From: a virus
Virus record (IMG/VR): IMGVR_UViG_3300044640_001077
Span: 1 to 47,171 of that record
Reading direction: 5' to 3' (one strand)
Length of the DNA stretch: 47,171 nt
Shown here: one piece after another, positions 1 through 47,171 of the stretch
How positions within the stretch are numbered: the first letter of the stretch is position 1
How the letters are laid out: every line of letters begins with the position of its first letter
Notes under the pieces: model-generated
The model's database searches: none
Told to the model about the DNA's origin: nothing
The model's input: the letters and a program-made list of their open reading frames with translations, nothing else
Position numbers and translations under genes: made by a program

Positions 1-981
1 GCCGTCAAAACTCACCACTGGACGACCGTTCATAGTAATCACCGCCCCACTAGCAACAATTTGAGGTTGATTAACTAACGTTGTTTGTGTAGCATTACGA
101 CCATTGCCCGATTGGTCATACCAAGTTCTTACAAAGCCGTTGCCATTGCCCACAAAACTAAGCAGTGCCTCTGCATCAAGTTCACCAATCGCAGCAATCG
201 TTTCAGGAACATTGCGTTGCAAAAGCGGACGCGCATTACCAACACCAAGTTCGACATTGGCGGCATAAAAACGGATGGTTGCATTGACCACCTCGCCAAT
301 AGGGACGGATATGTAGATGTTAGGCTGAATATAAGCGGCGTTAGCTGGCGCTACCTGAATTTGAGCGCCGCGCTGCAACGTAGAAGTCGCGGGTCCTAAA
401 CTAACTCCAGTCCCTCCTAAAAAATTGCCAAGATTATTAAATCGCTTTCCACGGACAAATAAACCCTGAATTGGCGAAGTGCCAGAAACAAGCCTAAAAC
501 CTATTGACGTGGTATAAGTAAGGCCGGGGGTCACAGGCGCGTGAATAGCTGGATTAAAAGCACCCAATGCGCTATGTGTAAATTCCAGCAAACCAGTAGC
601 AGATACCGTGCCTTGCCAACGCACCTCGACATAGGGCTGACCGAACTCGGTTCCGGTCCCCGTGACGGTCATGGTGACGCCGGGAGCCGTGCTGCCAGCA
701 TTATTGTTAATCGGTATCGCCGCAAGGTTCGTGCGTGTCTGCGTTGCCGTAGCAAAGCCAATATCCTGAGTGGCACCGTCACTACTTCTTCTTACATTAA
801 CAGCTGCACCTAAGTATGCAGTACGAAGTTTACGTAATGAATACGCAGCTGAACTTGGTGTGCTTAATTGGTCGAGTATGGGTGTAAACCTATCCCAAAC
901 CAACGTTGAACCAATCATTACTTTATTTATGGCCTGCGAGCCTATTCTTGCATCGGCTATGTTATTATTTCCTATTTTCAT
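1..981 (-). CDS. Tail fibre / adhesin, N-terminal part (cut by window edge)
   Basis: 327 codons are read from an ATG at 981, which overlaps the stop of the upstream collagen-like gene (TAATG). Near residues 45-75 and 290-327 the protein carries hallmarks of the ArfB-like (GH54 alpha-arabinofuranosidase) module often used in phage fibres: an AYSLRKLRTAYLG stretch, VRRSSDGATQDIGF, then FVRTWYDQSGNGRNATQ and GRPVVSFDG. The middle (residues about 80-260) looks like a beta-rich insert. Such modules probably bind or trim surface glycans; I infer receptor binding and see no proof of catalysis. The frame runs off position 1 without a stop. The C-terminal piece at 46998-47171 is in the same frame if the molecule is circular. 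Confidence 0.8.
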   Translation of the reverse strand, partial: MKIGNNNIADARIGSQAINKVMIGSTLVWDRFTPILDQLSTPSSAAYSLRKLRTAYLGAAVNVRRSSDGATQDIGFATATQTRTNLAAIPINNNAGSTAPGVTMTVTGTGTEFGQPYVEVRWQGTVSATGLLEFTHSALGAFNPAIHAPVTPGLTYTTSIGFRLVSGTSPIQGLFVRGKRFNNLGNFLGGTGVSLGPATSTLQRGAQIQVAPANAAYIQPNIYISVPIGEVVNATIRFYAANVELGVGNARPLLQRNVPETIAAIGELDAEALLSFVGNGNGFVRTWYDQSGNGRNATQTTLVNQPQIVASGAVITMNGRPVVSFDG

Positions 982-2018
982 TACACGATAAAATAAAGAG
1001 TGGTTACAATAGGCGTTAAAGCATTGTATTCAGCCTGCGTGAGTACGTGAATAGTTGTTGGTGTATATGTAGAACCCGTTGTTATTATTACACCTTTTTC
1101 TCCTTGTATGCCCTGAATTCCCTGTATCCCCTGCAAACCTTGAACCCCTTGCTCTCCCTGTATACCTTGTTCCCCCTGTATGCCCTGTTCGCCTACATCG
1201 CCCTTATCGCCCTTATCGCCTTTTTCGCCTTGCGGACCCACTATTTGACCAACGTTATCCCAAGCCAAAGTAGCTAAATCCCATACATACAAATCGCCAT
1301 TTTCTTGAACAATCCAAGCATCGCCAGCTTCGCCTGTAAGTGGTAATTCTGAAATCAAATTTTTCGACCCTTTCATATCTATACCAACACCAACATCTCC
1401 TTTATCGCCTTTATCACCTTTATCGCCCTTATCACCTTTTTCTCCTTTCTCGCCTTGTATGCCCTGTATTCCTTGAATACCTTGTATACCTTGCACGCCC
1501 TGTATACCTTGCTCTCCAGTGTCGCCTTTTAAACCTTGAATACCCTGATCACCCGTTGCACCTGTGTCTCCTTTTTCACCCTTATCGCCCTTATCGCCCT
1601 TATCGCCTTTCAAATAATTACCCAACTGAATCGAAGCAGCTATTGTTTGCTCAACAATAGTAACGGTAACCGTAGCTTTTGTAAGCTCTGAGATAGAGGC
1701 ATTATTAAACTCGTTTGCGTTTCTTTCAACTTCTAAAATGAAGTTTTGAGAGCTTGCTGTCTTTTTTACCCCCAAGTCTGAATAGTCAATAGCTATCGTT
1801 AGCTCATTTTGAGGATTTAACCTACTCGTTGCTTTAGAAGTCAGGTTGATTAAAAAAATGTTTGGGTCAACGGTATGGTTTAAACTACCATCTGATTTAC
1901 GGTAATAAAGATTACCTAATCCGCAAACAATCTCTTCCACTCTGTCCATTCGGTCAAGTGGGAACACTACTGCAATTCGGCATGAATCGCCTTTTTGAAT
2001 TTTTAATTTTTGTGACAT
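981..2018 (-). CDS. Collagen-like tail fibre protein
   Basis: 345 aa. Residues 1-130 form a globular head, probably the attachment domain. From about residue 135 there are two long blocks of Gly-X-Y triplets ([21 protein letters not shown]), interrupted by a non-repetitive segment of about 45 residues ([13 protein letters not shown] onward). A short C-terminal cap ends LTQAEYNAL...LYFIV. Phage collagen-like fibres trimerise as a triple helix; this one probably forms a fibre shaft next to the ArfB-like fibre, whose start codon overlaps this stop. The triplet DNA is highly repetitive, so length variation by slippage or recombination is likely. Confidence 0.85.
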
Positions 2019-2055
2019 TTTATATTTAATTAAAATTGATTATTGTTAAGCCCAA

Positions 2056-2082
2056 CTAGCCTTCGCCAATCGCCACGGCTAG
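2056..2082 (-). terminator. Hairpin at the helicase 3' end
   Basis: CTAGCC and GGCTAG pair across 15 nt and overlap the helicase stop codon. A T-rich stretch follows on the minus strand only after some distance, so this is a weak terminator or an mRNA 3' end structure. Confidence 0.4.
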
Positions 2083-3482
2083 CTTGTTTGTTTATTCTGT
2101 CTACTCGCCCATATATGTCTCGCCCAGCCAGGTTTATAACCTCGTTGCGATGCGATGCGCTCCAACTCCTCGAGCGATTGCGCTCGCGCTTGCTCGTTAA
2201 TCTTCGATTTCTTCAATCGAAGCCTGTCATCCGCACTCAGCTCGCGAAGCTCTCCGTCAACCTGCTGCGGTGCGTTCTCTTTCACCTCGTATATGTGACC
2301 GCACACCGGGCAGATAGGTGCAGGCTCGTGAATCGCGTAGCACTTCTCACACTGCTTCACCTGAATGGTTTTCTCTTTGTCCTCCTTCTTCTTCTTTTTG
2401 CGCTGCTCTCCCTCGAGCGACCATTCCCGAATCTCGTCAGGCAATCCATGGGTGAGCACGTTTCCAACGTGATCGAGAATCACAGCGCGTTCTTTGCCTG
2501 CACATGGACGGAGCGCACGCCCGACTTGTTGCAGATACAGCCCCAACGATTGAGTGGGACGAAGCAGGATAGCTGCTCCAATGGCAGGGATGTCCGTTCC
2601 CTCGCTGATGAGGTCGCAGCTCGTTACAACGTCAACCGTGCCGTTGCCGAGTCCGTTTAGGATTCGCTTGCGCACATCATCATCCAATGAGCCGTCCGCA
2701 TGGTAGGCGCGATAGCCTGCCCTTCTAAACTCTTCGGCAACGTGCTGTGCATGCCGAACCGATACGCAGAACGCCACCGCAGGAACGCCATCACACAGCT
2801 TCTTGTAGTGCGATACCGCATCCCCTGTGATGGTTGGCTTATCCATCAAGTTCTCGAGCTGTGCGTTGTCGTAGTCACCCATCTTTGTACGCAGCCCTGA
2901 TAGGTCGAGCCGTTCAGCAGGTGCGTAGATAACAGGCTTCACGAGGAAGCCTTTCGCGATGAGGTCGGAAACCTGCGGTCCGATAATGATGTCATCGAAC
3001 ACACCACCCGCTTCAATTCCAAGTCCTGTGCCGTCAGCTCTGCATGGGGTAGCCGTAACGCCAAGCACGCGAGCCATGCTGTAGTGGTCGATTATCCGCT
3101 TCCATGTGGTGGCAAGTGCGTGATGGGCTTCGTCAACAACTATGAGGTCAAACGACTTGAACAGGTGGAGGCGTTTGATGATTGTTTGCACCGATGCCAC
3201 TTGCACGGGTGCCGACAAATCGGGCGTGAATTTCGGGTTCACTAATCCGTGGCGAACGCCTGACTTTCGGAGGGCCTCGGATGTTTGTCTGAGCAGCTCT
3301 ATCCGGTGAACGAGTATGAGTACGCGCTTACCTCGCGCTGCTGTGGTAGCTGCGATATAGGAGAACACGACTGTTTTACCACCACCTGTTGGAAGTACCA
3401 ATAATGGTGATCGGCTGTTTTTCAGAAACGACTCTCGAATGTCCGCTACCGCCTTTCGTTGGTAGTCTCTAAGTTGTAGCAT
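2079..3482 (-). CDS. DEAH-box superfamily 2 helicase
   Basis: 467 aa from the ATG at 3482. A longer reading would overlap the HTH gene upstream and start with a low-complexity tail, so I prefer this start. SF2 motifs are in order: DYQRKAV (Q-like) near the N-terminus, Walker A PTGGGKT at about 31-37, DEAH at 117-120, VTATP at about 142-146, and motif VI QQVGRALRP at about 318-326. A lysine-rich linker is followed by a four-cysteine zinc ribbon (C378, C381, C391, C394). The family unwinds or remodels DNA using ATP. It lies beside the divergent recombination operon, so a role in phage recombination or replication is likely. Confidence 0.9.
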   Translation of the reverse strand: MLQLRDYQRKAVADIRESFLKNSRSPLLVLPTGGGKTVVFSYIAATTAARGKRVLILVHRIELLRQTSEALRKSGVRHGLVNPKFTPDLSAPVQVASVQTIIKRLHLFKSFDLIVVDEAHHALATTWKRIIDHYSMARVLGVTATPCRADGTGLGIEAGGVFDDIIIGPQVSDLIAKGFLVKPVIYAPAERLDLSGLRTKMGDYDNAQLENLMDKPTITGDAVSHYKKLCDGVPAVAFCVSVRHAQHVAEEFRRAGYRAYHADGSLDDDVRKRILNGLGNGTVDVVTSCDLISEGTDIPAIGAAILLRPTQSLGLYLQQVGRALRPCAGKERAVILDHVGNVLTHGLPDEIREWSLEGEQRKKKKKEDKEKTIQVKQCEKCYAIHEPAPICPVCGHIYEVKENAPQQVDGELRELSADDRLRLKKSKINEQARAQSLEELERIASQRGYKPGWARHIWASRQNKQTS

Positions 3483-3510
3483 ACGCTTGTGTGTGTTGAG
3501 TGTGTGTTGG

Positions 3511-3726
3511 TTAGTTGTGCGCCTTCTTCTTATCAATCACCTTGAGTAGCTTGCGCACTACTGTGATCGTTTTCGGTTCTTCGGTTTTCCAACGCTCCAC
3601 GGTGGAGCGGTTTACGCCCGCTTCCCTGCATGCCTCGCTCAGGTTCGTGCCTGCTTCATCGCACGCGGCCTTCAATGAAGCGAACGTGTTATCCGTGATT
3701 TTGAATGATGTCTTAGTAACTGCCAT
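3511..3726 (-). CDS. Small helix-turn-helix DNA-binding protein
   Basis: 71 aa. Residues about 15-60 fit a helix-turn-helix (LSEACREAGVNRSTVERWK, the pattern of Cro/C1-like or resolvase-type readers). It is the last gene before a divergent promoter region and could control the forward exonuclease/annealing operon, its own operon, or both. It is too small to identify as a lysogeny repressor. Confidence 0.7.
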   Translation of the reverse strand: MAVTKTSFKITDNTFASLKAACDEAGTNLSEACREAGVNRSTVERWKTEEPKTITVVRKLLKVIDKKKAHN

Positions 3727-3754
3727 GTATTGTTATGAATTTTTGAGCAAATAT

Positions 3755-3785
3755 ATTGTTTTTTTCATAAATAAAAATAAATTTG
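3755..3785 (+). promoter_or_regulatory. Bacteroidetes-type promoter for the recombination operon
   Basis: ATTG at 3755-3758, a 19-nt spacer, then TAAATTTG at 3778-3785 match the Bacteroidetes consensus TTTG / TAnnTTTG. The transcript would begin about 25 nt before the exonuclease start at 3815. The spacer is very AT-rich. Confidence 0.65.
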
Positions 3786-3814
3786 CACCACACAAACAAA
3801 AAAAAGTGATTAAA

Positions 3815-4690
3815 ATGGACACAACACACAACTCAATGAAAGCCGATGACAACGAGGCGTATCACGCTGACAAGTCTCGTATTGGCAAGAGTGGGCTCGA
3901 CTTAATCCATAAGTCGCCTGCTCATTATTATGCGAAGTATCTCGATCCAAATCGAGAGCGCGAAAAACAAACGCCTGCCCTGCTGATGGGTAGTGCGGTT
4001 CACATGGCCGTGTTCGAGCCGCAGGACTTCATGAAGAAGTTCGTAGTTATCAATGATACTGCAATCATCGCTGAGATTGGAGGCAAGGCACCTAAGCAAA
4101 CCAACAAATACAAAGAGTGGTTGCAGGATTTCGCCCGCGAGAATGCAGGCAAAACGATCCTATCCTCGGAAGACTTTGAAACCTGCCTCAAGATTAAAGA
4201 GGCAGTGTACAATCATCCAACCGCAGCCTTGCTGCTTGAGGGAGGCGTAGCCGAACAACGCGTGGATTGGCTGTGGCAAGGTGAGGACAAAAACTTCAAT
4301 GCGATTCAAGTTAAATGCAAGTCGAAAATGGATTGGCAAAGCCACAACGGTTTTATAGTGGACTTGAAAACTACCGAGGACGCTTCGCCTGCTGGTTTCG
4401 GCAAGTCGATTTTTAACTACCGTTACGATGTACAAGGCGCGTTCTATACCGATGCGTATAGGCAGGCAACTGGAAACGAACCGCGAGGATTCATCTTCAT
4501 TGCGGTGGAGAAGTCCGCACCTTACGCGGTTGCTCTGTACTATTTGACACCCGAACAAATAGCACGCGGAAGGCGCGAATACGAAGCCGACCTTCGCACG
4601 TATCACGAGTGCCTTATCTCCGGGGAGTTCCCAGCATACGGCATAGACATCAAACCCGCTCAGCTTCCAGCTTGGGCTTATAGAAACTAA
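3815..4690 (+). CDS. RecE-like PD-(D/E)XK exonuclease
   Basis: 291 aa from the ATG at 3815, placed just after a consensus promoter. It has the layout of the RecE C-terminal / DUF3799 nuclease fold: GSAVH (H63), then IVDLKTT with D183 and K185 as the metal-binding D-X-K, and the YDVQGAFY motif (Q208). The family digests one strand from dsDNA ends to give 3' overhangs for annealing. The next gene, 17 nt downstream, probably encodes its annealing partner. Together they form a Red/RecET-type module for replication and packaging concatemers. Confidence 0.85.
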   Translation: MDTTHNSMKADDNEAYHADKSRIGKSGLDLIHKSPAHYYAKYLDPNREREKQTPALLMGSAVHMAVFEPQDFMKKFVVINDTAIIAEIGGKAPKQTNKYKEWLQDFARENAGKTILSSEDFETCLKIKEAVYNHPTAALLLEGGVAEQRVDWLWQGEDKNFNAIQVKCKSKMDWQSHNGFIVDLKTTEDASPAGFGKSIFNYRYDVQGAFYTDAYRQATGNEPRGFIFIAVEKSAPYAVALYYLTPEQIARGRREYEADLRTYHECLISGEFPAYGIDIKPAQLPAWAYRN

Positions 4691-4707
4691 ACAACACACA
4701 GATAAAC

Positions 4708-5718
4708 ATGAACACAACAAACACAAACATCGCTCGCCCGTCACAGGATGTGACCGCAGCGAACCCGTTTCAATCGGAACGTCATCAACACATCAACCAA
4801 GGAGCTGTTGCTATTGAAGAAAGCAGAGCCATTGCCGAAGCGCAGGGCAAGCTCATTGTAGCTAAACGTTTTCCACGCGATCAGGCTGCTGCTTACGAAC
4901 GCATCATGAAGTCTTGCGCTCGCAAGGGACTTGCCGAAGCAGCCATGTACTCGTTTCCTCGTGGTGGACAGGTCATCACAGGTCCATCAATCCGATTGGC
5001 TGAAGAGCTTGCCCGTGCATGGGGAAACATTGACTACGGCATCCGCGAGCTGTCCCAAAAGGAAGGTGTCTCTGAGATGGAAGCATACTGTTGGGACTTG
5101 GAAACGAACACCTTCAGCTCGCAAAAGTTCACCGTAAAACACGAGCTGCACACAAAGAATGGCGTTAAACGACTAACAGACCCGCGCGACATTTACGAGA
5201 TTACAGCCAACAACGGTGGACGCAGATTGCGCGCTCGTATCTTGGCTATCTTACCGCCTGACATTGTGGACGCTGCGGTTGAGCAATGCTACGCCACACT
5301 TGCGGGCGCAAATACGGAACCGATTGAGGACCGCGTTAAGAAGATGCTCAAAGCGTTTTCTCCCTTTGGCGTAAACAAGGAGCACATCGAACAGAGGCTT
5401 GGAAAGAAGCTCGATTCGGTGCTGTCAGAGGACATCGTTCAGCTCACCACCATATACCAATCGCTTCGTGACAACATGAGCAAGCCGTCAGATTGGTTCG
5501 GCAGCCCCGATGCATCCGAGGCACCCGCACCGATTGCCGAACTCAACACGCAGGTGTCGGAGCAAACAGCCAAGCCAAAGGCTACGCGCAGCAGAAGGTT
5601 AACGCCCGAAAATCAAGAGGCCGAACTCGTTCAAACTGGTGAATCACCAAAGATTGTTGAACAGCTGAAAGCAGATGAACAAGCTAATACACAGCCAACC
5701 GAAGAGGGATTGATGTAA
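4708..5718 (+). CDS. Putative single-strand annealing recombinase (RecT-like)
   Basis: 336 aa, directly downstream of the RecE-like exonuclease. The core (about 40-200) has the pattern of a phage family with AYERIMKSCARKGLAEAA, FPRGGQVITGPSIRLAEE, ARAWGNIDYG and EITANNGGRRLRARILA. I recognise this as a widespread phage protein usually lying next to exonucleases; assignment as a RecT/Red-beta-like annealing protein rests mainly on this context. The C-terminal 80 residues are charged and low in complexity (AKPKATRSRR, QPTEEG), like a flexible tail that could bind SSB. Confidence 0.55.
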   Translation: MNTTNTNIARPSQDVTAANPFQSERHQHINQGAVAIEESRAIAEAQGKLIVAKRFPRDQAAAYERIMKSCARKGLAEAAMYSFPRGGQVITGPSIRLAEELARAWGNIDYGIRELSQKEGVSEMEAYCWDLETNTFSSQKFTVKHELHTKNGVKRLTDPRDIYEITANNGGRRLRARILAILPPDIVDAAVEQCYATLAGANTEPIEDRVKKMLKAFSPFGVNKEHIEQRLGKKLDSVLSEDIVQLTTIYQSLRDNMSKPSDWFGSPDASEAPAPIAELNTQVSEQTAKPKATRSRRLTPENQEAELVQTGESPKIVEQLKADEQANTQPTEEGLM

Positions 5719-5742
5719 TGCCCGTTGGAGATGCCAATGGAT

Positions 5743-5773
5743 GCGCCCACCGACATTTATAAACGGTAGGCGC
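5743..5773 (+). terminator. Possible terminator of the forward operon
   Basis: GCGCC-c-ACCG pairs with CGGT-a-GGCGC around an 11-nt AT-rich loop, followed by ATTCTCT. It sits 25 nt after the annealing-protein stop. The T-run is weak. Confidence 0.45.
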
Positions 5774-5807
5774 ATTCTCTACCCTATCCTCGAGTTATTC
5801 GCCTCAG

Positions 5808-5842
5808 AAATAAAAACAGCCCCACCGTGAGGCGAGGCTGTT
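5808..5842 (-). terminator. Rho-independent terminator for the leftward tRNA/small-gene transcript
   Basis: Read on the minus strand, AACAGCC and GGCTGTT pair across 14 nt and run straight into TTTTTAT. It ends the transcript coming from the tRNA region and the 124-aa gene. Confidence 0.7.
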
Positions 5843-5844
5843 AA

Positions 5845-5864
5845 CCTGTTGCGCTAACAACAGG
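5845..5864. other. Perfect 7-bp hairpin
   Basis: CCTGTTG, loop CGCTAA, CAACAGG. It lies directly next to the terminator on the minus-strand upstream side. A further short hairpin (CACCT...AGGTG) follows at about 5886-5902. The stretch to 5954 is otherwise non-coding. Confidence 0.5.
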
Positions 5865-5954
5865 GTGGCTGCTTATGTCGGAGCACCTAAAGCCGAGGTG
5901 TATGAAGGTGATTTACCTAACCTACTCCTGTTCCGTTACTCATGCGCAACGGGA

Positions 5955-6329
5955 TTATTTTGTGAAGTGCGCAATGCGCTTCATGTTTCCTTCTTTGTCA
6001 ATAACTGTTTGCCAATGGTCAACGTACTTGCCGTGCCATGCTTTGTTGGCGCGTGTCTGTAACTCTTGCCTACGCTCTCTACGGTTCGGTGCGAACACCT
6101 GCTCAAGCTCTCCGTATGCGTTCTTACGTGTTCCGATTTTGGTGCATGATGATGTGTAGCCCATCAATCCATCAACCTCTTCATGAGTGAAAGGATAGTT
6201 CAGCGATTGTTTTGAACGCGGTGGAACGGTGCGTGTTCTGCGTGCTTCGATACGTTCTTTTCGGTTCAGTTCGCGTAGTGCGATTCTGTCTCGCTGGCTA
6301 ATCCCTGCGTAGCGTGATGTTGTTTCCAT
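5955..6329 (-). CDS. Small basic protein of unknown function
   Basis: 124 aa, strongly basic, with clusters such as LNRKERIEARRTRT and NRRERRQELQ. It follows the tRNA genes on the same strand and is ended by the terminator near 5842. No catalytic motif is recognised. The arginine-rich make-up suggests RNA or DNA binding, but this is only an inference. Confidence 0.6.
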   Translation of the reverse strand: METTSRYAGISQRDRIALRELNRKERIEARRTRTVPPRSKQSLNYPFTHEEVDGLMGYTSSCTKIGTRKNAYGELEQVFAPNRRERRQELQTRANKAWHGKYVDHWQTVIDKEGNMKRIAHFTK

Positions 6330-6354
6330 GTGTATGTTGCCGTTTTAAGGTTTG

Positions 6355-6427
6355 TTTCCGAGGCAGGACTCGAACCTGCGTGTTCCTGATTTGCCGTCAG
6401 GAGCGTATCCAACTCCGCCACTCGAAA
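6355..6427 (-). tRNA. tRNA-Cys(GCA)-like with G33
   Basis: 73 nt, no encoded CCA. The acceptor is TTTCGAG / CTCGGAA (one T-G pair). The D arm has 3 pairs, the anticodon stem is CCTGA/TCAGG, and the T arm is GCAGG-TTCGAGT-CCTGC with a canonical loop. The anticodon loop is CGGCAAA, giving anticodon GCA (Cys). Position 33, almost always U, is G, and the discriminator base is A rather than the U expected of tRNA-Cys. A functional charge cannot be assured from sequence. Confidence 0.75.
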
Positions 6428-6429
6428 CT

Positions 6430-6461
6430 CCGAGTGCAGACTATATGCCGTCTGCACTCGG
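6430..6461. other. Perfect 12-bp hairpin just 5' of the tRNA-Cys-like gene
   Basis: CCGAGTGCAGAC pairs perfectly with GTCTGCACTCGG around the 8-nt loop TATATGCC. In transcript order it precedes the tRNA by 2 nt, so it may guide processing of the tRNA 5' end. There is no T-run, so it is not a terminator. Confidence 0.6.
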
Positions 6462-6653
6462 CCGTACGTCTTTCCGTTCTTGTCATCAGTTTTCGTGCCC
6501 GTCACCGTTCTTGAGGAACTAAGTGTCACATGATGCTGAAACATAGTGCGGTGTTGCACCCGCTCCACTCGTTAACGCATGAGCTTACGCTGCGATTGCC
6601 TAAGTATCTACGTGCCGTTTTCCATTACATCACGCGTTGTCGGCAATATTTTT

Positions 6654-6751
6654 GGTATCACAGGGCTGAGCGCGTTCCTGACGGTTTTCCTGCGCAAGTC
6701 TGAGCGTGTTCGCGTCACCTTCTCAGCCCGTCATTTCAGCCCTGTGATACC
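6654..6751 (-). ncRNA. Candidate structured RNA closed by a 16-bp stem
   Basis: Arms at 6654-6669 and 6736-6751 are perfect inverted repeats of 16 bp and enclose 66 nt. The interior can form at least two more stems on the minus strand: CTGAG...CTCAG with an inner GTG/CAC pair, and GCGC...GCGC. It starts 6 nt after the 3' end of the second tRNA, in the same orientation. It has no long ORF. It is not a tRNA; its family is unknown. The 6462-6653 stretch between it and the 12-bp hairpin has only weak hairpins (for example GCGG...CCGC). Confidence 0.5.
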
Positions 6752-6756
6752 TTTCG

Positions 6757-6832
6757 TTCTCGAGAGCGGACTCGAACCGCTGACATGCCCCGTTATACAC
6801 AGAGCCGCTCTAACCAACTGAGCTACTCGAAA
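6757..6832 (-). tRNA. tRNA-Ile(UAU)-like with G33 and a long anticodon stem
   Basis: 76 nt, no encoded CCA. The acceptor is TTTCGAG/CTCGAGA with discriminator A, the D arm is GCTC-AGTTGGTTA-GAGC, and the T arm is AGCGG-TTCGAGT-CCGCT. The anticodon arm pairs CTCTG with CGGGG (plus an extra G-C) around TGTATAA, giving anticodon UAU. As in the neighbouring tRNA, position 33 is G, not U. The alternative fold is a 5-bp stem with a 9-nt loop. Confidence 0.7.
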
Positions 6833-7055
6833 AACCGTTTCGGTCACAGCTTCGGTGGACGTGTCCACAATAGGTATTATTGTCAACCTATTCAGATTGC
6901 CTGCTGCTCCATTCGGAATGTTACTTCTTCATGGTAGTGTTTGATTATCCGTTGAACGGGACCGCTAAATAACAACGCCCCGACCATATACGCAAATTTT
7001 ATTACATATATTTTCGGGACTGTTTCCGATGTACCTGATAGTCAGGCACATATTT
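6833..7055 (-). promoter_or_regulatory. Leader region upstream of the tRNA transcript
   Basis: Non-coding. It holds a copy of the ATACGCAAATTTT motif (6988-7000), a palindrome GTGGACGTGTCCAC at about 6853, a 7-bp hairpin AATAGGT...ACCTATT, and a CCTGA-TAG-TCAGG hairpin near 7031. The motif also lies upstream of three other minus-strand genes, so it probably marks a promoter or operator. Confidence 0.5.
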
Positions 7056-7256
7056 TTATTCCTCCCCGAAGAAACGAGGAGCGAACTTGTCGATTGCCCC
7101 GGCTACGAATAGCAGCACCGTACTCCACTCAGGATGCGATGTCATGAACGAGAAGCCCGCTGTACCCGCAAGCGTGTAGCTAATCACTTCTACGATGTCC
7201 TTCACCCGCTTGGGGGTTGGCTTATGCCATTGGCTGATTCCTATTTTTGTTTTCAT
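7056..7256 (-). CDS. Small membrane protein, holin-like
   Basis: 66 aa. A basic N-terminus precedes two hydrophobic segments (about 22-38 and 44-60, WSTVLLFVAGAIDKF). Size, topology and position in the lysis/fibre end of the late operon fit a class II holin, but holins have no diagnostic motif. The lysozyme gene lies 2.5 kb upstream. Confidence 0.5.
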   Translation of the reverse strand: MKTKIGISQWHKPTPKRVKDIVEVISYTLAGTAGFSFMTSHPEWSTVLLFVAGAIDKFAPRFFGEE

Positions 7257-7534
7257 GCTCCTTTGATTTGTTTCAAAATTTTACCTTTCAGCAAGATCTC
7301 AATTGGCAGCGATACCACTACATCGTGGATGTACACACGCTCTTCTTCGGTAAGTTCTACTTCACCTGTTGTGCGAAGTTCTTCGGCTGCGCGTGCTTCC
7401 AATTCGGGGTTCACGGTGTTTATGCGCTGCTCCAAATGTTCGGCAAGTAAGCCCGATAATGGATAGTTGATTGCGTATGGCTGGATAATTCCATCAACAG
7501 TGATGGTTGGTTGTATGTTTAGGTTGTGTTTCAT
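7253..7534 (-). CDS. Phage protein of unknown function
   Basis: 93 aa. Overlaps the holin-like gene by 4 nt (ATGA), which indicates translational coupling. Acidic and mostly helical (TEEERVYIHDVV), with a hydrophobic C-terminus (IEILLKGKIL). Position suggests a late structural or lysis helper. Not recognised. Confidence 0.6.
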   Translation of the reverse strand: MKHNLNIQPTITVDGIIQPYAINYPLSGLLAEHLEQRINTVNPELEARAAEELRTTGEVELTEEERVYIHDVVVSLPIEILLKGKILKQIKGA

Positions 7535-7538
7535 GTCA

Positions 7539-8408
7539 TTATACTTGTCTGCCTAAAATTGTTTGAAATCGTTGTACTATGTTGTAAAGGTTGGCTACAT
7601 CTGCATCTGTTAGCCCAAAACCAATAGATGCAAATGCGCATTGTTTATTGTCGTATAATACGGGAATGCCTCTATCACTTCTAGCGCCAATAAATATCGA
7701 GGAATTGTTTAACGTAACAGATGGAGACGAATTAAATCCCATTAACAAATTATTCCGGTATGCTCTAAAATCAGTACTTGAAGTCCTATTAGCTATATAG
7801 TAACCCGTTGTATTATTATTTGGAAGTGTCACAAATCCTGAATTGTCAATTGCAGCGTAGAAATTATTATCGCCAAACCTAATTAATATTTGATTTGCTG
7901 AAGTAAACGTGGAGTTATAAGACCCGATTGCACACCCATTAATTGCACCAACATTACTTCTTGAATAGAAGCTCAAATGACTATCATTTATTCTTAAAGC
8001 AGTCGATGGAATTAAAAAAGTATTTGCATAGGCGTTTACACCATTTGGCAATGCTCCACTTGAAGAGTGCGACCATGTGCCAAAAAATTGCAATCTAGCA
8101 GCAGCATCTAAGTCTCGTGGGTCTTTTAAATTAAATTTATGAGAGCTTTCCGTTCCGCCTACAAATGGATATACAGCTCTCATTTTGGTCCATATATTGG
8201 CTCGCTTTAATTGAAGCACTAATCTATTAATTGCCAATATTTGTATTGAGTTTTGTATTCCTGCTCCCAAAACAAATCGCATTGCATCATTATCATACCT
8301 AAACCCGGAATCATTCCCAACCAAACCCGACAGCTCACCCCTTCGAGTTCCCTCAAACGTTCCTGCTGCAATGCCTCTATCCAATCCGTTTTGAAGTCCG
8401 TTACTCAT
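7539..8408 (-). CDS. Phage tail-fibre-associated protein (LamG-like, putative)
   Basis: 289 aa from the ATG at 8408, 2 nt after the upstream stop; the in-frame extension to 8447 would overlap that gene. The start MSNGLQNGLDRGIAAG is followed by a beta-rich region (RINDSHLSFYSRSN, YYIANRTSSTDFRAY, IFIGARSDRGIPVLYDNKQCAFASIGFGL) resembling concanavalin/LamG-like phage surface proteins. The end ADVANLYNIVQRFQTILGR is typical of those domains. Role in receptor binding is inferred. Confidence 0.6.
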   Translation of the reverse strand: MSNGLQNGLDRGIAAGTFEGTRRGELSGLVGNDSGFRYDNDAMRFVLGAGIQNSIQILAINRLVLQLKRANIWTKMRAVYPFVGGTESSHKFNLKDPRDLDAAARLQFFGTWSHSSSGALPNGVNAYANTFLIPSTALRINDSHLSFYSRSNVGAINGCAIGSYNSTFTSANQILIRFGDNNFYAAIDNSGFVTLPNNNTTGYYIANRTSSTDFRAYRNNLLMGFNSSPSVTLNNSSIFIGARSDRGIPVLYDNKQCAFASIGFGLTDADVANLYNIVQRFQTILGRQV

Positions 8409-8410
8409 AG

Positions 8411-8863
8411 CTATTGATAATCTGCACCGTGAGCAGCAACCCAACAAGTACGTGCTGCGGTTAAGTTAGCCAATGCACCAACTCGCAATACATCGTTTGG
8501 CATAAGCGGAATGTAAGCTCTTCCAGTGTTGTCAATCGGCAATCCAAGAATGTTTGTTCCGTTTAAAAAATCAACATTAAAACGTGTTCCGTTTGTGTTA
8601 CCCGAACTCAATGGTACGTTCACCAATCCGATAGGGATAACCGTTGAACCTCGCAAAATCCACACGAAAACATTCACTGTAACGGTATCGTCTGTAACCG
8701 CTGTGAGCGATGTTACACGCCCTCCTTTTGTTCCTGCGGTGTAAACAGACACACCGTTTGTGTTTACACCGATTGCTACAGTGTTTGCGCTTGCCTGAAT
8801 AAGCCCAACGCCACCATTGATGACGTTTGCTACTATTGGTATCTGTGCGTTTGTAAGTGCCAT
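8411..8863 (-). CDS. Tail-associated protein of unknown function
   Basis: 150 aa, beta-rich and Gly/Asn/Thr-rich (VAIGVNTNGVSVYTAGTKGG, LSSGNTNGTRFNVDFLNGTN), with a late-gene look typical of accessory fibre or decoration proteins. It lies in an unbroken string of fibre genes. No family recognised. Confidence 0.55.
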   Translation of the reverse strand: MALTNAQIPIVANVINGGVGLIQASANTVAIGVNTNGVSVYTAGTKGGRVTSLTAVTDDTVTVNVFVWILRGSTVIPIGLVNVPLSSGNTNGTRFNVDFLNGTNILGLPIDNTGRAYIPLMPNDVLRVGALANLTAARTCWVAAHGADYQ

Positions 8864-8872
8864 ATATTTGTC

Positions 8873-9238
8873 TTAGTAATTATACATAAATCTGAATGCT
8901 GCTATTGTTGTAAAATCTTCATCTGCTGCTATTCCAGTCTCACCCTGCGCACCTCTGATGTCCTTCGCATCAGCAATGTTCGCAACAAGCCCCGTAGCCC
9001 CTACATACAGCCCCGTTACAGGCTTCGTACCTGTGCTGCCTGTCCAGTCTACAACCTGATGAACCCTCCTCAAGCCGTCCTCAACCACCGCAAGAATGGG
9101 AGTCCATCCTTGCGCTCCGCGCATACCGGGAACATAAACGAGCGGAACCTCGTTATCGTTCAAAACGACAACAGGCTTGAAGGACTCGCCCTCAATATTT
9201 ATCGGATCCGATTCAGCGTTCAGCTCGATTACAATCAT
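8873..9238 (-). CDS. Fibre-accessory protein with short collagen-like elements
   Basis: 121 aa. ATGA overlap with the upstream gene. It has two isolated GAQG elements (MRGAQGW, IRGAQGETG) like the start of collagen-like fibre segments, and a beta-rich N-terminal region. Probably part of the fibre or baseplate periphery. Not recognised further. Confidence 0.55.
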   Translation of the reverse strand: MIVIELNAESDPINIEGESFKPVVVLNDNEVPLVYVPGMRGAQGWTPILAVVEDGLRRVHQVVDWTGSTGTKPVTGLYVGATGLVANIADAKDIRGAQGETGIAADEDFTTIAAFRFMYNY

Positions 9239-9576
9239 AGCGTCTCAAATTGGGCTATCGTTCCAAAATAAATATCATGCCTTCCCTCGGGAAACCCTTC
9301 AGCTGCCATAACTACCGTGATAGCAGTGCGCACGTAACCCTTCTGCATGATTGCAACTTCGTCAACAAACACGCGCACGAGGCACTGTGTCGGATGCTCG
9401 TCCACGGCAATGAGCTTGTTGCCAGGAATCGTCTCCGATTTCTTCAACGTCTTCACGAGCGTGCTATTGTTGAACACGTCAACAATCACGTCCAACGCAT
9501 CCGCAAACGGAATCGTTTTCAGGTCTATTTTAAGAGCGATGTCCTGCCCTGTGTAGTAAGTTGCTAATTTGCTCAT
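9235..9576 (-). CDS. Phage protein of unknown function (late operon)
   Basis: 113 aa from the ATG at 9576, which overlaps the lysozyme stop (ATGA); the longer in-frame start at 9600 is less likely. The protein reads as a beta-sandwich (DIALKIDLKTI, LVRVFVDEVAIMQKGYVRTAITVVM, GRHDIYFGTIAQF). It resembles small proteins that sit between collagen-like proteins in Bacteroidetes phages. No function assigned. Confidence 0.55.
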   Translation of the reverse strand: MSKLATYYTGQDIALKIDLKTIPFADALDVIVDVFNNSTLVKTLKKSETIPGNKLIAVDEHPTQCLVRVFVDEVAIMQKGYVRTAITVVMAAEGFPEGRHDIYFGTIAQFETL

Positions 9577-10091
9577 GCTCGTCTTGTATACATATCGCAA
9601 CGCGCTTGGTTGCGCCTGCGTAGTCCTATTTCAAATGAAGTTCCTTTGTTCACCCATCTCAAAAACTCGCACGAGTCTGTCTTTGCAATCCCGTCCTTAT
9701 CGAGCACGTACTTGAAAATACGTGGGTCGTTTGGGTTCGCATTTACTAGCCTCAACAGCGTGCTGTCTCCAAATCCCTCGGCAATAGTATCAGCATCAAT
9801 GTCAAGTCCAACATTGTAGGCAAAATCAACTAAAGCAGCCAACTGAAAGTCGGTGCATCTTGACTTCACTAACCTACGGACACCGCTTTCAAATTCAGCG
9901 AGCTTGTAGAGGTGAAGCGTTTCAGCGCGTAGCTGCGTAATCTTATCGCCTCTCTTTACAGGAGTTCCGTCCTCGAAGAACGTGTTCCCCCATCCGATTG
10001 TCCACTTCTTCGCAGGACACAGATAGGCCTCAAGCTTGCAGCCTTCAAATGGCTTGCCGATTTGAGTTGCTAATTCAATTACTCTGCTCAT
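9573..10091 (-). CDS. Endolysin, GH24 (T4/lambdoid-type) lysozyme
   Basis: 172 aa from the ATG at 10091, coupled (ATGA) to the gene before. The catalytic glutamate is E16 in FEGCKLEAY. The usual Asp is replaced by Cys25 in the CPA motif, with T31 in WTIGWG, so this is the E-(8)-C/D-(5)-T pattern of GH24. The C-terminal part holds FQLAALVDFAYNVG and the GLRRRNQARCDMY end typical of the family. It cleaves peptidoglycan glycan strands. No signal or SAR anchor is seen, so it needs a holin. Confidence 0.85.
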   Translation of the reverse strand: MSRVIELATQIGKPFEGCKLEAYLCPAKKWTIGWGNTFFEDGTPVKRGDKITQLRAETLHLYKLAEFESGVRRLVKSRCTDFQLAALVDFAYNVGLDIDADTIAEGFGDSTLLRLVNANPNDPRIFKYVLDKDGIAKTDSCEFLRWVNKGTSFEIGLRRRNQARCDMYTRRA

Positions 10092-10561
10092 GGTGCTGTC
10101 GGCCAATTAATAGTTGAAGGGAATCCCGCTTGTTGCGGTACGTCACGCAATGCTTGGCGGTACGCCTGCCAATATTCGAGCTTGCTCACAACCCATACAG
10201 GTACGTCACCGAGCTGCGTCCAATCGCTCGACTGCAATAAATTGTTGCGAGTCGCACGAGCCTGTTCCGCTTTCTGATCGTCCGTAAGTTCGGGAGCAGG
10301 TGCTGGCTCTTCGGGTTCAGGAACATCTTCCAAAACCCATTCGCTACCGTTCCAACGTGTGAGCTTGCCTTCTGCAAATGTAGGCGAGACATCCGTTGCA
10401 CTCGCAGGAATGAGGAAGTTGCCCGGCTCCAATGGATTTGGGTTGGCTTCCTGTGTGCCAAAGAAGTATCCGTCAGCCGTGTACGAATAAACAAGCAAGT
10501 TGCCGTTTTCCATTATTGTTCGCTCCAATTTTACAGGAGCAGATGTTTTCTTTTTTGCCAT
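10088..10561 (-). CDS. Tail fibre assembly chaperone
   Basis: 157 aa. The N-terminal half is a beta region around DGYFFGTQEANPNPLEPGN. A Pro/Glu-rich linker (EPEEPAPAPEL) follows. The C-terminal half, RNNLLQSSDWTQ...WQAYRQALRDVP...NWP, is the classical signature of phage tail assembly chaperones. It sits right behind the collar fibre, as these chaperones usually do. It likely helps the collar fibre fold and trimerise. Confidence 0.8.
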   Translation of the reverse strand: MAKKKTSAPVKLERTIMENGNLLVYSYTADGYFFGTQEANPNPLEPGNFLIPASATDVSPTFAEGKLTRWNGSEWVLEDVPEPEEPAPAPELTDDQKAEQARATRNNLLQSSDWTQLGDVPVWVVSKLEYWQAYRQALRDVPQQAGFPSTINWPTAP

Positions 10562-10564
10562 TGT

Positions 10565-11716
10565 TTAAAATTTGATAGCGTAAGACATAGCCACGTTTCG
10601 CGGCCTTGTTTCAAACCCTCCAACGTACTCTGTATTCCCGCTATATCTTTGCCCGGAATTAGCTCCATCCCAATCTATTAAATTTGGCGTTGTTGGGCTT
10701 CCTCCGTTTACGATGTTTGCAGCAAGTGCATAGAAGTGTTCGTGCTTTTTCAGCATGTCTGCTTGGGTGCTACCCATGGTACGCGTTGACGTAAACGTAA
10801 GCGTAATACCTACGTTGGTTGCGGTCGCGGGGTTGCTCAAAGTTATTGAGGTTCTGCTTCCAATGGCTGTGACAGTTGTGTTCGCAGGAATTCCTGTTCC
10901 TGTTACGGACATGCCTACAAATAGGCCAGTCGTTCCATCGTTGACGGTAACGATATTACTTCCGTTCGCTGTGATGCAACTTACAGCGAGAGTGCTAGCG
11001 TCCACTCCGCGTCCTGCGTCAAAACCGCGAATGAACTCACCGCGCAAGTCAGGAAGGTTAAATGTAGAAAAACCGTCACCTACTCCGTAGGTGGTGTCAA
11101 TGGCGTTGAATAATCGCGCATAGGTTGTGCGAGAAACCGCAGCTCCATTGCAAAGCAGATATCCAAACGGAGGCGCTGATGCAAATGCAAATGGAACTAC
11201 AGCCCCAACATCTTGGTTTAATTCCTTGTTAACTATATACCACGTATCGATTCCATCTGATACGAGTTCTAGCCAATCGTACTTGCGAATTGCCAAGCCT
11301 AATCCGTAGTTCCTGCCCGAACCTAAATCAACAAGGTTGGTTGCAGTAACAGGTCTTACAATTACGACATTGTCACCAACGCCCCAAATGTTCATTGCGC
11401 TGAGAACAAACCTCGTTCCTTCTGCAACACTATCCGCAGCAAGCAAATTATACGTTACATCGAAGGTAGAGTTTGTCGTCAAGAGAACAAGCTTCCCAAT
11501 ATCCGAGGCAGTCATGTTTGTGATAGCTGCCGCTGATACGCTTCTAATGCCTTGTAGTAGAAACCTGTCAATCTGTTGCTTCAAAAAAAGCGTTCTGTTC
11601 GCAAGGTTCTTAATACCTTTATTTGCAATACCATCTTCTCCGCCTTGAACGAGGTCGGTTGTCTTAATCCGGTATACACCAGGATCAAAGTTTGGTGTTT
11701 CGCTTACGTTTGCCAT
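10565..11716 (-). CDS. Tail fibre protein with phage collar domain
   Basis: 383 aa. Early section VYRIKTTDLVQGGEDGIANKGIKNLANRTLFLK is the start found in many P2/Mu-like fibres. Residues about 170-235 carry the phage tail collar motif (VPFAFASAPPFGYLLCNGAAVSRTTYARLF, then GDGFSTFNLPDLRGEFIRG). The C-terminus ends FETRPRNVAMSYAIKF, typical of collar-type fibres. A Thr-rich insert (VTGTGIPANTTVTAIGSR) lies in the C-terminal half. Probable receptor-binding fibre, with its chaperone gene directly downstream. Confidence 0.88.
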   Translation of the reverse strand: MANVSETPNFDPGVYRIKTTDLVQGGEDGIANKGIKNLANRTLFLKQQIDRFLLQGIRSVSAAAITNMTASDIGKLVLLTTNSTFDVTYNLLAADSVAEGTRFVLSAMNIWGVGDNVVIVRPVTATNLVDLGSGRNYGLGLAIRKYDWLELVSDGIDTWYIVNKELNQDVGAVVPFAFASAPPFGYLLCNGAAVSRTTYARLFNAIDTTYGVGDGFSTFNLPDLRGEFIRGFDAGRGVDASTLAVSCITANGSNIVTVNDGTTGLFVGMSVTGTGIPANTTVTAIGSRTSITLSNPATATNVGITLTFTSTRTMGSTQADMLKKHEHFYALAANIVNGGSPTTPNLIDWDGANSGQRYSGNTEYVGGFETRPRNVAMSYAIKF

Positions 11717-11719
11717 GTC

Positions 11720-12169
11720 TTAAAAAGTTATTTTCCATGAACCTTCAAGCCGAATGGTTGATGTCTTTACAATTGGTGAGGTCACGATGCGAGCAAACAA
11801 TAATCCTACTCCTGCCTGTGCACCCGAATACAAGCCAAGCTCACGAAGCGTGTTTCCGTTGAACTCTGAGAAATCCAAAACCCAACCCCATTTTACTGAG
11901 TTGGGTGACGGGAACGACACCGCGCCAATTGGTTTTGTAAAAGAACCTGTGAGGACTGAATCAGTCAACGCAGGAGCCGCTGAGCCCGTTCCGAATCCGA
12001 TTACATCAATGATAAGATCGACATCGCCATACGCCAACAGATTAGCCATGACGAACTTCCCATCTGTCACAACAAGGTTTTGTTTGTCGAACTCGTACAC
12101 GAGCTCTCCGCGCTCGTTGTAGCCTCTTATAGATACGTCTCCGCGCATTCCAATGTGTTCTGTTTCCAT
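11720..12169 (-). CDS. Fibre-attachment / tail protein of unknown family
   Basis: 149 aa. Contains RGDVSIRGYNERGELVYEFDKQNLVV and LRELGLYSG, typical of small phage proteins lying between gpI and the fibre, which probably link fibre to baseplate. Beta-rich. Gap of 3 nt to the collar fibre gene. Confidence 0.6.
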   Translation of the reverse strand: METEHIGMRGDVSIRGYNERGELVYEFDKQNLVVTDGKFVMANLLAYGDVDLIIDVIGFGTGSAAPALTDSVLTGSFTKPIGAVSFPSPNSVKWGWVLDFSEFNGNTLRELGLYSGAQAGVGLLFARIVTSPIVKTSTIRLEGSWKITF

Positions 12170-12203
12170 GTTACAATTATAATTAATTTTCTCAATTCAA
12201 CTA

Positions 12204-12860
12204 CTATACACCAGTAACCTCATCCGTCATCGTCACTTGGTCTTCTATATTATTGAAAATCAAAGTACCATCAATCCTCTCCAATGTAAACTCATCCGTA
12301 ATCGTAACCTGGTCTACAATATTCTTAACGAAATCAGTATCTACAAGCCTCGAACGCACGTTCTTGTACTCGTTCACAAGTTCGATAAGCTCCGCGCTCT
12401 GTGTGGCGTTGATTCCATTTTCATTTCCAAGGTCAATAATTACCTTAAAACACGCCCAATTTCCCACACCGTTATACGTCACCAATCCGTTGTGAGCGAA
12501 TGAGCCATCGTAGTACTGTCCGATCCCTTCTATAATCTCAGCACCGGGAAAGCCTATCCTGCTCAATGCCTCTTTGATGCTCCAAGGCGTACCCTTGTAG
12601 CGATGCAACTCTATTGCCTGTTTTAATAGCTCGCGCTGCTTGGTTTCGGTTGTGGCGTACTTCCACCCCTTCACTCCCAACACGTCAAACTGGCGCGCAA
12701 GGTGAGGCAATGCAGCAGCAGGAACCGTATCAATCATGTATATGAGGATAGGTGTAAGGTCTAAACCGTTATACCTATCGCGCACCATTATATCCCATGC
12801 CTTCAAGTCCTCACTGCCTTGAAGCGCACTCGCAATTATGCTATCTTTAATCACTGTCAT
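12204..12860 (-). CDS. I: Baseplate protein I (P2 gpI-like)
   Basis: 218 aa. The first 180 residues match the P2 gpI family: DLTPILIYMIDTVPAAALPHLARQFDVLG, then RELLKQAIELHRYKGTPWSIKEAL. gpI forms part of the baseplate wedge with J and W. The C-terminus has an unusual near-duplicate: VDQVTITDEFTL followed 24 residues later by EDQVTMTDEVTG. It overlaps gpJ by 1 nt. Confidence 0.85.
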   Translation of the reverse strand: MTVIKDSIIASALQGSEDLKAWDIMVRDRYNGLDLTPILIYMIDTVPAAALPHLARQFDVLGVKGWKYATTETKQRELLKQAIELHRYKGTPWSIKEALSRIGFPGAEIIEGIGQYYDGSFAHNGLVTYNGVGNWACFKVIIDLGNENGINATQSAELIELVNEYKNVRSRLVDTDFVKNIVDQVTITDEFTLERIDGTLIFNNIEDQVTMTDEVTGV

Positions 12861-13981
12861 TACCCTATTGTCTTACCAATTGTTTGAAGAAAAATAGACT
12901 GACAGAACGCGTATTCCGTCTCCGCAACGATGATGTTTCCGAGAGGATCATCCGTAATGGTATTGAGGACTTCCACGTCATACACTCCGTCAATAATACA
13001 CTCGCGCTCCACCTGATTAACTCGTATGTCCTGCCCCATTTTCAACCGCTTGTTAAAAACAAACGCAAGCAAGTTGGACATAACTTTAGCCTCAACTTCC
13101 GACTGAATCGCGAATTCGTACAACGTAAGCCGTACCGTAAGCGCATACATTATCTTGGTGGGAGCTATAACCGTAACGGTGTCCGTCAATGGTCGTACTT
13201 TGTCATCGTTGCACGCCTCAAACACCGCATTCAACACTTGGTCGGGTGTCGTGTTTCCATCTGCCATAAGCGGGTAAACCTGAACCGTTCCCGGCAGGTT
13301 GCTCAACACAGCAACATCAATGATGTTCTGATTCGCAGTCTTTGCATGAAAGATGTACGCGCCTTTCGGGCCTGCTGAACTGAATGAGGCTGGGGCCAAG
13401 CGGATGCGCTCCCGAAGGTTGTCGTCCGTCTCTTCCTCTGCTCCCTCCGCAGTGGCGTTTGTGTTCGCAGCAGTCGCAATGAACGGCAACGGGTCGAGGA
13501 TGTTCTTTACCTCTCCCGGCACATATCCATTTCCGGCTGTTCCTTCTGTTGCTGCGGTTGCCGTGATTGTGCCTGTGAGCACGCTTGCTGCAATGTTCAG
13601 GTCGTCATCCGTGGTAAACACCACAACGCCACTCGAAGTTGCTATACGCGTTCCAATAGGAACAGTCACCCCTGATGGGTTCGCCTGCAATGTGAACCTA
13701 ATCGTGCATGTCGCAGGTAGCGCACCGATGCGCTTCACGCCAACGAGCTCACCGAGGTAGTCAAGAACAGGCGCGCTCGAGAATGCAACGAGGTTCTGAA
13801 CCGCTGTACCCTGAATCGCTTGGCGAATCAAACTCTCACGATACGCAAACGCGTTCATGAGCAACCGCTCAACTTGTGCAGGCTGTACCACTCGGCCTGT
13901 TAGTTCAGAGTATGCCGTAACAAGCTCCGTGATAATTGCCGTTGGATCGTTTGAAACGAATATTGGTGCGCTATCTGACAT
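12860..13981 (-). CDS. J: Baseplate protein J
   Basis: 373 aa. Family features of P2/Mu gpJ: ELVTAYSELTGRVVQPAQVERLLMNA, DYLGELVGVKR, then GYVPGEVKNILDP and the acidic-arginine motif EEETDDNLRERIRLAP, followed by GPKGAYIFHA. gpJ is the large wedge protein of contractile tail baseplates. 11-nt overlap with gpW upstream. Confidence 0.92.
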   Translation of the reverse strand: MSDSAPIFVSNDPTAIITELVTAYSELTGRVVQPAQVERLLMNAFAYRESLIRQAIQGTAVQNLVAFSSAPVLDYLGELVGVKRIGALPATCTIRFTLQANPSGVTVPIGTRIATSSGVVVFTTDDDLNIAASVLTGTITATAATEGTAGNGYVPGEVKNILDPLPFIATAANTNATAEGAEEETDDNLRERIRLAPASFSSAGPKGAYIFHAKTANQNIIDVAVLSNLPGTVQVYPLMADGNTTPDQVLNAVFEACNDDKVRPLTDTVTVIAPTKIMYALTVRLTLYEFAIQSEVEAKVMSNLLAFVFNKRLKMGQDIRVNQVERECIIDGVYDVEVLNTITDDPLGNIIVAETEYAFCQSIFLQTIGKTIG

Positions 13982-14330
13982 AGGTTACTTCTGTATTATT
14001 TGTTGTTCCATCGGCACGTTGCCAATCCACTTTATAAGTTATTTGTGAGCCTTCAATTTTGTACGATACTCTCGTTACCGTTACGCGAGTATCCCATTTA
14101 TTTATTTGCCTTGCCAACTCTTGCGTGAGGTTGGCTGCTGCGATGTTTATTGGCGCATCAATGTAGCTCAGTAAGTCAACGCCAAAGTCAGGACGAAGCG
14201 GGTCGCTACCCTTCTGTGTAGTCAGAATGATGAACACACACTGCGAAAGGTCGTCCGCTCCTTCCACTACCTTTCCGAACTCAGATAGCGAGTAGCTCCA
14301 ATCCTTTGATATGATATCACTCAGTTTCAT
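13971..14330 (-). CDS. W: Baseplate wedge protein W (gp25-like)
   Basis: 119 aa from the ATG at 14330; the upstream in-frame extension would run through the 36-aa gene. Contains FVI-type gp25 features: ILTTQKGSDPLRPDFGVDLLSYID and LTQELARQINKWDTRVTVTRV. gp25/W proteins start sheath polymerisation at the baseplate. Confidence 0.88.
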   Translation of the reverse strand: MKLSDIISKDWSYSLSEFGKVVEGADDLSQCVFIILTTQKGSDPLRPDFGVDLLSYIDAPINIAAANLTQELARQINKWDTRVTVTRVSYKIEGSQITYKVDWQRADGTTNNTEVTYVR

Positions 14331-14334
14331 TATG

Positions 14335-14445
14335 CTATTGTTCCTGTTCCTGTTGTTGCTCCTGCTGCTCCGCTGAGACTGAGCCCAAACGAGCAAGGAA
14401 CGCTGATTTGATAGATGCTTTCAGTGCTGTTTTATTCAGTGCCAT
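14335..14445 (-). CDS. 36-aa protein between gpV and gpW
   Basis: The reading frame MALNKTALKASIKSAF... ends in a Gln/Glu repeat (EQQEQQQEQEQ). It fits exactly into the gap between the gpV stop and the gpW start: 2 nt after the former, 4 nt before the latter. The lysine-helix start resembles small proteins seen in this position of other P2/Mu-like operons. Function unknown; could be a baseplate assembly helper. Confidence 0.65.
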   Translation of the reverse strand: MALNKTALKASIKSAFLARLGSVSAEQQEQQQEQEQ

Positions 14446-14447
14446 GG

Positions 14448-14975
14448 TTATGCTTCAAAAAAATTATTTACTCGCGTTTTGATTGCAATATACGCAGGTG
14501 AATTGATAGGTGTTCCGCTCGGTCCTGCTCCTGTTGTTGGATGTGTTTCAGCAAGTATCTGATCTATCAAATCCAACATAATTTGTTTTAGGCTTTCGCT
14601 TCCCTTCTTCAACGTAGGTCCGCTGTTACTTAGTTCAAACAATCCGTTGTTTGTTTTCACCCGATACTTACGAGTAGCCCTATCGTATACAACCTCATCG
14701 CCACTCTCGAACTTCACACCGTATTTGTCTGCCGATGTGAAACCCGGTTCGTCCGTTTGATTGTAAGTAGAGCCAACGCAAACACCGTTCTCCGCGTGCG
14801 CATCCATCAAACAAGCTACCTGCTCGTTTGTGTCAGGAAGCGTATACGCCTTGTTCTTCAATGCTCCCTGCTGAATAACCGGCAACCAATCCGAGACAAC
14901 ATCGTCCTCCTCGAACTTCACGCGAACGCGAGCTTTTGCAGGATCAACTTGTGTAACGATTCCAAATTTAAGCAT
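14448..14975 (-). CDS. V: Baseplate spike protein V (OB-fold, gp45/gp5-like)
   Basis: 175 aa. The N-terminal 75 residues form the OB fold of the spike family: FGIVTQVDPAKARVRVKFEEDD, WLPVIQQGALKNKAYTLPDTNEQVACLMD and GVCVGSTYN. C-terminal beta-prism-like section with LKQIMLDLIDQI follows. It forms the puncturing tip under the D hub. Confidence 0.87.
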   Translation of the reverse strand: MLKFGIVTQVDPAKARVRVKFEEDDVVSDWLPVIQQGALKNKAYTLPDTNEQVACLMDAHAENGVCVGSTYNQTDEPGFTSADKYGVKFESGDEVVYDRATRKYRVKTNNGLFELSNSGPTLKKGSESLKQIMLDLIDQILAETHPTTGAGPSGTPINSPAYIAIKTRVNNFFEA

Positions 14976-14979
14976 GCCT

Positions 14980-14987
14980 CAAATATA
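14980..14987 (-). promoter_or_regulatory. TATATTTG box 4 nt before the gpV start
   Basis: On the minus strand TATATTTG lies exactly 4 nt before the ATG at 14975. The same spacing occurs before gpW-like (26558) and gpZ-like (31024) genes. If active as a -7 box, transcription would begin at or next to the start codon. No good -33 element was found here. Confidence 0.35.
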
Positions 14988-14994
14988 TGTTTTG

Positions 14995-16074
14995 CTACTG
15001 AATTACCCTAACATCATAATTCGGTTCTTTCCGCTTTCGAGTAGATTTGTGCTTCACTTTTTCAACGTAACCCACACGCTTAACCGCAAGTGAGGTTTTG
15101 TATCCTCCGCTCCTGTCGATGTCGTGACGGCTCTCGGTTATGTGGTACTTGCCCGACAACTGCCCCATGCTCACAATCTCGATGTTGTTTCCGGCTATTA
15201 ATATCGGATTGCCTTCAACCGTGATTGAACCTTCAACCTGTTGCGCTCTCGAGCGGTACAACGCAACCTTCGCCTTTTCCTCAGCCTGCTGCTTATTCTC
15301 AGCCTTGGTCCGAATCTCGAGCGTGTCTGCTGCTGTCTCATCCGTGAATGGGTTGCCTCCTCCGTTATCCACGCTATCCACGTCAGCGGTGTAAAGCGTT
15401 CTGTCCTTCGGGTTGTGGTACTTAACAGTAGCCTTCTTGTAAGTGGCGAAGCTCTTATCTCGCATGTTGAACGAGCTCATGTCGGACTTGTCCAACACCA
15501 CAACGGGTGCGCCTTTCTCGAGGTCGAAAATCGAAACGAACACCAGCTGCTGCCCCTTTATAGAAAACTGATAGCCGTACTCGTCAGCTATCCGTTTCAG
15601 GTACTCCAAGTCAGTTTCCCTGTTCTGTGTGCTCCGCTCCAATCGGATAAGCCCAATCTCTCCAACCAAAGTCAGGCTGTGCTTTGACGCGATTGCCTGT
15701 GCTATCTGTTTGAGCGTTTGCCCCTCGTATGCCTTGCTCACCTTCGAGCGCATTGCGCTTGTCGTCCATGTGGCAAGTCCTTTCAAAACCACCACTGAAG
15801 GCGGTCCACTTATTTCAATCTCGTCAACCTTGAACTCGCCTGCATCCACCAACAGGTCATCATATCCAAACCGCAGCTTAACGGTGTCGCCCTTTGTCGG
15901 CCACCACTCGTTCAGCCACGTATCGTCCGAATCCTCCAACGTGATGCTGATGTCGTCACTCTCCCCAACCTCCTTATCCGTGTAGTTCACGGACACAATG
16001 AATGGAGTAAGCTCTGCCGTCACAGCCTTTCCGTTGTAATCAATCTCGAATTTTGGTGTTCTTACTGTACTCAT
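14995..16074 (-). CDS. D: Tail protein D / late control-type hub protein
   Basis: 359 aa. P2 gpD / T4 gp27 family: KFEIDYNGKAVTAELTPFIVSVNYTDKE, TLEDSDDTWLNEWWPTKGDTVKLRFGYDD, then YEGQTLKQIAQAIASKHSL (LysM-like turn), QNRETDLEYLKRIADEYGYQFSIKGQQLVF. It forms the trimeric hub that joins spike V to the tube. 4-nt overlap with X upstream. Confidence 0.9.
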   Translation of the reverse strand: MSTVRTPKFEIDYNGKAVTAELTPFIVSVNYTDKEVGESDDISITLEDSDDTWLNEWWPTKGDTVKLRFGYDDLLVDAGEFKVDEIEISGPPSVVVLKGLATWTTSAMRSKVSKAYEGQTLKQIAQAIASKHSLTLVGEIGLIRLERSTQNRETDLEYLKRIADEYGYQFSIKGQQLVFVSIFDLEKGAPVVVLDKSDMSSFNMRDKSFATYKKATVKYHNPKDRTLYTADVDSVDNGGGNPFTDETAADTLEIRTKAENKQQAEEKAKVALYRSRAQQVEGSITVEGNPILIAGNNIEIVSMGQLSGKYHITESRHDIDRSGGYKTSLAVKRVGYVEKVKHKSTRKRKEPNYDVRVIQ

Positions 16075-16286
16075 CTCTTCCAGGGTGGCAATAAATTTTC
16101 GTCAATCGTAGCTTGTGCGAGTACTGGAATATATAAGGTAATGCCATCGGGCAAGATGTCGTACAGCGCAACGTCCTTGTTTGCAGCCATAATCTCCACC
16201 ATCTTCGAGGCGTCACCATACGCAGCTTGTGCGATGTTATCCCACCGCTCCTGTCCTTTGGTTGTATATGTAGTGAACTCTGCCAT
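16071..16286 (-). CDS. X: Tail protein X (LysM-like)
   Basis: 71 aa. YTTKGQERWDNIAQAAYGDASKMVEIMAAN ends in ILPDGITLYIPVL; this is the P2 gpX / LysM-type pattern. X proteins bind near the hub D in contractile tails. The start follows U by 1 nt and the end overlaps D. Confidence 0.9.
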   Translation of the reverse strand: MAEFTTYTTKGQERWDNIAQAAYGDASKMVEIMAANKDVALYDILPDGITLYIPVLAQATIDENLLPPWKR

Positions 16287-16287
16287 G

Positions 16288-17109
16288 TTATGATGGTATT
16301 CTTGTTACTGAAATAATGGCTACCTCTGTGAGCCCTCCGTTCATCGCACTCACGCCTTCTTGCAGCTCTCGGTTCGCTTCCATCGCACCGTTAATGTCTC
16401 CTTTCTGTACAGCAACAAGTGCATTCGATACGCTGTTCTTCGCTCGCTCAATGTTGTTCTCGATGCGCTCCTTCGCTTGGATGACATTCTTCACGGTCTG
16501 CAACGCAGCCTGTATCTTAATCAGTCCATCGCGAACTTTTTTCAGCGCATTCTGTGCGCGCTTCAATGCACCGAGCTTACCACTCTTCGCATCATCAATG
16601 TGGTTGCCCGCTGATGTTGATGCTGCTGTTGTGGCTCGAGCCGCTTCCATTACAGCCCCCGCATTGCTTCGAGCTTGAGCAAAGGCGTTCACCTTAGCCC
16701 CGAACGCAGCGAAGCCCTGCGCAGCCTGTGTAAGCTCGTCTGCGTACTCCTTCAACTCGATGCTCAGGTTCACGAGGAACGGTGTTCCGTCTTTGTACGT
16801 CTGCGACTGCATCTCATCAATCGTCATAATCACAAACGTGCCTATGAGCGTACCCTTTCCGTCAATAAACGGAAGAACGTCACCGTTGCGCTGTGCCGTG
16901 CGAAGTGCCGCAAGGTCATCCTCGATGTTTGAAAACGAGGCGTGCAACTGCATATCGAAACGAATAGTGTCGAGGTTGTCTCCTATCTTTTGGAGGCGAG
17001 GCTTACCGTCAATGCGAGCATGCTCCGAATAGTTCGCCTCGGTACGTTTGGTAAACGTATTAAAGCCAATCAGCCCCTCAAATCGTATGTTTCCTAACTG
17101 TGCGTACAT
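16288..17109 (-). CDS. Tail protein U-like, with a C-terminal helical extension
   Basis: 273 aa. The first 125 residues fit P2 gpU: GLIGFNTFTKRTEANYSEHARIDGKPRLQ, FSNIEDDLAALRTAQRNGDVLPFIDGKGTLIGTFVI, YKDGTPFLVNLSIELKEY. P2 gpU ends there (about 160 aa). The extra 150 residues are Ala/Lys-rich helix (ARTTAASTSAG, VIQAKERIENNIERAKNSVSNAL). It lies between tape measure and X, as expected for a tail-terminating or baseplate ring protein. The DNA-circulation N-terminal family is a remote alternative. Confidence 0.8.
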   Translation of the reverse strand: MYAQLGNIRFEGLIGFNTFTKRTEANYSEHARIDGKPRLQKIGDNLDTIRFDMQLHASFSNIEDDLAALRTAQRNGDVLPFIDGKGTLIGTFVIMTIDEMQSQTYKDGTPFLVNLSIELKEYADELTQAAQGFAAFGAKVNAFAQARSNAGAVMEAARATTAASTSAGNHIDDAKSGKLGALKRAQNALKKVRDGLIKIQAALQTVKNVIQAKERIENNIERAKNSVSNALVAVQKGDINGAMEANRELQEGVSAMNGGLTEVAIISVTRIPS

Positions 17110-17112
17110 AAT

Positions 17113-18915
17113 CTAATAAGCTAAACGCGCTTTCGAGCGTTGATAATCGTCTAACATCTTTTTGAACTCGGACTTCATTGTATCAGTCAGTTTAACTCCA
17201 TCTTCCTTTGTTGCGCCACCTTGAAGTGTAATGTTCGGAGCGAAGTTCATAACGCTTGAGTTGTTCTTCGGAACTAACGCATCTGCCTTCGGCCCAGGAC
17301 GAACAACTTCCATCTTTTTCCTATACTCATCCGACACCCCAAACTTTGGATTAACTACGCCCATTTTATTGAAATAAGTTTCGTTATGCTCGGTAACCCA
17401 CTTGCCAACAACATTGGTTTGTTTTCCCATACCCGTTAGCTCTTTCACCTTATTGATTGTAGCTTCCAAGGCTTTTGCAGGTTCCACAGCGAGTTCAATA
17501 AGAGCCACAACAGCCTGAGCAAAAATGTTTCTGACACCTTCCCATAGACCTGAAAAGAATGCTGATACCTTTTCCCAATTAGCCATCACCCAAACAGCAC
17601 CGGCTGCAATAGCTCCGATGATTAACGGAATGCCTGCAGTTGCTAAGTTAAATGTAATACCAAACGCAGTAGCAGCACTGCCCATAACAGCAAATGCTCC
17701 TACCACAACAGCAGCAACAGCCGAAAAACCCATGAACAAAGCAATAAACTGAGCCACCTTTGGATACGCCTTCACAAAGTCGGCTATCGCATCTATAACA
17801 GGCTTGAACAGTTCAGCAGCCTTTTTCAATGGCTCCAATAATCCAGCTCCAAAACTTCTCTTCAACTCGTCAAGCGTATTAGTCATCTTTAGGTACTGAG
17901 AATTCGCTTCCTCATTACGAACCTCAAACTCGCGATCCATCGACCCTTTTAGCTTAGCATCATTAAGCAAGTCCAGTTCACTCGTATACTCTTTTAACCC
18001 CTGAGCGAGCTTTGTAATGTCGTCTCCGTGTTCCTTCCCGAATAACTGAGTGGCGAGGGATAAACCATCCTTGCTGTTCTTCACTTTTTCGAGCACTTCC
18101 AAAATTGTTCCCTGCGGATCAATCTTCATCATGTTTTGCATCTTTGATGCCGAAAGCCCCAATGCCTCGAGTCCATCTTGGAATCGCTTCGGCTGCATCT
18201 CAGCAATAGCAAGCTCACGCATCAACGCATTAATTGCCGTGCCTGCTACCTCGGGACGTGAACCCAACGTGAGGAACGTAGATGCCAATGCAGCAAGGTT
18301 CTTGTCTGCAATTCCAATCTGCTTTGCTGTACCCGCTGTTCGCATGAGTACATCAATTATTTCAGGACCCTTCGCCTGAGTCTTATCATCCAAATAGTTG
18401 ATTGTATCAGCTAAGTCGCTGATTTTATTGATTGGGATATCAAACATAGTGGCGAGCTTACCCATCTGCTCTCCGATCTCCCCAGCAGGAACATCAAACG
18501 CCATGCTCATTTTAGACACGTCTCGCACGTACTGAGCAAGGTTCTCTCGCGCAATACCCATACGACCACCCGCAGCAGCAAGATCAATGAGCTGTTCTGT
18601 TGGCAAAGGAATTTCCCTAGCCAATCTTTCAATGTCTCCCGCAAACTCTTTTAGCGCGGATTTATCATTCAGCCCGTCAACGACTTTCCGAACGCCATTC
18701 ATTTGCGTTTCAAAGTCGGCAGCAGCTTTAACCTGATTCTGCAAGACTCCCAATACAGCAGCACCGGCTGCTATCTGAGCTCCTCCACGCAACGCCTTAT
18801 CTTGGTTTCTCAGGCGTTCCATCTCCTTGACTGATTTGTTAGTCGCACCCTTAACCACATCCGACATCTTGTCGATTGCGCTAAGGACTACGGCTACTCT
18901 AAGAAGTTTATCCAT
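17113..18915 (-). CDS. Tail tape measure protein
   Basis: 600 aa. Mostly helical. Residues about 50-330 hold the TP901/P2-type region (FETQMNGVRKVVDGLND, LAREIPLPTEQLIDLAAAGG, MAFDVPAGEIGEQMGKL). Residues about 395-470 are hydrophobic (FIALFMGFSAVAAVVVGAFAV, IPLIIGAIAAGAVWV), consistent with membrane insertion during DNA entry. The start codon lies inside the end of the frameshifted chaperone extension. Length predicts a short-to-medium tail. Confidence 0.92.
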   Translation of the reverse strand: MDKLLRVAVVLSAIDKMSDVVKGATNKSVKEMERLRNQDKALRGGAQIAAGAAVLGVLQNQVKAAADFETQMNGVRKVVDGLNDKSALKEFAGDIERLAREIPLPTEQLIDLAAAGGRMGIARENLAQYVRDVSKMSMAFDVPAGEIGEQMGKLATMFDIPINKISDLADTINYLDDKTQAKGPEIIDVLMRTAGTAKQIGIADKNLAALASTFLTLGSRPEVAGTAINALMRELAIAEMQPKRFQDGLEALGLSASKMQNMMKIDPQGTILEVLEKVKNSKDGLSLATQLFGKEHGDDITKLAQGLKEYTSELDLLNDAKLKGSMDREFEVRNEEANSQYLKMTNTLDELKRSFGAGLLEPLKKAAELFKPVIDAIADFVKAYPKVAQFIALFMGFSAVAAVVVGAFAVMGSAATAFGITFNLATAGIPLIIGAIAAGAVWVMANWEKVSAFFSGLWEGVRNIFAQAVVALIELAVEPAKALEATINKVKELTGMGKQTNVVGKWVTEHNETYFNKMGVVNPKFGVSDEYRKKMEVVRPGPKADALVPKNNSSVMNFAPNITLQGGATKEDGVKLTDTMKSEFKKMLDDYQRSKARLAY

Positions 18916-19293
18916 CAGGTGGTCTGTTTAGTTTATTATGCAGGTTAACGGCTTCAACGTGCCAAAAGTTTAACTCTCTTGCGTCCATCTCCATCAGAGA
19001 TGGAATGGGAGTATTTGAAAAGTGCGCGAGGAACATAAAGTCCTCGCCACTTAAAAATTTACGCCTGCGAACTCCGCTTGAAGTTTGATCGTGTCCTTCA
19101 TCGGCATCTCGTCAAGCTCTTCCATAGTGATAGGCTTGCCGTCAATCTCAATGCAGAGAGAGATAAGCGCGAACAAGAACAAGCTCGTATCGTCACCCAT
19201 CATCTTTTGCGCCTTGCGTTGGTGAGAGCCTTTTGGCTCGGTTACGATAGTCGCTTTGCGTCCATCGGATAGTTCAATCGTTTTGTTTTCCAT
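18908..19293 (-). CDS. Tail assembly chaperone E+E' made by -1 frameshift
   Basis: At the end of the E frame the slippery heptamer A AAT TTT (19060-19054) is followed after 6 nt by a perfect 7-bp hairpin. A -1 shift opens a 48-codon extension: LSGEDFMFLAHF..., with MEMDARELNFWHVEAVNLH, ending in a TAA at 18908 inside the tape measure start. The Trp/His-rich pattern is that of gpE' proteins in P2-like phages. The composite would be about 127 aa. The fusion is expected to bind the tape measure. Confidence 0.85.
19026..19060 (-). promoter_or_regulatory. Programmed -1 ribosomal frameshift signal
   Basis: Slippery site AAATTTT at 19060-19054, zero frame A AAT TTT, directly before the TAA stop. 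Stem GCGAGGA (19047-19041) pairs with TCCTCGC (19032-19026) around an 8-nt loop; spacer 6 nt. All three elements have the ideal order and spacing. Confidence 0.85.
19051..19293 (-). CDS. Tail assembly chaperone E
   Basis: 80 aa. The P2 gpE / gp41-type pattern: IELSDGRKATIVTEPKGSHQRKAQKMMGDD, then EIDGKPITMEELDEMPMKDTIKLQAEFAG. It lies between tail tube and tape measure, the universal place for this chaperone. A share of ribosomes should shift at its last codons to give E+E'. Confidence 0.9.
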   Translation of the reverse strand: MENKTIELSDGRKATIVTEPKGSHQRKAQKMMGDDTSLFLFALISLCIEIDGKPITMEELDEMPMKDTIKLQAEFAGVNF

Positions 19294-19318
19294 GTGTGTT
19301 GTAGTTGTTGTTATATTG

Positions 19319-19345
19319 AAAAAATGCGGGTAGTTTCCTACCCGC
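19319..19345 (-). terminator. Rho-independent terminator after the tail tube gene
   Basis: GCGGGTAG, loop GAAA, CTACCCGC, followed on the minus strand by ATTTTTTC. A strong hairpin with a T-run lies between tube and chaperone, so it probably lowers tail-chaperone expression relative to the abundant tube protein. Confidence 0.8.
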
Positions 19346-19375
19346 GCTAATTAAAATGTTCCTGTTCCTGCGAAT

Positions 19376-19894
19376 TTATCCACCAATGTTCGCTTTGTAA
19401 GTATTTAACTTGTCCACTCCGTCCACTTTGTAAATGTTCGCCATCACATCAAATTCAACGATGTCGGCTCCGTCAATCTCCTGCTTCATGTACGTCACGT
19501 TGAACATGCTCTCCAGCTCAACATTGTCGTGCTGTTTGAAGTTGCCAGTAGGCGCGTTCTTAAACGTTCCTGTCAGGTACACAACGTAAGGAACTTGAGA
19601 AGTTCTTGCTCCACCCACATAGGTCTCCAAGCTACCGCGAATCTGCAACTGAACAGCCGTGAACGGGTCAGAGCTTTTACGAAGCGCGTCAGCATATGCC
19701 GAGTTCCATTTGATCTTGGCTTCGAGTTTCTCTACTCCCGAAGGCAGTTCAAACGTCCCGAACATTCCAAGAGCCTTGTGCTCAGACATCTTGAACTTCA
19801 TGTCGGGAAGGTTTACTTCCTCAGCCCTGCCAAGGAAGTTCACGCCATCCACGTATACGTTGGCGTTGGTAAGTCTATTGATTGCTGTTGCCAT
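19376..19894 (-). CDS. Major tail tube protein (FII-like)
   Basis: 172 aa. FII family signs: NVYVDGVNFLGRAEEVNLPDMKF, EHKALGMFGTFELPSGVEKLEAKIKW, and GDTQ-type end ADIVEFDVMANIYKVDGVDKL. It polymerises as stacked hexamers around the tape measure. It follows the sheath gene by 2 nt and is closed by a strong terminator. Confidence 0.92.
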   Translation of the reverse strand: MATAINRLTNANVYVDGVNFLGRAEEVNLPDMKFKMSEHKALGMFGTFELPSGVEKLEAKIKWNSAYADALRKSSDPFTAVQLQIRGSLETYVGGARTSQVPYVVYLTGTFKNAPTGNFKQHDNVELESMFNVTYMKQEIDGADIVEFDVMANIYKVDGVDKLNTYKANIGG

Positions 19895-19896
19895 GA

Positions 19897-21330
19897 TTAT
19901 GCAAGTGATTTAAGAAGGTTGATGTCAATGAAACTGTCAAACGTGATACGCTCAGCAGGTGTTGGAGGCATGAACGTGATGTCGAAGGTCAGGTGACCTG
20001 CGCTCAATTCAACAGGTGTGTTCTTCGCTTTGTCGAACGTACACTTGCCGTCAACGATTGCCTCACGCTGAATCAAGCTGCGCATAAAGCCATTTACGGT
20101 TTCTCTCACAGCGTCAATCGTTGCCTGTGTGATAGGACGGTCAATGAACTGCAACATCGCAAGCTCGAGCGACTCATGAATGATGTCGGCTGTGCGCTGC
20201 ACGCTGATGAAATTTGAAGGAGCTGTCGAAGTCGGGAACGCTGCAGAGCGATTGCCCCAAGTGCGAAGCCCTGTGCCGAAGCTGTTGAAGATGGTTGTGA
20301 TGCCCTTCTCGTTGAGCAGATTCACTTCCGTACCTGCATCGTTTGCCGCAGCCGTTAGGTTGCGTTCCATGCCTGTAATGCCTTTGATTTCCTTGTTTGA
20401 AGGCGAGTTCCAATAGCCCAAGCTGTTGTCTGTCGCAGCCATTACGCCTGCCATGAACGGTGCATACGGTCTGAGTACGATTGCGTTGGTCGCAGGGTCA
20501 AATGCCTTCAAACGAGGGTACAACAGGTACGCGCGCTTGCTTGAGGTGTTGAACCTGCCAACAGTTCCCGCAGGTCCACGCCCTGCAATCGCTTCCTGTG
20601 GTGTTGTTCCAGCAGGAGCATCCAACAGCGCGATAGCACGGTACTTGTCCGCAGCCGACAACATCTCTGTTGCCACCGCAGGTTTCTCCGAGAAGTTTGG
20701 CGAAATCAAAATCTTTGGCACGAAACCAAAGCTGTTGAAGCACTCAGCAAACAACTTGTAACCCGTCTTCACGTTGGTGCCGGAGTTTACCGTTCCAATC
20801 ATTTGGGCATCGGATAACGTTGCTGCGTCCAATTTCTTGTATGTGGCCTTCAATACTGTTCCCTCGGGAATAACCGTGTAGTCCAATACGGTAAGATTGC
20901 CGTAAGCATCCATGCTGTAAGCCGATGCGGCTACCGCAGTATTTGATCCCTTCACTATTGACAGCGAGCTTGCGCCTGCTGCATCGGGAATAGGAGCGAA
21001 TGCAAGTTTCGTTTTGCCGTTCGCAGTTGCTGACAATACCTCGTCCGTAACCTGTGCCGTGTTTGTGGCAAAGTTGAACGTGTTAACAACGACAACCAAG
21101 CCTGCGCCATGAGCCAAGATAGCTGCGAGCGCCTGCGGTATGTCGAATCCTGGTACTTGTTCACCAAACTGAGCCGCATCCATTGCGGACTGAACGACAG
21201 TCAGCGCGTTAACGGGTCCTTTGGGTGCTGTACCCACAAGCCCAATAACGGCTGATTTTACAACCGATACGGGTACAGGACCCTTGTTCAGTTCGATGGT
21301 TTCTACACCATGTAGATAGTTAGCTGCCAT
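19897..21330 (-). CDS. Tail sheath protein (FI-like)
   Basis: 477 aa. P2/Mu sheath family: YLHGVETIELNKGPVPVSVVKSAVIGLVGTAP near the N-terminus, FVPKILISPNFSEKP, YLLYPRLKAF, then KGITGMERNLTAAANDAGTEVNLLNEKGI, and GLRTWGNRS, followed by RTADIIHESLELAMLQFIDRPI. Contractile sheath: this defines the phage as a myovirus. Confidence 0.95.
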   Translation of the reverse strand: MAANYLHGVETIELNKGPVPVSVVKSAVIGLVGTAPKGPVNALTVVQSAMDAAQFGEQVPGFDIPQALAAILAHGAGLVVVVNTFNFATNTAQVTDEVLSATANGKTKLAFAPIPDAAGASSLSIVKGSNTAVAASAYSMDAYGNLTVLDYTVIPEGTVLKATYKKLDAATLSDAQMIGTVNSGTNVKTGYKLFAECFNSFGFVPKILISPNFSEKPAVATEMLSAADKYRAIALLDAPAGTTPQEAIAGRGPAGTVGRFNTSSKRAYLLYPRLKAFDPATNAIVLRPYAPFMAGVMAATDNSLGYWNSPSNKEIKGITGMERNLTAAANDAGTEVNLLNEKGITTIFNSFGTGLRTWGNRSAAFPTSTAPSNFISVQRTADIIHESLELAMLQFIDRPITQATIDAVRETVNGFMRSLIQREAIVDGKCTFDKAKNTPVELSAGHLTFDITFMPPTPAERITFDSFIDINLLKSLA

Positions 21331-21378
21331 GTTTGTTTCTGTTTTATGTTTTATGTTTATATAAATATAGATAATTCG

Positions 21379-21912
21379 CTATTCATTTGGAAGTGGGACT
21401 TCGCTCCTCCCAAGGTTTCCCTCTACTTGTATTAGCGTCATCGCATCTGCAAATACTTCCTCTCCCATTCCTTCTTCATCTTCCACGCTGAACGTAGTTG
21501 TTGAAAACTCAATGATAAAATTCCACAGACTCTCTTCGTACTTAACGTGCGCGACAAACGCAATTTTTAGCTTGTCACAGTCCGAAGGTTTGAACCCAAC
21601 CAAGGCCTTACGAACTAACGCAATACCCTTGTAAATGCCGTCAGCAGTTCTGAGTTTCCGAGCCTGAATCGTCACTTGGAATGTCAGCATCTCCGTTTGG
21701 ATTAAATTTGTGATGCTCTTCACTTCAGATGAACCACCACGCCCACCTCCCTGATTGAAGTCGCTAGACTTGTACGCAACCGTTATACGAGATGTTTCAA
21801 CAGGTCTGTTGAAATCCGCTTCCACCTCTGGAATGGGAACAACCTCAAACTTCCTACCTGTGTATGAAGCTATCCTGTCGCATAGTTCCTGTTCTATCTG
21901 TCCGAAGTCCAC
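21379..21912 (-). CDS. Mu gp37-like head-tail connector protein
   Basis: 177 aa. Starts FGQIEQELCDRIASYTGRKFEVVPIPE, continuing with RITVAYKSSDF and FQVTIQARKLRT; this is the pattern of the Gp37 family of Mu-like phages, a completion protein placed just before the sheath. Start overlaps no neighbour; 1 nt after the upstream stop. Confidence 0.75.
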   Translation of the reverse strand: MDFGQIEQELCDRIASYTGRKFEVVPIPEVEADFNRPVETSRITVAYKSSDFNQGGGRGGSSEVKSITNLIQTEMLTFQVTIQARKLRTADGIYKGIALVRKALVGFKPSDCDKLKIAFVAHVKYEESLWNFIIEFSTTTFSVEDEEGMGEEVFADAMTLIQVEGNLGRSEVPLPNE

Positions 21913-21913
21913 C

Positions 21914-22258
21914 TTACTGCTTTGTTGGTTCTATCTTTGCCCGAAATGTTTTGCCATCATAAACGGACTTCACATCACGGACGTAGTACATAATTCCGTT
22001 GACTGATACCTTTTCAGGGTTGCCACTGCGAACGCTTTCAAATAGGCCTGAAAACACCCCAAGGCGATACTCCATCATGAAGCCAACAGGGCTGTATTCC
22101 ATCCCTGCAAGCTCGCTCATTTCTGTTGGGTCCTTGAAAAGAACTCTACCCTGCTGAGCATCTCCTCCCTCGAGAGGTGTCCACGCTGCATCATAGCCCA
22201 TTGTCGCGGTAACGACATTGAAGCTATTTTCTTGAAGTATGTCAAACGGGTTGCTCAT
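21914..22258 (-). CDS. Head-tail joining protein (putative)
   Basis: 114 aa. Beta-rich with WTPLEGGDAQQGRVLFKDPTEMSELAGMEYSP and GIMYYVRDVKSVYDGKTFRAKIE, reminiscent of lambda FII-like or Mu stopper proteins. Position between decoration protein and gp37-like gene supports a stopper role. Moderate certainty. Confidence 0.6.
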   Translation of the reverse strand: MSNPFDILQENSFNVVTATMGYDAAWTPLEGGDAQQGRVLFKDPTEMSELAGMEYSPVGFMMEYRLGVFSGLFESVRSGNPEKVSVNGIMYYVRDVKSVYDGKTFRAKIEPTKQ

Positions 22259-22269
22259 GTTTTATTTTA

Positions 22270-22297
22270 GAACAGCCCCACTGATTGGAGGCTGTTC
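22270..22297 (-). terminator. Hairpin between decoration and joining genes
   Basis: GAACAGCC and GGCTGTTC pair across 12 nt and are followed by TAAAATAAAAC on the minus strand. There is no strong T-run, so a partial terminator or mRNA stabiliser is likely. The stem is nearly the same as the terminator at 5815-5842. Confidence 0.5.
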
Positions 22298-22319
22298 GTA
22301 ATGTTAAATGTGTTTAGGA

Positions 22320-22682
22320 CTAAACGGCTGCTACACCGTCAATCGCACCGGGGAATGATTGAATCATTACTTTAACCTTAGTGCCTGCTCCCGCAACTGC
22401 TTCAACCGCGTATCCAATGAATACACCGTCAGCATCAGTCTTAGTCACTTCACCAGGTGTTGAATCCCAAAATACCACGTCACCGGCAGAGATTGCCAAC
22501 GATGCTTTCTTCGCGAATTCAAACACGCCCTCAGTGCGCATTTGCCCTTTTGCTCCGTTAGCTACGTCTCCCAACGCTACGCCAACGATTCTGCCTACAA
22601 ACACAGGCGAACCGCTTGTGATGGTAGAACCTGTTCCATTGGTGAACTCTAAATGCTCACCTTCTTGAATGAAATTTTGCAT
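22320..22682 (-). CDS. Capsid decoration protein (DUF2190 family)
   Basis: 120 aa. Follows the DUF2190 pattern: FIQEGEHLEFTNGTGSTITSGSPVFVG, VGVALGDVANGAKGQMRTEGVFEFAKKA, AGDVVFWDSTPGEVTKTD. These proteins decorate or cement the head. Located just downstream of the capsid gene. Confidence 0.85.
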   Translation of the reverse strand: MQNFIQEGEHLEFTNGTGSTITSGSPVFVGRIVGVALGDVANGAKGQMRTEGVFEFAKKASLAISAGDVVFWDSTPGEVTKTDADGVFIGYAVEAVAGAGTKVKVMIQSFPGAIDGVAAV

Positions 22683-22712
22683 GTCTTTCTTCTGTTTATT
22701 GGTTTGAAATAA

Positions 22713-22732
22713 GGGGAGGTTTTACCCTCCCC
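22713..22732 (-). terminator. Hairpin after the capsid gene
   Basis: GGGGAGG, a 6-nt loop, CCTCCCC, followed by TTATTTC on the minus strand. The same 7-bp stem recurs at 32795 and 39616. Confidence 0.6.
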
Positions 22733-22739
22733 GATTACC

Positions 22740-24827
22740 TTACGCTCCTGCGTTACGGATTGCTCCACGGAAACCAACGGCTCCGACTCCGTAATCCAAG
22801 CGGATTTTCCATTTCACTCCATCCACTTCAAACCCGTTTTGGCTTTCCATAAATGGTGTTTGAACACCGTTCAAGAACGATACCTCCAACGTAGGTTCTT
22901 CGCCCGGGTTCGCAAACATATAGTAAGCGTTACCACTCAAACGAGGGGTGTCGATTACATCTGAAAGCAAGCCGTTCACTACGTTCGGACGCTGCAACTT
23001 GTTGGTTGCATCAGGATCGTACTGTGAACCATTCAAGATTCTTACAGTCGAAGCCAAGTTCATAGGACCTAACCACAACGAAGGACGAATGTCCAAGTAG
23101 TCGTTCTCGTCCTTGTCCATTTGTTTTCCCATCTGAACGCGCATTGCGTCAAAACGGGTTACAGTTGGAGCTCCGGCATCGGTTGCAATATTCCCGTGAT
23201 CTGCATGGAACAACGTCTTACCGTCAACCAATACAGGTCCCAATCCTGAGTTCAACGCAAGAACTGCGTACACATCGTTCTCAATCGAACGAGCTGCAGC
23301 TCTACCCAACATGCCTGACAAACGGGTGAACCCAGCCAAGTCATCGTTGATAATCATCTGACGTGATACGTTGATGATGTTACCTTTTGTCGAGAGGCTA
23401 ACCTTCTCGTAGTCAGCATCAGTGATGCTCTTGTTCTTGAACTCTCCGTTCTCATTCACAGACTGCAAGTCCGAGAACGTTCCCATTCTCAAACGCTTAG
23501 CTTCACGGAAGTCGCTCAAGCTACCAGTTGAACAGAACTTTCTCCAAGTGTCTGCAACAGCGTTGTAGTTGGAAAGCAACACACGTCTGTTAGTGCCTTC
23601 AAGCAACACAGGGAAGTCCGATGTGCTAGAGGTGAACGCGCGGCCAACAATCTGCATCGGGTCCATACCAACAATGTTCACGCCACTACGAACGAGAGCA
23701 TCCTTAGCCAAATCCAACAACGTCATGTGACGGTAGTTGTTTGCCTCGCGAACAACGTCCGCACTGTAGGCTCCCTTTTCAGGCTTAGCCAATTCAGGCA
23801 TAACACGCGTTACAAGGGCTGCTTCCGTAGCCTCTCTGCGCATCTCTTCTTTGTTGTCGGTGCCAACTTTTACACCCGAACGAGTTCCCTCGAATGGGTC
23901 ATTCTTTCCAAGCTCCTCGATGATTGCTGTGCGAGCTGCATCAATAGCCGTTCCGTTTTCGACAAGACCGCGAGCAAACTCGTCAGACAATCCTGCTGCT
24001 TTAACGGCTTTAGCGATGTCCGCGCTACGCTGACGCTCTGCTTTTGCACCTTCTTCGCGAGCCTTGGTAGGGTCGTTTTGTAGGCGTTCTTTTTCTGCTG
24101 TGATTACTCCGCGAACGGATTCAACAGTCATGTTCTCGTTGTCAATAAGACCGCGAGCGAAATCGGCTGAAAGGCCTGCTTCGGCCACAGCCTTCGTGAT
24201 GTCTGCGGCACGTTGACGCTCCGCGTCACGCAATGCCTTTTTTTCTGCTTCTGTCATTTTTATATTTGGTTCTTCGTTTTTGCGAGTGATTTCTACTTCA
24301 TACTGCTCACCGTTATCCGACCTAACACCCGCGTTATAGTCGGCAGGAATTGTCACGAACGACACTTCCATTGGCTCCCAATCTGTTGCGGTGCGCGTTG
24401 GAACTTCTCCGTCTGCACCCGTAGTTTCTTCGTACTTATATACGCGGTACCCGAAACTGATATCCGTCAGGATTCCATCAGCTACGTCTTGCTCTATCTC
24501 TCTAACGTCTTCGCGTTGGCTGAAACGGATTGATGCAGTAAGCTTCTTGCCTTCAAATCGAATGCTCTCGGCTCTGCCTATTACCGCTCCAACACCTGAG
24601 TATTTGTCGTGGTTGTTCAGCAACGGTAGTCCGCGCTTCAATGCACGCTCGAGGCGTACATTATTTTCCTTTAGCGAAAGGACTTCTTTGAACGGCCCGT
24701 CCCAACCATCCCGGAAAACAGGTGCCTCAGTGGCAAACACAACGTCAACCGTCCGATTCTCCTTATTGTATGAGTTCGGAGAAAACTCCGCTCTCAGCTC
24801 CATTTTGGGTATTTTAATTTTGCTCAT
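22740..24827 (-). CDS. Fused prohead protease and major capsid protein
   Basis: 695 aa. Residues 10-170 are an HK97-type prohead protease: NRTVDVVFATEAPV, LLNNHD (candidate catalytic H73) and DISFGYRV (S124). Residues 190-310 form a charged helical delta/scaffold segment with an internal duplication (202-245 and 263-305). Residues 330-695 are the major capsid domain (NNYRHMTLLDLAKDAL, KTLFHADHGN, QMDKDENDYLDIRPSLWLGP, EVSFLNGVQTPFMES). The fusion would be autocleaved during maturation. Such protease-capsid fusions are known in some Mu/lambda-like phages but are less common. Confidence 0.93.
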   Translation of the reverse strand: MSKIKIPKMELRAEFSPNSYNKENRTVDVVFATEAPVFRDGWDGPFKEVLSLKENNVRLERALKRGLPLLNNHDKYSGVGAVIGRAESIRFEGKKLTASIRFSQREDVREIEQDVADGILTDISFGYRVYKYEETTGADGEVPTRTATDWEPMEVSFVTIPADYNAGVRSDNGEQYEVEITRKNEEPNIKMTEAEKKALRDAERQRAADITKAVAEAGLSADFARGLIDNENMTVESVRGVITAEKERLQNDPTKAREEGAKAERQRSADIAKAVKAAGLSDEFARGLVENGTAIDAARTAIIEELGKNDPFEGTRSGVKVGTDNKEEMRREATEAALVTRVMPELAKPEKGAYSADVVREANNYRHMTLLDLAKDALVRSGVNIVGMDPMQIVGRAFTSSTSDFPVLLEGTNRRVLLSNYNAVADTWRKFCSTGSLSDFREAKRLRMGTFSDLQSVNENGEFKNKSITDADYEKVSLSTKGNIINVSRQMIINDDLAGFTRLSGMLGRAAARSIENDVYAVLALNSGLGPVLVDGKTLFHADHGNIATDAGAPTVTRFDAMRVQMGKQMDKDENDYLDIRPSLWLGPMNLASTVRILNGSQYDPDATNKLQRPNVVNGLLSDVIDTPRLSGNAYYMFANPGEEPTLEVSFLNGVQTPFMESQNGFEVDGVKWKIRLDYGVGAVGFRGAIRNAGA

Positions 24828-24875
24828 ACCTTTTTTTGTTAAGACAATGGTATACTTCTATTTTGAATTTTCCAA

Positions 24876-26336
24876 CTATTCTGTTGGCTGAACTTCTGCG
24901 GGTGCTTCCAATACTGCTTTCACGCCTGTTCTGAAACGAGAGTCACTGTCGAATTTTAGCTCGTCTTTATCCGCGCTTGCGTTGTCGTCAACGATCTCCT
25001 GCAACACTTCTTCGGGGTCGGAACCGTGTTCGCGTATTACGCTCGAGCGGCTCTTGAATCCATTCCGAACCGCTTCCGCAGCAGCTGCTATCTCTTTTGT
25101 CGGATCAATCATCTCACGGCTAGGTGTCGTCCACGATGCGGTAACGGGTGAACTAATCTTACCCGCAATGAACATCTGTGTAGTGAACCACTCCCACGCC
25201 ACGTTGCAGAGCATAGGAATTATCATGCGCGATTGCCACTTGTAAATGTTCCTGTGCATCTCAATCCATCCCATACGTCCTGAACTGAAATTCACATTTG
25301 AATAGTCACCTGTCAAAACCTCGTAAGTGATACCATAACCTGCAGCGATTCCACGTAACAGCGTCCGAGTGTACTCATCGTACCCCTCAGCAGGGGGAGG
25401 TGCAGCAAACGACATTGTTTGCCCCGGTGCTAAATACTCAATCATTCCCGGCTCAACCTGCCCGGCACGGTCAGCGTTCTTTGATCCGCTTACCAAACCG
25501 TCACCGGTTGAGTTAACGAACACAGCGAAGCACGCTGCTATCTTTTGACGGATAAGTTGCGCATCTTCGTACTCGTCAAAGTCGAACATTCGCATCATTG
25601 ACGCAACGCCAAATGGAGTGCCGCGAACTTGCTCAGGTCGCTTCATCATATATACATGAGTGAACTCACTTATTGGGTAACGCTGAGATGTTGGGAACAT
25701 TCGGAACGTATCACCTGGATGTTGGTCAAACATCCAATACGCAACCTTGTTCCCCTTGGCATCGAATTCAACACCTTGAACCCAACGAGAACCATCGGCT
25801 CCTGTTCCGTTCTTATTTGTGTCGATATAGTCGCCCTCAACTACCTGCAGTTGAAGCTTGTGTTTTCCTGTTCTTCGCTTGCGTATGATTGCCTCTCCAC
25901 TCTCGGCAACTGTTCGCATCACCAAGCCCTGCAATCCATAGAAGTCATGCACTCCGTCAAAATCACACTCTGTTGATTCCGCCCAGTCCTTCCATGCCGA
26001 AACGATGCGCTGCTTTGCTCTGCCCTTCTCCACATTCGGACGAGGACGAATACCTGTTCCAATCGTGTTCGACTCGATAGCGTCAATCGCTCGAGCTGCG
26101 TAAGGGAAGTTCCTCACCAAATCTCGGCTGCGCTCTCGCAGCTTATGAAGCGCAAGCTCAGCCTCCGCGTTCTGACTCGTTCCTGAAGCAACCCAACCGT
26201 CAGTTCTCCTGCCGTTTGAGGCTGCGTTGTATTTACGCTGCTGATCCACAAGGATAGACTGAGCCATCCTGAAACGCTCGCGTTCAAATGCCGCTTTCGG
26301 ACTAAAGAAACCAATCGCTTTGTCTACTATATTCAT
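24876..26336 (-). CDS. Portal protein (lambda gpB family)
   Basis: 486 aa. Typical elements: RDLVRNFPYAARAIDAIESNTIGTGIRP, DWAESTECDFDGVHDFYGLQ, VAESGEAIIRKR, LQVVEGDYIDT, EFTHVYMMKRPEQVRGTPFGVASMMRM and LTGDYSNVNFSSGRMGWIEMHR. Forms the dodecameric DNA channel of the head. It follows gpW-like by 6 nt. Confidence 0.95.
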   Translation of the reverse strand: MNIVDKAIGFFSPKAAFERERFRMAQSILVDQQRKYNAASNGRRTDGWVASGTSQNAEAELALHKLRERSRDLVRNFPYAARAIDAIESNTIGTGIRPRPNVEKGRAKQRIVSAWKDWAESTECDFDGVHDFYGLQGLVMRTVAESGEAIIRKRRTGKHKLQLQVVEGDYIDTNKNGTGADGSRWVQGVEFDAKGNKVAYWMFDQHPGDTFRMFPTSQRYPISEFTHVYMMKRPEQVRGTPFGVASMMRMFDFDEYEDAQLIRQKIAACFAVFVNSTGDGLVSGSKNADRAGQVEPGMIEYLAPGQTMSFAAPPPAEGYDEYTRTLLRGIAAGYGITYEVLTGDYSNVNFSSGRMGWIEMHRNIYKWQSRMIIPMLCNVAWEWFTTQMFIAGKISSPVTASWTTPSREMIDPTKEIAAAAEAVRNGFKSRSSVIREHGSDPEEVLQEIVDDNASADKDELKFDSDSRFRTGVKAVLEAPAEVQPTE

Positions 26337-26342
26337 AGCCGT

Positions 26343-26558
26343 TTAATTAAACCCCTTTTTAAAACTCGCGAACACGCGCGTAGTATTCTCTTCCTTCAAG
26401 CCCAAGTTCTCTTTGATAAGGTCGCGAATACGAATCATCTCATCTAATGACCTGTAAGCAACACGCTTGTCACCGTACCAACACTCTCGTGCTCCTGTAG
26501 CAATGGCTGCGTTAATAGCTGTAAGGTTCGCTTGCGTAAATTCCGGTGTATCTGCCAT
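26343..26558 (-). CDS. Head-tail joining protein gpW-like
   Basis: 71 aa. FTQANLTAINAAIATGARECWYGDKRVAYRSLDEMIRIRDLIKE is the lambda gpW pattern. gpW adapts the portal after DNA packaging. The start is 4 nt after a TATATTTG box. Confidence 0.9.
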   Translation of the reverse strand: MADTPEFTQANLTAINAAIATGARECWYGDKRVAYRSLDEMIRIRDLIKENLGLKEENTTRVFASFKKGFN

Positions 26559-26562
26559 GAGT

Positions 26563-26595
26563 CAAATATAAACCTTTTATTGGTTCAATCCCAAA
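26563..26595 (-). promoter_or_regulatory. Putative promoter for gpW-portal-capsid genes
   Basis: On the minus strand TTTG (26595-26592), 21-nt spacer, TATATTTG (26570-26563), then 4 nt to the ATG. This matches the Bacteroidetes consensus and would give an almost leaderless mRNA. It lies inside the intergenic end of the preceding gene. Confidence 0.5.
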
Positions 26596-26825
26596 GCTCG
26601 AATGATTTCCCATGTCACAAGCTCCACCCGACCATCGTCCTCGAGATTCTTCGCTTTGATCCTGTCCTTCTGTGTTCTAAACCATCTGAACGATGCGCGT
26701 ACCTGTTCCTCGGAGTCGCCCTTGCAGATGCCTCCTTCAAATGGAACGACCCGAGATGTCTTACGCTTATCGCCCTCAGTAATCCGCACCGTACCCCTTA
26801 GAAGATACATTTTGTCGTTTGCCAT
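26577..26825 (-). CDS. Phage protein of unknown function
   Basis: 82 aa. Basic and compact (YLLRGTVRITEGDKRKTSRVVPFEG, ASFRWFRTQKDR). It sits between terminase and gpW. The first codons overlap the end of the previous gene by 49 nt; a start at 26810 (MYLLRG) would shorten the overlap. Not recognised. Confidence 0.6.
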   Translation of the reverse strand: MANDKMYLLRGTVRITEGDKRKTSRVVPFEGGICKGDSEEQVRASFRWFRTQKDRIKAKNLEDDGRVELVTWEIIRALGLNQ

Positions 26826-26976
26826 AGTCGTTGCTCATTCGCCCTATCGTATGCCAATCGGCACGATCGTGTCTGTTTTTAAATTTCTCAATTACCGCAG
26901 CCTCATCTACGTGAGGCAATACGAAGATTTGAGTGTTCGCGTCCAATTGGATGCGCTTAAGTTGTTTGTGTTCCAT
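26776..26976 (-). CDS. Phage protein of unknown function
   Basis: 66 aa from the ATG at 26976, 10 nt after the terminase stop; a longer in-frame start would overlap terminase by 53 nt. Hydrophilic, with EHKQLKRIQLDANTQIFVLP and EKFKNRHDRADWHTIGR. No family recognised; the 3' end overlaps the next gene. Confidence 0.55.
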   Translation of the reverse strand: MEHKQLKRIQLDANTQIFVLPHVDEAAVIEKFKNRHDRADWHTIGRMSNDYGKRQNVSSKGYGADY

Positions 26977-26986
26977 ATAAATCGGG

Positions 26987-28816
26987 TTATCTGTTCCAAA
27001 ACGTTGACTTCCGTATCTTTGGCTTATCCTCCTGCCCACTCACACCTGCGATAATATCGAAGTGCTCATCCGCAAATCTGTCTATCCCGACCACTGCCGC
27101 TGCTGCTCTCGCATACACCCGGCAATCCAATGGTTCATTCCTCTCAAACTTCTTCACCCACTCGTAAACCTTGAACCCTTTTCTATCTATTTTGAACTGC
27201 AACTCCTCGGCTGTGATGCCTTTGAAGTAGTGCTGCTCGTATTCCGGGAAGTGGCAATAACCCGGTGGGATATCGCCTCCTTCTGCAATCTCTTGTTTCA
27301 ACCATCCGTATAGCTCGGACTTCAACAGCGATACGCCCACTCCGTAAACGCCAACAGATCCAATCTTCTTTCCTTCTCGGGTGATGTGTACCGACTTCGG
27401 TGGGCGAAGAATCATCTGCAACCTGTCGTCACCCTTCACAGGAATAACGCGTGTCGCATCGAACCTTTGACAGAAGTTATAAACGTGAGTGGTGTTGTAT
27501 CCGGTATCAACTGCCATCATGTGCATAGACAACCGAAGTCCGTCCTCGCGCTGCCACGTCTCGCCAACCACCTTCGCCAACTCGTCCCACACATCAACCT
27601 TTGAAGTCTCCCCCATCAGCACGCGATAGTCCAAAGAGTAGGTGCGCTTTCCCTTACACCATCCGACAATCTCCAACTCGAGCCTGTCCTTCTGAACGTC
27701 CACCCCGGCTGTAATAAAACATACGCCCTTTGGTGGAGTATTGAATGTGTAATCCTCGCGCCTGTTGTATAGGTTCATGTACGCAGGTGCTTCTCCCTTC
27801 TCCTTCCAAGTCTCACCCAACACGGTGTTCACAAACGTTTTCAGCTTGTTTACATCGCCCTGCGCTTTACTCCAATCCTCAGCAGCTTGCGCCCAGCTAT
27901 ACCAACCATAAGGCGAGTACAACGAGTTGATGTGATAACCGACCTTGTTCGGGTTTTCGTTGTTCGGCTCCTTCGGTACCCAACACCCCTCTGCAAGCAT
28001 CTCTGTCTTGAATCGCTCCTCAATGAGCTCCTCGCACGATTCACACTGATACCGCGCTGTGTGATACAGACCCGACTGCCAACGCAGTTGCGACCACTTC
28101 AATACCTGCATAGCCCCACAATGAGGACACGGCACATTGAAGTACCGTTGGTCGGTCATCATGAACTCGTTCTCCACAACCGACTTTCCCTCAACCGTTG
28201 GAGTGCTGACTATGAATATCTTCTTCTTCGCAAACGTCCGCGTTCTAGCTCGAGCCAAGTCTATTGGCGAACCCTCTCCGTCAAGATCAATCGGATAACC
28301 GTCTGCCTCATCGAGAAACAAATTCCGCACCGGCATGGAACGAAGCCCAACAGCGGAGTTTGCTCCAGTCATCACCAACACCCCACCGGGGAACGCCTTG
28401 CTTCGTGCCGTGTTGTCGCTGTCCCTAGAGCGAGCAGGCGCAATCTTCTCCCGAAGGCGTGGTGTCGCCTCAATCATAGGGTCGATACGAATCTTTGAGT
28501 TTCGTTTCACCGTGTCGTCCGTTGGCATCACCATCAGCGTGGGTGCCGGGGCAACGTCAATGATGTACCCAACCCAATTATTACCCGCTTCTGTGAACCC
28601 AAGCTGCGCTCCCTTCATCACTACGATTTCCTGAGTGGGATCGTTCGCGCTCAGCCTGTCCATAATCTCCTTTAGGTAAGGCGCACGCGAAGTACGCCAC
28701 AGCCCCGGTTCAGACGAGGCGGTTGGTGAAAGAACCCGGAACCTGTCGGACCACTCGCTTACCGTTAGTCGTGGCTCCGGCCTTAGCCCATCTAAAAACC
28801 CGCTGATAATGTCCAT
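26987..28816 (-). CDS. Terminase large subunit (lambda gpA family)
   Basis: 609 aa. Packaging ATPase: LTVSEWSDRFRVLSP, variant Walker A VVMKGAQLGFTEA, Walker B NLFLDEADGYP, coupling motif FIVSTPTVEG. A zinc-binding pair CPHCG / CESC lies near 235-260. The nuclease part contains ITAGVDVQKDRLELEIVGW (metal-binding D) and AVDTGYNTTHVYNFC. GpA-type terminases usually cut at cos sites, so cohesive ends are expected. One nt after the small subunit. Confidence 0.96.
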   Translation of the reverse strand: MDIISGFLDGLRPEPRLTVSEWSDRFRVLSPTASSEPGLWRTSRAPYLKEIMDRLSANDPTQEIVVMKGAQLGFTEAGNNWVGYIIDVAPAPTLMVMPTDDTVKRNSKIRIDPMIEATPRLREKIAPARSRDSDNTARSKAFPGGVLVMTGANSAVGLRSMPVRNLFLDEADGYPIDLDGEGSPIDLARARTRTFAKKKIFIVSTPTVEGKSVVENEFMMTDQRYFNVPCPHCGAMQVLKWSQLRWQSGLYHTARYQCESCEELIEERFKTEMLAEGCWVPKEPNNENPNKVGYHINSLYSPYGWYSWAQAAEDWSKAQGDVNKLKTFVNTVLGETWKEKGEAPAYMNLYNRREDYTFNTPPKGVCFITAGVDVQKDRLELEIVGWCKGKRTYSLDYRVLMGETSKVDVWDELAKVVGETWQREDGLRLSMHMMAVDTGYNTTHVYNFCQRFDATRVIPVKGDDRLQMILRPPKSVHITREGKKIGSVGVYGVGVSLLKSELYGWLKQEIAEGGDIPPGYCHFPEYEQHYFKGITAEELQFKIDRKGFKVYEWVKKFERNEPLDCRVYARAAAAVVGIDRFADEHFDIIAGVSGQEDKPKIRKSTFWNR

Positions 28817-29395
28817 TTATCTTTTTGTAATGTCGCGTTTTTGAATATCGGAAAGCTGCTCCAATGCATCGGATATCGCATCGAATAAAATCTTGTGAGC
28901 ATCGTTTCGCGATCGGGCTGCGAGTACATTGTCAATCACCCGGTCCGGAATTGCCTGCAAAGCCGAACGAACTTCCTGCCCAGCCTCAAAAAGCGTCTTG
29001 TATACGAACTGCTTGTCAACGAGCGATCCTTGCTTTTCCTTCATTTGAAGTTCAAGAATCTTCGCTTTATATACAGCCTGCGCTCTCCGAGCTGCCGCAA
29101 GCGAAGTGTCTGTCGTTTGATTCGTAGAAGGTGGAGCGACAGCGTCTTCAATAGGTTGAGGAGCGGCACTATAAACCGTTGCACGACCTCCGGACTGAGT
29201 CACACGCTCGTAACTCGGATCGTACGACTTAGCCCACTCAGCGTTCGCGATTGACGGGATGATGTACGGCTTGCCGTTGGCATCATACACTACACCGCGC
29301 ACAATCTTCTCGGCCTTGATGGCTTTCCGAACAGCGGTATCTGACGTTCCTATGCGCCTGCCGTATTCTCTCAACGATATGCGTTCTTCGCTCAT
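28817..29395 (-). CDS. Terminase small subunit (Nu1-like, putative)
   Basis: 192 aa. The N-terminus is an HTH (ISLREYGRRIGTSDTAVRKAIKAEKIV), as in lambda Nu1; the C-terminal helical half (ARRAQAVYKAKILELQMKEKQGSLVDKQFV, QEVRSALQAIPDRVIDN) is typical of small terminase and phage terminase-like proteins. It recognises packaging sites on DNA. Ends 1 nt before the large subunit. Confidence 0.85.
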   Translation of the reverse strand: MSEERISLREYGRRIGTSDTAVRKAIKAEKIVRGVVYDANGKPYIIPSIANAEWAKSYDPSYERVTQSGGRATVYSAAPQPIEDAVAPPSTNQTTDTSLAAARRAQAVYKAKILELQMKEKQGSLVDKQFVYKTLFEAGQEVRSALQAIPDRVIDNVLAARSRNDAHKILFDAISDALEQLSDIQKRDITKR

Positions 29396-29406
29396 TTCAA
29401 TGTTTG

Positions 29407-29414
29407 CAAATATA
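29407..29414 (-). promoter_or_regulatory. TATATTTG box upstream of the terminase operon
   Basis: Minus-strand TATATTTG, 11 nt before the ATG at 29395. A proper -33 element is not seen. It may drive the terminase operon. Confidence 0.35.
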
Positions 29415-29461
29415 CTTGGTACGATACATTAGCCATAATATTCCACTTGTAATCAAACATG

Positions 29462-30091
29462 TTATTGTTGGTCTATCAGTTTAACAATTGCCTCACTTAT
29501 GTTCTCGTCTATTTTTTCAAGTGCAGATTTTACTTTGAAAAAATTTTTTTCTGACAGTTTTATTTTCAGAATCATGATGTCTTCCAAATTATCAATATCA
29601 ACTTCTGAGTTAGTATATGTACGAATGTGGGAAGCTACATTGACAACGCTTTCAGGTTCCAGTGATCCGCTCGGAAGTATATCCGCTGCATCCTTTAGCA
29701 GCGCGTCCAACTCCTGCTCATCAAATCCGATGACTGAAATATCGAAGTCCAATTCAGCAAGGGTGCTTATCTCGTTGCTTAGCTTTTCAAAGTCCCATCC
29801 CGAATTCAGGGCAAGTTTGTTGTCAGCAAGAACAAGAGCATTTGCTTCTCGTTCAGAAAGGTGGTCAAGGACGATGGTAGGAACTTCTTTAAGTTTTAGC
29901 TGCTTGGCAGCCAATACGCGCCCATGACCGGCAATGATTGTAAAATCCGAACGTATCAGTGCCGGATTCACAAACCCGAACTTTTCAATAGATGTAGCAA
30001 TCTGACCGACTTGGTTCTCTGAATGCGTCCTAGCGTTTTGCGCATACGGAATAAGCGCATCCGTCTTTTTGTATTCTATCTTGAACTTCAT
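29462..30091 (-). CDS. ParB/Sulfiredoxin-fold phage protein
   Basis: 209 aa from the ATG at 30091; a longer frame is basic and unlike the family. KTDALIPYAQNARTHSENQVGQIATSI, FGFVNPALIRSDFTIIAGHGRVLAAKQL (GHGR at 55-58) is the ParB N-terminal nuclease/CTPase-like fold, as seen in phage proteins that lie next to terminases and methyltransferases. Role could be DNA modification, nicking or partition; sequence does not decide. The C-terminal 70 residues are charged and unknown. Confidence 0.8.
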   Translation of the reverse strand: MKFKIEYKKTDALIPYAQNARTHSENQVGQIATSIEKFGFVNPALIRSDFTIIAGHGRVLAAKQLKLKEVPTIVLDHLSEREANALVLADNKLALNSGWDFEKLSNEISTLAELDFDISVIGFDEQELDALLKDAADILPSGSLEPESVVNVASHIRTYTNSEVDIDNLEDIMILKIKLSEKNFFKVKSALEKIDENISEAIVKLIDQQ

Positions 30092-30373
30092 GGCATGCAA
30101 GGTAATAAAAGTTTGCGAACCCGCAAACCTTAGTACCTTATTTTTGCGCCACCGCCTGAATTTCAAATACAAACGATGTGCGAACGTGGCAAACCCGTGA
30201 ATGGAGGTGGGTTACCGCAACCCAAAATCCAACTCTGCAACTGCTGAAAACTCGGGGTGTTCCCACCCGCAGTAGGGCTTATGGGGAAGAACCTAAGGTT
30301 TTTGCAGGGCAGTTTTTTCGCGCATTTGAAGGCTTTTGCAAGCCTTTTGTAAGCCTTGTGTAAATGAATGTAG
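30092..30373. other. Non-coding gap with hairpins
   Basis: 282 bp without a convincing gene. GTTTGCG-AACC-CGCAAAC (30111-30128) is followed on the minus strand by TTTTATT and looks like a terminator just before the ParB gene. Near 30330-30350 AAGGCTT-TTGC-AAGCCTT, with a third GCCTT copy, lies just after the gpZ stop. A GGGTT...AACCC hairpin lies between. Packaging sites could lie here or just upstream of the terminase genes; none can be called. Confidence 0.5.
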
Positions 30374-31024
30374 TTAATCCCTGCGAGATAGTAAGCGCGA
30401 GGCTTCGTGTTGTAGACGTGCAGGGAAGTCTCTCTCTAGCAACAATGTGAGGTTCTTAATCACAGCATTGTTCTGCATCATCTTGGGTACTGATGATGTA
30501 GTGAGCTCGTTAATGGCAAGGTCATTGCCTTTTTTAACCAGACGCTTCTCTCGGAAGTCGAAGCCGTTCCCGCTGTACTTTCCGCGTGCAAATACACCGG
30601 TATGTCCACTGTCCATGGTAGCAATGAAAGCCCCCTTGATAATCTTCCGTTGTCCCATTACGTCAACACTTACTCCTCCACCTTTTAACTTTCTTGAACC
30701 ATGTGCTCCTCTTACATACGTGAAATTCTGGCGTGCTCCAAATGCAATGAGAGGCAGAGGCCTTCCGGTAGCTATGAGCATACCTTCGGTGAACGTGCGA
30801 GACGTCTTGTTGATAGACAGTCCTGCTTTAAGCTCCTTAGCCTTGACGTTGTACTCTTGACGTATTTCACGAGAGGCAGCAGTTTTCGCTTTGGCGAGCG
30901 TGTGGTTTATAGCGCGCGCTATTGCAAGGTTTATTTTGGCGTTTGATCTTGGGTTTGAAACGTCATAAAATTCTCTACGAATTTGGTCGATAGCCGGATT
31001 GATGTCTATGTAGAAGTCTGCCAT
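30374..31024 (-). CDS. Minor tail protein Z-like
   Basis: 216 aa. Elements of the lambda gpZ / prophage minor tail family: NLAIARAINHTLAKAKTAASREIRQEYNVKAKELKAGLSI, ARGKYSGNGFDFREKRL, and the end LTLLLERDFPARLQHEASRLL. gpZ binds tail to head in lambda. Odd location: upstream of ParB and terminase, not between portal and tail genes. Confidence 0.75.
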   Translation of the reverse strand: MADFYIDINPAIDQIRREFYDVSNPRSNAKINLAIARAINHTLAKAKTAASREIRQEYNVKAKELKAGLSINKTSRTFTEGMLIATGRPLPLIAFGARQNFTYVRGAHGSRKLKGGGVSVDVMGQRKIIKGAFIATMDSGHTGVFARGKYSGNGFDFREKRLVKKGNDLAINELTTSSVPKMMQNNAVIKNLTLLLERDFPARLQHEASRLLSRRD

Positions 31025-31028
31025 AATC

Positions 31029-31036
31029 CAAATATA
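31029..31036 (-). promoter_or_regulatory. TATATTTG box 4 nt before the gpZ-like start
   Basis: TATATTTG on the minus strand ends 4 nt before ATG 31024. A degenerate -33 (CTTG) lies 19 nt further upstream. It has the same geometry as the boxes at 14980 and 26563. Confidence 0.4.
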
Positions 31037-31060
31037 CGCTACGAAAACATGAATCCAAGC

Positions 31061-31343
31061 GTAAACAAATGTAAGTCTCTGATAATGCGAGAGAAATAAA
31101 AAATCTGTTTACAAAATCGCTGTTTTGTTTACACCTTGTTTACGCCTAAACCCCTGATTTTGCTGATGTATTATATATATGTAAACAGGTAAACAGAAAT
31201 ATATATATACACATACGTGTGTGTGCGCATGCGCGTGTGCGTATGTGTGCGTGTGTGTGAGTAGGGTTGTATATTTTTTCTGTTTACGTTTACAAATTGG
31301 ATAAGTTTCTGAAAATCAATAGTGATTGTGTAAACGTGTAAAC
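31061..31343. repeat. Ten-copy GTAAAC/GTTTAC iteron cluster, candidate replication origin
   Basis: GTAAAC starts at 31061, 31181, 31189, 31330 and 31338; GTTTAC starts at 31107, 31127, 31138, 31282 and 31288. Most copies extend to TGTTTAC(A/G). They occur in close pairs 6-11 nt apart, in alternating orientation, around an AT-run (TTATATATAT) and a Z-DNA-like tract. About 0.1-0.2 copies would be expected by chance in 283 bp. This is the largest gap in the early region and separates late from early genes. Confidence 0.7.
31199..31259. repeat. 61-bp perfect alternating purine-pyrimidine tract
   Basis: From (AT)n through (GT)n and GCGCATGCGC, purine and pyrimidine alternate without a break. Arms ACACATACG (31209-31217) and CGTATGTGT (31240-31248) are inverted repeats. 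This is a classical Z-DNA and cruciform-prone element, flanked by iteron pairs. Confidence 0.85.
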
Positions 31344-31377
31344 AAAAAAAAACCCGCTGCGGTGTAGGCAACGGGTT
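31344..31377 (-). terminator. Rho-independent terminator after the 31.4-kb gene
   Basis: Minus strand AACCCG and CGGGTT pair across 15 nt, followed by a run of T. A 14-nt direct repeat GCGGTGTAGGCAAC lies inside the loop and again 33 nt further (31394-31407). Confidence 0.75.
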
Positions 31378-31406
31378 CAGTGTCGGTGATGTGCGGTGTA
31401 GGCAAC

Positions 31407-31715
31407 TTACTCGTCAGGCACAAAATGTACGATTACAGGCTTGCCGTTTCCTAAATATTTGGTGATGATTGTGCCTACATGAACCTGATGCATTCCGAAG
31501 TGGTCGGCAACTTCTCGCACCGTTACATTTGGTGTGCATACAAAATACTCGCATATATCACCCCATAGCGACATGCGCTTCCTGCGGTTATATTCTGCGT
31601 TTCGTTGGGTGTGCGGTTGCCTGCACTCGGTGCATACCCTCGACTCGTTTAGGAACGCGTGCTTGGGCTTGCTTTGGCTGCAAACGCTGCACTTTCGGGT
31701 TGGCTTAGTCGGCAT
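31407..31715 (-). CDS. Zinc-ribbon plus HTH-like small protein
   Basis: 102 aa from MPTKP (an upstream ATG at 31724 adds 3 residues). Cys pairs CSVC and CTEC in the first 35 residues form a zinc ribbon. The C-terminal half has VTVREVADHFGMHQVHVGTIITKYLG, a helix-turn-helix. Probable DNA-binding regulator. It is adjacent to the iteron region and could be its reader, but nothing proves this. Confidence 0.65.
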   Translation of the reverse strand: MPTKPTRKCSVCSQSKPKHAFLNESRVCTECRQPHTQRNAEYNRRKRMSLWGDICEYFVCTPNVTVREVADHFGMHQVHVGTIITKYLGNGKPVIVHFVPDE

Positions 31716-31742
31716 AGCTCGCATCGGTTGTAATTGTGTAAA

Positions 31743-32018
31743 TCATACGCGTTCTATTTGTATTAACAGCTTGAACTCCCGGTTGCGCTCGCGCCATTGA
31801 TTGAGCTTCTGATTCTTCCGAATGCCGTGATGACCTCGCGTGAATGGGTATCTGCGGACTAAGCAAGCTCGTGTTTGTTCAGGCTTCGGGTTTGCTTGGA
31901 GAGCGCATTGACGGTTGATTCCCATCATGGTTTTGATAAATTTGTTTGCTGATTTGTCGTGTGTGGCTTCGTGCTCGAATTCCATGAACACGGACTTGCC
32001 GATGATGCGTAATTTCAT
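31743..32018 (-). CDS. Basic protein of unknown function
   Basis: 91 aa, highly basic (RRYPFTRGHHGIRKNQKLNQWRERNREF). Begins MKLRIIGKSVFMEFE. No family recognised. In the early operon. Confidence 0.55.
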   Translation of the reverse strand: MKLRIIGKSVFMEFEHEATHDKSANKFIKTMMGINRQCALQANPKPEQTRACLVRRYPFTRGHHGIRKNQKLNQWRERNREFKLLIQIERV

Positions 32019-32028
32019 TTTGATGATA

Positions 32029-32346
32029 TTAATTGAGTGAATTGTATTTATTATTGTGATACATATTAGGACACAAGTCGTTTAGAGTGCAGATGTAAAC
32101 AGTTCCGTTCTTCCACCACTCAGCATCCATCTGATGCTCCACGGTGCAGGTGACGTTTTCGCCTTCGATTGAATTGATGCGCACACAGTCACCGTAACAG
32201 TAGCCTTGCTCCTCGAGGATAACCGCGTTCATCTGAGCGAGGCCTCCAACCTGTGGCATCCAATCGGGGAATAAACCTTGCCATGGATGCTCAGGTTCGA
32301 TTACAGCCTGTTTTGTGGCTTCAAATAGGTTGTACTGCAAAATCAT
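32029..32346 (-). CDS. Protein of unknown function
   Basis: 105 aa, coupled to radC-like gene by ATGA overlap. Begins MILQYNLFEATKQ; contains GYCYGDCVRI (likely a small beta domain) and EGENVTCTVEHQMDAEWWKNGTVYI. No function assigned. Confidence 0.55.
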   Translation of the reverse strand: MILQYNLFEATKQAVIEPEHPWQGLFPDWMPQVGGLAQMNAVILEEQGYCYGDCVRINSIEGENVTCTVEHQMDAEWWKNGTVYICTLNDLCPNMYHNNKYNSLN

Positions 32347-32780
32347 AATGCGCCTTCTCTTGCGAACGAATAATAGTCATCGCGCGTTAAAATGATGTGG
32401 TCTTTCAGATCAATCTCGAGCATTAGGAGGCATTGCTTCAACTTCTTGGTGACGCTTTCGTCCGATTGGCTCGGTTTGGTTCTTCCGCTTGGATGGTTAT
32501 GAGCTACGATTACTCCTGTTCCATTCGCAAGTAGGCACGCTTGGGCTACCATTCGCCCGCTGATTTGGGACGAGGTGATTGTTCCTTTCGATATCTCAAC
32601 GACACCAAGAACTCGGGCTGCTGTGTTCAGGATAATGGCGTAGCAGCATTCGCGCGTTTCCATGTCGCTTACGAAGTATGGTCTAAGTATGTCCACGGCA
32701 GCATCAACGCTTGTGACTTGAGGCAACTCGTTTAGGTTGGAATGGCCTGAGTAATGGATTGAGATTTGAGGTGTGTTCAT
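32343..32780 (-). CDS. RadC-like JAB/MPN-domain protein
   Basis: 145 aa. E43 in DMETRECCY, metal-binding VAHNHPSG with H94, H96 and S98, and D107 in SQSDESV give the JAMM motif of RadC. The protein has only the C-terminal domain; the HhH region of full RadC (about 220 aa) is absent. Common in phages and mobile elements; a protease- or DNA-repair-like role is unproven. Start is 14 nt downstream of a hairpin terminator. Confidence 0.85.
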   Translation of the reverse strand: MNTPQISIHYSGHSNLNELPQVTSVDAAVDILRPYFVSDMETRECCYAIILNTAARVLGVVEISKGTITSSQISGRMVAQACLLANGTGVIVAHNHPSGRTKPSQSDESVTKKLKQCLLMLEIDLKDHIILTRDDYYSFAREGAL

Positions 32781-32794
32781 TTGGAATTGATTAT

Positions 32795-32815
32795 GGGGAG
32801 GTAATTAGCCTCCCC
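32795..32815 (-). terminator. Terminator-type hairpin before radC-like gene
   Basis: GGGGAGG, a 7-nt loop, CCTCCCC, minus-strand followed by ATAATC. The same stem as after the capsid gene and at 39616-39633. Ends the transcript of the 32.9-34.8-kb accessory island. Confidence 0.5.
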
Positions 32816-32821
32816 AGTGAA

Positions 32822-32863
32822 TTATTTGTATAGCTTCATGTATCTGTCTGCGTACGCTTCCAT
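32822..32863 (-). pseudogene. Possible remnant ORF, 13 codons
   Basis: Reads MEAYADRYMKLYK and stop. Reads like a natural protein terminus but has no body. It abuts a near-perfect hairpin (GTACGCTT...AAGCGTTAC) and a GTTATGCC core. It could be the residue of a gene cut by insertion of the accessory island. Confidence 0.3.
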
Positions 32864-32884
32864 CTGCAAGCGTTACGTTATGCC

Positions 32885-33034
32885 CTATTTTACCCAACGC
32901 TCCCACACTTCAAGAATTTTGAGTAAACGAGCAACTTTTTTTTCATACTTTTTTGGTATGTGATTAGGTCTGATGTTTTGACCATTTTTAGACAATTTGC
33001 GGCTTAATTCGTGCCAGTTGATTAGTTCTTTCAT
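32885..33034 (-). CDS. 49-aa basic protein
   Basis: MKELINWHELSRKLSKNGQN...VARLLKILEVWERWVK. The start overlaps the upstream stop (TAATG). Highly basic and helical. Resembles small partner proteins in phage accessory regions; perhaps functions with the 167-aa upstream product. Not recognised. Confidence 0.6.
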   Translation of the reverse strand: MKELINWHELSRKLSKNGQNIRPNHIPKKYEKKVARLLKILEVWERWVK

Positions 33035-33537
33035 TAGAAAATTGCAATTTCGTTTTTTGTAGTATAACCATCAAAACCAAAAGATTTTAACTCAGAAACC
33101 AACTCGTTTTGTCTTGCAAAATCTGACAATGGTTGAAATTCATTTGCAAAAAGGTTAGAAATCAATTCCTGCTCTCTGTTTTTCAACAGGTCTATTTGCT
33201 TTGCCCACATTTTACGCTCGCTTGCTTTTTTTGCATTATTCATAAAACGAGTGTAATCTTTCATTTGTTCCCCCATTTCAGCAGCGATGTAGTTGTTGTA
33301 AGTGGTTAGTGATTTGAAGTTTTGAGCCATATCAAAAAGATTGACATTTTCAACTTCTACCACTTCTAAAGTGCATTCAGAAACTACTTCACCTGCATCC
33401 GAATAAATGTATTTGTAATTGTCAGCATAAGCCATGTTTGAAGCGTAAAATTTTACAGCGTTTGGATTTTTTTCCATTTCGCAGGTATTGTATTTTCTGT
33501 CTTCTCTGTTTTCGCTGTTGTATCTAAATGCTTTCAT
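33034..33537 (-). CDS. Putative ADP-ribosyltransferase-like protein
   Basis: 167 aa. The opening (MKAFRYNSENRED...VKFYASNMAYADNY) and TLEVVEVENVNLFDM look like the start of ART-fold enzymes that carry a FYAS-type turn. The end SFGFDGYTTKNEIAIF matches the C-terminal pattern of such domains. The catalytic EXE is not clear. A lysine-rich helix at 90-125 separates the halves. AT-rich compared with core genes; own promoter. The call is by pattern only. Confidence 0.4.
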   Translation of the reverse strand: MKAFRYNSENREDRKYNTCEMEKNPNAVKFYASNMAYADNYKYIYSDAGEVVSECTLEVVEVENVNLFDMAQNFKSLTTYNNYIAAEMGEQMKDYTRFMNNAKKASERKMWAKQIDLLKNREQELISNLFANEFQPLSDFARQNELVSELKSFGFDGYTTKNEIAIF

Positions 33538-33559
33538 AATTATCTCGTTTTGTATGGCA

Positions 33560-33591
33560 CAAATATACAGGTTTATGTATTAACCACCAAA
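33560..33591 (-). promoter_or_regulatory. Consensus Bacteroidetes promoter
   Basis: TTTG (33591-33588), 20-nt spacer, TATATTTG (33567-33560) on the minus strand, 22 nt before the ATG at 33537. Perfect match to both boxes. Confidence 0.75.
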
Positions 33592-33610
33592 TAAAAATAC
33601 AGTTTTCTGT

Positions 33611-33655
33611 AATTATTTTCTAAAGTACTGATAATCAAAGAGAAAAAAAACAACA
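33611..33655 (-). repeat. Shared upstream module, copy at the 33-kb island
   Basis: AATCAAAGAGAAAAAAA after TTTTCTAAAGTACTGAT; highly similar to 46879-46920 (TTTTCTAAAGCACTGAA, AATCAACGAGAAAAAAA) and weaker to about 39947, 34937 and 31308. Core TGATWATCAG / TGATTTTCAG plus a poly-T. Located 20-60 nt upstream of a promoter; perhaps an UP-like element. Confidence 0.55.
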
Positions 33656-33660
33656 CAAGT

Positions 33661-34401
33661 TTAAGAAAACAGCGTAAGTGGATTTATTCGGTACTCTGCT
33701 ATTTTGAAATATGCTTCGTCTTTCTCAATTCCGATAAAGTTTCGGTTTAGGTTTTTACAGGCTACCCCAGTAGTTCCCGAACCCATACAAGGGTCAAATA
33801 TTGTCATGTTTTCGTTGCTGTATGTCTTTAGTAAGTATTCAAATAATGCTACTGGTTTTTGAGTTGGGTGTTGTCCTCTACCTTCTCCGTATGTAAACTT
33901 TTGAATACTTGTTGGGTGTACAAAATCTGTATTACCATCACTTCTACTCAAAACTGTCTCACCCTTTGTTCCTGTTTCGTGTGCAGTATCTTTTTTGTTG
34001 TTTCGTTTATTTTCTTCTTTTCTTTCTTCTTTTTGTGGGTTGTAAATAGGTTGTTTTTCGTAAAACACACAAATATTTTCATGCCTTGGCATTACTCGCT
34101 TATTTGCTACAAGTGGGTTGCTTGGTCTATCTTTCTCCCAAATCCATTCATACTTAAACATTTTCGGGTTACTCATTATCAAAGCACTTGTAAATGGCTG
34201 TGAAGCGGTTGTAATAAATGCTCCATTTGGTTTCAATAAATAATTAACCATTTCCCAAAGTTTATCAAATGGTATTATGGTATCCCATTTACATGCGGTT
34301 GTACCATAAGGTAAATCGGTTAATATTAAATGAATACTTTTCGGTTCGATATTTTTATACAGTTCCAGGCAATCTCCATTTTTTAATTCAATATTTCCCA
34401 C
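33661..34401 (-). CDS. DNA methyltransferase (N6-adenine/N4-cytosine, beta class)
   Basis: 246 aa. Motif IV DLPY at 29-32, followed near residue 202 by FDPCMGSGTTG (motif I), i.e. the beta order, with HPTQKPVALFEYLL between. The insert KEERKEENKRNNKK is low-complexity. Methylates phage DNA, probably to evade host restriction. The gene is AT-rich (host-like island), flanked by repeated upstream modules. Target base and site unknown. Confidence 0.9.
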   Translation of the reverse strand: MGNIELKNGDCLELYKNIEPKSIHLILTDLPYGTTACKWDTIIPFDKLWEMVNYLLKPNGAFITTASQPFTSALIMSNPKMFKYEWIWEKDRPSNPLVANKRVMPRHENICVFYEKQPIYNPQKEERKEENKRNNKKDTAHETGTKGETVLSRSDGNTDFVHPTSIQKFTYGEGRGQHPTQKPVALFEYLLKTYSNENMTIFDPCMGSGTTGVACKNLNRNFIGIEKDEAYFKIAEYRINPLTLFS

Positions 34402-34453
34402 GCTTTTTTTCTTTTTGTTTAGTATTTCAATTTAAGTTTGGTTATGGGCAAGG

Positions 34454-34678
34454 CTACCATTCTGCCTTCTCATCATCCCTTATACTCTTTATGCCGTGAA
34501 CAATCCCCATTGCAGCCACAGTAAACCACGAGCCACTACTTAATAATATAGAGAATGTTCTATCGCCTTTTGTCCACTCTCTATGATAATTGTTATTCAT
34601 TAAATTGAACTTTGAGTATTTATACCCACAAACACATCCAATCAAATAAATTGCTAATGCTAAAATTGTTTTTTTCAT
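34454..34678 (-). CDS. Small membrane protein of unknown function
   Basis: 74 aa. Begins with a signal-like hydrophobic stretch (KKTILALAIYLIGCVCGY) and has a second at about 44-60 (SWFTVAAMGIVHGI). Could be a superinfection-exclusion or membrane-lysis protein. No family recognised. Confidence 0.55.
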   Translation of the reverse strand: MKKTILALAIYLIGCVCGYKYSKFNLMNNNYHREWTKGDRTFSILLSSGSWFTVAAMGIVHGIKSIRDDEKAEW

Positions 34679-34703
34679 TTCGTTTTTAAATTACGTAAAT
34701 GGG

Positions 34704-34847
34704 CTATTTTAAAAGCCCCTTTTTGTTTAAATTGTTTCTTACTATTTTTAAGGCGTGTTCAAAATCCCAGCCATTTTTTTTCATTTCTAAATGAGCTAAG
34801 TACATTATTACTTCTGATGCTGTTGGGTTGTTGTTTGTAGTTGTCAT
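34704..34847 (-). CDS. 47-aa protein of unknown function
   Basis: MTTTNNNPTASEVIMYLAHL followed by EMKKNGWDFEHALKIVRNNLNKKGLLK. Helical, basic end. A 5-bp hairpin (GGGCT...AGCCC) follows. Upstream has the conserved ATACGCAAATTTT motif. Confidence 0.6.
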   Translation of the reverse strand: MTTTNNNPTASEVIMYLAHLEMKKNGWDFEHALKIVRNNLNKKGLLK

Positions 34848-34892
34848 TTTGTTGTGCTTTTCTTTCATACGAAATACGTCTGTTTTCCTTAC

Positions 34893-34905
34893 ATACGCAA
34901 ATTTT
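34893..34905 (-). promoter_or_regulatory. ATACGCAAATTTT motif, copy 2
   Basis: Minus-strand AAAATTTGCGTAT, part of TTGTGAAAATTTGCGTATG, 46 nt before the 47-aa gene. Same 13-mer as at 6988 and 39896 and one-base variant at 43292. Confidence 0.55.
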
Positions 34906-34979
34906 CACAACGTAAGGGCAAAAAAAACACCTAACTCGTTGAAAATCAGGCGTAAAATTTTTTGTTTTCGGCTGTGTTT

Positions 34980-35534
34980 TTACAGAAAAGGAGGCTTCCA
35001 ACGCCACAAAAAGTACGCCAATGCCGCCAAACCAATCAAAACAAACCAAATCCAAAAATTTGAGTATAGCAGGCTGCGCTCGTGTGAGGTATGTAGCAGC
35101 TCAGACTTGTGCTCCACTTCAACGGTTCGCTTGTTATCGGTGTCGGTTGTTGTTGTTTTATTGATAGTCACAGCAACCTTATTTGGCTCAGTGATTCCTT
35201 CGGCATAAACCTTCCGTGTGGTTGGATTATACCAAGCCTTCACCTTAGTGCCATTGGTTTCTGCTTCGATGGTATCACCAAGCATGAACGCGTCCACCTG
35301 CTTAGAGGCCTTGGCTGTATCGCCTTTGACAGTGATGGTCGTGTCGAGCTTCTCTGTGGTAACCGTCTTGGTCTTTGTCTGCTCCACTTCTTTCGCCTCC
35401 GTTTTTTCAACTGACTTATCCTTCACCTTTCGGACGGTTCCGCATCCAGTTATGAATAGTGAAAGAACAAGGAATAAAATTATTGATGTAAATAACCGCA
35501 GAACGAGCGGAATCCATTTTTGGAGAGTATTCAT
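34980..35534 (-). CDS. Lipoprotein with C-terminal TM anchor (u-spanin-like)
   Basis: 184 aa. An N-terminal signal ends in a lipobox (LFITGC, Cys31). The middle (32-155) is hydrophilic and Thr/Lys-rich. A single C-terminal TM lies at 160-177 (FWIWFVLIGLAALAYFLW). An outer-membrane-anchored N-terminus plus an inner-membrane C-terminus is the defining architecture of a unimolecular spanin (T1 gp11 type), which fuses the two membranes at lysis. Next to a TM + coiled-coil protein. Confidence 0.6.
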   Translation of the reverse strand: MNTLQKWIPLVLRLFTSIILFLVLSLFITGCGTVRKVKDKSVEKTEAKEVEQTKTKTVTTEKLDTTITVKGDTAKASKQVDAFMLGDTIEAETNGTKVKAWYNPTTRKVYAEGITEPNKVAVTINKTTTTDTDNKRTVEVEHKSELLHTSHERSLLYSNFWIWFVLIGLAALAYFLWRWKPPFL

Positions 35535-35535
35535 G

Positions 35536-35886
35536 TCACTTTGATTTTAATTGGTTTCTAATGTCGTCTATCTCGGCCTGTAGTTCCGCGTTGTTCTGTT
35601 TTAGATCCTCGTTATCGCTGCGGAGCTTTTGGTTTTGCAGCTGAAGTTTGAGCACTTCCTTTCGCAGCTCAATCACTTCCTTTTGCAAGGAGCTGAATCG
35701 CCCTTCCATATCGGATGCAATGCTTCTCCAAATTGCGATTGCTTTTTCAGTGTTGTCGAGCTCAGAGGATGCGGCTTCCGCTGTTTGCTTTCTGCGGCCT
35801 GTAAGCCAACCAACAGCTCCCGCCACGGCTGCGGTTATAAAGTTCCCAATCCACGAGGTGTCAAAGTTTTCTAGCATGTTCTGCAT
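35536..35886 (-). CDS. Membrane-anchored coiled-coil protein
   Basis: 116 aa. TM at about 12-29 (WIGNFITAAVAGAVGWL), then a heptad coiled coil (IELRKEVLKLQLQNQKLRSDNEDLKQNNAELQAEIDD). The topology fits an i-spanin or holin-associated protein. Encoded 1 nt before the lipoprotein, so likely co-translated. A TATATTTG box lies at 35903-35910. Confidence 0.6.
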   Translation of the reverse strand: MQNMLENFDTSWIGNFITAAVAGAVGWLTGRRKQTAEAASSELDNTEKAIAIWRSIASDMEGRFSSLQKEVIELRKEVLKLQLQNQKLRSDNEDLKQNNAELQAEIDDIRNQLKSK

Positions 35887-35931
35887 ATAATGAGGGTAAA
35901 ATCAAATATAGCCGTTTAGAGCGAATTTTCG

Positions 35932-36006
35932 TTAGAATAGAAGAACTTGCCACCTATTATCCTGTTTGAGAGTATCCACAATTTTATGCTTTATCTGTTG
36001 AATCAT
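35932..36006 (-). CDS. 24-aa ORF coupled to the HNH gene
   Basis: MIQQIKHKIVDTLKQDNRWQ and four more residues. ATGA overlap with the HNH stop supports translation, but the size makes it uncertain. Confidence 0.4.
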   Translation of the reverse strand: MIQQIKHKIVDTLKQDNRWQVLLF

Positions 36007-36668
36007 ATAATACGATTAGGTGCTTTCGTTAGATGCTCCATGTCAACAATGAGCATCGGTGATGTTTTGTTAGTAACCGATGCATTGCGCTTTGATTTCA
36101 GTTTAACGTCATGCGGCTGTATGCCTACAGCTTCCATTCGCTTCACTCTGTCCCACGTCTTCTTCATGCTCTCGGCTGCTTTGGTTCGGTTGGCGTTTCG
36201 CCTTGCGTGTTCAGCTCGTGTGATTGGCTGCCAATTGGAGGGGTGCTCATTGAGCGTGTCACCATCCTTGCACACGAGGATGTGATTATGGGGAATCGGT
36301 CCGTTCGCCTTCTCCCATTCCACGCGATGGAGGTAGAGCCACACACCATCCACGCGGATGTGTTTGTATTTCGCACCGCGCGTGTCGGTTCGGATGGTTA
36401 CAGCTCCATCAAACAGGGAGTTGGCGGGAACGATGCCGGGACGGAACGATGTCTTGTTGGGCTTCATCACTCCTTGCGTACCCTTATTGTGGGGTTGGTT
36501 GCCCTTTGGGAAGCATCCTGTGCGCCCTGTTTTGATTGCATGCCTCTTCATCGTGGAGGCTGTGCATTTAGCTGAGCGATTGAGCGCATCAGCCATGTCG
36601 CGAATGCTCATAATCGGTGCGTTCTCGCGCAGGAATGCGAGGTCTTTCATCGTCCACGGCTTGCTCAT
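36003..36668 (-). CDS. HNH homing-type endonuclease
   Basis: 221 aa from the ATG at 36668 (ATGA with the upstream gene). An N-terminal HTH-like region (RENAPIMSIRDMADALNRSAKCTASTMKRHAI) precedes the HNH core: LHRVEWEKANGPIPHNHILVCKDGDTLNEHPSNWQPITRAEHARRN. The Zn/His metal finger fits HNH_3/NUMOD-like phage endonucleases. Could cut DNA in packaging or be a free-standing homing gene. Confidence 0.85.
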   Translation of the reverse strand: MSKPWTMKDLAFLRENAPIMSIRDMADALNRSAKCTASTMKRHAIKTGRTGCFPKGNQPHNKGTQGVMKPNKTSFRPGIVPANSLFDGAVTIRTDTRGAKYKHIRVDGVWLYLHRVEWEKANGPIPHNHILVCKDGDTLNEHPSNWQPITRAEHARRNANRTKAAESMKKTWDRVKRMEAVGIQPHDVKLKSKRNASVTNKTSPMLIVDMEHLTKAPNRII

Positions 36669-37036
36669 AGTACGCTGGATGTTTCGGGATTTCGTTTCGG
36701 TCGCTCGCACAGTCGCTCAACCATATAAGTACTTGGAATAACTTGAATGCCTAAGTCGAGAGCGAGAGCGCGTTCAATTTTCGCTCCGTTTGAGTTCTGC
36801 CACCCGTCAAGCAGCAGTACGGCATCGGCTTTTAGCATCTCTGCAATGTCGCGCTTCATGCACTTGCGCCACAGCTTCTTGGGTGTTCCCTCGTGCATTG
36901 CAACGATGTCACGGCACAACAAGTGTGGATTGATTGGGTGGTGTCCATTTGCAAGGAGTTGCTCTTGTGCGAAGTTGAATGCCTCAATGTTCCCGTTTGG
37001 TAGTCCTGTAATGGGACCGCAGATGTATACTATCAT
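36665..37036 (-). CDS. DUF4406 / nucleoside 2-deoxyribosyltransferase-like protein
   Basis: 123 aa. VYICGPITGLPNGNIEAFNFAQEQL, then AEMLKADAVLLLDGWQNSNGAKIERALALDLGIQV matches the DUF4406 pattern. It may act on nucleosides or nucleotides. Member of the early replication operon. Confidence 0.8.
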   Translation of the reverse strand: MIVYICGPITGLPNGNIEAFNFAQEQLLANGHHPINPHLLCRDIVAMHEGTPKKLWRKCMKRDIAEMLKADAVLLLDGWQNSNGAKIERALALDLGIQVIPSTYMVERLCERPKRNPETSSVL

Positions 37037-37278
37037 GGTGTGATTGTTGTGTTTTTAGGTTTGGACTTAAAAATTACCATTTGCATGAATTGCTTGTGCT
37101 GTATCTCAGCAGGACCAATCGTTGTTCGTGCTTTCATAATCATGTCGTAAAGACGATAGTTTCTCCGCACTCCCCACCTGCTATATGGTGGAACATGTCC
37201 ATTATACGCAGGCTCGAGGTTCTTATGCGACCACGCCTCTTTGGCGCGGCCGCGAAATAGATGTTTGAATAGTTCCAT
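37033..37278 (-). CDS. Phage protein of unknown function
   Basis: 81 aa from ATG 37278, which follows the SSB stop by 1 nt; a longer frame through SSB is not credible. Basic with ELFKHLFRGRAKEAWSHKN, RRNYRLYDMIMKARTTI. Overlap ATGA with the next gene. Confidence 0.6.
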   Translation of the reverse strand: MELFKHLFRGRAKEAWSHKNLEPAYNGHVPPYSRWGVRRNYRLYDMIMKARTTIGPAEIQHKQFMQMVIFKSKPKNTTITP

Positions 37279-37279
37279 G

Positions 37280-37693
37280 TTAAAACGGTACTTCGTCTGT
37301 TGCTGAATCGTTTGTTTGAGCAGGGGCCGAAGCTTTAGCTGCTGGTGCGATAGGTTCAGTGTGCTGCGGAGCTTGCTGTGCTGAACCCGCAAGCGTAATG
37401 CTAGTTACGTTCACTTCTAGGGATGCGCGAGGTTGTGAATCACGGTCTGTGTATGAGCGTGCCGATACGCGCCCGCTGATGCACACCTTGGTTCCTTTGG
37501 TTAGGTACTGAGCTATGGCAGTTGATCCACCGGCTTGAACCCACTTGGTGCAGGAGAACCAATCGGTGTGATCCTGCTGTCCGCGTTTTTCGCTTACCGC
37601 GACTGAAAATGAAATGGGAAGCGAGCCGTTAGCTGTAGGCTTACCGATGACAGCGTTCTGTCCGAGTGTTCCGAAGATTGTTAGGTTGTTCAT
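37280..37693 (-). CDS. ssb: Single-stranded DNA-binding protein
   Basis: 137 aa. OB fold: NNLTIFGTLGQNAVIGK, SFSVAVSEKRGQQDHTDWFSCTKW, YLTKGTKVCISGRVSARSY. A Pro/Ala linker ends in the acidic tip DEVPF, typical of bacterial and phage SSB. It coats ssDNA and calls other replication proteins. Confidence 0.93.
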   Translation of the reverse strand: MNNLTIFGTLGQNAVIGKPTANGSLPISFSVAVSEKRGQQDHTDWFSCTKWVQAGGSTAIAQYLTKGTKVCISGRVSARSYTDRDSQPRASLEVNVTSITLAGSAQQAPQHTEPIAPAAKASAPAQTNDSATDEVPF

Positions 37694-37863
37694 GATTCGA
37701 TGGTGAGTTCTGATGGTTTAACATAGCATTCTTTGCCTTTGGCATCGGTTGCGATAAATACTCCGCGCGTGACAGCGGGCTTAATCTTCACACGGGTACC
37801 GATTTTAAAGTCGTGGTCCCATGTCTTCGCTGAAATGACAGCTATTTGTTGTGTTTCACTCAT
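37690..37863 (-). CDS. 57-aa protein of unknown function
   Basis: MSETQQIAVISAKTWDHDFKIGTRVKIKPAVTRGVFIATDAKG... coupled by ATGA overlaps on both sides (SSB downstream, 27-aa ORF upstream). A small beta domain is likely. Not recognised. Confidence 0.6.
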   Translation of the reverse strand: MSETQQIAVISAKTWDHDFKIGTRVKIKPAVTRGVFIATDAKGKECYVKPSELTIES

Positions 37864-37943
37864 GTGTGTTTGTGTGCCGTCTGTGGCTGTTTAAATTGTA
37901 AAATGTGGTTTCCATCGCGCAATGGTCCGATAAATCCCATCAT
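37860..37943 (-). CDS. 27-aa ORF linked by ATGA overlaps
   Basis: MMGFIGPLRDGNHILQFKQP and seven more residues. Its start overlaps the stop of the coiled-coil gene and its stop overlaps the start of the next gene. Both couplings suggest it is translated even if very short. Confidence 0.45.
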   Translation of the reverse strand: MMGFIGPLRDGNHILQFKQPQTAHKHT

Positions 37944-38800
37944 ACTTCCAAGTCGCTTATGCGCTCAATCCATTGTGCGCGCGTGAGTTTAAGGTCTGAG
38001 TTAAGGATTGCAATCACCTTGTTACGGCAGTCAAAGAACCCTCTCTCGTAAGGCGACTGAGTTTTCATGATTAGCGCATCGTCAACTAGTGTGGTGTTGC
38101 CCGCGAATGGACCTGTTGGGATTGCAGCGAACGGGTCGACAAGGTCGCTGTTTGGGTTCGGTAGGTTGACGGCTGTTTTCCCGTGCTGCTTCGTCTCAAA
38201 CGTAACCGTGCGTTCCTGTACAGGTGGTGTTGTCTGAGCAGCAGCGAGGTCGCGCAGGCGTTTCAGTTCGGCCTGTTCGGCTTCCTCGGTTGCCTTGGCT
38301 GCAAGTCCGTTCTCGATGTACAAGGCGAGTAGCTCAGAGGTTGCGCTGTATGCCATGTCCTCGCTGATAATCATCTTGCCAACGGTGAACACCCCGTGCT
38401 GTTTGGTGTACCCGGCAACGCGCATCTGCTCGTCAACACATGCTTTGCGTTCGGCTTCGATGCGAGCGCTCTCTGAGTCGATGACTCCAATCTTCGCCTG
38501 CAATGCCACCTCGATAGGCGTGATGAGCGCGGTCAATCGCTTGGCTTCGGCATCAATCAGTTTGCCCGCATCGAGGAATGGCTCTTTCAGCTGCTTGCGC
38601 TTGGATTCGATTCCGGTACGAGTCCTGCGCACTTTGGTCAAAGCCTGCGTAGCCGTTTTGTAGTTTTCTTTGTCTTGAACGCCTGCAATGGTGATTCCAT
38701 CGCAGAATTCCTTCATGATTCCGATTTTGTCATCGGGTAGTTCGTAAGCGTGTGTAACCTCTTCCGGGTTGAGCACGAATAGTTGTGTTGTGTTTTCCAT
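37940..38800 (-). CDS. Coiled-coil phage protein (DUF1351-like)
   Basis: 286 aa. The helix-rich region TATQALTKVRRTRTGIESKRKQLKEPFLDAGKLIDAEAKRL resembles DUF1351-like phage proteins found with recombination genes. The middle is AEQAELKRLRDLAAAQ; the end CRNKVIAILNSDLKLTRAQWI. Probably acts in recombination or replication. No catalytic motif. Confidence 0.6.
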   Translation of the reverse strand: MENTTQLFVLNPEEVTHAYELPDDKIGIMKEFCDGITIAGVQDKENYKTATQALTKVRRTRTGIESKRKQLKEPFLDAGKLIDAEAKRLTALITPIEVALQAKIGVIDSESARIEAERKACVDEQMRVAGYTKQHGVFTVGKMIISEDMAYSATSELLALYIENGLAAKATEEAEQAELKRLRDLAAAQTTPPVQERTVTFETKQHGKTAVNLPNPNSDLVDPFAAIPTGPFAGNTTLVDDALIMKTQSPYERGFFDCRNKVIAILNSDLKLTRAQWIERISDLEV

Positions 38801-38801
38801 G

Positions 38802-38918
38802 TTAATTGAGAGTGTTTAAGTCTTTAAATTCTTGTTTCGTTTCGCGGATAACTCGTGGCAACTTAGTAAGCCACCATACGAATCCGACTAGTAGCGCAAT
38901 GATAAGTAAGTCCATCAT
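38802..38918 (-). CDS. Small single-TM protein
   Basis: 38 aa: MMDLLIIALLVGFVWWLTKL then a basic-acidic tail (PRVIRETKQEFKDLN). ATGA overlap with the upstream gene. Could be membrane-lysis, membrane-depolarisation or an anchor for replication. Confidence 0.6.
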   Translation of the reverse strand: MMDLLIIALLVGFVWWLTKLPRVIRETKQEFKDLNTLN

Positions 38919-39322
38919 GATTCTCCTCCTTTCGATTTTGCGATAGCTTGTTTTGCGTGTGTAATTGCGGGTTCGTCTCCTTCCAGCTCCCCATTCCCGC
39001 CACTAATACACGACTCAAATCGCGACAGAATGTCTTCCAATGCTTGGCGTAACTCGTTACGTTGTTCGACCAAACCTTCAATCATGTGCCGTTGGTTGTC
39101 GTTGTGGGCTTGGAGCTGATCACGCTTGGCTATCAAGGCGTAGTTATCAGCGATAACCTGCGGTACAAGGTTCTCGTATGCCTCGACCTCCGCTTTCAGT
39201 TTGATGTTCTCTGCAATAGCCGCTTGTGCAGAAAAATCAGATGTGTTTTTTGTCTCGTTGCTCAATGAGTGTTTCATGCTTTCAAAGGGTGTTCCTTCGT
39301 TAAAATAATCTTCTGTTTTCAT
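38915..39322 (-). CDS. Coiled-coil protein with duplicated N-terminal tag
   Basis: 135 aa from ATG 39322. The first 17 residues (MKTEDYFNEGTPFESMK) and 36 nt upstream are nearly identical to those of the gene at 45986. After that it is a long coiled coil (AIAENIKLKAEVEAYENLVPQVIADNYALI, QRHMIEGLVEQRNELRQAL). Function unknown. Confidence 0.7.
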   Translation of the reverse strand: MKTEDYFNEGTPFESMKHSLSNETKNTSDFSAQAAIAENIKLKAEVEAYENLVPQVIADNYALIAKRDQLQAHNDNQRHMIEGLVEQRNELRQALEDILSRFESCISGGNGELEGDEPAITHAKQAIAKSKGGES

Positions 39323-39363
39323 ACTATAAATTTTACTTGTTAAGCCGCACTTCGTAAGGCTGC
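39272..39363 (-). repeat. 92-bp direct repeat, copy A
   Basis: Nearly identical (2 mismatches) to 46349-46440. On the minus strand it includes a palindromic GCAGCC...GGCTTAAC stretch, a 5' leader, the start codon and 17 codons. It is a portable 5' module. Confidence 0.9.
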
Positions 39364-39390
39364 AAACCGTTATACACAATAAAAACAAAA

Positions 39391-39600
39391 TTATGGTTTG
39401 TCTATTCTTATATTTACATTAATATATTCGACTGGTTTTATTGGTCTAAAATAGATGTCAATAGCACCATCTTTTAATTCTTCTTTTATCTCACCAATAA
39501 ATTCTTCTTTGTAATAACAATTTTTACCATCTATTTTATAATCTTGTGCGTTTTGTAAATCATTACAAAAATACGCTAATCTTAAGTTATTTGTAATCAT
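39391..39600 (-). CDS. Protein of unknown function
   Basis: 69 aa: MITNNLRLAYFCNDLQ..., with YKIDGKNCYYKEEFIGEIKEEL and YFRPIKPVEYINVNIRI. Lies just upstream of the 92-bp repeat. AT-rich. Not recognised. Confidence 0.55.
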   Translation of the reverse strand: MITNNLRLAYFCNDLQNAQDYKIDGKNCYYKEEFIGEIKEELKDGAIDIYFRPIKPVEYINVNIRIDKP

Positions 39601-39615
39601 GTGTTGTGATGCTAT

Positions 39616-39633
39616 GGGGAGGTTGCCCTCCCC
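39616..39633 (-). terminator. GGGGAGG hairpin, third copy
   Basis: GGGGAGG, loop, CCTCCCC just after the stop of the 75-aa gene; followed by ATAGC. A recurring terminator-like stem. Confidence 0.5.
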
Positions 39634-39639
39634 GGTGAA

Positions 39640-39867
39640 TCATTCTGTTTCGTAAATTTCAAACGTGATTGTGTTGCTTCCGTCTGCCTCTTCAACAACT
39701 ACCTTGTTGGGTGTTTGCTCAACTATTAAGCCACCGTTACGAGTCCAACGCTCAGCTGTGAACCTAATAGCGTGTTGTGCTGATTCGATGTTGTCGTAAG
39801 ATTCGTAATTGTTGTTTGTTTTGCTTGAGAAGCCTTCGTAAGACTTGCGGATGTTAAATGTTGCCAT
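39640..39867 (-). CDS. Protein of unknown function
   Basis: 75 aa from the ATG at 39867 (a longer frame would cross the promoter region). Residues NIRKSYEGFSSKTNNNYESYDNIESAQHAIRF and GGLIVEQTPNKVVVEEADGSNTITFEIYE. Small alpha-beta protein. Preceded by a -7-like box and the ATACGCA motif. Confidence 0.6.
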   Translation of the reverse strand: MATFNIRKSYEGFSSKTNNNYESYDNIESAQHAIRFTAERWTRNGGLIVEQTPNKVVVEEADGSNTITFEIYETE

Positions 39868-39890
39868 AGTGTTGTTGTGTTTGTGTGGGT

Positions 39891-39908
39891 CAAAGATACG
39901 CAAATTTT
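39891..39908 (-). promoter_or_regulatory. TATCTTTG box joined to the ATACGCAAATTTT motif, copy 3
   Basis: Minus strand AAAATTTGCGTATCTTTG: the 13-mer (39908-39896) runs into a -7-type TATCTTTG (39898-39891). 23 nt upstream of the 75-aa gene. The shared upstream module (CTGATAATCA plus A-run) lies at about 39947-39980. Confidence 0.55.
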
Positions 39909-39973
39909 CACAAATACAACACTTCGACCATTTCGCAGGCAAAATATTTTCTAACTTGCTGATAATCAGGCAC

Positions 39974-40043
39974 AAAAAAATAACCCCACGGACTAATCCG
40001 CAGGGCTATTCACACAACACACTGTTCGGGTACACGTACCCGA
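39974..40043 (-). terminator. Terminator of the primase-helicase transcript
   Basis: Minus strand: hairpin TCGGGTAC-GT-GTACCCGA (40043-40026), then AGCCCTGCGG-ATTAGT-CCGTGGGGTT (imperfect stem, 40007-39982), then ATTTTTTT. Strong rho-independent terminator. Confidence 0.8.
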
Positions 40044-40060
40044 CAGCGAATATCGTTTAT

Positions 40061-42841
40061 TTATTGTTCAGTTCCTATTATCTCGTCCAATGGTATTGAT
40101 ACCGCTCGCGTAATAGCTCCACTTGCGAAACGTGCCGAAGTCTTATCGGCTGCTCCCGGTATGCGAAGCAATATCCTAGCGTGGTTCTTAGCCCATGCCG
40201 ATTCTCGCAACATCTTCCGTAGCTGTTCCGAGCTGTTGGACACAACCAGGTTGCCGTTTGTGGTGTACTGCTCAACCTCAACCTTCAACCCGAACCGCTT
40301 CAAGTGCGAGTTCGCATTCTCAGAGCTGAGCCCGTACTCGCCCTTTCTGTTGGATGCCACGGCCACAAGCTCGCCAATGGTGCGCGTGATTTTAGCGTGT
40401 TCCCCTTCAACCTGTATTATTTGGTCGAGGATGAACGCCACGAGCGCGTGTTCGTCCTTGCTGCCCTCGAGCGACTTCTCCTCGCTCCAATCTTTGTCGG
40501 CTACCCATCGCTTCGCAGCCTCGAACTCAATGAGGCCATCGCTATGTATGCTGTAAGCTCCTGCGAGTATTGCGCCCAGCTGATCGCCTTGGCGTTGCTC
40601 ACCGAGTACGGCTGCTGCTGCGTTTGCGAAGGTTTTTGCGTTCTTTAATATAGTTGGTAGCAGTGCCACGGTTCGAGCTTGCAAACGCTGTACGAACGCA
40701 TCCGTGAATACATCATTGTACAACCGTTGCAACGTCTCCCATCGCTGCGCACGCTCAGGTGATTCCCGAGGCAGTGCCTTCATTGATAGGATGGTGATAC
40801 GCGAACGGTCCGACTGTTGCGCAGCTTGCACACCGATAGATGCGAAGGCGAAGCAGCTCCGTATCGAGTACGATCTTGCGGCTCCTGTTGCCGAACCTTT
40901 TAGGAGCAACCCTCCATCATCCGTTGAAGCCGAGCGCATCAACGTGAGGATGTTTTGAATGCGTTCCTCACTGCGCTTGCCGTCTGAGTCCATCTCATCG
41001 AACACAACAGGAAGCGCATCATGCACGAGCGTTTGGCGTAGTCCTGCCTCGGACGTTTCACCCTGAACCGCGAGCGCAGTTTCACCCAATGCCCTGCGAA
41101 CTATCTTCTCGAACACCCATGACTTCCCCGTTCCCGCTGAACCTGTAAGCCAAATGTGAGGCCTCCATTTTAGCGCACCACAGAACGGAGCAACAACACA
41201 CCAACCCGCAAGCAGGTGCGTGTTTACATCACGCTCCCAATTTAGATAACCAAGCACCTCAATAAGTCTGTGCGCTTCCTTAGTTGACAGCGGGCTGTCT
41301 GTATCAATCCCAAGATCATCGGATGTTTCGTACACGAACCTGGATTCGATTGAGCCAAGAGGCAACAGCGTTCCGTCAACGATGAGTTCGCTGCCTGTGT
41401 GGATAATTACGCGCTCCTTATCCGTCCACGCTCCACGTCCGCGAATAAATCGTTCGTTGAACGGGCCTGCTTTGATGGACGTGCGGATAAGGAACTCCTG
41501 CGCAGCGTCCATGATGATTCCCTTCTTGCCACCAAAGTGCATTTCCCAAAACGAGAGCGGAGCGAGTGAAATCAGCGCGGACTTGCTGAGCGCGGATGGC
41601 GAGTAGGATAGCGTTGACTTCGCCTCGAGCTGAAAAAAGTGGTGATGCATCACCCCTTCGGACTTGCTCCATCCGAGGAAGCGAAAGTGCTCCGAGTACC
41701 CTATCGGATCGTACCCTCCGTGCGGAGTCTTGAAGCTTTCGTCATGTGATTCATAGGTTGGTGGTTCAAACACATCTGCAGGTGGTTCGGGATTGGTTGG
41801 AGGTTCTTGTTTCAGCTCTTTGAACAGCCATCGCCCATCCACTGGACCGAACTCATAAACGCTTGCACGGTCTATCTGAGCCATGCGCCACAGGTTGCCG
41901 TGCGTAGGTGGAATGTCATCCACCAATCGGTTCAGCACGAATGAGCGCAGCTCGCCTTCCTTCCAATCACTATCTGCGCAGTCCCAACCTTTCGGGAGCG
42001 TGGTATCGAGTGGAATGATTTTGCAGAGCGGTAGGTTCGCTCCTATTTTGTGGCGAACGTGGAGCATGGCACTGATGCCTTGCACATCGTTATCCGGCCA
42101 CATAATCACCTTGCGCCCATGGATAGGAAGCCAATGTATATGCTCAATAGCCATTGATCCACCCGGCCATGTGGTGACAACTGTCTTAGTCGGGTCAATC
42201 TGTGCCTGTGCAGCATCGGCTGTTTTTTCGCCTTCAACGAGAAGCACCGATGCGTTCGGGTTGGCTGCGAGTAGGTGGAGGTTGTAGAGCGGACGAGGCG
42301 TGTCGAAACCTTGCCACCTCCATTCGGAGCGGTTTCCATCCGTGCACCATGTGTACGGGAGAACCTCCTTGGACCCGTCCTCAAGGTCAAACCTGCACAC
42401 GTAGCCGTAAGGCCTGCCGTCATCGAGTCGGTACGTCCACACCATCGAGGCTGTGCCGTGCTTGTAGTGCTCTATCGGTTTGGTGATGGCTTCGGGCGGT
42501 ACGCGCTGCTGCCAAACCTTCTTCGGTTCGGCTTGGGCTACGGTTCGTTTACGTCCGTTTACAGCTTCGCTTACGGCTTGCTTGTCGATTTCCTCGCACG
42601 CTTCGTGAAAATTCTTTCCTGAGAACTCTGAAACGAACGCAATAGCATCACCACTCCATCCACAGGCGAAACACTTCGCAAGATTCTTGGACGGTGTTAC
42701 GGTGAGGGATGCTTCACGGTCATCATGAAACGGACACGTTCCTTTCAGGTGCGCACCAGATGGTTTCAGTTGTATATAACGCCCAATAACATCTGCTATC
42801 GGGTTCTCTTGTAAGATCTTTTCGGTGTCTATTCGCTGCAT
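40061..42841 (-). CDS. Primase-helicase with zinc finger, TOPRIM and helicase domains
   Basis: 926 aa. CHC2 zinc finger with C36, H39, C57, C60 (TCPFHDD, KCFACGW). TOPRIM-like region with VLLVEGEKTADAA (203-206 EGEK) and MWPDNDVQG. C-terminal DUF927-type helicase: Walker A TGSAGTGKS (567-574), Walker B VVFDEMDSD (612-618). It primes and unwinds DNA at the phage fork and is the core replication protein. A full multidomain protein for this group; no truncation. Confidence 0.93.
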   Translation of the reverse strand: MQRIDTEKILQENPIADVIGRYIQLKPSGAHLKGTCPFHDDREASLTVTPSKNLAKCFACGWSGDAIAFVSEFSGKNFHEACEEIDKQAVSEAVNGRKRTVAQAEPKKVWQQRVPPEAITKPIEHYKHGTASMVWTYRLDDGRPYGYVCRFDLEDGSKEVLPYTWCTDGNRSEWRWQGFDTPRPLYNLHLLAANPNASVLLVEGEKTADAAQAQIDPTKTVVTTWPGGSMAIEHIHWLPIHGRKVIMWPDNDVQGISAMLHVRHKIGANLPLCKIIPLDTTLPKGWDCADSDWKEGELRSFVLNRLVDDIPPTHGNLWRMAQIDRASVYEFGPVDGRWLFKELKQEPPTNPEPPADVFEPPTYESHDESFKTPHGGYDPIGYSEHFRFLGWSKSEGVMHHHFFQLEAKSTLSYSPSALSKSALISLAPLSFWEMHFGGKKGIIMDAAQEFLIRTSIKAGPFNERFIRGRGAWTDKERVIIHTGSELIVDGTLLPLGSIESRFVYETSDDLGIDTDSPLSTKEAHRLIEVLGYLNWERDVNTHLLAGWCVVAPFCGALKWRPHIWLTGSAGTGKSWVFEKIVRRALGETALAVQGETSEAGLRQTLVHDALPVVFDEMDSDGKRSEERIQNILTLMRSASTDDGGLLLKGSATGAARSYSIRSCFAFASIGVQAAQQSDRSRITILSMKALPRESPERAQRWETLQRLYNDVFTDAFVQRLQARTVALLPTILKNAKTFANAAAAVLGEQRQGDQLGAILAGAYSIHSDGLIEFEAAKRWVADKDWSEEKSLEGSKDEHALVAFILDQIIQVEGEHAKITRTIGELVAVASNRKGEYGLSSENANSHLKRFGLKVEVEQYTTNGNLVVSNSSEQLRKMLRESAWAKNHARILLRIPGAADKTSARFASGAITRAVSIPLDEIIGTEQ

Positions 42842-42867
42842 AAAACATTGTTGTGTGTGTATTGGGG

Positions 42868-43266
42868 CTATTTGCCGTGAAAGTCAATGATGTCCTTCGC
42901 GCCTTCGGGTGAGTGAACGATTCCAGCAATGCCTCCCGACTTCGCGACCACCTCTAGGAAGTTGCGCTGCTTGGGCGATACCCGAGCGGACGAATCGCGC
43001 TTCACCTCGAGCGCAGTGAACACGGCAACCTTCTTGCCAATCATGTGCGGTTGAATCGTTATCTCAGTCCAACCGATAAGGTCGGAGCTGCCCTCACACA
43101 GCCCGGCATGGAGAGGACGCGCGTCCTTCACCATCACGTTTCCTGAACCGTTGATGCGTTTGGATTGTCCAACCCATCCGTAACCTGTGTTGTTGCGAAA
43201 TATTTTTACGTTCGGCAGTTTGCCGAGTGCAAGCTCAATGAGCCGCATAACATTTGATTCGTTCAT
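42868..43266 (-). CDS. VRR-NUC domain nuclease
   Basis: 132 aa. IFRNNTGYGW, GSSDLIGW (GSSD near 59-62), FTALEVKRD (E87-V-K89) and PKQRNFLEVVAKSGGIAGIV give the PD-(D/E)XK VRR-NUC fold found in phage Holliday-junction/flap nucleases. Last gene of the replication set, after the primase start. ATACGCA motif copy 4 lies just upstream. Confidence 0.85.
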   Translation of the reverse strand: MNESNVMRLIELALGKLPNVKIFRNNTGYGWVGQSKRINGSGNVMVKDARPLHAGLCEGSSDLIGWTEITIQPHMIGKKVAVFTALEVKRDSSARVSPKQRNFLEVVAKSGGIAGIVHSPEGAKDIIDFHGK

Positions 43267-43291
43267 GTGTGTGTTGTTTTACGGCTGCAAT

Positions 43292-43304
43292 ATACGCAGA
43301 TTTT
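43292..43304 (-). promoter_or_regulatory. ATACGCAGATTTT motif, copy 4
   Basis: Minus strand AAAATCTGCGTATATTG joins the motif to a TATATTG box and a TTTTG about 18 nt upstream. 25 nt before the VRR-NUC start. Probably the replication-operon promoter. Confidence 0.55.
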
Positions 43305-43352
43305 CATATATGCAAAATTAATTTATAAAAAAATAGCCACCCTCCGCACATT

Positions 43353-43441
43353 TCGGCAATATTGGGTTCGGAGTACCGCACCCCAACACGTGCCGATAAC
43401 GGTCAACTGCCAAAATTCGGAGTACCGAACTATCGGCAGTT
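43353..43441. repeat. Two tandem imperfect palindromes with a shared TTCGGAGTACCG core
   Basis: P1 has outer arms TCGGCA (43353-43358) and TGCCGA (43391-43396); P2 has AACTGCC (43405-43411) and GGCAGTT (43435-43441) with an inner TTCGG-AGTA-CCGAA hairpin. On the minus strand P2 is preceded by TATAGCG and followed by CCGTTATC, like two core sites around a variable stem. Confidence 0.6.
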
Positions 43442-43459
43442 TTTGCGCTATAAGCCATT

Positions 43460-43744
43460 TTAGAACAACGACCCGTTATCAAAAATAACAGGCAGACGAT
43501 ACCCATCAAATCTGAAATCAAGTGAAACAAACTTTGGACTTTTACGACCAAACCATTTCCACCATAATTTTTTATACCAAGCACTTTTTGACAACAAACT
43601 TTTATATGCTTGTTCTAAATGTTTTGCCTGTTGCATATTTCTTGAAACGATTATGCAATTAGGTCTTTTGATAGCTGACTGTAAAATCCAAGTTGTGTTT
43701 CCAGTTGCTCTTGTTGTTCTGATAATTTCTTCTAATCTTGTCAT
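43460..43744 (-). CDS. Protein of unknown function
   Basis: 94 aa. RLEEIIRTTRATGNTTWILQSAIKRPNCIIVSRNMQQAKHLEQAYKSLL. Looks like a truncated ATPase-type phage protein (the strand-loop NTTWILQSA replaces a P-loop), but no family is certain. AT-rich. Confidence 0.55.
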   Translation of the reverse strand: MTRLEEIIRTTRATGNTTWILQSAIKRPNCIIVSRNMQQAKHLEQAYKSLLSKSAWYKKLWWKWFGRKSPKFVSLDFRFDGYRLPVIFDNGSLF

Positions 43745-43787
43745 TGTTTTTAAATTAAATTGTTAAGCCAAACACGAATAAAAAACG

Positions 43788-43882
43788 GCTTATAACAGTG
43801 GTTTGGCAAAATACCGCCACAAGCCTTTGTACTATAATTCAACATTCTGCAAGGCGGTACTTCGCCAAGCCACAAAACGCTA
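43788..43882. repeat. attC-like imperfect palindrome between accessory genes
   Basis: 21-nt arms 43797-43817 and 43852-43872 pair with 3 mismatches (T-for-C types, tolerated as G-T). Outer cores: CTTATAAC and CGCTAT. Loop about 34 nt. This size and layout resemble integron attC sites or RNA-processing stems. Next to a gene stop on each side. Confidence 0.55.
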
Positions 43883-43891
43883 TCAGACAGC

Positions 43892-44326
43892 TTAATAGCG
43901 AAAATCCGTAAAATGAATAATTGCCATAGGTTTGTCTGACCTAACTTTGAACCACTCACAAAAATCTTCAAAACTTAATCCGTCATTTTTTGCTACCAAA
44001 TCCCAGTTTACTTTTTTACCTTCAATAGGTGCAAATACAAAATTGTTTGGTTGTTCTAATTTTTGCATACCTATTCCGTGAGTTTTATCATACTTGAAAA
44101 TCTCTTGCTGTTTACTTTGGTATGGTTTGCCTGACCAAATTCTAACTGACAAAATAGCTTCGCCTTTGTTTATTTTTTCAAATCGTTTAGCCCACAAATC
44201 ATAGTTACCTCTGATAGTGTGTATTTTATCATAATGTTTAATTGACAAAGGAAAACCTGTTGGCTTGCCTGATTTTTTGTGAGTTTTTGGAAAGAACTCT
44301 GAAACTATTAAAACGAATGTTGTCAT
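43892..44326 (-). CDS. Protein of unknown function, possible ASCH/PUA-like fold
   Basis: 144 aa. FVLIVSEFFPKTHKKSGKPTGF, IHTIRGNYDLWAKRFEKINKGEAILSVRIWSGKPYQSKQ resembles the ASCH fold that binds RNA or modified nucleotides. The end FCEWFKVRSDKPMAIIHFTDFRY. AT-rich. Confidence 0.55.
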   Translation of the reverse strand: MTTFVLIVSEFFPKTHKKSGKPTGFPLSIKHYDKIHTIRGNYDLWAKRFEKINKGEAILSVRIWSGKPYQSKQQEIFKYDKTHGIGMQKLEQPNNFVFAPIEGKKVNWDLVAKNDGLSFEDFCEWFKVRSDKPMAIIHFTDFRY

Positions 44327-44373
44327 AATTGAAAATATTAGAAAGCCGTCTGCTCACAGCGGTTTTGTGCTAT

Positions 44374-44631
44374 TTAATTTTTTACCAATTTGCTTGCTCC
44401 CGCTATTTGCTGATAAATTATATTTATATCCTCAACCAATAGCGGTATACACTGAATTACTAAGCTATGTGTGCTAAATTTCCTGCTTACGTGGGCTGTT
44501 GGATGCAAACTATTATTTGGCACAAAATGAATTTTAATTATTTGAATAGTTCCAATTTGTGCATCTATTTCAACGTAGTATTTTGCAACACCACCGCTTA
44601 CTTTACGCCTCTTATATGTTATTGTTCCCAT
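44374..44631 (-). CDS. Protein of unknown function
   Basis: 85 aa. Short basic start (MGTITYKRRKVSGGVAKYYV). The stretch HFVPNNSLHPTAHVSRKFSTHSL reads like translated inter-cassette DNA rather than a normal core, so the 3' half may be non-coding; the gene may be a truncated start. It overlaps the next gene by 13 nt. Confidence 0.4.
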   Translation of the reverse strand: MGTITYKRRKVSGGVAKYYVEIDAQIGTIQIIKIHFVPNNSLHPTAHVSRKFSTHSLVIQCIPLLVEDINIIYQQIAGASKLVKN

Positions 44632-44843
44632 GTTTCACATTTTACTATATCAGAATCTTTAATAGAGGTAATACTTCTTACCACTTTGTACCCACTTTCG
44701 CTTTGGAATAATCCATAAGGTAGTTCACGTTTTATAAGAGTTTCAATAGATCCGTTGTTAACCCTTATTTGAGTTCCTAATTCTGTTTTTTTATAAATTT
44801 CTATCATTTTATTGTTAATAATACGCACTGCGCCAATATCCAT
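44619..44843 (-). CDS. Protein of unknown function
   Basis: 74 aa. MDIGAVRIINNKMIEIYKKT, IRVNNGSIETLIKREL, SESGYKVVRSITSIKDSD. Small beta protein. AT-rich accessory region. Confidence 0.5.
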   Translation of the reverse strand: MDIGAVRIINNKMIEIYKKTELGTQIRVNNGSIETLIKRELPYGLFQSESGYKVVRSITSIKDSDIVKCETWEQ

Positions 44844-44857
44844 CGTTAGCAGTAATA

Positions 44858-45013
44858 CTAAGAACGTCCTTCGTTAATCTTTTCGATTAATTTTTGAGTT
44901 TTCATTCTTTGTTCGCCAACAATACAAGCACAGGCTACGCATTGAGTTTTACACTGTTCCCCTTCGAGAACTTTGTTCATTTCATTTTCAGATAAGCCCA
45001 TATCAATGCACAT
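44858..45013 (-). CDS. Small Cys-rich protein
   Basis: 51 aa from ATG 45013, 1 nt after the methyltransferase stop; a longer frame would overlap it by 62 nt. MCIDMGLSENEMNKVLEGEQ, four Cys in CKTQCVACAC, then QKLIEKIN. A metal-binding knot is possible. Not recognised. Confidence 0.5.
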   Translation of the reverse strand: MCIDMGLSENEMNKVLEGEQCKTQCVACACIVGEQRMKTQKLIEKINEGRS

Positions 45014-45014
45014 T

Positions 45015-45593
45015 TTAGTTAAACCAACGCAAAGTAGTTTCTCCTTTAAATCCCTTTTCCCAAACATACCAAGCATAACAGTTGGCAGAGGGTGTATTGT
45101 ATTTCACAAAGTCTGCATTTTTTGCAAGTAATAATCTTGAACTACTTACATATACATACTTTGGCGGGTTCGCAAGTAAAAACGGTTTACGTTTTTGCCC
45201 TTCCAAAAATTGAATACGCATCAGCATTACTACTTTACTTCCTTCATCTACACAATCAAGAGCGTGTTGGCAAAATTTCATTGCATCTCTGTATGGTGGA
45301 TTTGTTAAAATATCTCCTTCCCATGTTTCAGAAAAGTAGTAGAAATTACTTTCTGTTACCCCATAACCTCTATCAATCAAATCACTTGCTCTTCCAAGCA
45401 ATCCTCTTGCATCTAATACTTTTGCTAAATGCCCTTCTCCACAAGCACATTCCCATACGTTCCGTAATTCAATACCTGTTTGGTCTAAAAATAATTCTAA
45501 TGCCTTTGGGTCGGTAGCATAAAAATCATTTTCTTCTCTTTCTTCATCAGAATGAGCAGTTGCTCCAAGTGTTGTAAAATCTCCTTTTCTCAT
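45015..45593 (-). CDS. SAM-dependent DNA methyltransferase-like protein
   Basis: 192 aa. DFYATDP (23-29), WECACGEGHL (47-56), GDILTNPPY (NPPY 98-101) form motifs I and IV in alpha/gamma order, as in phage N6-adenine methyltransferase-like proteins. The end ANCYAWYVWEKGFKGETTLRWFN is typical of this phage family. A second methyltransferase besides the one at 33.7 kb. It may protect or mark phage DNA. Confidence 0.85.
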   Translation of the reverse strand: MRKGDFTTLGATAHSDEEREENDFYATDPKALELFLDQTGIELRNVWECACGEGHLAKVLDARGLLGRASDLIDRGYGVTESNFYYFSETWEGDILTNPPYRDAMKFCQHALDCVDEGSKVVMLMRIQFLEGQKRKPFLLANPPKYVYVSSSRLLLAKNADFVKYNTPSANCYAWYVWEKGFKGETTLRWFN

Positions 45594-45665
45594 ATATTTT
45601 TAAATTAAATTTGTTCTAAATAAAGTACTGCAACTAAATATACTTGCAAACCCTTAGGTAACCTT

Positions 45666-45920
45666 TTACCATGACACAGATACATCAGCGTTATAACCGC
45701 TATCACATTCGCAAATAACAACCTTGCACTGTTCAAGTCCATTACGTTCTAAACAATAATACCTGCAATGTTCTGTTTTATAAATTAGCTCTTTTCTCTC
45801 AATATACTCTCTCTCTCTTTTACTTTTTTTTTCTTCATCAATACATGAAGAAAAGACGGCACAGAACAGCACACTTGCAAAAGCAAAGGCTAATCGGTTA
45901 ATTGAAATTTTCGTTTTTAT
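45666..45920 (-). CDS. Small lipoprotein, apparent ATA start
   Basis: The lipoprotein signal reads KTKISINRLAFAFASVLFCA, then VFSSC (lipobox). In frame, the codon before KTK is ATA, where an ATG is expected; TAA lies 1 codon further on. A GTG at 45872 would cut the signal in half. So this may be a non-canonical start or a start lost by one base. The rest (68 aa from GTG) is Lys/Glu-rich with Cys pairs (HCRYYC, CKVVICEC). Confidence 0.55.
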   Translation of the reverse strand: MKTKISINRLAFAFASVLFCAVFSSCIDEEKKSKREREYIERKELIYKTEHCRYYCLERNGLEQCKVVICECDSGYNADVSVSW

Positions 45921-45985
45921 AATTTATTTTGTTTTAAGTTGATAATTTTTCTTTCTTAATCCCTGCCTTCGCAAGCCCAAAACCG

Positions 45986-46399
45986 TTAGCGGTCAATGCC
46001 GCATGGACATTGACTATCGTGAACAAGCGGGTTTTTACACCGACAAAACTCTTTTGGCACTTTCTGAATCGGCAACACAGCCGCTAACAGCGGTTTAATG
46101 TCTGATTCAATAAACTTTTGGTACAAGTCCGATGCGTTTAAAACTTGTTCACCATTAGACCAATCGCCTGAGCCTATATGCTGGTATTGTTCGTTTTCCA
46201 ACCATGTTAAAAAGTTATGCGCTTGCATCATTGCAAATTGCTCAATAACCTCTGTAATGAAATCTTGATCTTCGGCTTCTTCAATGGTGTGTCCGTAGCT
46301 GATTTCTTTTGGTAGCAATACTGTTAGTTGCTCTTTTGCTTTTAATGCTTTCATGCTTTCAAATGGTGTTCCTTCGTTAAAATAATCTTCTGTTTTCAT
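45986..46399 (-). CDS. Protein with duplicated N-terminal tag, C-terminal Cys-rich end
   Basis: 137 aa from ATG 46399. Shares MKTEDYFNEGTPFESMK with the gene at 38915 through the 92-bp repeat; the rest differs (GHTIEEAEDQDFITEVIEQFAMMQAHNFLTWLE, end FCRCKNPLVHDSQCPCGI). Unknown function; the Cys-rich end may bind zinc. Confidence 0.65.
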   Translation of the reverse strand: MKTEDYFNEGTPFESMKALKAKEQLTVLLPKEISYGHTIEEAEDQDFITEVIEQFAMMQAHNFLTWLENEQYQHIGSGDWSNGEQVLNASDLYQKFIESDIKPLLAAVLPIQKVPKEFCRCKNPLVHDSQCPCGIDR

Positions 46400-46440
46400 A
46401 CTATAAATTTTACTTGTTAAGCCGCACTGCGTAAGGCTGC
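46349..46440 (-). repeat. 92-bp direct repeat, copy B
   Basis: Same as copy A at 39272-39363, with 2 mismatches (one in the codon after GTPF, one in the upstream palindrome). Outside it the two regions are unrelated. It suggests recombination or cassette transfer of a 5' module. Confidence 0.9.
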
Positions 46441-46452
46441 GGGCGTTATAGG

Positions 46453-46605
46453 CTATTTTACCATCCAATCCGAGAGTTTAGACTTAATGATTAATTTCAG
46501 CTCATCTACTCTTGACAGCGGACAGCGAAATGCAACTGTTTTAGTTTGCTCATTATATTTAGGTTTAGCACCCGAACCTTTTCTAGTGCCGCCACTTTTT
46601 TTTTC
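46453..46605 (-). pseudogene. Truncated small gene without a start codon
   Basis: Right after the TAA of the next gene, in the same frame, is an open reading: EKKSGGTRKGSGAKPKYNEQ..., with TKTVAFRCPLSRVDELK and a TAG at 46453. This resembles a small basic protein, but no ATG/GTG/TTG is in frame. A run of 9 A lies at its start. Either a gene broken at its 5' end, read-through of TAA, or a frameshift product. Confidence 0.55.
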
Positions 46606-46800
46606 TTATGCTGCAATTTCATAACCCATTTTAGAAAGTTTTTGAGCATCTACAAAACAAGCAACCCAATATTTGCCGTTATCGCCAAGCAAGACAATAT
46701 GTAATTTTACGCAGTTGTTTGCCCATCTGTTAGCACCTTCCAAAGTTGAAAATTGGTCGATGTTGTTTCTAAGTCCAAGTGTTGTTTTTAAATTTGTCAT
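46606..46800 (-). CDS. Small protein of unknown function
   Basis: 64 aa. MTNLKTTLGLRNNIDQFSTL, ANRWANNCVKLHIVLLGDNGKYWVACFVDAQKLSKMGYEIAA. A compact alpha-beta domain. It has a good promoter and the shared upstream module. Its stop continues into the truncated ORF. Confidence 0.6.
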   Translation of the reverse strand: MTNLKTTLGLRNNIDQFSTLEGANRWANNCVKLHIVLLGDNGKYWVACFVDAQKLSKMGYEIAA

Positions 46801-46824
46801 TTTGTTTTACCGTTTTTGTTGGTA

Positions 46825-46856
46825 CAAATAAATAACACTTGTTTTGATTGTGCAAA
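46825..46856 (-). promoter_or_regulatory. Bacteroidetes-type promoter of the accessory strip
   Basis: Minus strand TTTG (46856-46853), 20-nt spacer, TTTATTTG (46832-46825); one mismatch to TAnnTTTG. 24 nt before the ATG at 46800. Confidence 0.6.
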
Positions 46857-46878
46857 CTTTTTCAAATATATTTTCAAA

Positions 46879-46920
46879 TTATTTTCTAAAGCACTGAAAA
46901 TCAACGAGAAAAAAAACAGC
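46879..46920 (-). repeat. Shared upstream module, copy at the 47-kb end
   Basis: Nearly the same as 33611-33655: ATTATTTTCTAAAG(C/T)ACTGA(A/T)AATCAA(C/A)GAGAAAA. It lies about 25-60 nt upstream of the promoter boxes in both cases. Confidence 0.6.
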
Positions 46921-47000
46921 AGCTGTCACGCAAAAGGCTTTTGCTTCGCAAGGCGGCAGGCGTTAGCGTTCAGGCTAACACCCCCCCCGCAAAGGTGTTA
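46919..47000 (-). terminator. Hairpins and T-run after the tail-fibre gene
   Basis: Minus strand in order: TAACACC...GGTGTTA (47000-46976), GTTAGC-CTGAAC-GCTAAC (46979-46962), GCAAA...TTTGC (46944-46930), then CAGCTGCTG before a run of eight T. A strong end to the fibre transcript. A run of eight C lies at 46981-46988. Confidence 0.65.
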
Positions 47001-47171
47001 TATACTGTAAAATTGCCCTTGGTTACGCTCGAGTGCTTGGCGGTTGGTGGTGGAGAGGACGGAGGGGAACGAAATCAATTCTGATACAGTGCCGTCAAAT
47101 GTGAGCAATGATGCAGTTCCATTCAACGAACCTATAGCACTATTAACCCCCGTATAGAGGCTCGTAATTGT
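46998..47171 (-). CDS. Tail fibre C-terminal end (partial)
   Basis: 57 codons and a TAA at 46998, open to the window edge. LTFDGTVSELISFP, LSTTNRQALERNQGQFYSI is the usual end of LamG/ArfB-type phage fibres. The frame joins that of positions 1-981 (both segments are multiples of three) if the molecule is circular; the joined protein would be about 384 aa. A missing middle cannot be excluded. Confidence 0.75.
   Translation of the reverse strand, partial: TITSLYTGVNSAIGSLNGTASLLTFDGTVSELISFPSVLSTTNRQALERNQGQFYSI

What the first reader, a model, noticed from the sequence alone, without database searches (positions are those of the whole stretch)
6355..6832. Two phage tRNA genes, both with G instead of U at position 33
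Seen: the tRNA-Cys(GCA)-like loop is CGGCAAA and the tRNA-Ile(UAU)-like loop is TGTATAA. In both, position 33 is G, where U is almost universal because it forms the U-turn. The same change in two unrelated tRNAs is unlikely by chance. Known: phage tRNAs can carry anticodon-loop changes that avoid host anticodon nucleases. Inference: G33 could be such an escape change, or these RNAs could have a non-decoding role such as decoy. The Cys-type also has discriminator A.
Basis: partly seen in the sequence, partly recalled or inferred. Interest (0 to 1): 0.8.

Follow-up and report, generated by a model that had tools for sequence, protein, structure and literature searches.

The report
Phage tRNA-like genes with altered anticodon loops
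A bacterial virus carries two small tRNA-shaped RNA genes whose codon-reading loops break a near-universal rule (one has G where U or, rarely, C is found; the other has an over-long arm), and scattered, unrelated viruses carry the same rare G, so viruses may be repurposing or protecting tRNAs in a way not yet described.

Summary
Both tRNA-like genes are real (ARAGORN and Rfam). The Cys(GCA)-like gene has G33: its loop CGGCAAA contains no U at all. The Ile(UAU)-like gene differs: its anticodon arm is 19 nt instead of 17, so 'position 33' depends on register; its best fold is a 7-bp stem with a GUAUA pentaloop. In a relative with 80% identical terminase, the syntenic homologue keeps acceptor, D and T arms but has a 35-nt anticodon arm, again closed by a 7-bp stem of different letters. 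G33 is rare: 0 of 436 tRNAs in an unselected IMG/VR sample (409 U33, 27 C33). Yet it recurs in unrelated phages with Cys, Glu, Asn, Lys and Tyr anticodons, sometimes beside a U33 tRNA of the same amino acid. A haloarchaeal virus tRNA-Asn differs from its U33 counterpart by that base alone. Best reading: tRNA-body RNAs with decoding turned down or lost, kept for protection from, or decoying of, tRNA-targeting host factors. The biochemistry is untested. I found no published description of recurrent G33 in phage tRNAs in the library searched. New variant of a known kind; moderate interest.

The parts
6355..6427 (-). tRNA-Cys(GCA)-like gene with G33 (loop CGGCAAA), A73, U1-A72, no encoded CCA
   Evidence: ARAGORN; Rfam RF00005 48.0 bits; cloverleaf
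6757..6832 (-). tRNA-Ile(UAU)-like gene with a 19-nt anticodon arm (best fold 7 bp + GUAUA)
   Evidence: ARAGORN; Rfam 43.2 bits; folds; syntenic homologue in G037
6428..6756 (-). 329-nt spacer between the two genes, no Rfam match, strongly structured, with a 16-bp perfect stem next to the Ile-like gene and a 12-bp perfect stem next to the Cys-like gene
   Evidence: fold: -119.3 kcal/mol, z -5.5 against dinucleotide shuffles; no other Rfam family at E<=1
6977..7021 (-). hairpin upstream of the Ile-like gene, conserved in G037, probably the terminator of the preceding operon
   Evidence: 78% identity of the 88-nt region 6958-7045 to G037 43965-44052; sequences

Best explanation
These are phage-encoded RNAs with an intact tRNA body (acceptor stem, D arm, T arm) in which codon reading has been given up or turned down. 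Shown: the body is kept by pairing, and the anticodon arm departs from the decoding standard, by G33 in the Cys-like RNA and by a 19-nt arm in the Ile-like RNA (35 nt in its homologue). Inferred: host RNase P/Z and the CCA-adding enzyme mature them like tRNAs, and they then act through the tRNA body, most likely as nuclease-insensitive or decoy tRNAs against host factors that attack tRNAs during infection, rather than as efficient adaptors. For the Cys-like RNA a weak decoding role stays possible, because G33 with A37 can in principle form a GNRA-like turn.
For: Syntenic homologue in G037 keeps 23/27 and 27/30 of the body positions but its anticodon arm is 35 nt; the 7-bp stem pairs in both with no position keeping the same pair, and the acceptor pair U3-A70 is C3-G70 there. 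A further relative, L115, has a tRNA-like RNA with a 14-nt anticodon arm. G33 0/436 in an unselected phage sample but recurrent in unrelated phages and constant where the rest of the tRNA varies. Some phages have a U33 tRNA and a G33 tRNA for the same amino acid, so the G33 copy is not needed merely to supply that amino acid. G33 lowers decoding in Candida tRNA-Ser (PMC4695839).
Against: Expression, maturation, charging and decoding are all untested. The homologue comparison for the Ile-like gene rests on two sequences. The Cys-like gene has a regular 5-bp stem, 7-nt loop and GCA anticodon and may decode. No host nuclease or other target is identified, and the host is unknown.
Confidence: 0.4

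Rival explanations
1. Nuclease-resistant decoders: functional tRNAs whose G33 or altered loop blocks a host anticodon nuclease while they still read codons, so the phage can translate after host tRNAs are cut.
For: Published principle for phage tRNAs (PMC10264068). Hardygib1 tRNA-Asn differs from the HRTV-22 tRNA-Asn only at base 33. G33 occurs in Lys, Glu, Asn and Tyr tRNAs, isotypes that include known nuclease targets (own knowledge).
Against: The 19-nt and 35-nt arms of the Ile-like gene and its homologue are poor candidates for decoding. The Cys-like gene lacks U73, a main E. coli cysteine identity base (own knowledge). No nuclease identified.
Confidence: 0.27
2. Decaying tRNAs: dispensable phage tRNAs under relaxed selection, in which G33 and anticodon-arm length changes are accumulated damage.
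For: Anticodon-arm lengths of 14, 19 and 35 nt in related phages; modest Rfam scores; many relatives have no tRNA at all.
Against: Acceptor and anticodon stems stay paired with changes on both sides; G33 is constant in groups whose other positions vary; random decay should give A33 as well as G33, but the unselected sample had neither.
Confidence: 0.2
3. Processing punctuation: the tRNA folds serve as RNase P/Z cut sites that release the structured 329-nt spacer RNA.
For: The spacer is far more structured than shuffles (z -5.5). The anticodon arm, which RNase P does not need (own knowledge), is the variable part.
Against: G037 matched only in the tRNA-like and upstream parts, not in the spacer, and has a normal tRNA-Met next door. 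It does not explain G33 in other phages.
Confidence: 0.07
4. Mistranslating tRNA: a tRNA with a Cys anticodon but another amino-acid identity, whose G33 keeps misreading low, as described for other natural mistranslating tRNAs.
For: G33/A33 is reported in natural mistranslating tRNAs and G33 lowers their decoding (PMC11415595). The Cys-like gene has A73 and a 3-bp D stem reminiscent of tRNA-Leu.
Against: No identity elements tested; the discriminator base varies within the G33 Cys-like group.
Confidence: 0.06

Closest known systems
Phage tRNAs with anticodon-loop mutations that evade anticodon nucleases (van den Berg et al. 2023, PMC10264068)
   Same: Phage tRNA genes with changes in the anticodon loop outside the anticodon
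   Different: Position 33 is not mentioned in that paper; here no nuclease is known, and the Ile-like gene has a changed arm length
Candida albicans tRNA-Ser(CAG) with G33 (PMC4695839)
   Same: Natural G33 in a tRNA
   Different: Eukaryotic nuclear tRNA involved in codon reassignment
Natural mistranslating tRNAs with G33 or A33 (PMC11415595), such as the bacterial dual-identity tRNA-Pro family with A33
   Same: Purine at 33 in a natural tRNA
   Different: Those have A33 and A34 and tRNA-Pro bodies; no identity evidence here
Hardygib1 virus tRNA-Asn(GUU), OK649958
   Same: Virus tRNA with G33 (loop CGGUUAA)
   Different: Archaeal virus; otherwise a normal tRNA-Asn; HRTV-5 and HRTV-22 have U33
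Viral tRNA-like structures of plant RNA viruses
   Same: tRNA-shaped viral RNA used for something other than decoding
   Different: Those are at genome ends and structurally remote; comparison from own knowledge only

Membership tests
Canonical decoding tRNA | Cloverleaf fold recognised by the tRNA covariance model | tested here: met
   RF00005 48.0 and 43.2 bits, above gathering 29
Canonical decoding tRNA | Pyrimidine (nearly always U) at position 33 | tested here: not met
   Cys-like G33; background 409 U, 27 C, 0 purine
Canonical decoding tRNA | 5-bp anticodon stem with 7-nt loop | tested here: inconclusive
   Met by the Cys-like gene; not met by the Ile-like gene, whose arm is 19 nt
Canonical decoding tRNA | Aminoacylation and codon reading | not testable with these tools
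   Needs biochemistry
tRNA-Cys | GCA anticodon with U73 | tested here: not met
   GCA present but A73; the U73 rule is own knowledge from E. coli
Anticodon-nuclease-evading phage tRNA | Loop change relative to the host tRNA at or near a known nuclease site | not testable with these tools
   Host and nuclease unknown
attP-derived tRNA fragment | Partial tRNA (usually the 3' half) next to an integrase | tested here: not met
   Both genes have full 5' and 3' halves with paired acceptors; no integrase among the genes scanned, though not every ORF was scanned

The most novel reading that the evidence does not exclude
Phages maintain a class of G33 and arm-altered tRNA-body RNAs that do not decode but work as decoys or sponges for host tRNA-targeting immunity. 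In this phage both anticodon hairpins can be drawn with GNNNA pentaloops (GUAUA and GGCAA) that resemble protein-binding boxB-type loops.
Probability: 0.15. Interest if true: 0.8.

Novelty: new variant of a known kind. Interest (0 to 1): 0.5.

Why it matters
U33 makes the turn that presents the anticodon. A purine there should impair decoding, so phages that keep G33 copies, sometimes beside a U33 copy for the same amino acid, offer a direct way to ask whether phage tRNAs are adaptors, nuclease-proof spares or decoys. That question about phage tRNAs has been open for decades.

Tried and rejected
Rejected: a covariance placement with U33 for the Cys-like gene (the loop has no U); an attP fragment (whole cloverleafs); a sequencing error as a general explanation of G33 (several distinct contigs agree), though not excluded for this record alone. 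Led nowhere: DNA similarity of the 5500-7500 region in named phages (none); relatives of ORF 5955-6329 (none); the 7539-8447 gene as a handle on relatives (a widespread gene whose carriers have few tRNAs); named-phage BLAST with the tRNAs (mostly generic tRNA matches, but led to Hardygib1). Considered and dropped: reading the anticodon one base upstream (C33, then GNN). It turns GCA into GGC (Ala) but needs the A31-U39 pair broken, and the acceptor lacks G3-U70. Codon usage was computed (Cys 9.0 per 1000; AUA 22% of Ile codons) but there is no host for comparison.

Full report
Observation. ARAGORN and Rfam both find two tRNA genes on the minus strand, 6354-6427 (Cys, GCA; RF00005 48.0 bits) and 6756-6832 (Ile, UAU; 43.2 bits). 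In the Cys-like gene the stem CCUGA/UCAGG closes the loop CGGCAAA: G33, with no U in the loop in any register. Its acceptor is UUUCGAG/CUCGGAA, with A73 and no encoded CCA. The Ile-like gene is not a plain G33 tRNA. Its anticodon arm is 19 nt, GCUCUGUGUAUAACGGGGC. ARAGORN uses a 6-bp stem and loop UGUAUAA (G33, UAU). A 5-bp stem leaves a 9-nt loop in which U is followed by GUA. The minimum-energy fold pairs 7 bp and leaves GUAUA. The two genes share an identical 5' acceptor strand UUUCGAG and GGUUCGAGUCC in the T arm, so they may not be unrelated.

How unusual is G33? A scan for a common T-arm sequence, blind to the anticodon loop, brought 80 IMG/VR loci. ARAGORN reads 436 distinct tRNAs in them: U33 409, C33 27, G33 0, A33 0. 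ARAGORN does report G33 tRNAs elsewhere, so this is not a hard filter, though its scoring may favour U33. In 369 whole genomes of one bacterial phylum the pattern CTGACGNNNAATCAG..GGTTCRA gave no match, while the U33 version gave 8 matches in 29 genomes of the same phylum. The same G33 pattern in viral contigs gave 16 stretches, 15 of them in tRNA-like contexts and 14 called by ARAGORN as G33 tRNAs: Glu(CUC), Asn(AUU), Asn(GUU), Lys(CUU) and Tyr(GUA); L400 has the pattern with UGU (Thr) but ARAGORN did not call it. The Cys version GACGGCAAATC..GGTTCRA gave 11 tRNA-like genes in 5 sequence groups besides the window. The carriers share essentially no proteins with the window phage (one weak methylase match). 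Groups L118/L121/L129/L132 (Cys) and L387/L389/L392/L399/L401 (Glu) vary in D loop, acceptor or T arm but not in the anticodon loop. L124 has a U33 and a G33 tRNA-Cys; L391, L393 and L402 have U33 and G33 tRNA-Lys. The tRNA-Asn of Hardygib1 virus (G33) and of HRTV-22 (U33) differ in that base alone; HRTV-5 is also U33. These G33 cases were found by patterns that fix G33, so they show recurrence, not frequency.

Relatives. The nearest long relatives are G037 (IMG/VR 3300032294_001472, 48.9 kb, terminase 80% identical) and a phage contig in a proteobacterial MAG, JAIXOQ010000026.1 (L115; terminase 65%, primase 45%, helicase 63%). G037 has a syntenic homologue of the Ile-like gene behind the same conserved upstream hairpin. 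Its 5' part (acceptor and D arm) matches 23 of 27 positions and its 3' part 27 of 30, but its anticodon arm is 35 nt. Both arms start with 7 standard pairs, with no position keeping the same pair, and the acceptor pair U3-A70 is C3-G70 in G037. The L115 phage has a tRNA-like RNA with a 14-nt anticodon arm ending in GUUG, a 111-nt Leu-type RNA with an odd middle, and an initiator-like tRNA-Met with a normal loop. G037 also has a normal tRNA-Met. I found no orthologue of the window's Cys-like gene in these phages.

Mechanism. Shown: tRNA bodies are kept by pairing; the anticodon arms depart from the decoding standard. Inferred: the RNAs are matured as tRNAs and act through the body. The most economical proposal that covers both genes is that decoding is lost or turned down while the RNA stays attractive, or stays safe, to host factors that attack tRNAs. 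Escape from anticodon nucleases with retained decoding is the main rival; it fits the Cys-like gene and the one-base Hardygib1 case better than the Ile-like gene. Decay of dispensable tRNAs is the null hypothesis; compensatory change and the specific recurrence of G33 argue against it but do not exclude it. G33 with A37 could form a GNNNA, GNRA-like turn: GNRA loops contain the U-turn, and boxB pentaloops are GNRA-like (PMC12550061). This offers a reason why G rather than A replaces U, but it is structural inference only. The A37 seen in the pattern-found cases was imposed by the pattern.

Known and new. Phage tRNAs with nuclease-evading anticodon-loop changes are published (PMC10264068); position 33 is not mentioned there. 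Natural G33 is known in Candida tRNA-Ser (PMC4695839), and G33/A33 in mistranslating tRNAs (PMC11415595). Searches of the paper library for position 33, G33 or U33 in phage tRNAs found no report; the library is partial. I rate this a new variant of a known kind.

Noticed in passing
window 6428-6756 (-): The spacer between the two tRNA-like genes is strongly structured (z -5.5), with perfect 16-bp and 12-bp stems, and matches no Rfam family; possibly a separate non-coding RNA.
   Followed up: partly
L115 6263-6373, L265 615-721, L266 555-663, L113 1501-1602: Leu-type tRNA-like RNAs of 102-111 nt with a tRNA-Leu D arm (GGCGGAAUUGGUAGACGC or close) and an oversized, differently folded middle part, in relatives of this phage; ARAGORN misses them.
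   Followed up: partly
L267-L346: About 6% (27 of 436) of phage tRNAs in an unselected sample have C33 instead of U33, often several in one phage (L275, L282, L287).
   Followed up: no
L388, L397, L398: G33 tRNAs with anticodon AUU (A34, very rare in bacteria) in three different tRNA bodies.
   Followed up: no
L115 17557-17628: A phage contig carries an initiator-like tRNA-Met (C1-A72 mismatch, three G-C pairs in the anticodon stem).
   Followed up: no
window 26987-28816 (-): Among named phages the closest terminases are those of Wolbachia phage WO (about 52% identity), although the nearest relatives found are in environmental metagenomes.
   Followed up: no

Follow-up and report, generated by a model that had tools for sequence, protein, structure and literature searches.

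Organization of the E/E' junction

The locus described here raises the question of whether a single start codon in a phage tail operon can give rise to two tail assembly chaperones. It was found in the virus record IMGVR_UViG_3300044640_001077 of IMG/VR, of which the stretch analyzed (positions 1 to 47,171, hereafter the window) comprises 47,171 nucleotides; all features of the window located by position below lie on its minus strand. The gene for an 80-aa tail assembly chaperone, termed E (0 frame, 19293..19051), sits between the gene for the tail tube protein FII (19376..19894; PF04985, E = 7e-54), which is upstream and is itself preceded by the tail sheath gene, and that for the tail tape measure protein (17113..18915; phrog_28, E = 4e-99; PF10145, E = 1e-29), all on one strand. 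This interval is the usual site of tail assembly chaperones in tailed phages. E matched phrog_21320 (E = 5.6e-13), and its score against PF10109 (Phage_TAC_7), the chaperone family of P2 E and Mu 41, was 24.9 bits (E = 2.1e-5), 0.1 bit short of the cut-off of 25.

E ends with the residues AEFAGVNF, and its 3' end reads GTA AAT TTT TAA. The slippery heptamer A_AAT_TTT (19060..19054) is in phase with E, and the stop codon TAA (19053..19051) is the first triplet past it, as the sequence-only reading had claimed. The dimensions which that reading gave for the downstream hairpin also proved correct to the base: a 6-nt spacer, TAAGTG (19053..19048), separates the heptamer from a 7-bp stem formed by the 5' arm GCGAGGA (19047..19041) and the 3' arm TCCTCGC (19032..19026) around the 8-nt loop CTTTATGT (19040..19033). 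These 7 bp are perfect, but the real stem is longer and extends through GTG (19050-19048) with CAC (19024-19022) and then AA with TT, past one bulged G (19025). The 6-nt spacer falls inside the 5-9 nt range expected of structures downstream of XXXYYYZ slip sites.

In the -1 frame, an extension of 48 codons plus TAA, termed E' (18908..19054), was found open, with the motif FLAHF...W...EA...LHNKLN. Its translation runs LSGEDFMFLAHF...NRPPDG, and its stop codon (18910..18908) lies within the start of the tape-measure gene (ATG at 18915), which agrees with the earlier description; the predicted E+E' fusion is 128 aa long. Annotation in a single frame leaves 18916..19050 as the 135-bp empty gap that had been anticipated. 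No direct match of E' to any Pfam or PHROG family was found, and a search of the window with PF06528 (P2 E') gave no match; in a profile-profile comparison, E' matched the P2/LPM4 E' at 92%. Readthrough of the E stop codon in frame 0 was also considered and rejected, as it adds just 18 codons with no counterpart in the E' of relatives.

Proposed -1 ribosomal frameshift

From this arrangement, we propose that one start codon very probably yields two tail chaperones by a -1 frameshift on A_AAT_TTT. Most ribosomes would terminate at TAA and release E, and a minority, delayed by the hairpin together with the stop codon beside the heptamer, would slip back one base on A_AAU_UUU. In such a tandem slip, the P-site tRNA-Asn would re-pair from AAU to AAA and the A-site tRNA-Phe from UUU to UUU; the slipped ribosomes would then continue in the -1 frame to produce E+E'. 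The adjacent stop codon perhaps contributes to the stimulation. If the two proteins act as lambda G and GT do, the tape measure protein would be bound by E, and E' would bring in tail-tube subunits in the appropriate ratio. We infer the slippage, its efficiency, the tandem mode over slippage in the P site only, and the roles of both proteins. A Shine-Dalgarno-like GGAG, located 11 nt ahead of the heptamer in the manner of dnaX, was dropped from the model, being retained in neither L084 nor L004.

The hairpin has a minimum free energy of -15.8 kcal/mol over 41 nt (z = -4.5), and none of 200 dinucleotide shuffles was as good; z for the downstream structure spans -4.5 to -5.6 at this site. Against 1000 synonymous recodings that preserve the E' protein, z was -4.3 (p = 0.001). 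The whole window was scanned for sites combining an XXXYYYZ heptamer, in phase and no more than 28 nt from a stop codon, with a -1 extension of 40 codons or more and a stem of 7 bp; exactly one was found, against a mean of 0.0067 in shuffled windows, these criteria having been chosen after the site had been seen. The comparative evidence is stronger than these chance statistics.

Conservation of the signal in related phages

Relatives were gathered with the tube gene from IMG/VR, GTDB genomes, and annotated phages; this query replaced E and the tape-measure gene, which on their own had yielded only one near-identical record. An E'-only profile was dropped for the genome scan, since the domain is too variable. 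Among the relatives, a profile of the E' domain gave 54 distinct loci, the window's own included, in which E' lies in the -1 frame of the upstream ORF. Most substitutions in E' affect the third codon position as read in the -1 frame (10/7/20 by codon position between the window and L084; 2/3/12 between L101 and L124).

The sequence-only reading had named the conservation of heptamer and stem in related phages as a check on the frameshift. In-phase A_AAT_TTT was present in 24/54 loci, the T6 heptamer TTTTTT[AGT] in three, and a run of five or more T without any XXXYYYZ in 20, where the hairpin is mostly kept; T_TTT_TTG and T_TTT_TTA occur in L022 and L036. Among sequenced genomes, A_AAT_TTT is carried by Foetidibacter luteolus (the YG09 prophage, L064), two genomes of Flavipsychrobacter, and one of Chitinophagaceae; outside that group, it occurs in the isolates Serratia phage MQ-4 and Acinetobacter phage Alexa. 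In the published records of these two isolates and of Pseudomonas Persinger and PPpW-3, E' is left unannotated; an in-phase heptamer and an open -1 frame are present in all four (L047, L076, L075, and L078).

Most loci with a stop codon adjacent to the slip site retain the hairpin. Where the stop codon lies within 13 nt of the slip site, its mean z was -4.0 for A_AAT_TTT loci (n = 18) and -3.2 for U-run loci (n = 24); it was -1.1 for loci with a more distant stop (n = 6). L053, L062, L143, and the stop-distant class have a weak hairpin or none. One subset re-forms the stem by compensatory changes: in six loci sharing a stem register, 98% of cells were paired, a percentage biased by the choice of these loci for that register, compared with 38-62% when the register was slid. 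The informative part of this test is that 4/10 pairs are altered on both sides. In the U-run group, column covariation of the stem was no higher than in shuffles; the stem is conserved there, not covarying.

Alternative origins of E'

The one serious alternative to the frameshift is an independent start of E' at an ATG that lies within the loop of the hairpin (19034..19036), with GAGGA as the ribosome-binding site or with re-initiation after the E stop codon. In this phage, that ATG is the only candidate start ahead of FLAHF, and GAGGA lies 4-5 nt upstream of it; such a pair could start E' here and in a few relatives; L084 retains GAGGACATTATG, and L026 and L030 carry ATGATG at the E stop codon. 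However, the ATG is not conserved among relatives. Relatives that keep E' as an independently started gene had been named beforehand as the outcome that would speak against the frameshift; instead, no ATG, GTG, or TTG precedes the conserved FLAHF motif in 27/54 distinct loci, and an ordinary separate E' gene therefore cannot explain those loci. Conservation of the -1 frame also reaches 5' of the ATG, where KFLxS is specified from the slip site onward, and the bases resembling a Shine-Dalgarno sequence lie within the stem. Across the window, no Shine-Dalgarno-like motif was found upstream of any of 20 gene starts, whose leaders are A-rich, which is consistent with a Bacteroidota host and again disfavors GAGGA as a binding site. 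We consider an independent start improbable.

A variant of the frameshift model places slippage in the P site only, where tRNA-Phe would slip on the five U beside the stop codon and the AAA would be incidental. Every stop-adjacent A_AAT_TTT site also forms TTTTT with the stop codon, the 20 relatives with a T run of at least five mostly have a hairpin in spite of lacking XXXYYYZ, and the list of backward motifs used by PRFect includes a 'five' pattern (PMC10885494). The sister group with just five U suggests that P-site slippage beside the hairpin can suffice. Because that group retains the -1 frame and the hairpin without XXXYYYZ, the heptamer is perhaps not indispensable in every relative. 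On the other hand, several stop-distant relatives, as well as MQ-4 and Alexa, carry AAATTTT with just four T, which points to the heptamer there. For the window's own site, where both routes yield the identical peptide, we regard P-site-only slippage as the less probable mode, though one deserving some weight.

Two further explanations were weighed. Transcriptional slippage on the T run, giving a mixed mRNA, would find a T5 run at the site, but the runs known to act in this way are longer (above 8 for T and above 7 for A; PMC3711429), and the hairpin is placed where a ribosomal stimulator should be; we judge it very improbable. An overlapping pair of frames can also resemble a broken gene, yet a sequencing error or a decayed gene is hardly credible when 54 distinct relatives, along with the genomes of several isolates, keep the same two frames and their junction. 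The -1 frameshift that the sequence-only reading had placed in the tail chaperone gene is the best explanation, given the conserved heptamer and stem and the lack of an independent E' start in half of the loci (27/54), and tail-chaperone frameshifting is strongly supported here by these comparisons of sequence.

Comparison with known systems

The slip heptamer of lambda, G_GGA_AAG, is unlike the A_AAT_TTT found here. That of P2 is T_TTT_TTG, a site typical of P2-like phages though not strictly defining for them, and lies 25 nt ahead of the stop codon, whereas A_AAT_TTT adjoins it. The heptamer had been described as distinct from these known sites; it is indeed not that of P2, but this phage is not alone in having it, and the relatives counted above share it together with MQ-4 and Alexa. 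In the latter two, an in-phase A_AAT_TTT and an open -1 frame likewise lie between the chaperone and the tape measure, but the stop codon is 13 nt past the heptamer start. Achromobacter phage Mano has a related tape measure and tube in the same order and, at the corresponding place, a -1 frameshift CDS annotated by its depositors as a tape measure chaperone; its slip site differs, being G_GGT_TTT at -13 from the stop codon. No bacterial ribosomal frameshift at A_AAU_UUU was found in the literature searched, which covered few subscription journals; that sequence appeared only for eukaryotic RNA viruses, and AAATTTT was mentioned once, in a Wolbachia phage hydrolase region.

The sequence-only reading had considered the arrangement the same as in P2 and lambda. 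Our statements on P2 are based on PMC3931495, PMC3091744, and the annotated P2 record. The E/E+E' pair of the P2 FETUD operon shares with this locus the order tube, E, E', and tape measure, a -1 shift near the E end, an E' overlapping the tape-measure start, and E' profiles that align. Unlike this locus, P2 has no downstream hairpin (z = 0.1 in the same analysis); P2 and its BCC relatives are reported to have no downstream structure, an element described as rare in phage tail frameshifts (PMC3091744). The conserved hairpin is therefore a real difference outside the P2 scheme. Lambda G/GT is alike in having two chaperones, one start, and a low-level -1 shift, and GT links the tape measure and the tube (PMC5009743), a part that the minority product E+E' would play here.

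The tube/chaperone gap and other features of the window

In the gap between the tube gene and E, a perfect 8-bp stem with a GAAA loop followed by ATTTTTT (19345..19326) resembles an intrinsic terminator, and strong hairpins are present in this gap in L034 and L084 as well. In 8/54 distinct relatives, a coding-strand gene for tRNA-Met (CAT) lies in this gap, 15-32 nt ahead of where the chaperone starts (L050:3572-3644, L151:3018-3090, L100:3018-3090, L099:3018-3090, L119:3015-3083, L139:3027-3103, L136:3028-3101, and L143:2597-2670). This tRNA may serve to divide the mRNA, or to direct its processing, between the genes of an abundant protein and a scarce one. The gap element, terminator-like here and a tRNA-Met in eight relatives, may be a fresher subject than the frameshift.

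Elsewhere in the window, genes for tRNA-Cys (GCA; 6354-6427) and tRNA-Ile (TAT; 6756-6832) were identified. The ORFs 38915..39388 and 45986..46468 have a common start, CGLTSKIYSMKTEDYFNEGTPFESMK, and diverge afterwards, which suggests a duplicated leader or gene start.

Implications

The proposed frameshift signal belongs to a well-known class of recoding; P2 has neither its slip site nor its conserved hairpin. Single-frame annotation overlooks E' here and in the deposited records of MQ-4, Alexa, Persinger, and PPpW-3; since the E' domain is unrecognized by Pfam and PHROGs, a probably essential tail protein is missing from the annotation of these phages. It is also conceivable, although we hold this only tentatively, that in a phage lineage with some sequenced carriers in the Chitinophagaceae the frameshift relies on the conserved hairpin and a stop-adjacent U run, not on an XXXYYYZ heptamer, so that slip sites (A_AAU_UUU, U6, U5, and G/A runs) would have been exchanged while the hairpin and E' were retained. 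With its interchangeable slip sites and mostly conserved hairpin, the 54-locus family offers a natural experiment on the requirements of -1 frameshift signals in bacteria.

Follow-up and report, generated by a model that had tools for sequence, protein, structure and literature searches.

The intergenic array and its core

The window analyzed here is the whole of an IMG/VR virus genome (record IMGVR_UViG_3300044640_001077, 47,171 bases), a roughly 47-kb myovirus carrying terminase, portal, capsid, sheath and tape-measure genes. Nearly all of its genes are directed leftward, with replication and early genes at about 31–45 kb and structural genes at about 8–31 kb, and an iteron array (31061–31343) lies at the border of the two blocks, within a 382-bp gap between the neck1/minor tail Z gene (30374–31024, minus strand), which opens the late block immediately downstream of the array, and a small Zn/HTH gene (31407–31724). 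A first-pass annotation had already placed the early/late border here, and the gene content agrees: on the left are the genes for terminase, portal, capsid and sheath, and on the right those for RadC-like, methylase, single-strand DNA-binding and primase-helicase proteins. On the minus strand, an intrinsic-terminator-like hairpin with a T tail (31350–31378) closes the upstream gene 31407–31724 and adjoins the array.

Five GTAAAC (31061, 31181, 31189, 31330, and 31338) and five GTTTAC (31107, 31127, 31138, 31282, and 31288) had been reported within 283 bp, and all ten were located (consensus TGTTTAC/GTAAACA). They alternate in orientation as five blocks (one site forward, three reverse, two forward, two reverse, two forward) and fall into a left set of six sites (31061–31194) and a right set of four (31282–31343). 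Between the sets lies an 87-bp core (31195–31281), the proposed unwinding region, composed of an AT run, an alternating purine-pyrimidine tract and a TATATTTTTT run. The tract is exactly 61 bp long (31199–31259), as first described, and mixes CG, CA/TG and TA steps. AT-runs were found at about 31170–31180 and 31195–31209. Judging from its alternation, the tract is Z-DNA-prone and could adopt that form.

Chance is ruled out as the origin of the sites or the tract. The maximum was four sites per 283 bp across 100 first-order Markov simulations of the window record, and 5,000 simulations from the dinucleotides of the intergenic region itself gave a mean of 0.57 sites and a maximum of five; the longest alternating tract in 100 simulated records was 22, vs. 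61 bp in the window. The chance expectation of 0.14 given initially was too low for AT-rich DNA, and the conclusion drawn from it holds regardless. The rest of the 47-kb record contains no second GTAAAC/GTTTAC array, with at most two sites per 283-bp stretch, and a search of the array region against Rfam returned no match. DnaA boxes (TTATNCACA, up to one mismatch) numbered 38 in the record vs. 46 expected, with no exact one near the array, and this lack of clustered boxes distinguishes the window from DnaA-dependent origins.

The sequence GCRTATATTYGGAYTATGG (31020–31040), which spans the neck1 start codon and the bases just before it, is kept in the relative G1 (see below). We take TATATTTG to be like the Bacteroidota −7 box, though it lies very near the start codon.

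Conservation in close relatives

Besides the window, the exact array pattern was recovered from IMG/VR only in IMGVR_UViG_3300032294_001472 (48.9 kb, hereafter G1); a DNA-level search of a phage collection with the array region gave no match, and no relatives were obtained through the Zn/HTH protein 31407. Since G1 is collinear with the window but circularly permuted, both are probably complete circular assemblies. At 80% identity in the terminase and 63% in neck1, G1 has an array in the corresponding gap; eight sites are in register with those of the window, and the flanks are kept on both sides. The layout of the core is kept as well, and the 66-bp alternating tract of G1 preserves the alternation and not the exact sequence.

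Two phages whose helicases are 52–53% identical to that of the window (L065 and L066) have TGTAAAC arrays in the same place, before the neck1 gene, which also neighbors the array in L078. Because the core of L066 includes a 41-bp alternating tract and that of L065 is merely AT-rich, what stays constant is the iterons together with a core that is unstable, and the long tract prone to Z-DNA is an elaboration. The first-pass annotation had named a spread of the motif elsewhere in relatives as evidence against an origin; no regulon-like spread was seen, the arrays of G1, L065, and L066 occupying the same place and the others tracking the helicase family.

Arrays across the helicase family

Homologues of the window primase-helicase (40061–42841, minus strand, 926 aa) were present in 23 annotated phage records, 12 of which were read, representing 11 lineages (PY223 nearly duplicates PBb002). 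When clustered short words were scanned for without bias, all 12 of these helicase-encoding genomes showed a noncoding cluster of a short related motif, among them GTTACG in Bordetella PY223, TGTAAGC/TGTTAGC in KLER1-1, TGTTACC in 11 copies in Bdellovibrio phi1422, TGTTACA in Acjo_20, GGTTACC in Dolphis, CTGGAAC in fHe-Yen8-01 and CGTTAG in ZRG1, where the array is again directly before a minor-tail gene. The cluster of Mwe-JY13 is weak (5 copies).

As controls, we used four phage records of 40–45 kb with terminases 48–58% identical to that of the window and without a detectable homologue of the primase-helicase. None of the four has a comparable noncoding array (best noncoding scores −4.3, −5.7, or none, vs. 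−10.6 to −11.6 for the window), and the significant clusters in three of them (G004, G010, and G014) correspond to predicted reading frames with repeated codons. Structural-module relatives (L007–L036) were dropped as a source of arrays: those searched are without the helicase, and the four read fully have no comparable noncoding array.

The control phages also bear on whether the array might be a packaging initiation site (cos/pac) for the terminase small subunit. The terminase is lambda gpA-like, the array lies 1.7 kb upstream of the small-subunit gene, and the KLER1-1 array is found shortly before the terminase genes. We nevertheless regard a packaging site as very improbable, since phages with such similar terminases and no such helicase have no array, since the arrays of phi1422, S-H1, Acjo_20, Mwe-JY13, and Dolphis are kilobases from the terminase or not beside it, and since the gene table of one plasmid that carries both helicase and array lists no terminase.

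The survey was then extended to 127 contigs, drawn from IMG/VR and from collections of bacterial genomes, which provided 119 usable helicase loci. A significant top cluster (log10 p ≤ −6) occurred at 72 of these, vs. 1 of 118 simulated loci. Cluster starts fell within −150 to +700 bp of the helicase stop at 39 of the 72 loci (6.3% expected), and 18 of 27 clusters remained near the stop after culling to <50% helicase identity (p 2e-15). The 47 loci without a significant cluster are perhaps partial contigs or degenerate arrays.

The motifs differ among lineages (TGTTTAC, TGTTACC, TGTCAAC, TGTCACG) and share a common TGT/ACA edge (38 of 73 top words, 8.3 expected; the L154 cluster, being doubtful, was not counted among the motifs). 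Helicases that are alike have only slightly more similar motifs (Mantel rho 0.12, p 0.02), a signal too weak for mapping the specificity domain by motif-helicase covariation, which was dropped. At one locus from a Thiotrichales MAG, a second and different cluster, GATCCCGA in 12 copies, directly follows the TGTAACC array (L163:8496–8752).

Long alternating tracts are found in other arrays as well. Two phages only distantly related to the window, with helicases only 40% identical to its own, have tracts of 75–80 bp at the center of GTGACA arrays (L138, from 5422 onward, and L139, 11539–11830), and tracts of 27–41 bp occur in L066, L078, L154, and L082. Overall, the longest alternating tract ranks within the top 5% of its own contig for 38% of arrays, and the AT-richest 50 bp for 62%. 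On sequence grounds, the tract may adopt the Z form, unwind readily through weak stacking or simply provide a flexible spacer, and this recurring Z-prone core offers a test bed for asking whether Z-DNA aids unwinding or merely marks it.

Genes that accompany the arrays

Besides the primase-helicase, the window gene most often represented at the 72 array loci was the ResIII/DEAD helicase (2079–3536, minus strand; 50 loci). A small endonuclease-like gene directly upstream of the primase-helicase (42868–43266, minus strand) was represented at 47 loci, and the ParB-like gene (13 loci), the HTH gene at 3511 (10 loci) and the Zn/HTH gene at 31407 (1 locus) were far less frequent. No other window gene follows the helicase-array pattern at these loci. 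The counts come from partial contigs and from loci chosen by their helicase, so that the location of the clusters rather than co-occurrence is taken as the evidence. As the sole candidate binder common to array-bearing genomes, the primase-helicase is thus the likely initiator. Of the three binders proposed initially, it is the one retained; the protein at 31407, with a homologue in G1 only, and the HTH protein at 3511 are not.

These counts weigh on two further functions for the array. It could be an operator at which a phage regulator (e.g., the Zn/HTH protein 31407–31724) times late transcription of the neck1–terminase block, as its position suggests, directly upstream of the first late gene, beside the Zn/HTH gene and with the intrinsic terminator on its other side. 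The G1 homologue of this regulator is however only 30% identical, though the array is nearly invariant, and the HTH 3511 protein accompanies only the small minority of arrays given above. Moreover, the window has no motif clusters elsewhere, many relatives' arrays follow the helicase gene instead of preceding late genes, and arrays are also carried by plasmids without late genes. An operator is therefore unlikely as the main function, and the array may have a secondary role in transcription.

The other function is a partition site (centromere) for the ParB-like protein, whose ParB_N-domain gene (29462–30172) is 0.9 kb from the array and which has homologues at the 13 loci just mentioned. We give this very little credence: most array loci show no homologue of the window ParB, no ParA was recognized among the proteins scanned, similar phage ParB_N proteins are largely of the nuclease/methyltransferase-linked type, and the arrays follow the helicase gene.

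Small plasmids with helicase and array

Homologues of the primase-helicase are also encoded on small plasmids. In Arsenophonus nasoniae plasmids of 7.9–9.6 kb and an 11.6-kb sister, the helicase is the only recognized replication gene (gene tables are incomplete, and reading frames of at least 90 aa were listed), its neighbors being HTH genes and, on most of the plasmids, genes for a protelomerase, a terminase small subunit or both. Each of these plasmids has 8–13 iterons within 450 bp downstream of the helicase. Two pairs are co-resident and differ in their iteron word, with TGTTAGC in 11 copies on paPv13 and TGTTACC in 13 on paPv15 in strain aPv, and TACAACC in 13 copies on paNv_CAN17 and TGTAATG in 8 on paNv_CAN18 in strain aNv_CAN; none of the tested words occurred in another plasmid's array. 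This suggests that helicase and array would be enough for plasmid maintenance, and that the iteron word would separate co-resident replicons.

These small, mostly linear plasmids (L199 paPv15, L200 paPv13, L201 paNv_CH14, L202 paNv_CAN17, and L203 paNv_CAN18), on which no capsid genes were recognized, look like phage satellites maintained as telomere plasmids, with private iterons in the co-resident pairs. A 19-kb plasmid of Atlantibacter subterranea, pLH84-a-B, is similarly satellite-like: the helicase is again the only recognized replication gene, and the array is directly downstream. The plasmid (L198:5752–9602) encodes an integrase and the CHC2 primase-helicase, followed by GGTAATA/GGTAAC repeats (about 8590–8900) around an AT/TATATATA core and then a terminase small-subunit gene.

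Domains and predicted fold of the primase-helicase

The window protein consists of a CHC2 zinc ribbon (residues 6–89), a weak Toprim match (199–267), an SF3-type AAA+ domain (about 560–790) and a C-terminal domain. In Pfam it matched only DUF5906, below threshold, and a profile search of PDB sequences returned no Rep or Cch at E ≤ 1. An AlphaFold model of the helicase half (pLDDT 92.3) found its best fold match in SCCmec Cch (5dgk, Z 15.7, 392 aligned residues over the whole length, 13% sequence identity), with other matches to the SaPI5 primase-helicase (7ola, Z 13.2), PriRep1-dsDNA (7pds, by Foldseek) and poxvirus D5/E5; MCM proteins reached Z 13–15 over the AAA+ core only. The helicase fold is thus predicted to be SaPI/SCCmec-like. 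The C-terminal domain (40061–40459, minus strand; model mfeab362c044d, pLDDT 94) gave, when searched alone, a weak best match to TcpK (5vfx, Z 4.6) and nothing above; with SaPI Rep and SCCmec Cch2 as models, we propose that it is the part that binds the iterons. The replication module further includes a single-strand DNA-binding protein (37280–37693, minus strand, phrog_44).

A proposed replication origin

Because phages that share the helicase, and tiny plasmids as well, carry a similar array, often beside the helicase gene, the window array is very probably the phage replication origin. This agrees with the proposal of the first-pass annotation, for which the relatives and the helicase association now make a strong inferential case, with GC skew in a supporting role only. 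Counting against it, some 9 kb separate the window array from the helicase gene, which it adjoins in many relatives; the weak link between motif and helicase similarity and the 47 loci without a significant cluster also count against it. Cumulative GC skew, suggested at the outset as a check, has its detrended minimum 2.1 kb away from the window array and 1.2 kb away from that of G1, although a minimum falls near the array in only about half of the tested phages and skew follows gene strand too. Coding-strand GC3 skew changes from +0.17 (23–31 kb) to −0.08 (31–37 kb), and together with the two minima this change across the array is consistent with bidirectional replication.

Replication from this origin might proceed as follows. 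Hexamers of the primase-helicase would use the C-terminal domain to bind the two iteron sets flanking the core, and the core, with its AT run and 61-bp alternating tract, would open. The SF3 helicase would then load itself onto the separated strands, primers would be made by the zinc-ribbon/Toprim primase fused to it, and a host DNA polymerase would presumably extend them, as no DNA polymerase gene was recognized in the window. The outcome would probably be bidirectional theta replication.

Comparison with known replicons

In PICIs, the origin lies 3′ of rep and without exception has an iteron set on either side of an AT-rich stretch, the putative melting site; such two-sided origins have been called a hallmark of phage satellites that no other replicon is known to share (PMC6092414). 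Iterons are bound by the C-terminal domain (e.g., of Cch2) in SaPIs and SCCmec (PMC7581432). The window resembles the SaPI/PICI systems in its six and four iterons flanking an easily melted core (31195–31281), in its SF3/D5-type helicase initiator with primase fused or adjacent (PMC6092414; PMC7581432), in the origin directly 3′ of the gene in many relatives of its helicase, and in the match of its helicase model to the 7ola and 7pds folds. In contrast to PICIs, which are satellites without virion genes of their own, it is a full-size tailed phage that has them, and it departs from SaPI/PICI origins in the 9 kb between origin and initiator gene and in its long alternating Z-prone core.

The SCCmec proteins Cch/Cch2 include the best structural match of the modeled helicase over its full length, and their origin, downstream of the gene, has repeats bound by the C-terminal domain (PMC7581432). 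SCCmec differs, however, in having only three 5-nt AAGTG iterons, a separate primase-polymerase and a chromosomal cassette, and the profile search of PDB sequences gave no match to SaPI or SCCmec proteins at the sequence level. We do not file the window as a SaPI/PICI/SCCmec member, as its array is not 3′ of the initiator gene and that search recovered no Rep or Cch, and instead describe a probable origin that works in the manner of SaPI/PICI/SCCmec but belongs to a full-size phage and a sequence-distinct helicase family.

The alpha protein of the satellite phage P4 unites primase, helicase and origin recognition (Ziegelin, 1993). Primase and SF3 helicase are likewise fused in one polypeptide in the window. 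P4 replication requires a second repeat region, crr, whereas the window has no second, crr-like array, and its iteron is TGTTTAC where that of P4 is presumably GGTGAACA. The crenarchaeal plasmid pRN1 offers another parallel: as summarized in PMC4234260, its minimal replicon comprises a replication protein with several functions and, downstream of the gene for it, DNA that is essential. This is an archaeal plasmid with a different primase, and that summary gives no comparable iteron array.

It is tempting to speculate about a large replicon family that spans full-size tailed phages, satellite-like plasmids and elements in many bacterial phyla, in which each primase-SF3 helicase has an iteron array of its own, built around a core that unwinds easily. 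The fast-changing iteron word (TGTTTAC, TGTTACC, TGTCACG, TGTCAAC, and others) would serve as a compatibility code between co-resident replicons, and several lineages would unwind at a 40–80-bp Z-DNA-prone tract; to us, the case for this whole picture is about evenly balanced. The two-sided iteron origin, now seen in many ordinary phages and small plasmids, points to a common replicon shared or exchanged by phages and satellites, and the iteron word can now be tested as what determines whether replicons coexist and satellites parasitize. In practice, origins in metagenomic phages may be sought downstream of the primase-SF3 helicase gene, and the 8-kb plasmids provide natural minimal replicons for assays.

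Other features of the window

The ParB_N-domain gene is located between the terminase small-subunit and neck1 genes, and its product is like nuclease/methyltransferase-linked phage ParB families. A tail protein with collagen-like repeats is encoded at 981–2018, and the matching region of G1 (about 44.8–45.1 kb) is the strongest repeat cluster of that genome. Finally, the window has two tRNA genes (6354–6427 and 6756–6832), called as Cys (gca) and an unusual Ile (tat).

Follow-up and report, generated by a model that had tools for sequence, protein, structure and literature searches.

Previous studies have shown that phages can carry arrays of cassettes that have attC sites but lack an integrase, methyltransferase genes included (Qi 2023, PMC9892861), and that, for three virulent phages, IntI1 recombined the sites with attI1 (PMC9892861). 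General attC models served to detect those sites. In the Bacteroidetes, only integrases without cassettes were formerly known, plus one complete integron in Salinibacter ruber (IntegronFinder 2.0, PMC9024848). Here, we analyse a 47,171-bp viral record from IMG/VR (the window, by which we mean this whole stretch of DNA), and we find that a strip at 43332-46967 is probably, as judged from sequence, an integrase-less phage array of integron-type cassettes that are swapped by a host integrase acting in trans. The locus differs from the published phage arrays in that its attC is of a Bacteroidota type, its genes are inverted, and exchanges are documented by sister contigs. Polaribacter phage P12002L, from the same study (PMC9892861) and the nearest published phage by host, was considered as a carrier of the same type and rejected, its best match to our attC model having an E value of 0.54.

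The window carries the genes of a myovirus (terminase, portal, tail sheath, tape measure, baseplate, primase, helicase), and the host group of the phage is the Bacteroidota. When the window ends are joined, a single open reading frame of 400 aa runs across them. In addition, the helicase of the sister phage L003 (primase 71% identical) adjoins VRR-NUC and the primase, matching the prediction from the joined window. Because both the reading frame and the L003 gene order fit, the window is probably a complete genome that was opened at an arbitrary position. In the joined window, the strip sits between an adhesin-like gene and VRR-NUC. It has 35.5% GC, versus 46.5% for the window, which places it among the lowest 1% of same-length stretches. 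An Rfam scan of the window returned nothing relevant, and megablast of 38-47 kb against isolated phages gave no match. The features of the strip, and one related site outside it, are as follows; R2 denotes a covariance model built from 37 chromosomal sites, with no phage sequence.

39336-39376, plus: half-site copy outside the strip, in front of the gene at 38915-39319
43332-43456: P2/P1 double hairpin, closes the strip; fold z -3.5 / -3.9
43460-43744, minus: cassette gene, 94 aa, no family match
43793-43882, plus: intact attC; R2 55.6 bits, E 2.3e-11 in 303 kb; single-strand fold z -3.8 / -3.4
43892-44326, minus: cassette gene, 144 aa; PHROG 8581 (unknown function), phrog_8581 E 1.2e-37
44374-44631, minus: small gene, 85 aa, no family match
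44619-44831, minus: small gene, 70 aa; at 44848, just upstream, a bare TAACG core
44858-45076, minus: small gene, 72 aa, no family match
45015-45593, minus: DNA methyltransferase-like gene, 192 aa; phrog_799 E 4.1e-54; weak Pfam Dam match, below cut-off
45864-45988, plus: degenerate attC; R2 42.3 bits, E 6.9e-8; sequence and ends kept, stem broken; fold z about +1
45986-46399, minus: cassette gene, 137 aa, beginning MKTEDYFNEGTPFESMK...; mostly common to contig L195, 96.7% over 366 bp
46412-46452, plus: half-site, R'/L' arm only; core 46444-46448; exact 5' edge of the cassette shared with L195
46606-46800, minus: small gene, 64 aa, close to the strip's adhesin end; weak phrog_3597 match only
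46917-46967, plus: half-site, adhesin-side strip end; core 46961-46965; R2 9.7 bits only

The attC type was recognised outside the window. Relatives of the 144-aa gene and the repeated half-site were used to collect other viral contigs, in which gene boundaries carry TAACG as a core on the gene strand, with a partly conserved arm after it. A degenerate pattern of this arm, scanned over one genome per species (84,980 species), hit at least 118 stretches, almost all of which have titles naming Bacteroidota, Ignavibacteria or Chlorobi. These stretches are full sites, mostly 125-127 bp, consisting of TAACAGCGGTTTGGCGTAATGGCGG, a variable loop and CCGCCACTACGCCAAGCCGCAAAMCGTTA. In the chromosomal sites, the outer cores are TAAC / GTTA in 37 of 37 and 94.4% of stem cells are paired. 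Compensatory change, measured on these sites with phage sites excluded, is evident as well: covariation is 0.092 versus 0.035 when shuffled (0/500), and slid controls reach at most 0.041. The chromosomal stem contains no extrahelical bases, the feature that sets strand choice in attC sites; the arms pair without a single-base bulge, and their asymmetry sits in spacers of 1 and 5 nt. R2 replaced an earlier model, R1, whose automatic RNAalifold structure missed the outer core pairs. Besides the window, R2 matches several sites each in the phage contigs G002, G003, G004 and L012, with 6-7 sites of 59-95 bits retained in G002 and G003. The bacterial consensus found no match among isolated phages; it does match four plasmids of Riemerella, Empedobacter and Adhaeribacter.

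Because a model made from chromosomes alone matches it, the palindrome at 43793-43882 is identified as an integron-type attC of a kind widespread in Bacteroidota. On the gene strand its core reads TAGCG, which is TAACG in variant form, and its outer cores, TAAC / GCTA, have one base changed relative to the chromosomal TAAC / GTTA. Among the window sites, it is the one that is intact by both sequence and fold. The three half-sites (46412-46452, 46917-46967 and 39336-39376) fold no better than shuffled sequences. The half-site outside the strip is a copy, 39272-39363 being 98% identical to 46349-46440. Four small genes stand together without any attC, and several units lack a full attC. R2 gives no match to the P2/P1 element (43332-43456). 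Cassettes of different phages join this element at its core end, 43449-43453, and its P2 part is also found in G002 and G003; it is possible that P2/P1 is a docking site and a candidate attI-like element. With two model matches, one of them degenerate, and no PF00589 recombinase, the window has the composition of a phage CALIN (at least two attC sites, no integron integrase), and the site count is clearer in G002 and G003.

These results bear on an original prediction made from the letters of the window, which we find to be partly confirmed. It had described a strip of small AT-rich genes, all on one strand. The base composition and the minus-strand arrangement both stand, but the latter is ordinary, since 64 of the 73 ORFs of the phage lie on that strand; moreover, the strip extends to about 46967 and does not end at 46605. 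Its 21-nt-arm palindrome at 43797-43872 falls within the intact attC and is both real and attC-like by fold and by model score. The P1 and P2 hairpins are likewise real (fold z -3.3 to -4.7) and have the proposed ATAGCG / CGTTAT outer pair, though the attC model does not recognise them. As for the further cores it listed, that at 45985 is the end of the degenerate attC, while those near 39368, 44840, 46444 and 46962 amount to half-sites or bare cores with no significant hairpin and no significant model score. The outer pair had been read on the minus strand; R2 recognises the plus strand.

On the chromosomes, attC follows each gene in arrays that lie beside a tyrosine recombinase. CP058707, for example, has at least 150 sites on one strand, spread across about 507 kb, and such a recombinase is located about 3.3 kb past the end. 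In four cases, Arundinibacter L187, Chryseobacterium L188, Cecembia L189 and Flavobacterium macacae L190, the recombinase adjoins the gene-attC array, as in a complete integron, and runs in the same direction as the gene-attC units. The best TIGR02249 matches in 25 of 25 attC-bearing genomes are tyrosine recombinases in which both ends of the IntI profile are matched and positions about 180-236 are not, so that the IntI-specific insert is missing; none reaches the cut-off, and whole-protein scores are 178-209 bits versus the 265 required. Most of the aligned recombinases are extended at the N terminus by a further domain of about 65 residues. Site and enzyme also tend to occur together. In 118 evenly drawn Bacteroidota genomes, and with kinship among genomes ignored, the site is present in 54, the enzyme in 44 and both in 37 (37/17/7/57; p 6.5e-11), where the enzyme was called at a profile E value of 1e-75 or lower; we chose this limit because a gap there separates the matches from the Xer background. 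As predicted, no PF00589 recombinase is present in the window, and eight other attC-bearing viral records, several of them fragments, contain no relative of the array-linked recombinases.

These chromosomal systems resemble the sedentary chromosomal integrons of Vibrio in being large one-strand arrays of near-identical attC sites beside a tyrosine recombinase, and the 3' end of the Bacteroidota attC resembles that of the VCR. They differ in that the enzyme lacks the IntI-specific insert and the attC stem lacks a single-base bulge. An enzyme without the insert paired with an attC without extrahelical bases would make a coherent system. By profile and fold, the array-linked recombinase is nearest to Xer-type XerA (5hxy) and NF040815, plus IntI4 (2a3v); an AlphaFold model (pLDDT 85) has XerA and IntI4 as its best matches. 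Xer enzymes act at one dif site, whereas the array-linked enzymes adjoin many sites and most have the additional N-terminal domain.

Comparison of related phages indicates that genes come and go at the core. G002, whose genes include a terminase and a methyltransferase, and G003, which has a primase/helicase-like gene, are 99.2-99.9% identical over their common part, apart from one insertion of about 1.1 kb. In G002, the gene end is followed by TAACG and GTTTGG; in G003, the order is gene end, TAACG, insert, TAACG, GTTTGG. L195 and the window are 100% identical over 119 bp at the adhesin end and share one cassette (96.7%), with homology starting exactly at TAACG, and the P2/P1 element (97.5%), with homology starting exactly at the core. 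Between these common parts lie other genes, spanning 1.2 kb in L195 versus 3.6 kb in the window. The 144-aa gene recurs in G002 (99% identical at the DNA level) and in G004 (92%), beside differing neighbours, and is also found in G003; on its 3' side, homology ends at or within 10 nt of a core. Because it occurs in just 2 of 395 Bacteroidota genomes, it behaves as a phage gene. Its relatives there and in Bacteroides phage Versailles have no attC in the adjoining stretches examined. Altogether, 9 of 12 homology breakpoints have a core no more than 10 nt away on both sides, against an expectation of about 6% for each, though not all are independent. The TAACG of the gene strand reads CGTTA on the attC strand, and the position of these breakpoints would agree with integrase recombination at G^TT. 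The exceptions concern the 144-aa gene, at both of its 5' edges, and the cassette shared with L195, at one 3' edge; because these three are off core, other recombination also occurs. The sister phage L003 is without the strip and has no attC match. A 38-bp match beside P1 in L003 was considered as a precise boundary and dropped, a second similar stretch being present in that genome. The original prediction of cassette-style gain and loss, for which it had named an attC score and precise junctions in related genomes as checks, is thus supported: the phage-free model scores the main palindrome, and such junctions are present in G002/G003 and L195.

Gene orientation sets the phage cassettes apart. 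In chromosomes, the gene ends just before the attC and on the same strand for 71 of 72 upstream genes. Among viral contigs found by the same pattern, the upstream gene runs opposite to the attC in 11 of 14, versus 1 of 72 chromosomal sites (Fisher p 1.7e-10), and the three same-strand exceptions have the highest, chromosome-like scores (127-138 bits). The opposite orientation is also seen in the window, G002, G003, G004, L011, L012 and L195. In the window, where the model recognises the plus strand and the genes, on the minus strand, thus run against it, no cassette has the canonical form, with the gene on the attC strand and the attC 3' of it. From this pattern we infer that phages have a cassette pool of their own. 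The inversion of the genes is at odds with the rule that the choice of attC strand orients cassettes for expression (PMC8946536). One idea is that, with attC orientation fixed, selection favours genes that run with phage transcription.

Could the hairpins instead be terminators or mRNA-stabilising structures, and the gene turnover ordinary mosaicism by homologous or illegitimate recombination? The hairpins do sit between genes, a quarter of the breakpoints (3/12) are off core, and a 5' module that includes the start codon is common to different genes, as expected of homology-driven exchange. However, the site is homologous to a recombinase-tied chromosomal element with invariant core pairs (37/37), and the breakpoints favour the core far beyond chance. 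Furthermore, the T run that follows P1 in the window is absent in L195, despite an element that is 97.5% identical. We regard this explanation as very improbable, and for the main site at 43793-43882 the terminator reading is rejected. It is also unlikely that the sites are relics of integron attC in an inherited cassette strip and that exchange between phages proceeds by homologous recombination at the repeated site sequences. The edges of the L195-shared cassette and of the G003 insertion have only about five bases (TAACG) in common with the other side, and intact sites persist in G002 and G003 (6-7 sites, 59-95 bits), even though most window sites are half or degenerate and the P2/P1 element and half-sites are conserved enough to serve as short homologies.

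A different concern is that an assembly join produced the final 3.7 kb of the window, in which case the strip would come from another phage. From 43423 to 47171, the window matches at 100% identity the end of a 90-kb phage contig, 3300043436_003696, that is otherwise unrelated and has its own terminase and major head genes; the identity starts at the last base of the window and ends at the last base of that contig. This identity reflects either a recent transfer between two phages or a shared assembly-graph edge. We consider a join to have little chance of being the answer. The 400-aa reading frame crosses the joined ends, the order helicase, VRR-NUC, primase in L003 is as predicted, and a third contig, L195, has the same order, adhesin, cassettes and P2/P1. 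Because of the reading frame and L195, we favour the view that the strip is truly in the window phage; in any case, the junction evidence from G002 and G003 stands regardless.

We return, then, to an integrase-less array of integron-type cassettes. Here, the P2/P1 double hairpin would close the array on one side, and each unit would be delimited by TAACG, which reads CGTTA on the attC strand and is the point of cutting by integron integrases, G^TT; on the gene strand, the predicted cut is TAA^CG. The integrase would be supplied in trans by the Bacteroidota host, as an IntI-like enzyme without the IntI-specific insert, of a kind common in the phylum, on the assumption that the host belongs to an integrase-bearing species. 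This host-type enzyme would act on the phage sites, with single-stranded phage DNA as the likely substrate, and recombination of the folded attC sites would allow accessory phage genes to be inserted, removed or swapped one unit at a time.

Phage CALINs as such are known; the attC type, the enzyme without the insert and the inverted cassettes are apparently undescribed, though their novelty is not certain. No description of Bacteroidota integrons of this kind was found in the literature searched, with preprints and most subscription papers outside it. The fuller reading, to which we give roughly even chances, is that an integron lineage widespread in Bacteroidota has been missed by current tools, and that phages draw on a separate pool of inverted cassettes docked at an attI-like P2/P1 and moved by the host enzyme in trans. 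If the enzyme works, a major cassette system would have been overlooked for want of the hallmark insert. For the phages, it would provide a defined route to swap accessory genes, such as methyltransferases, by unit. If the integron-lineage reading is true, the phage would reshuffle its own accessory genes using host recombination.

A 3,749-bp stretch of the window (43423-47171) is identical in an otherwise unrelated 90-kb phage contig (L017/L027), and both sequences terminate at this common stretch. Within the window, a 92-bp module occurs twice (39272-39363 and 46349-46440), comprising a half-site, a 5′ leader and the first 17 codons; the two genes that it precedes diverge in sequence beyond the module. 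The same leader also lies ahead of the 144-aa cassette gene in G002, a related phage contig with attC sites.

Many of the array-linked IntI-like recombinases (L152-L169) carry an additional N-terminal domain of about 65 residues (columns 201-260 of their alignment, A2), marked by a W...W.VP pattern and present in more than one copy in two of these proteins. Its predicted fold is beta-beta-alpha-beta-beta-alpha. By appearance the domain was considered HARP-like, but Pfam returned no such match. At the Arundinibacter locus (L187), the recombinase gene is separated from the first cassette by a gene resembling a single-stranded DNA-binding protein (3934-4281).

Among the chromosomal attC loci (L032-L149), a TGTCGTCTTA-like motif recurs 10-20 nt outside the CGTTA core of many unrelated cassettes. 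Plasmids of Empedobacter, Riemerella and Adhaeribacter (NZ_CP106833, NZ_CP081933, NZ_CP055152, NZ_CP073240) have one Bacteroidota-type attC each. In the region 3,475,742-3,986,625 of CP058707, the metagenome-assembled genome Bacteroidota SSA2 (L168, L186), at least 150 attC sites lie on a single strand over about 507 kb, with an IntI-like recombinase a short way outside the array. This array is possibly among the largest integron arrays.
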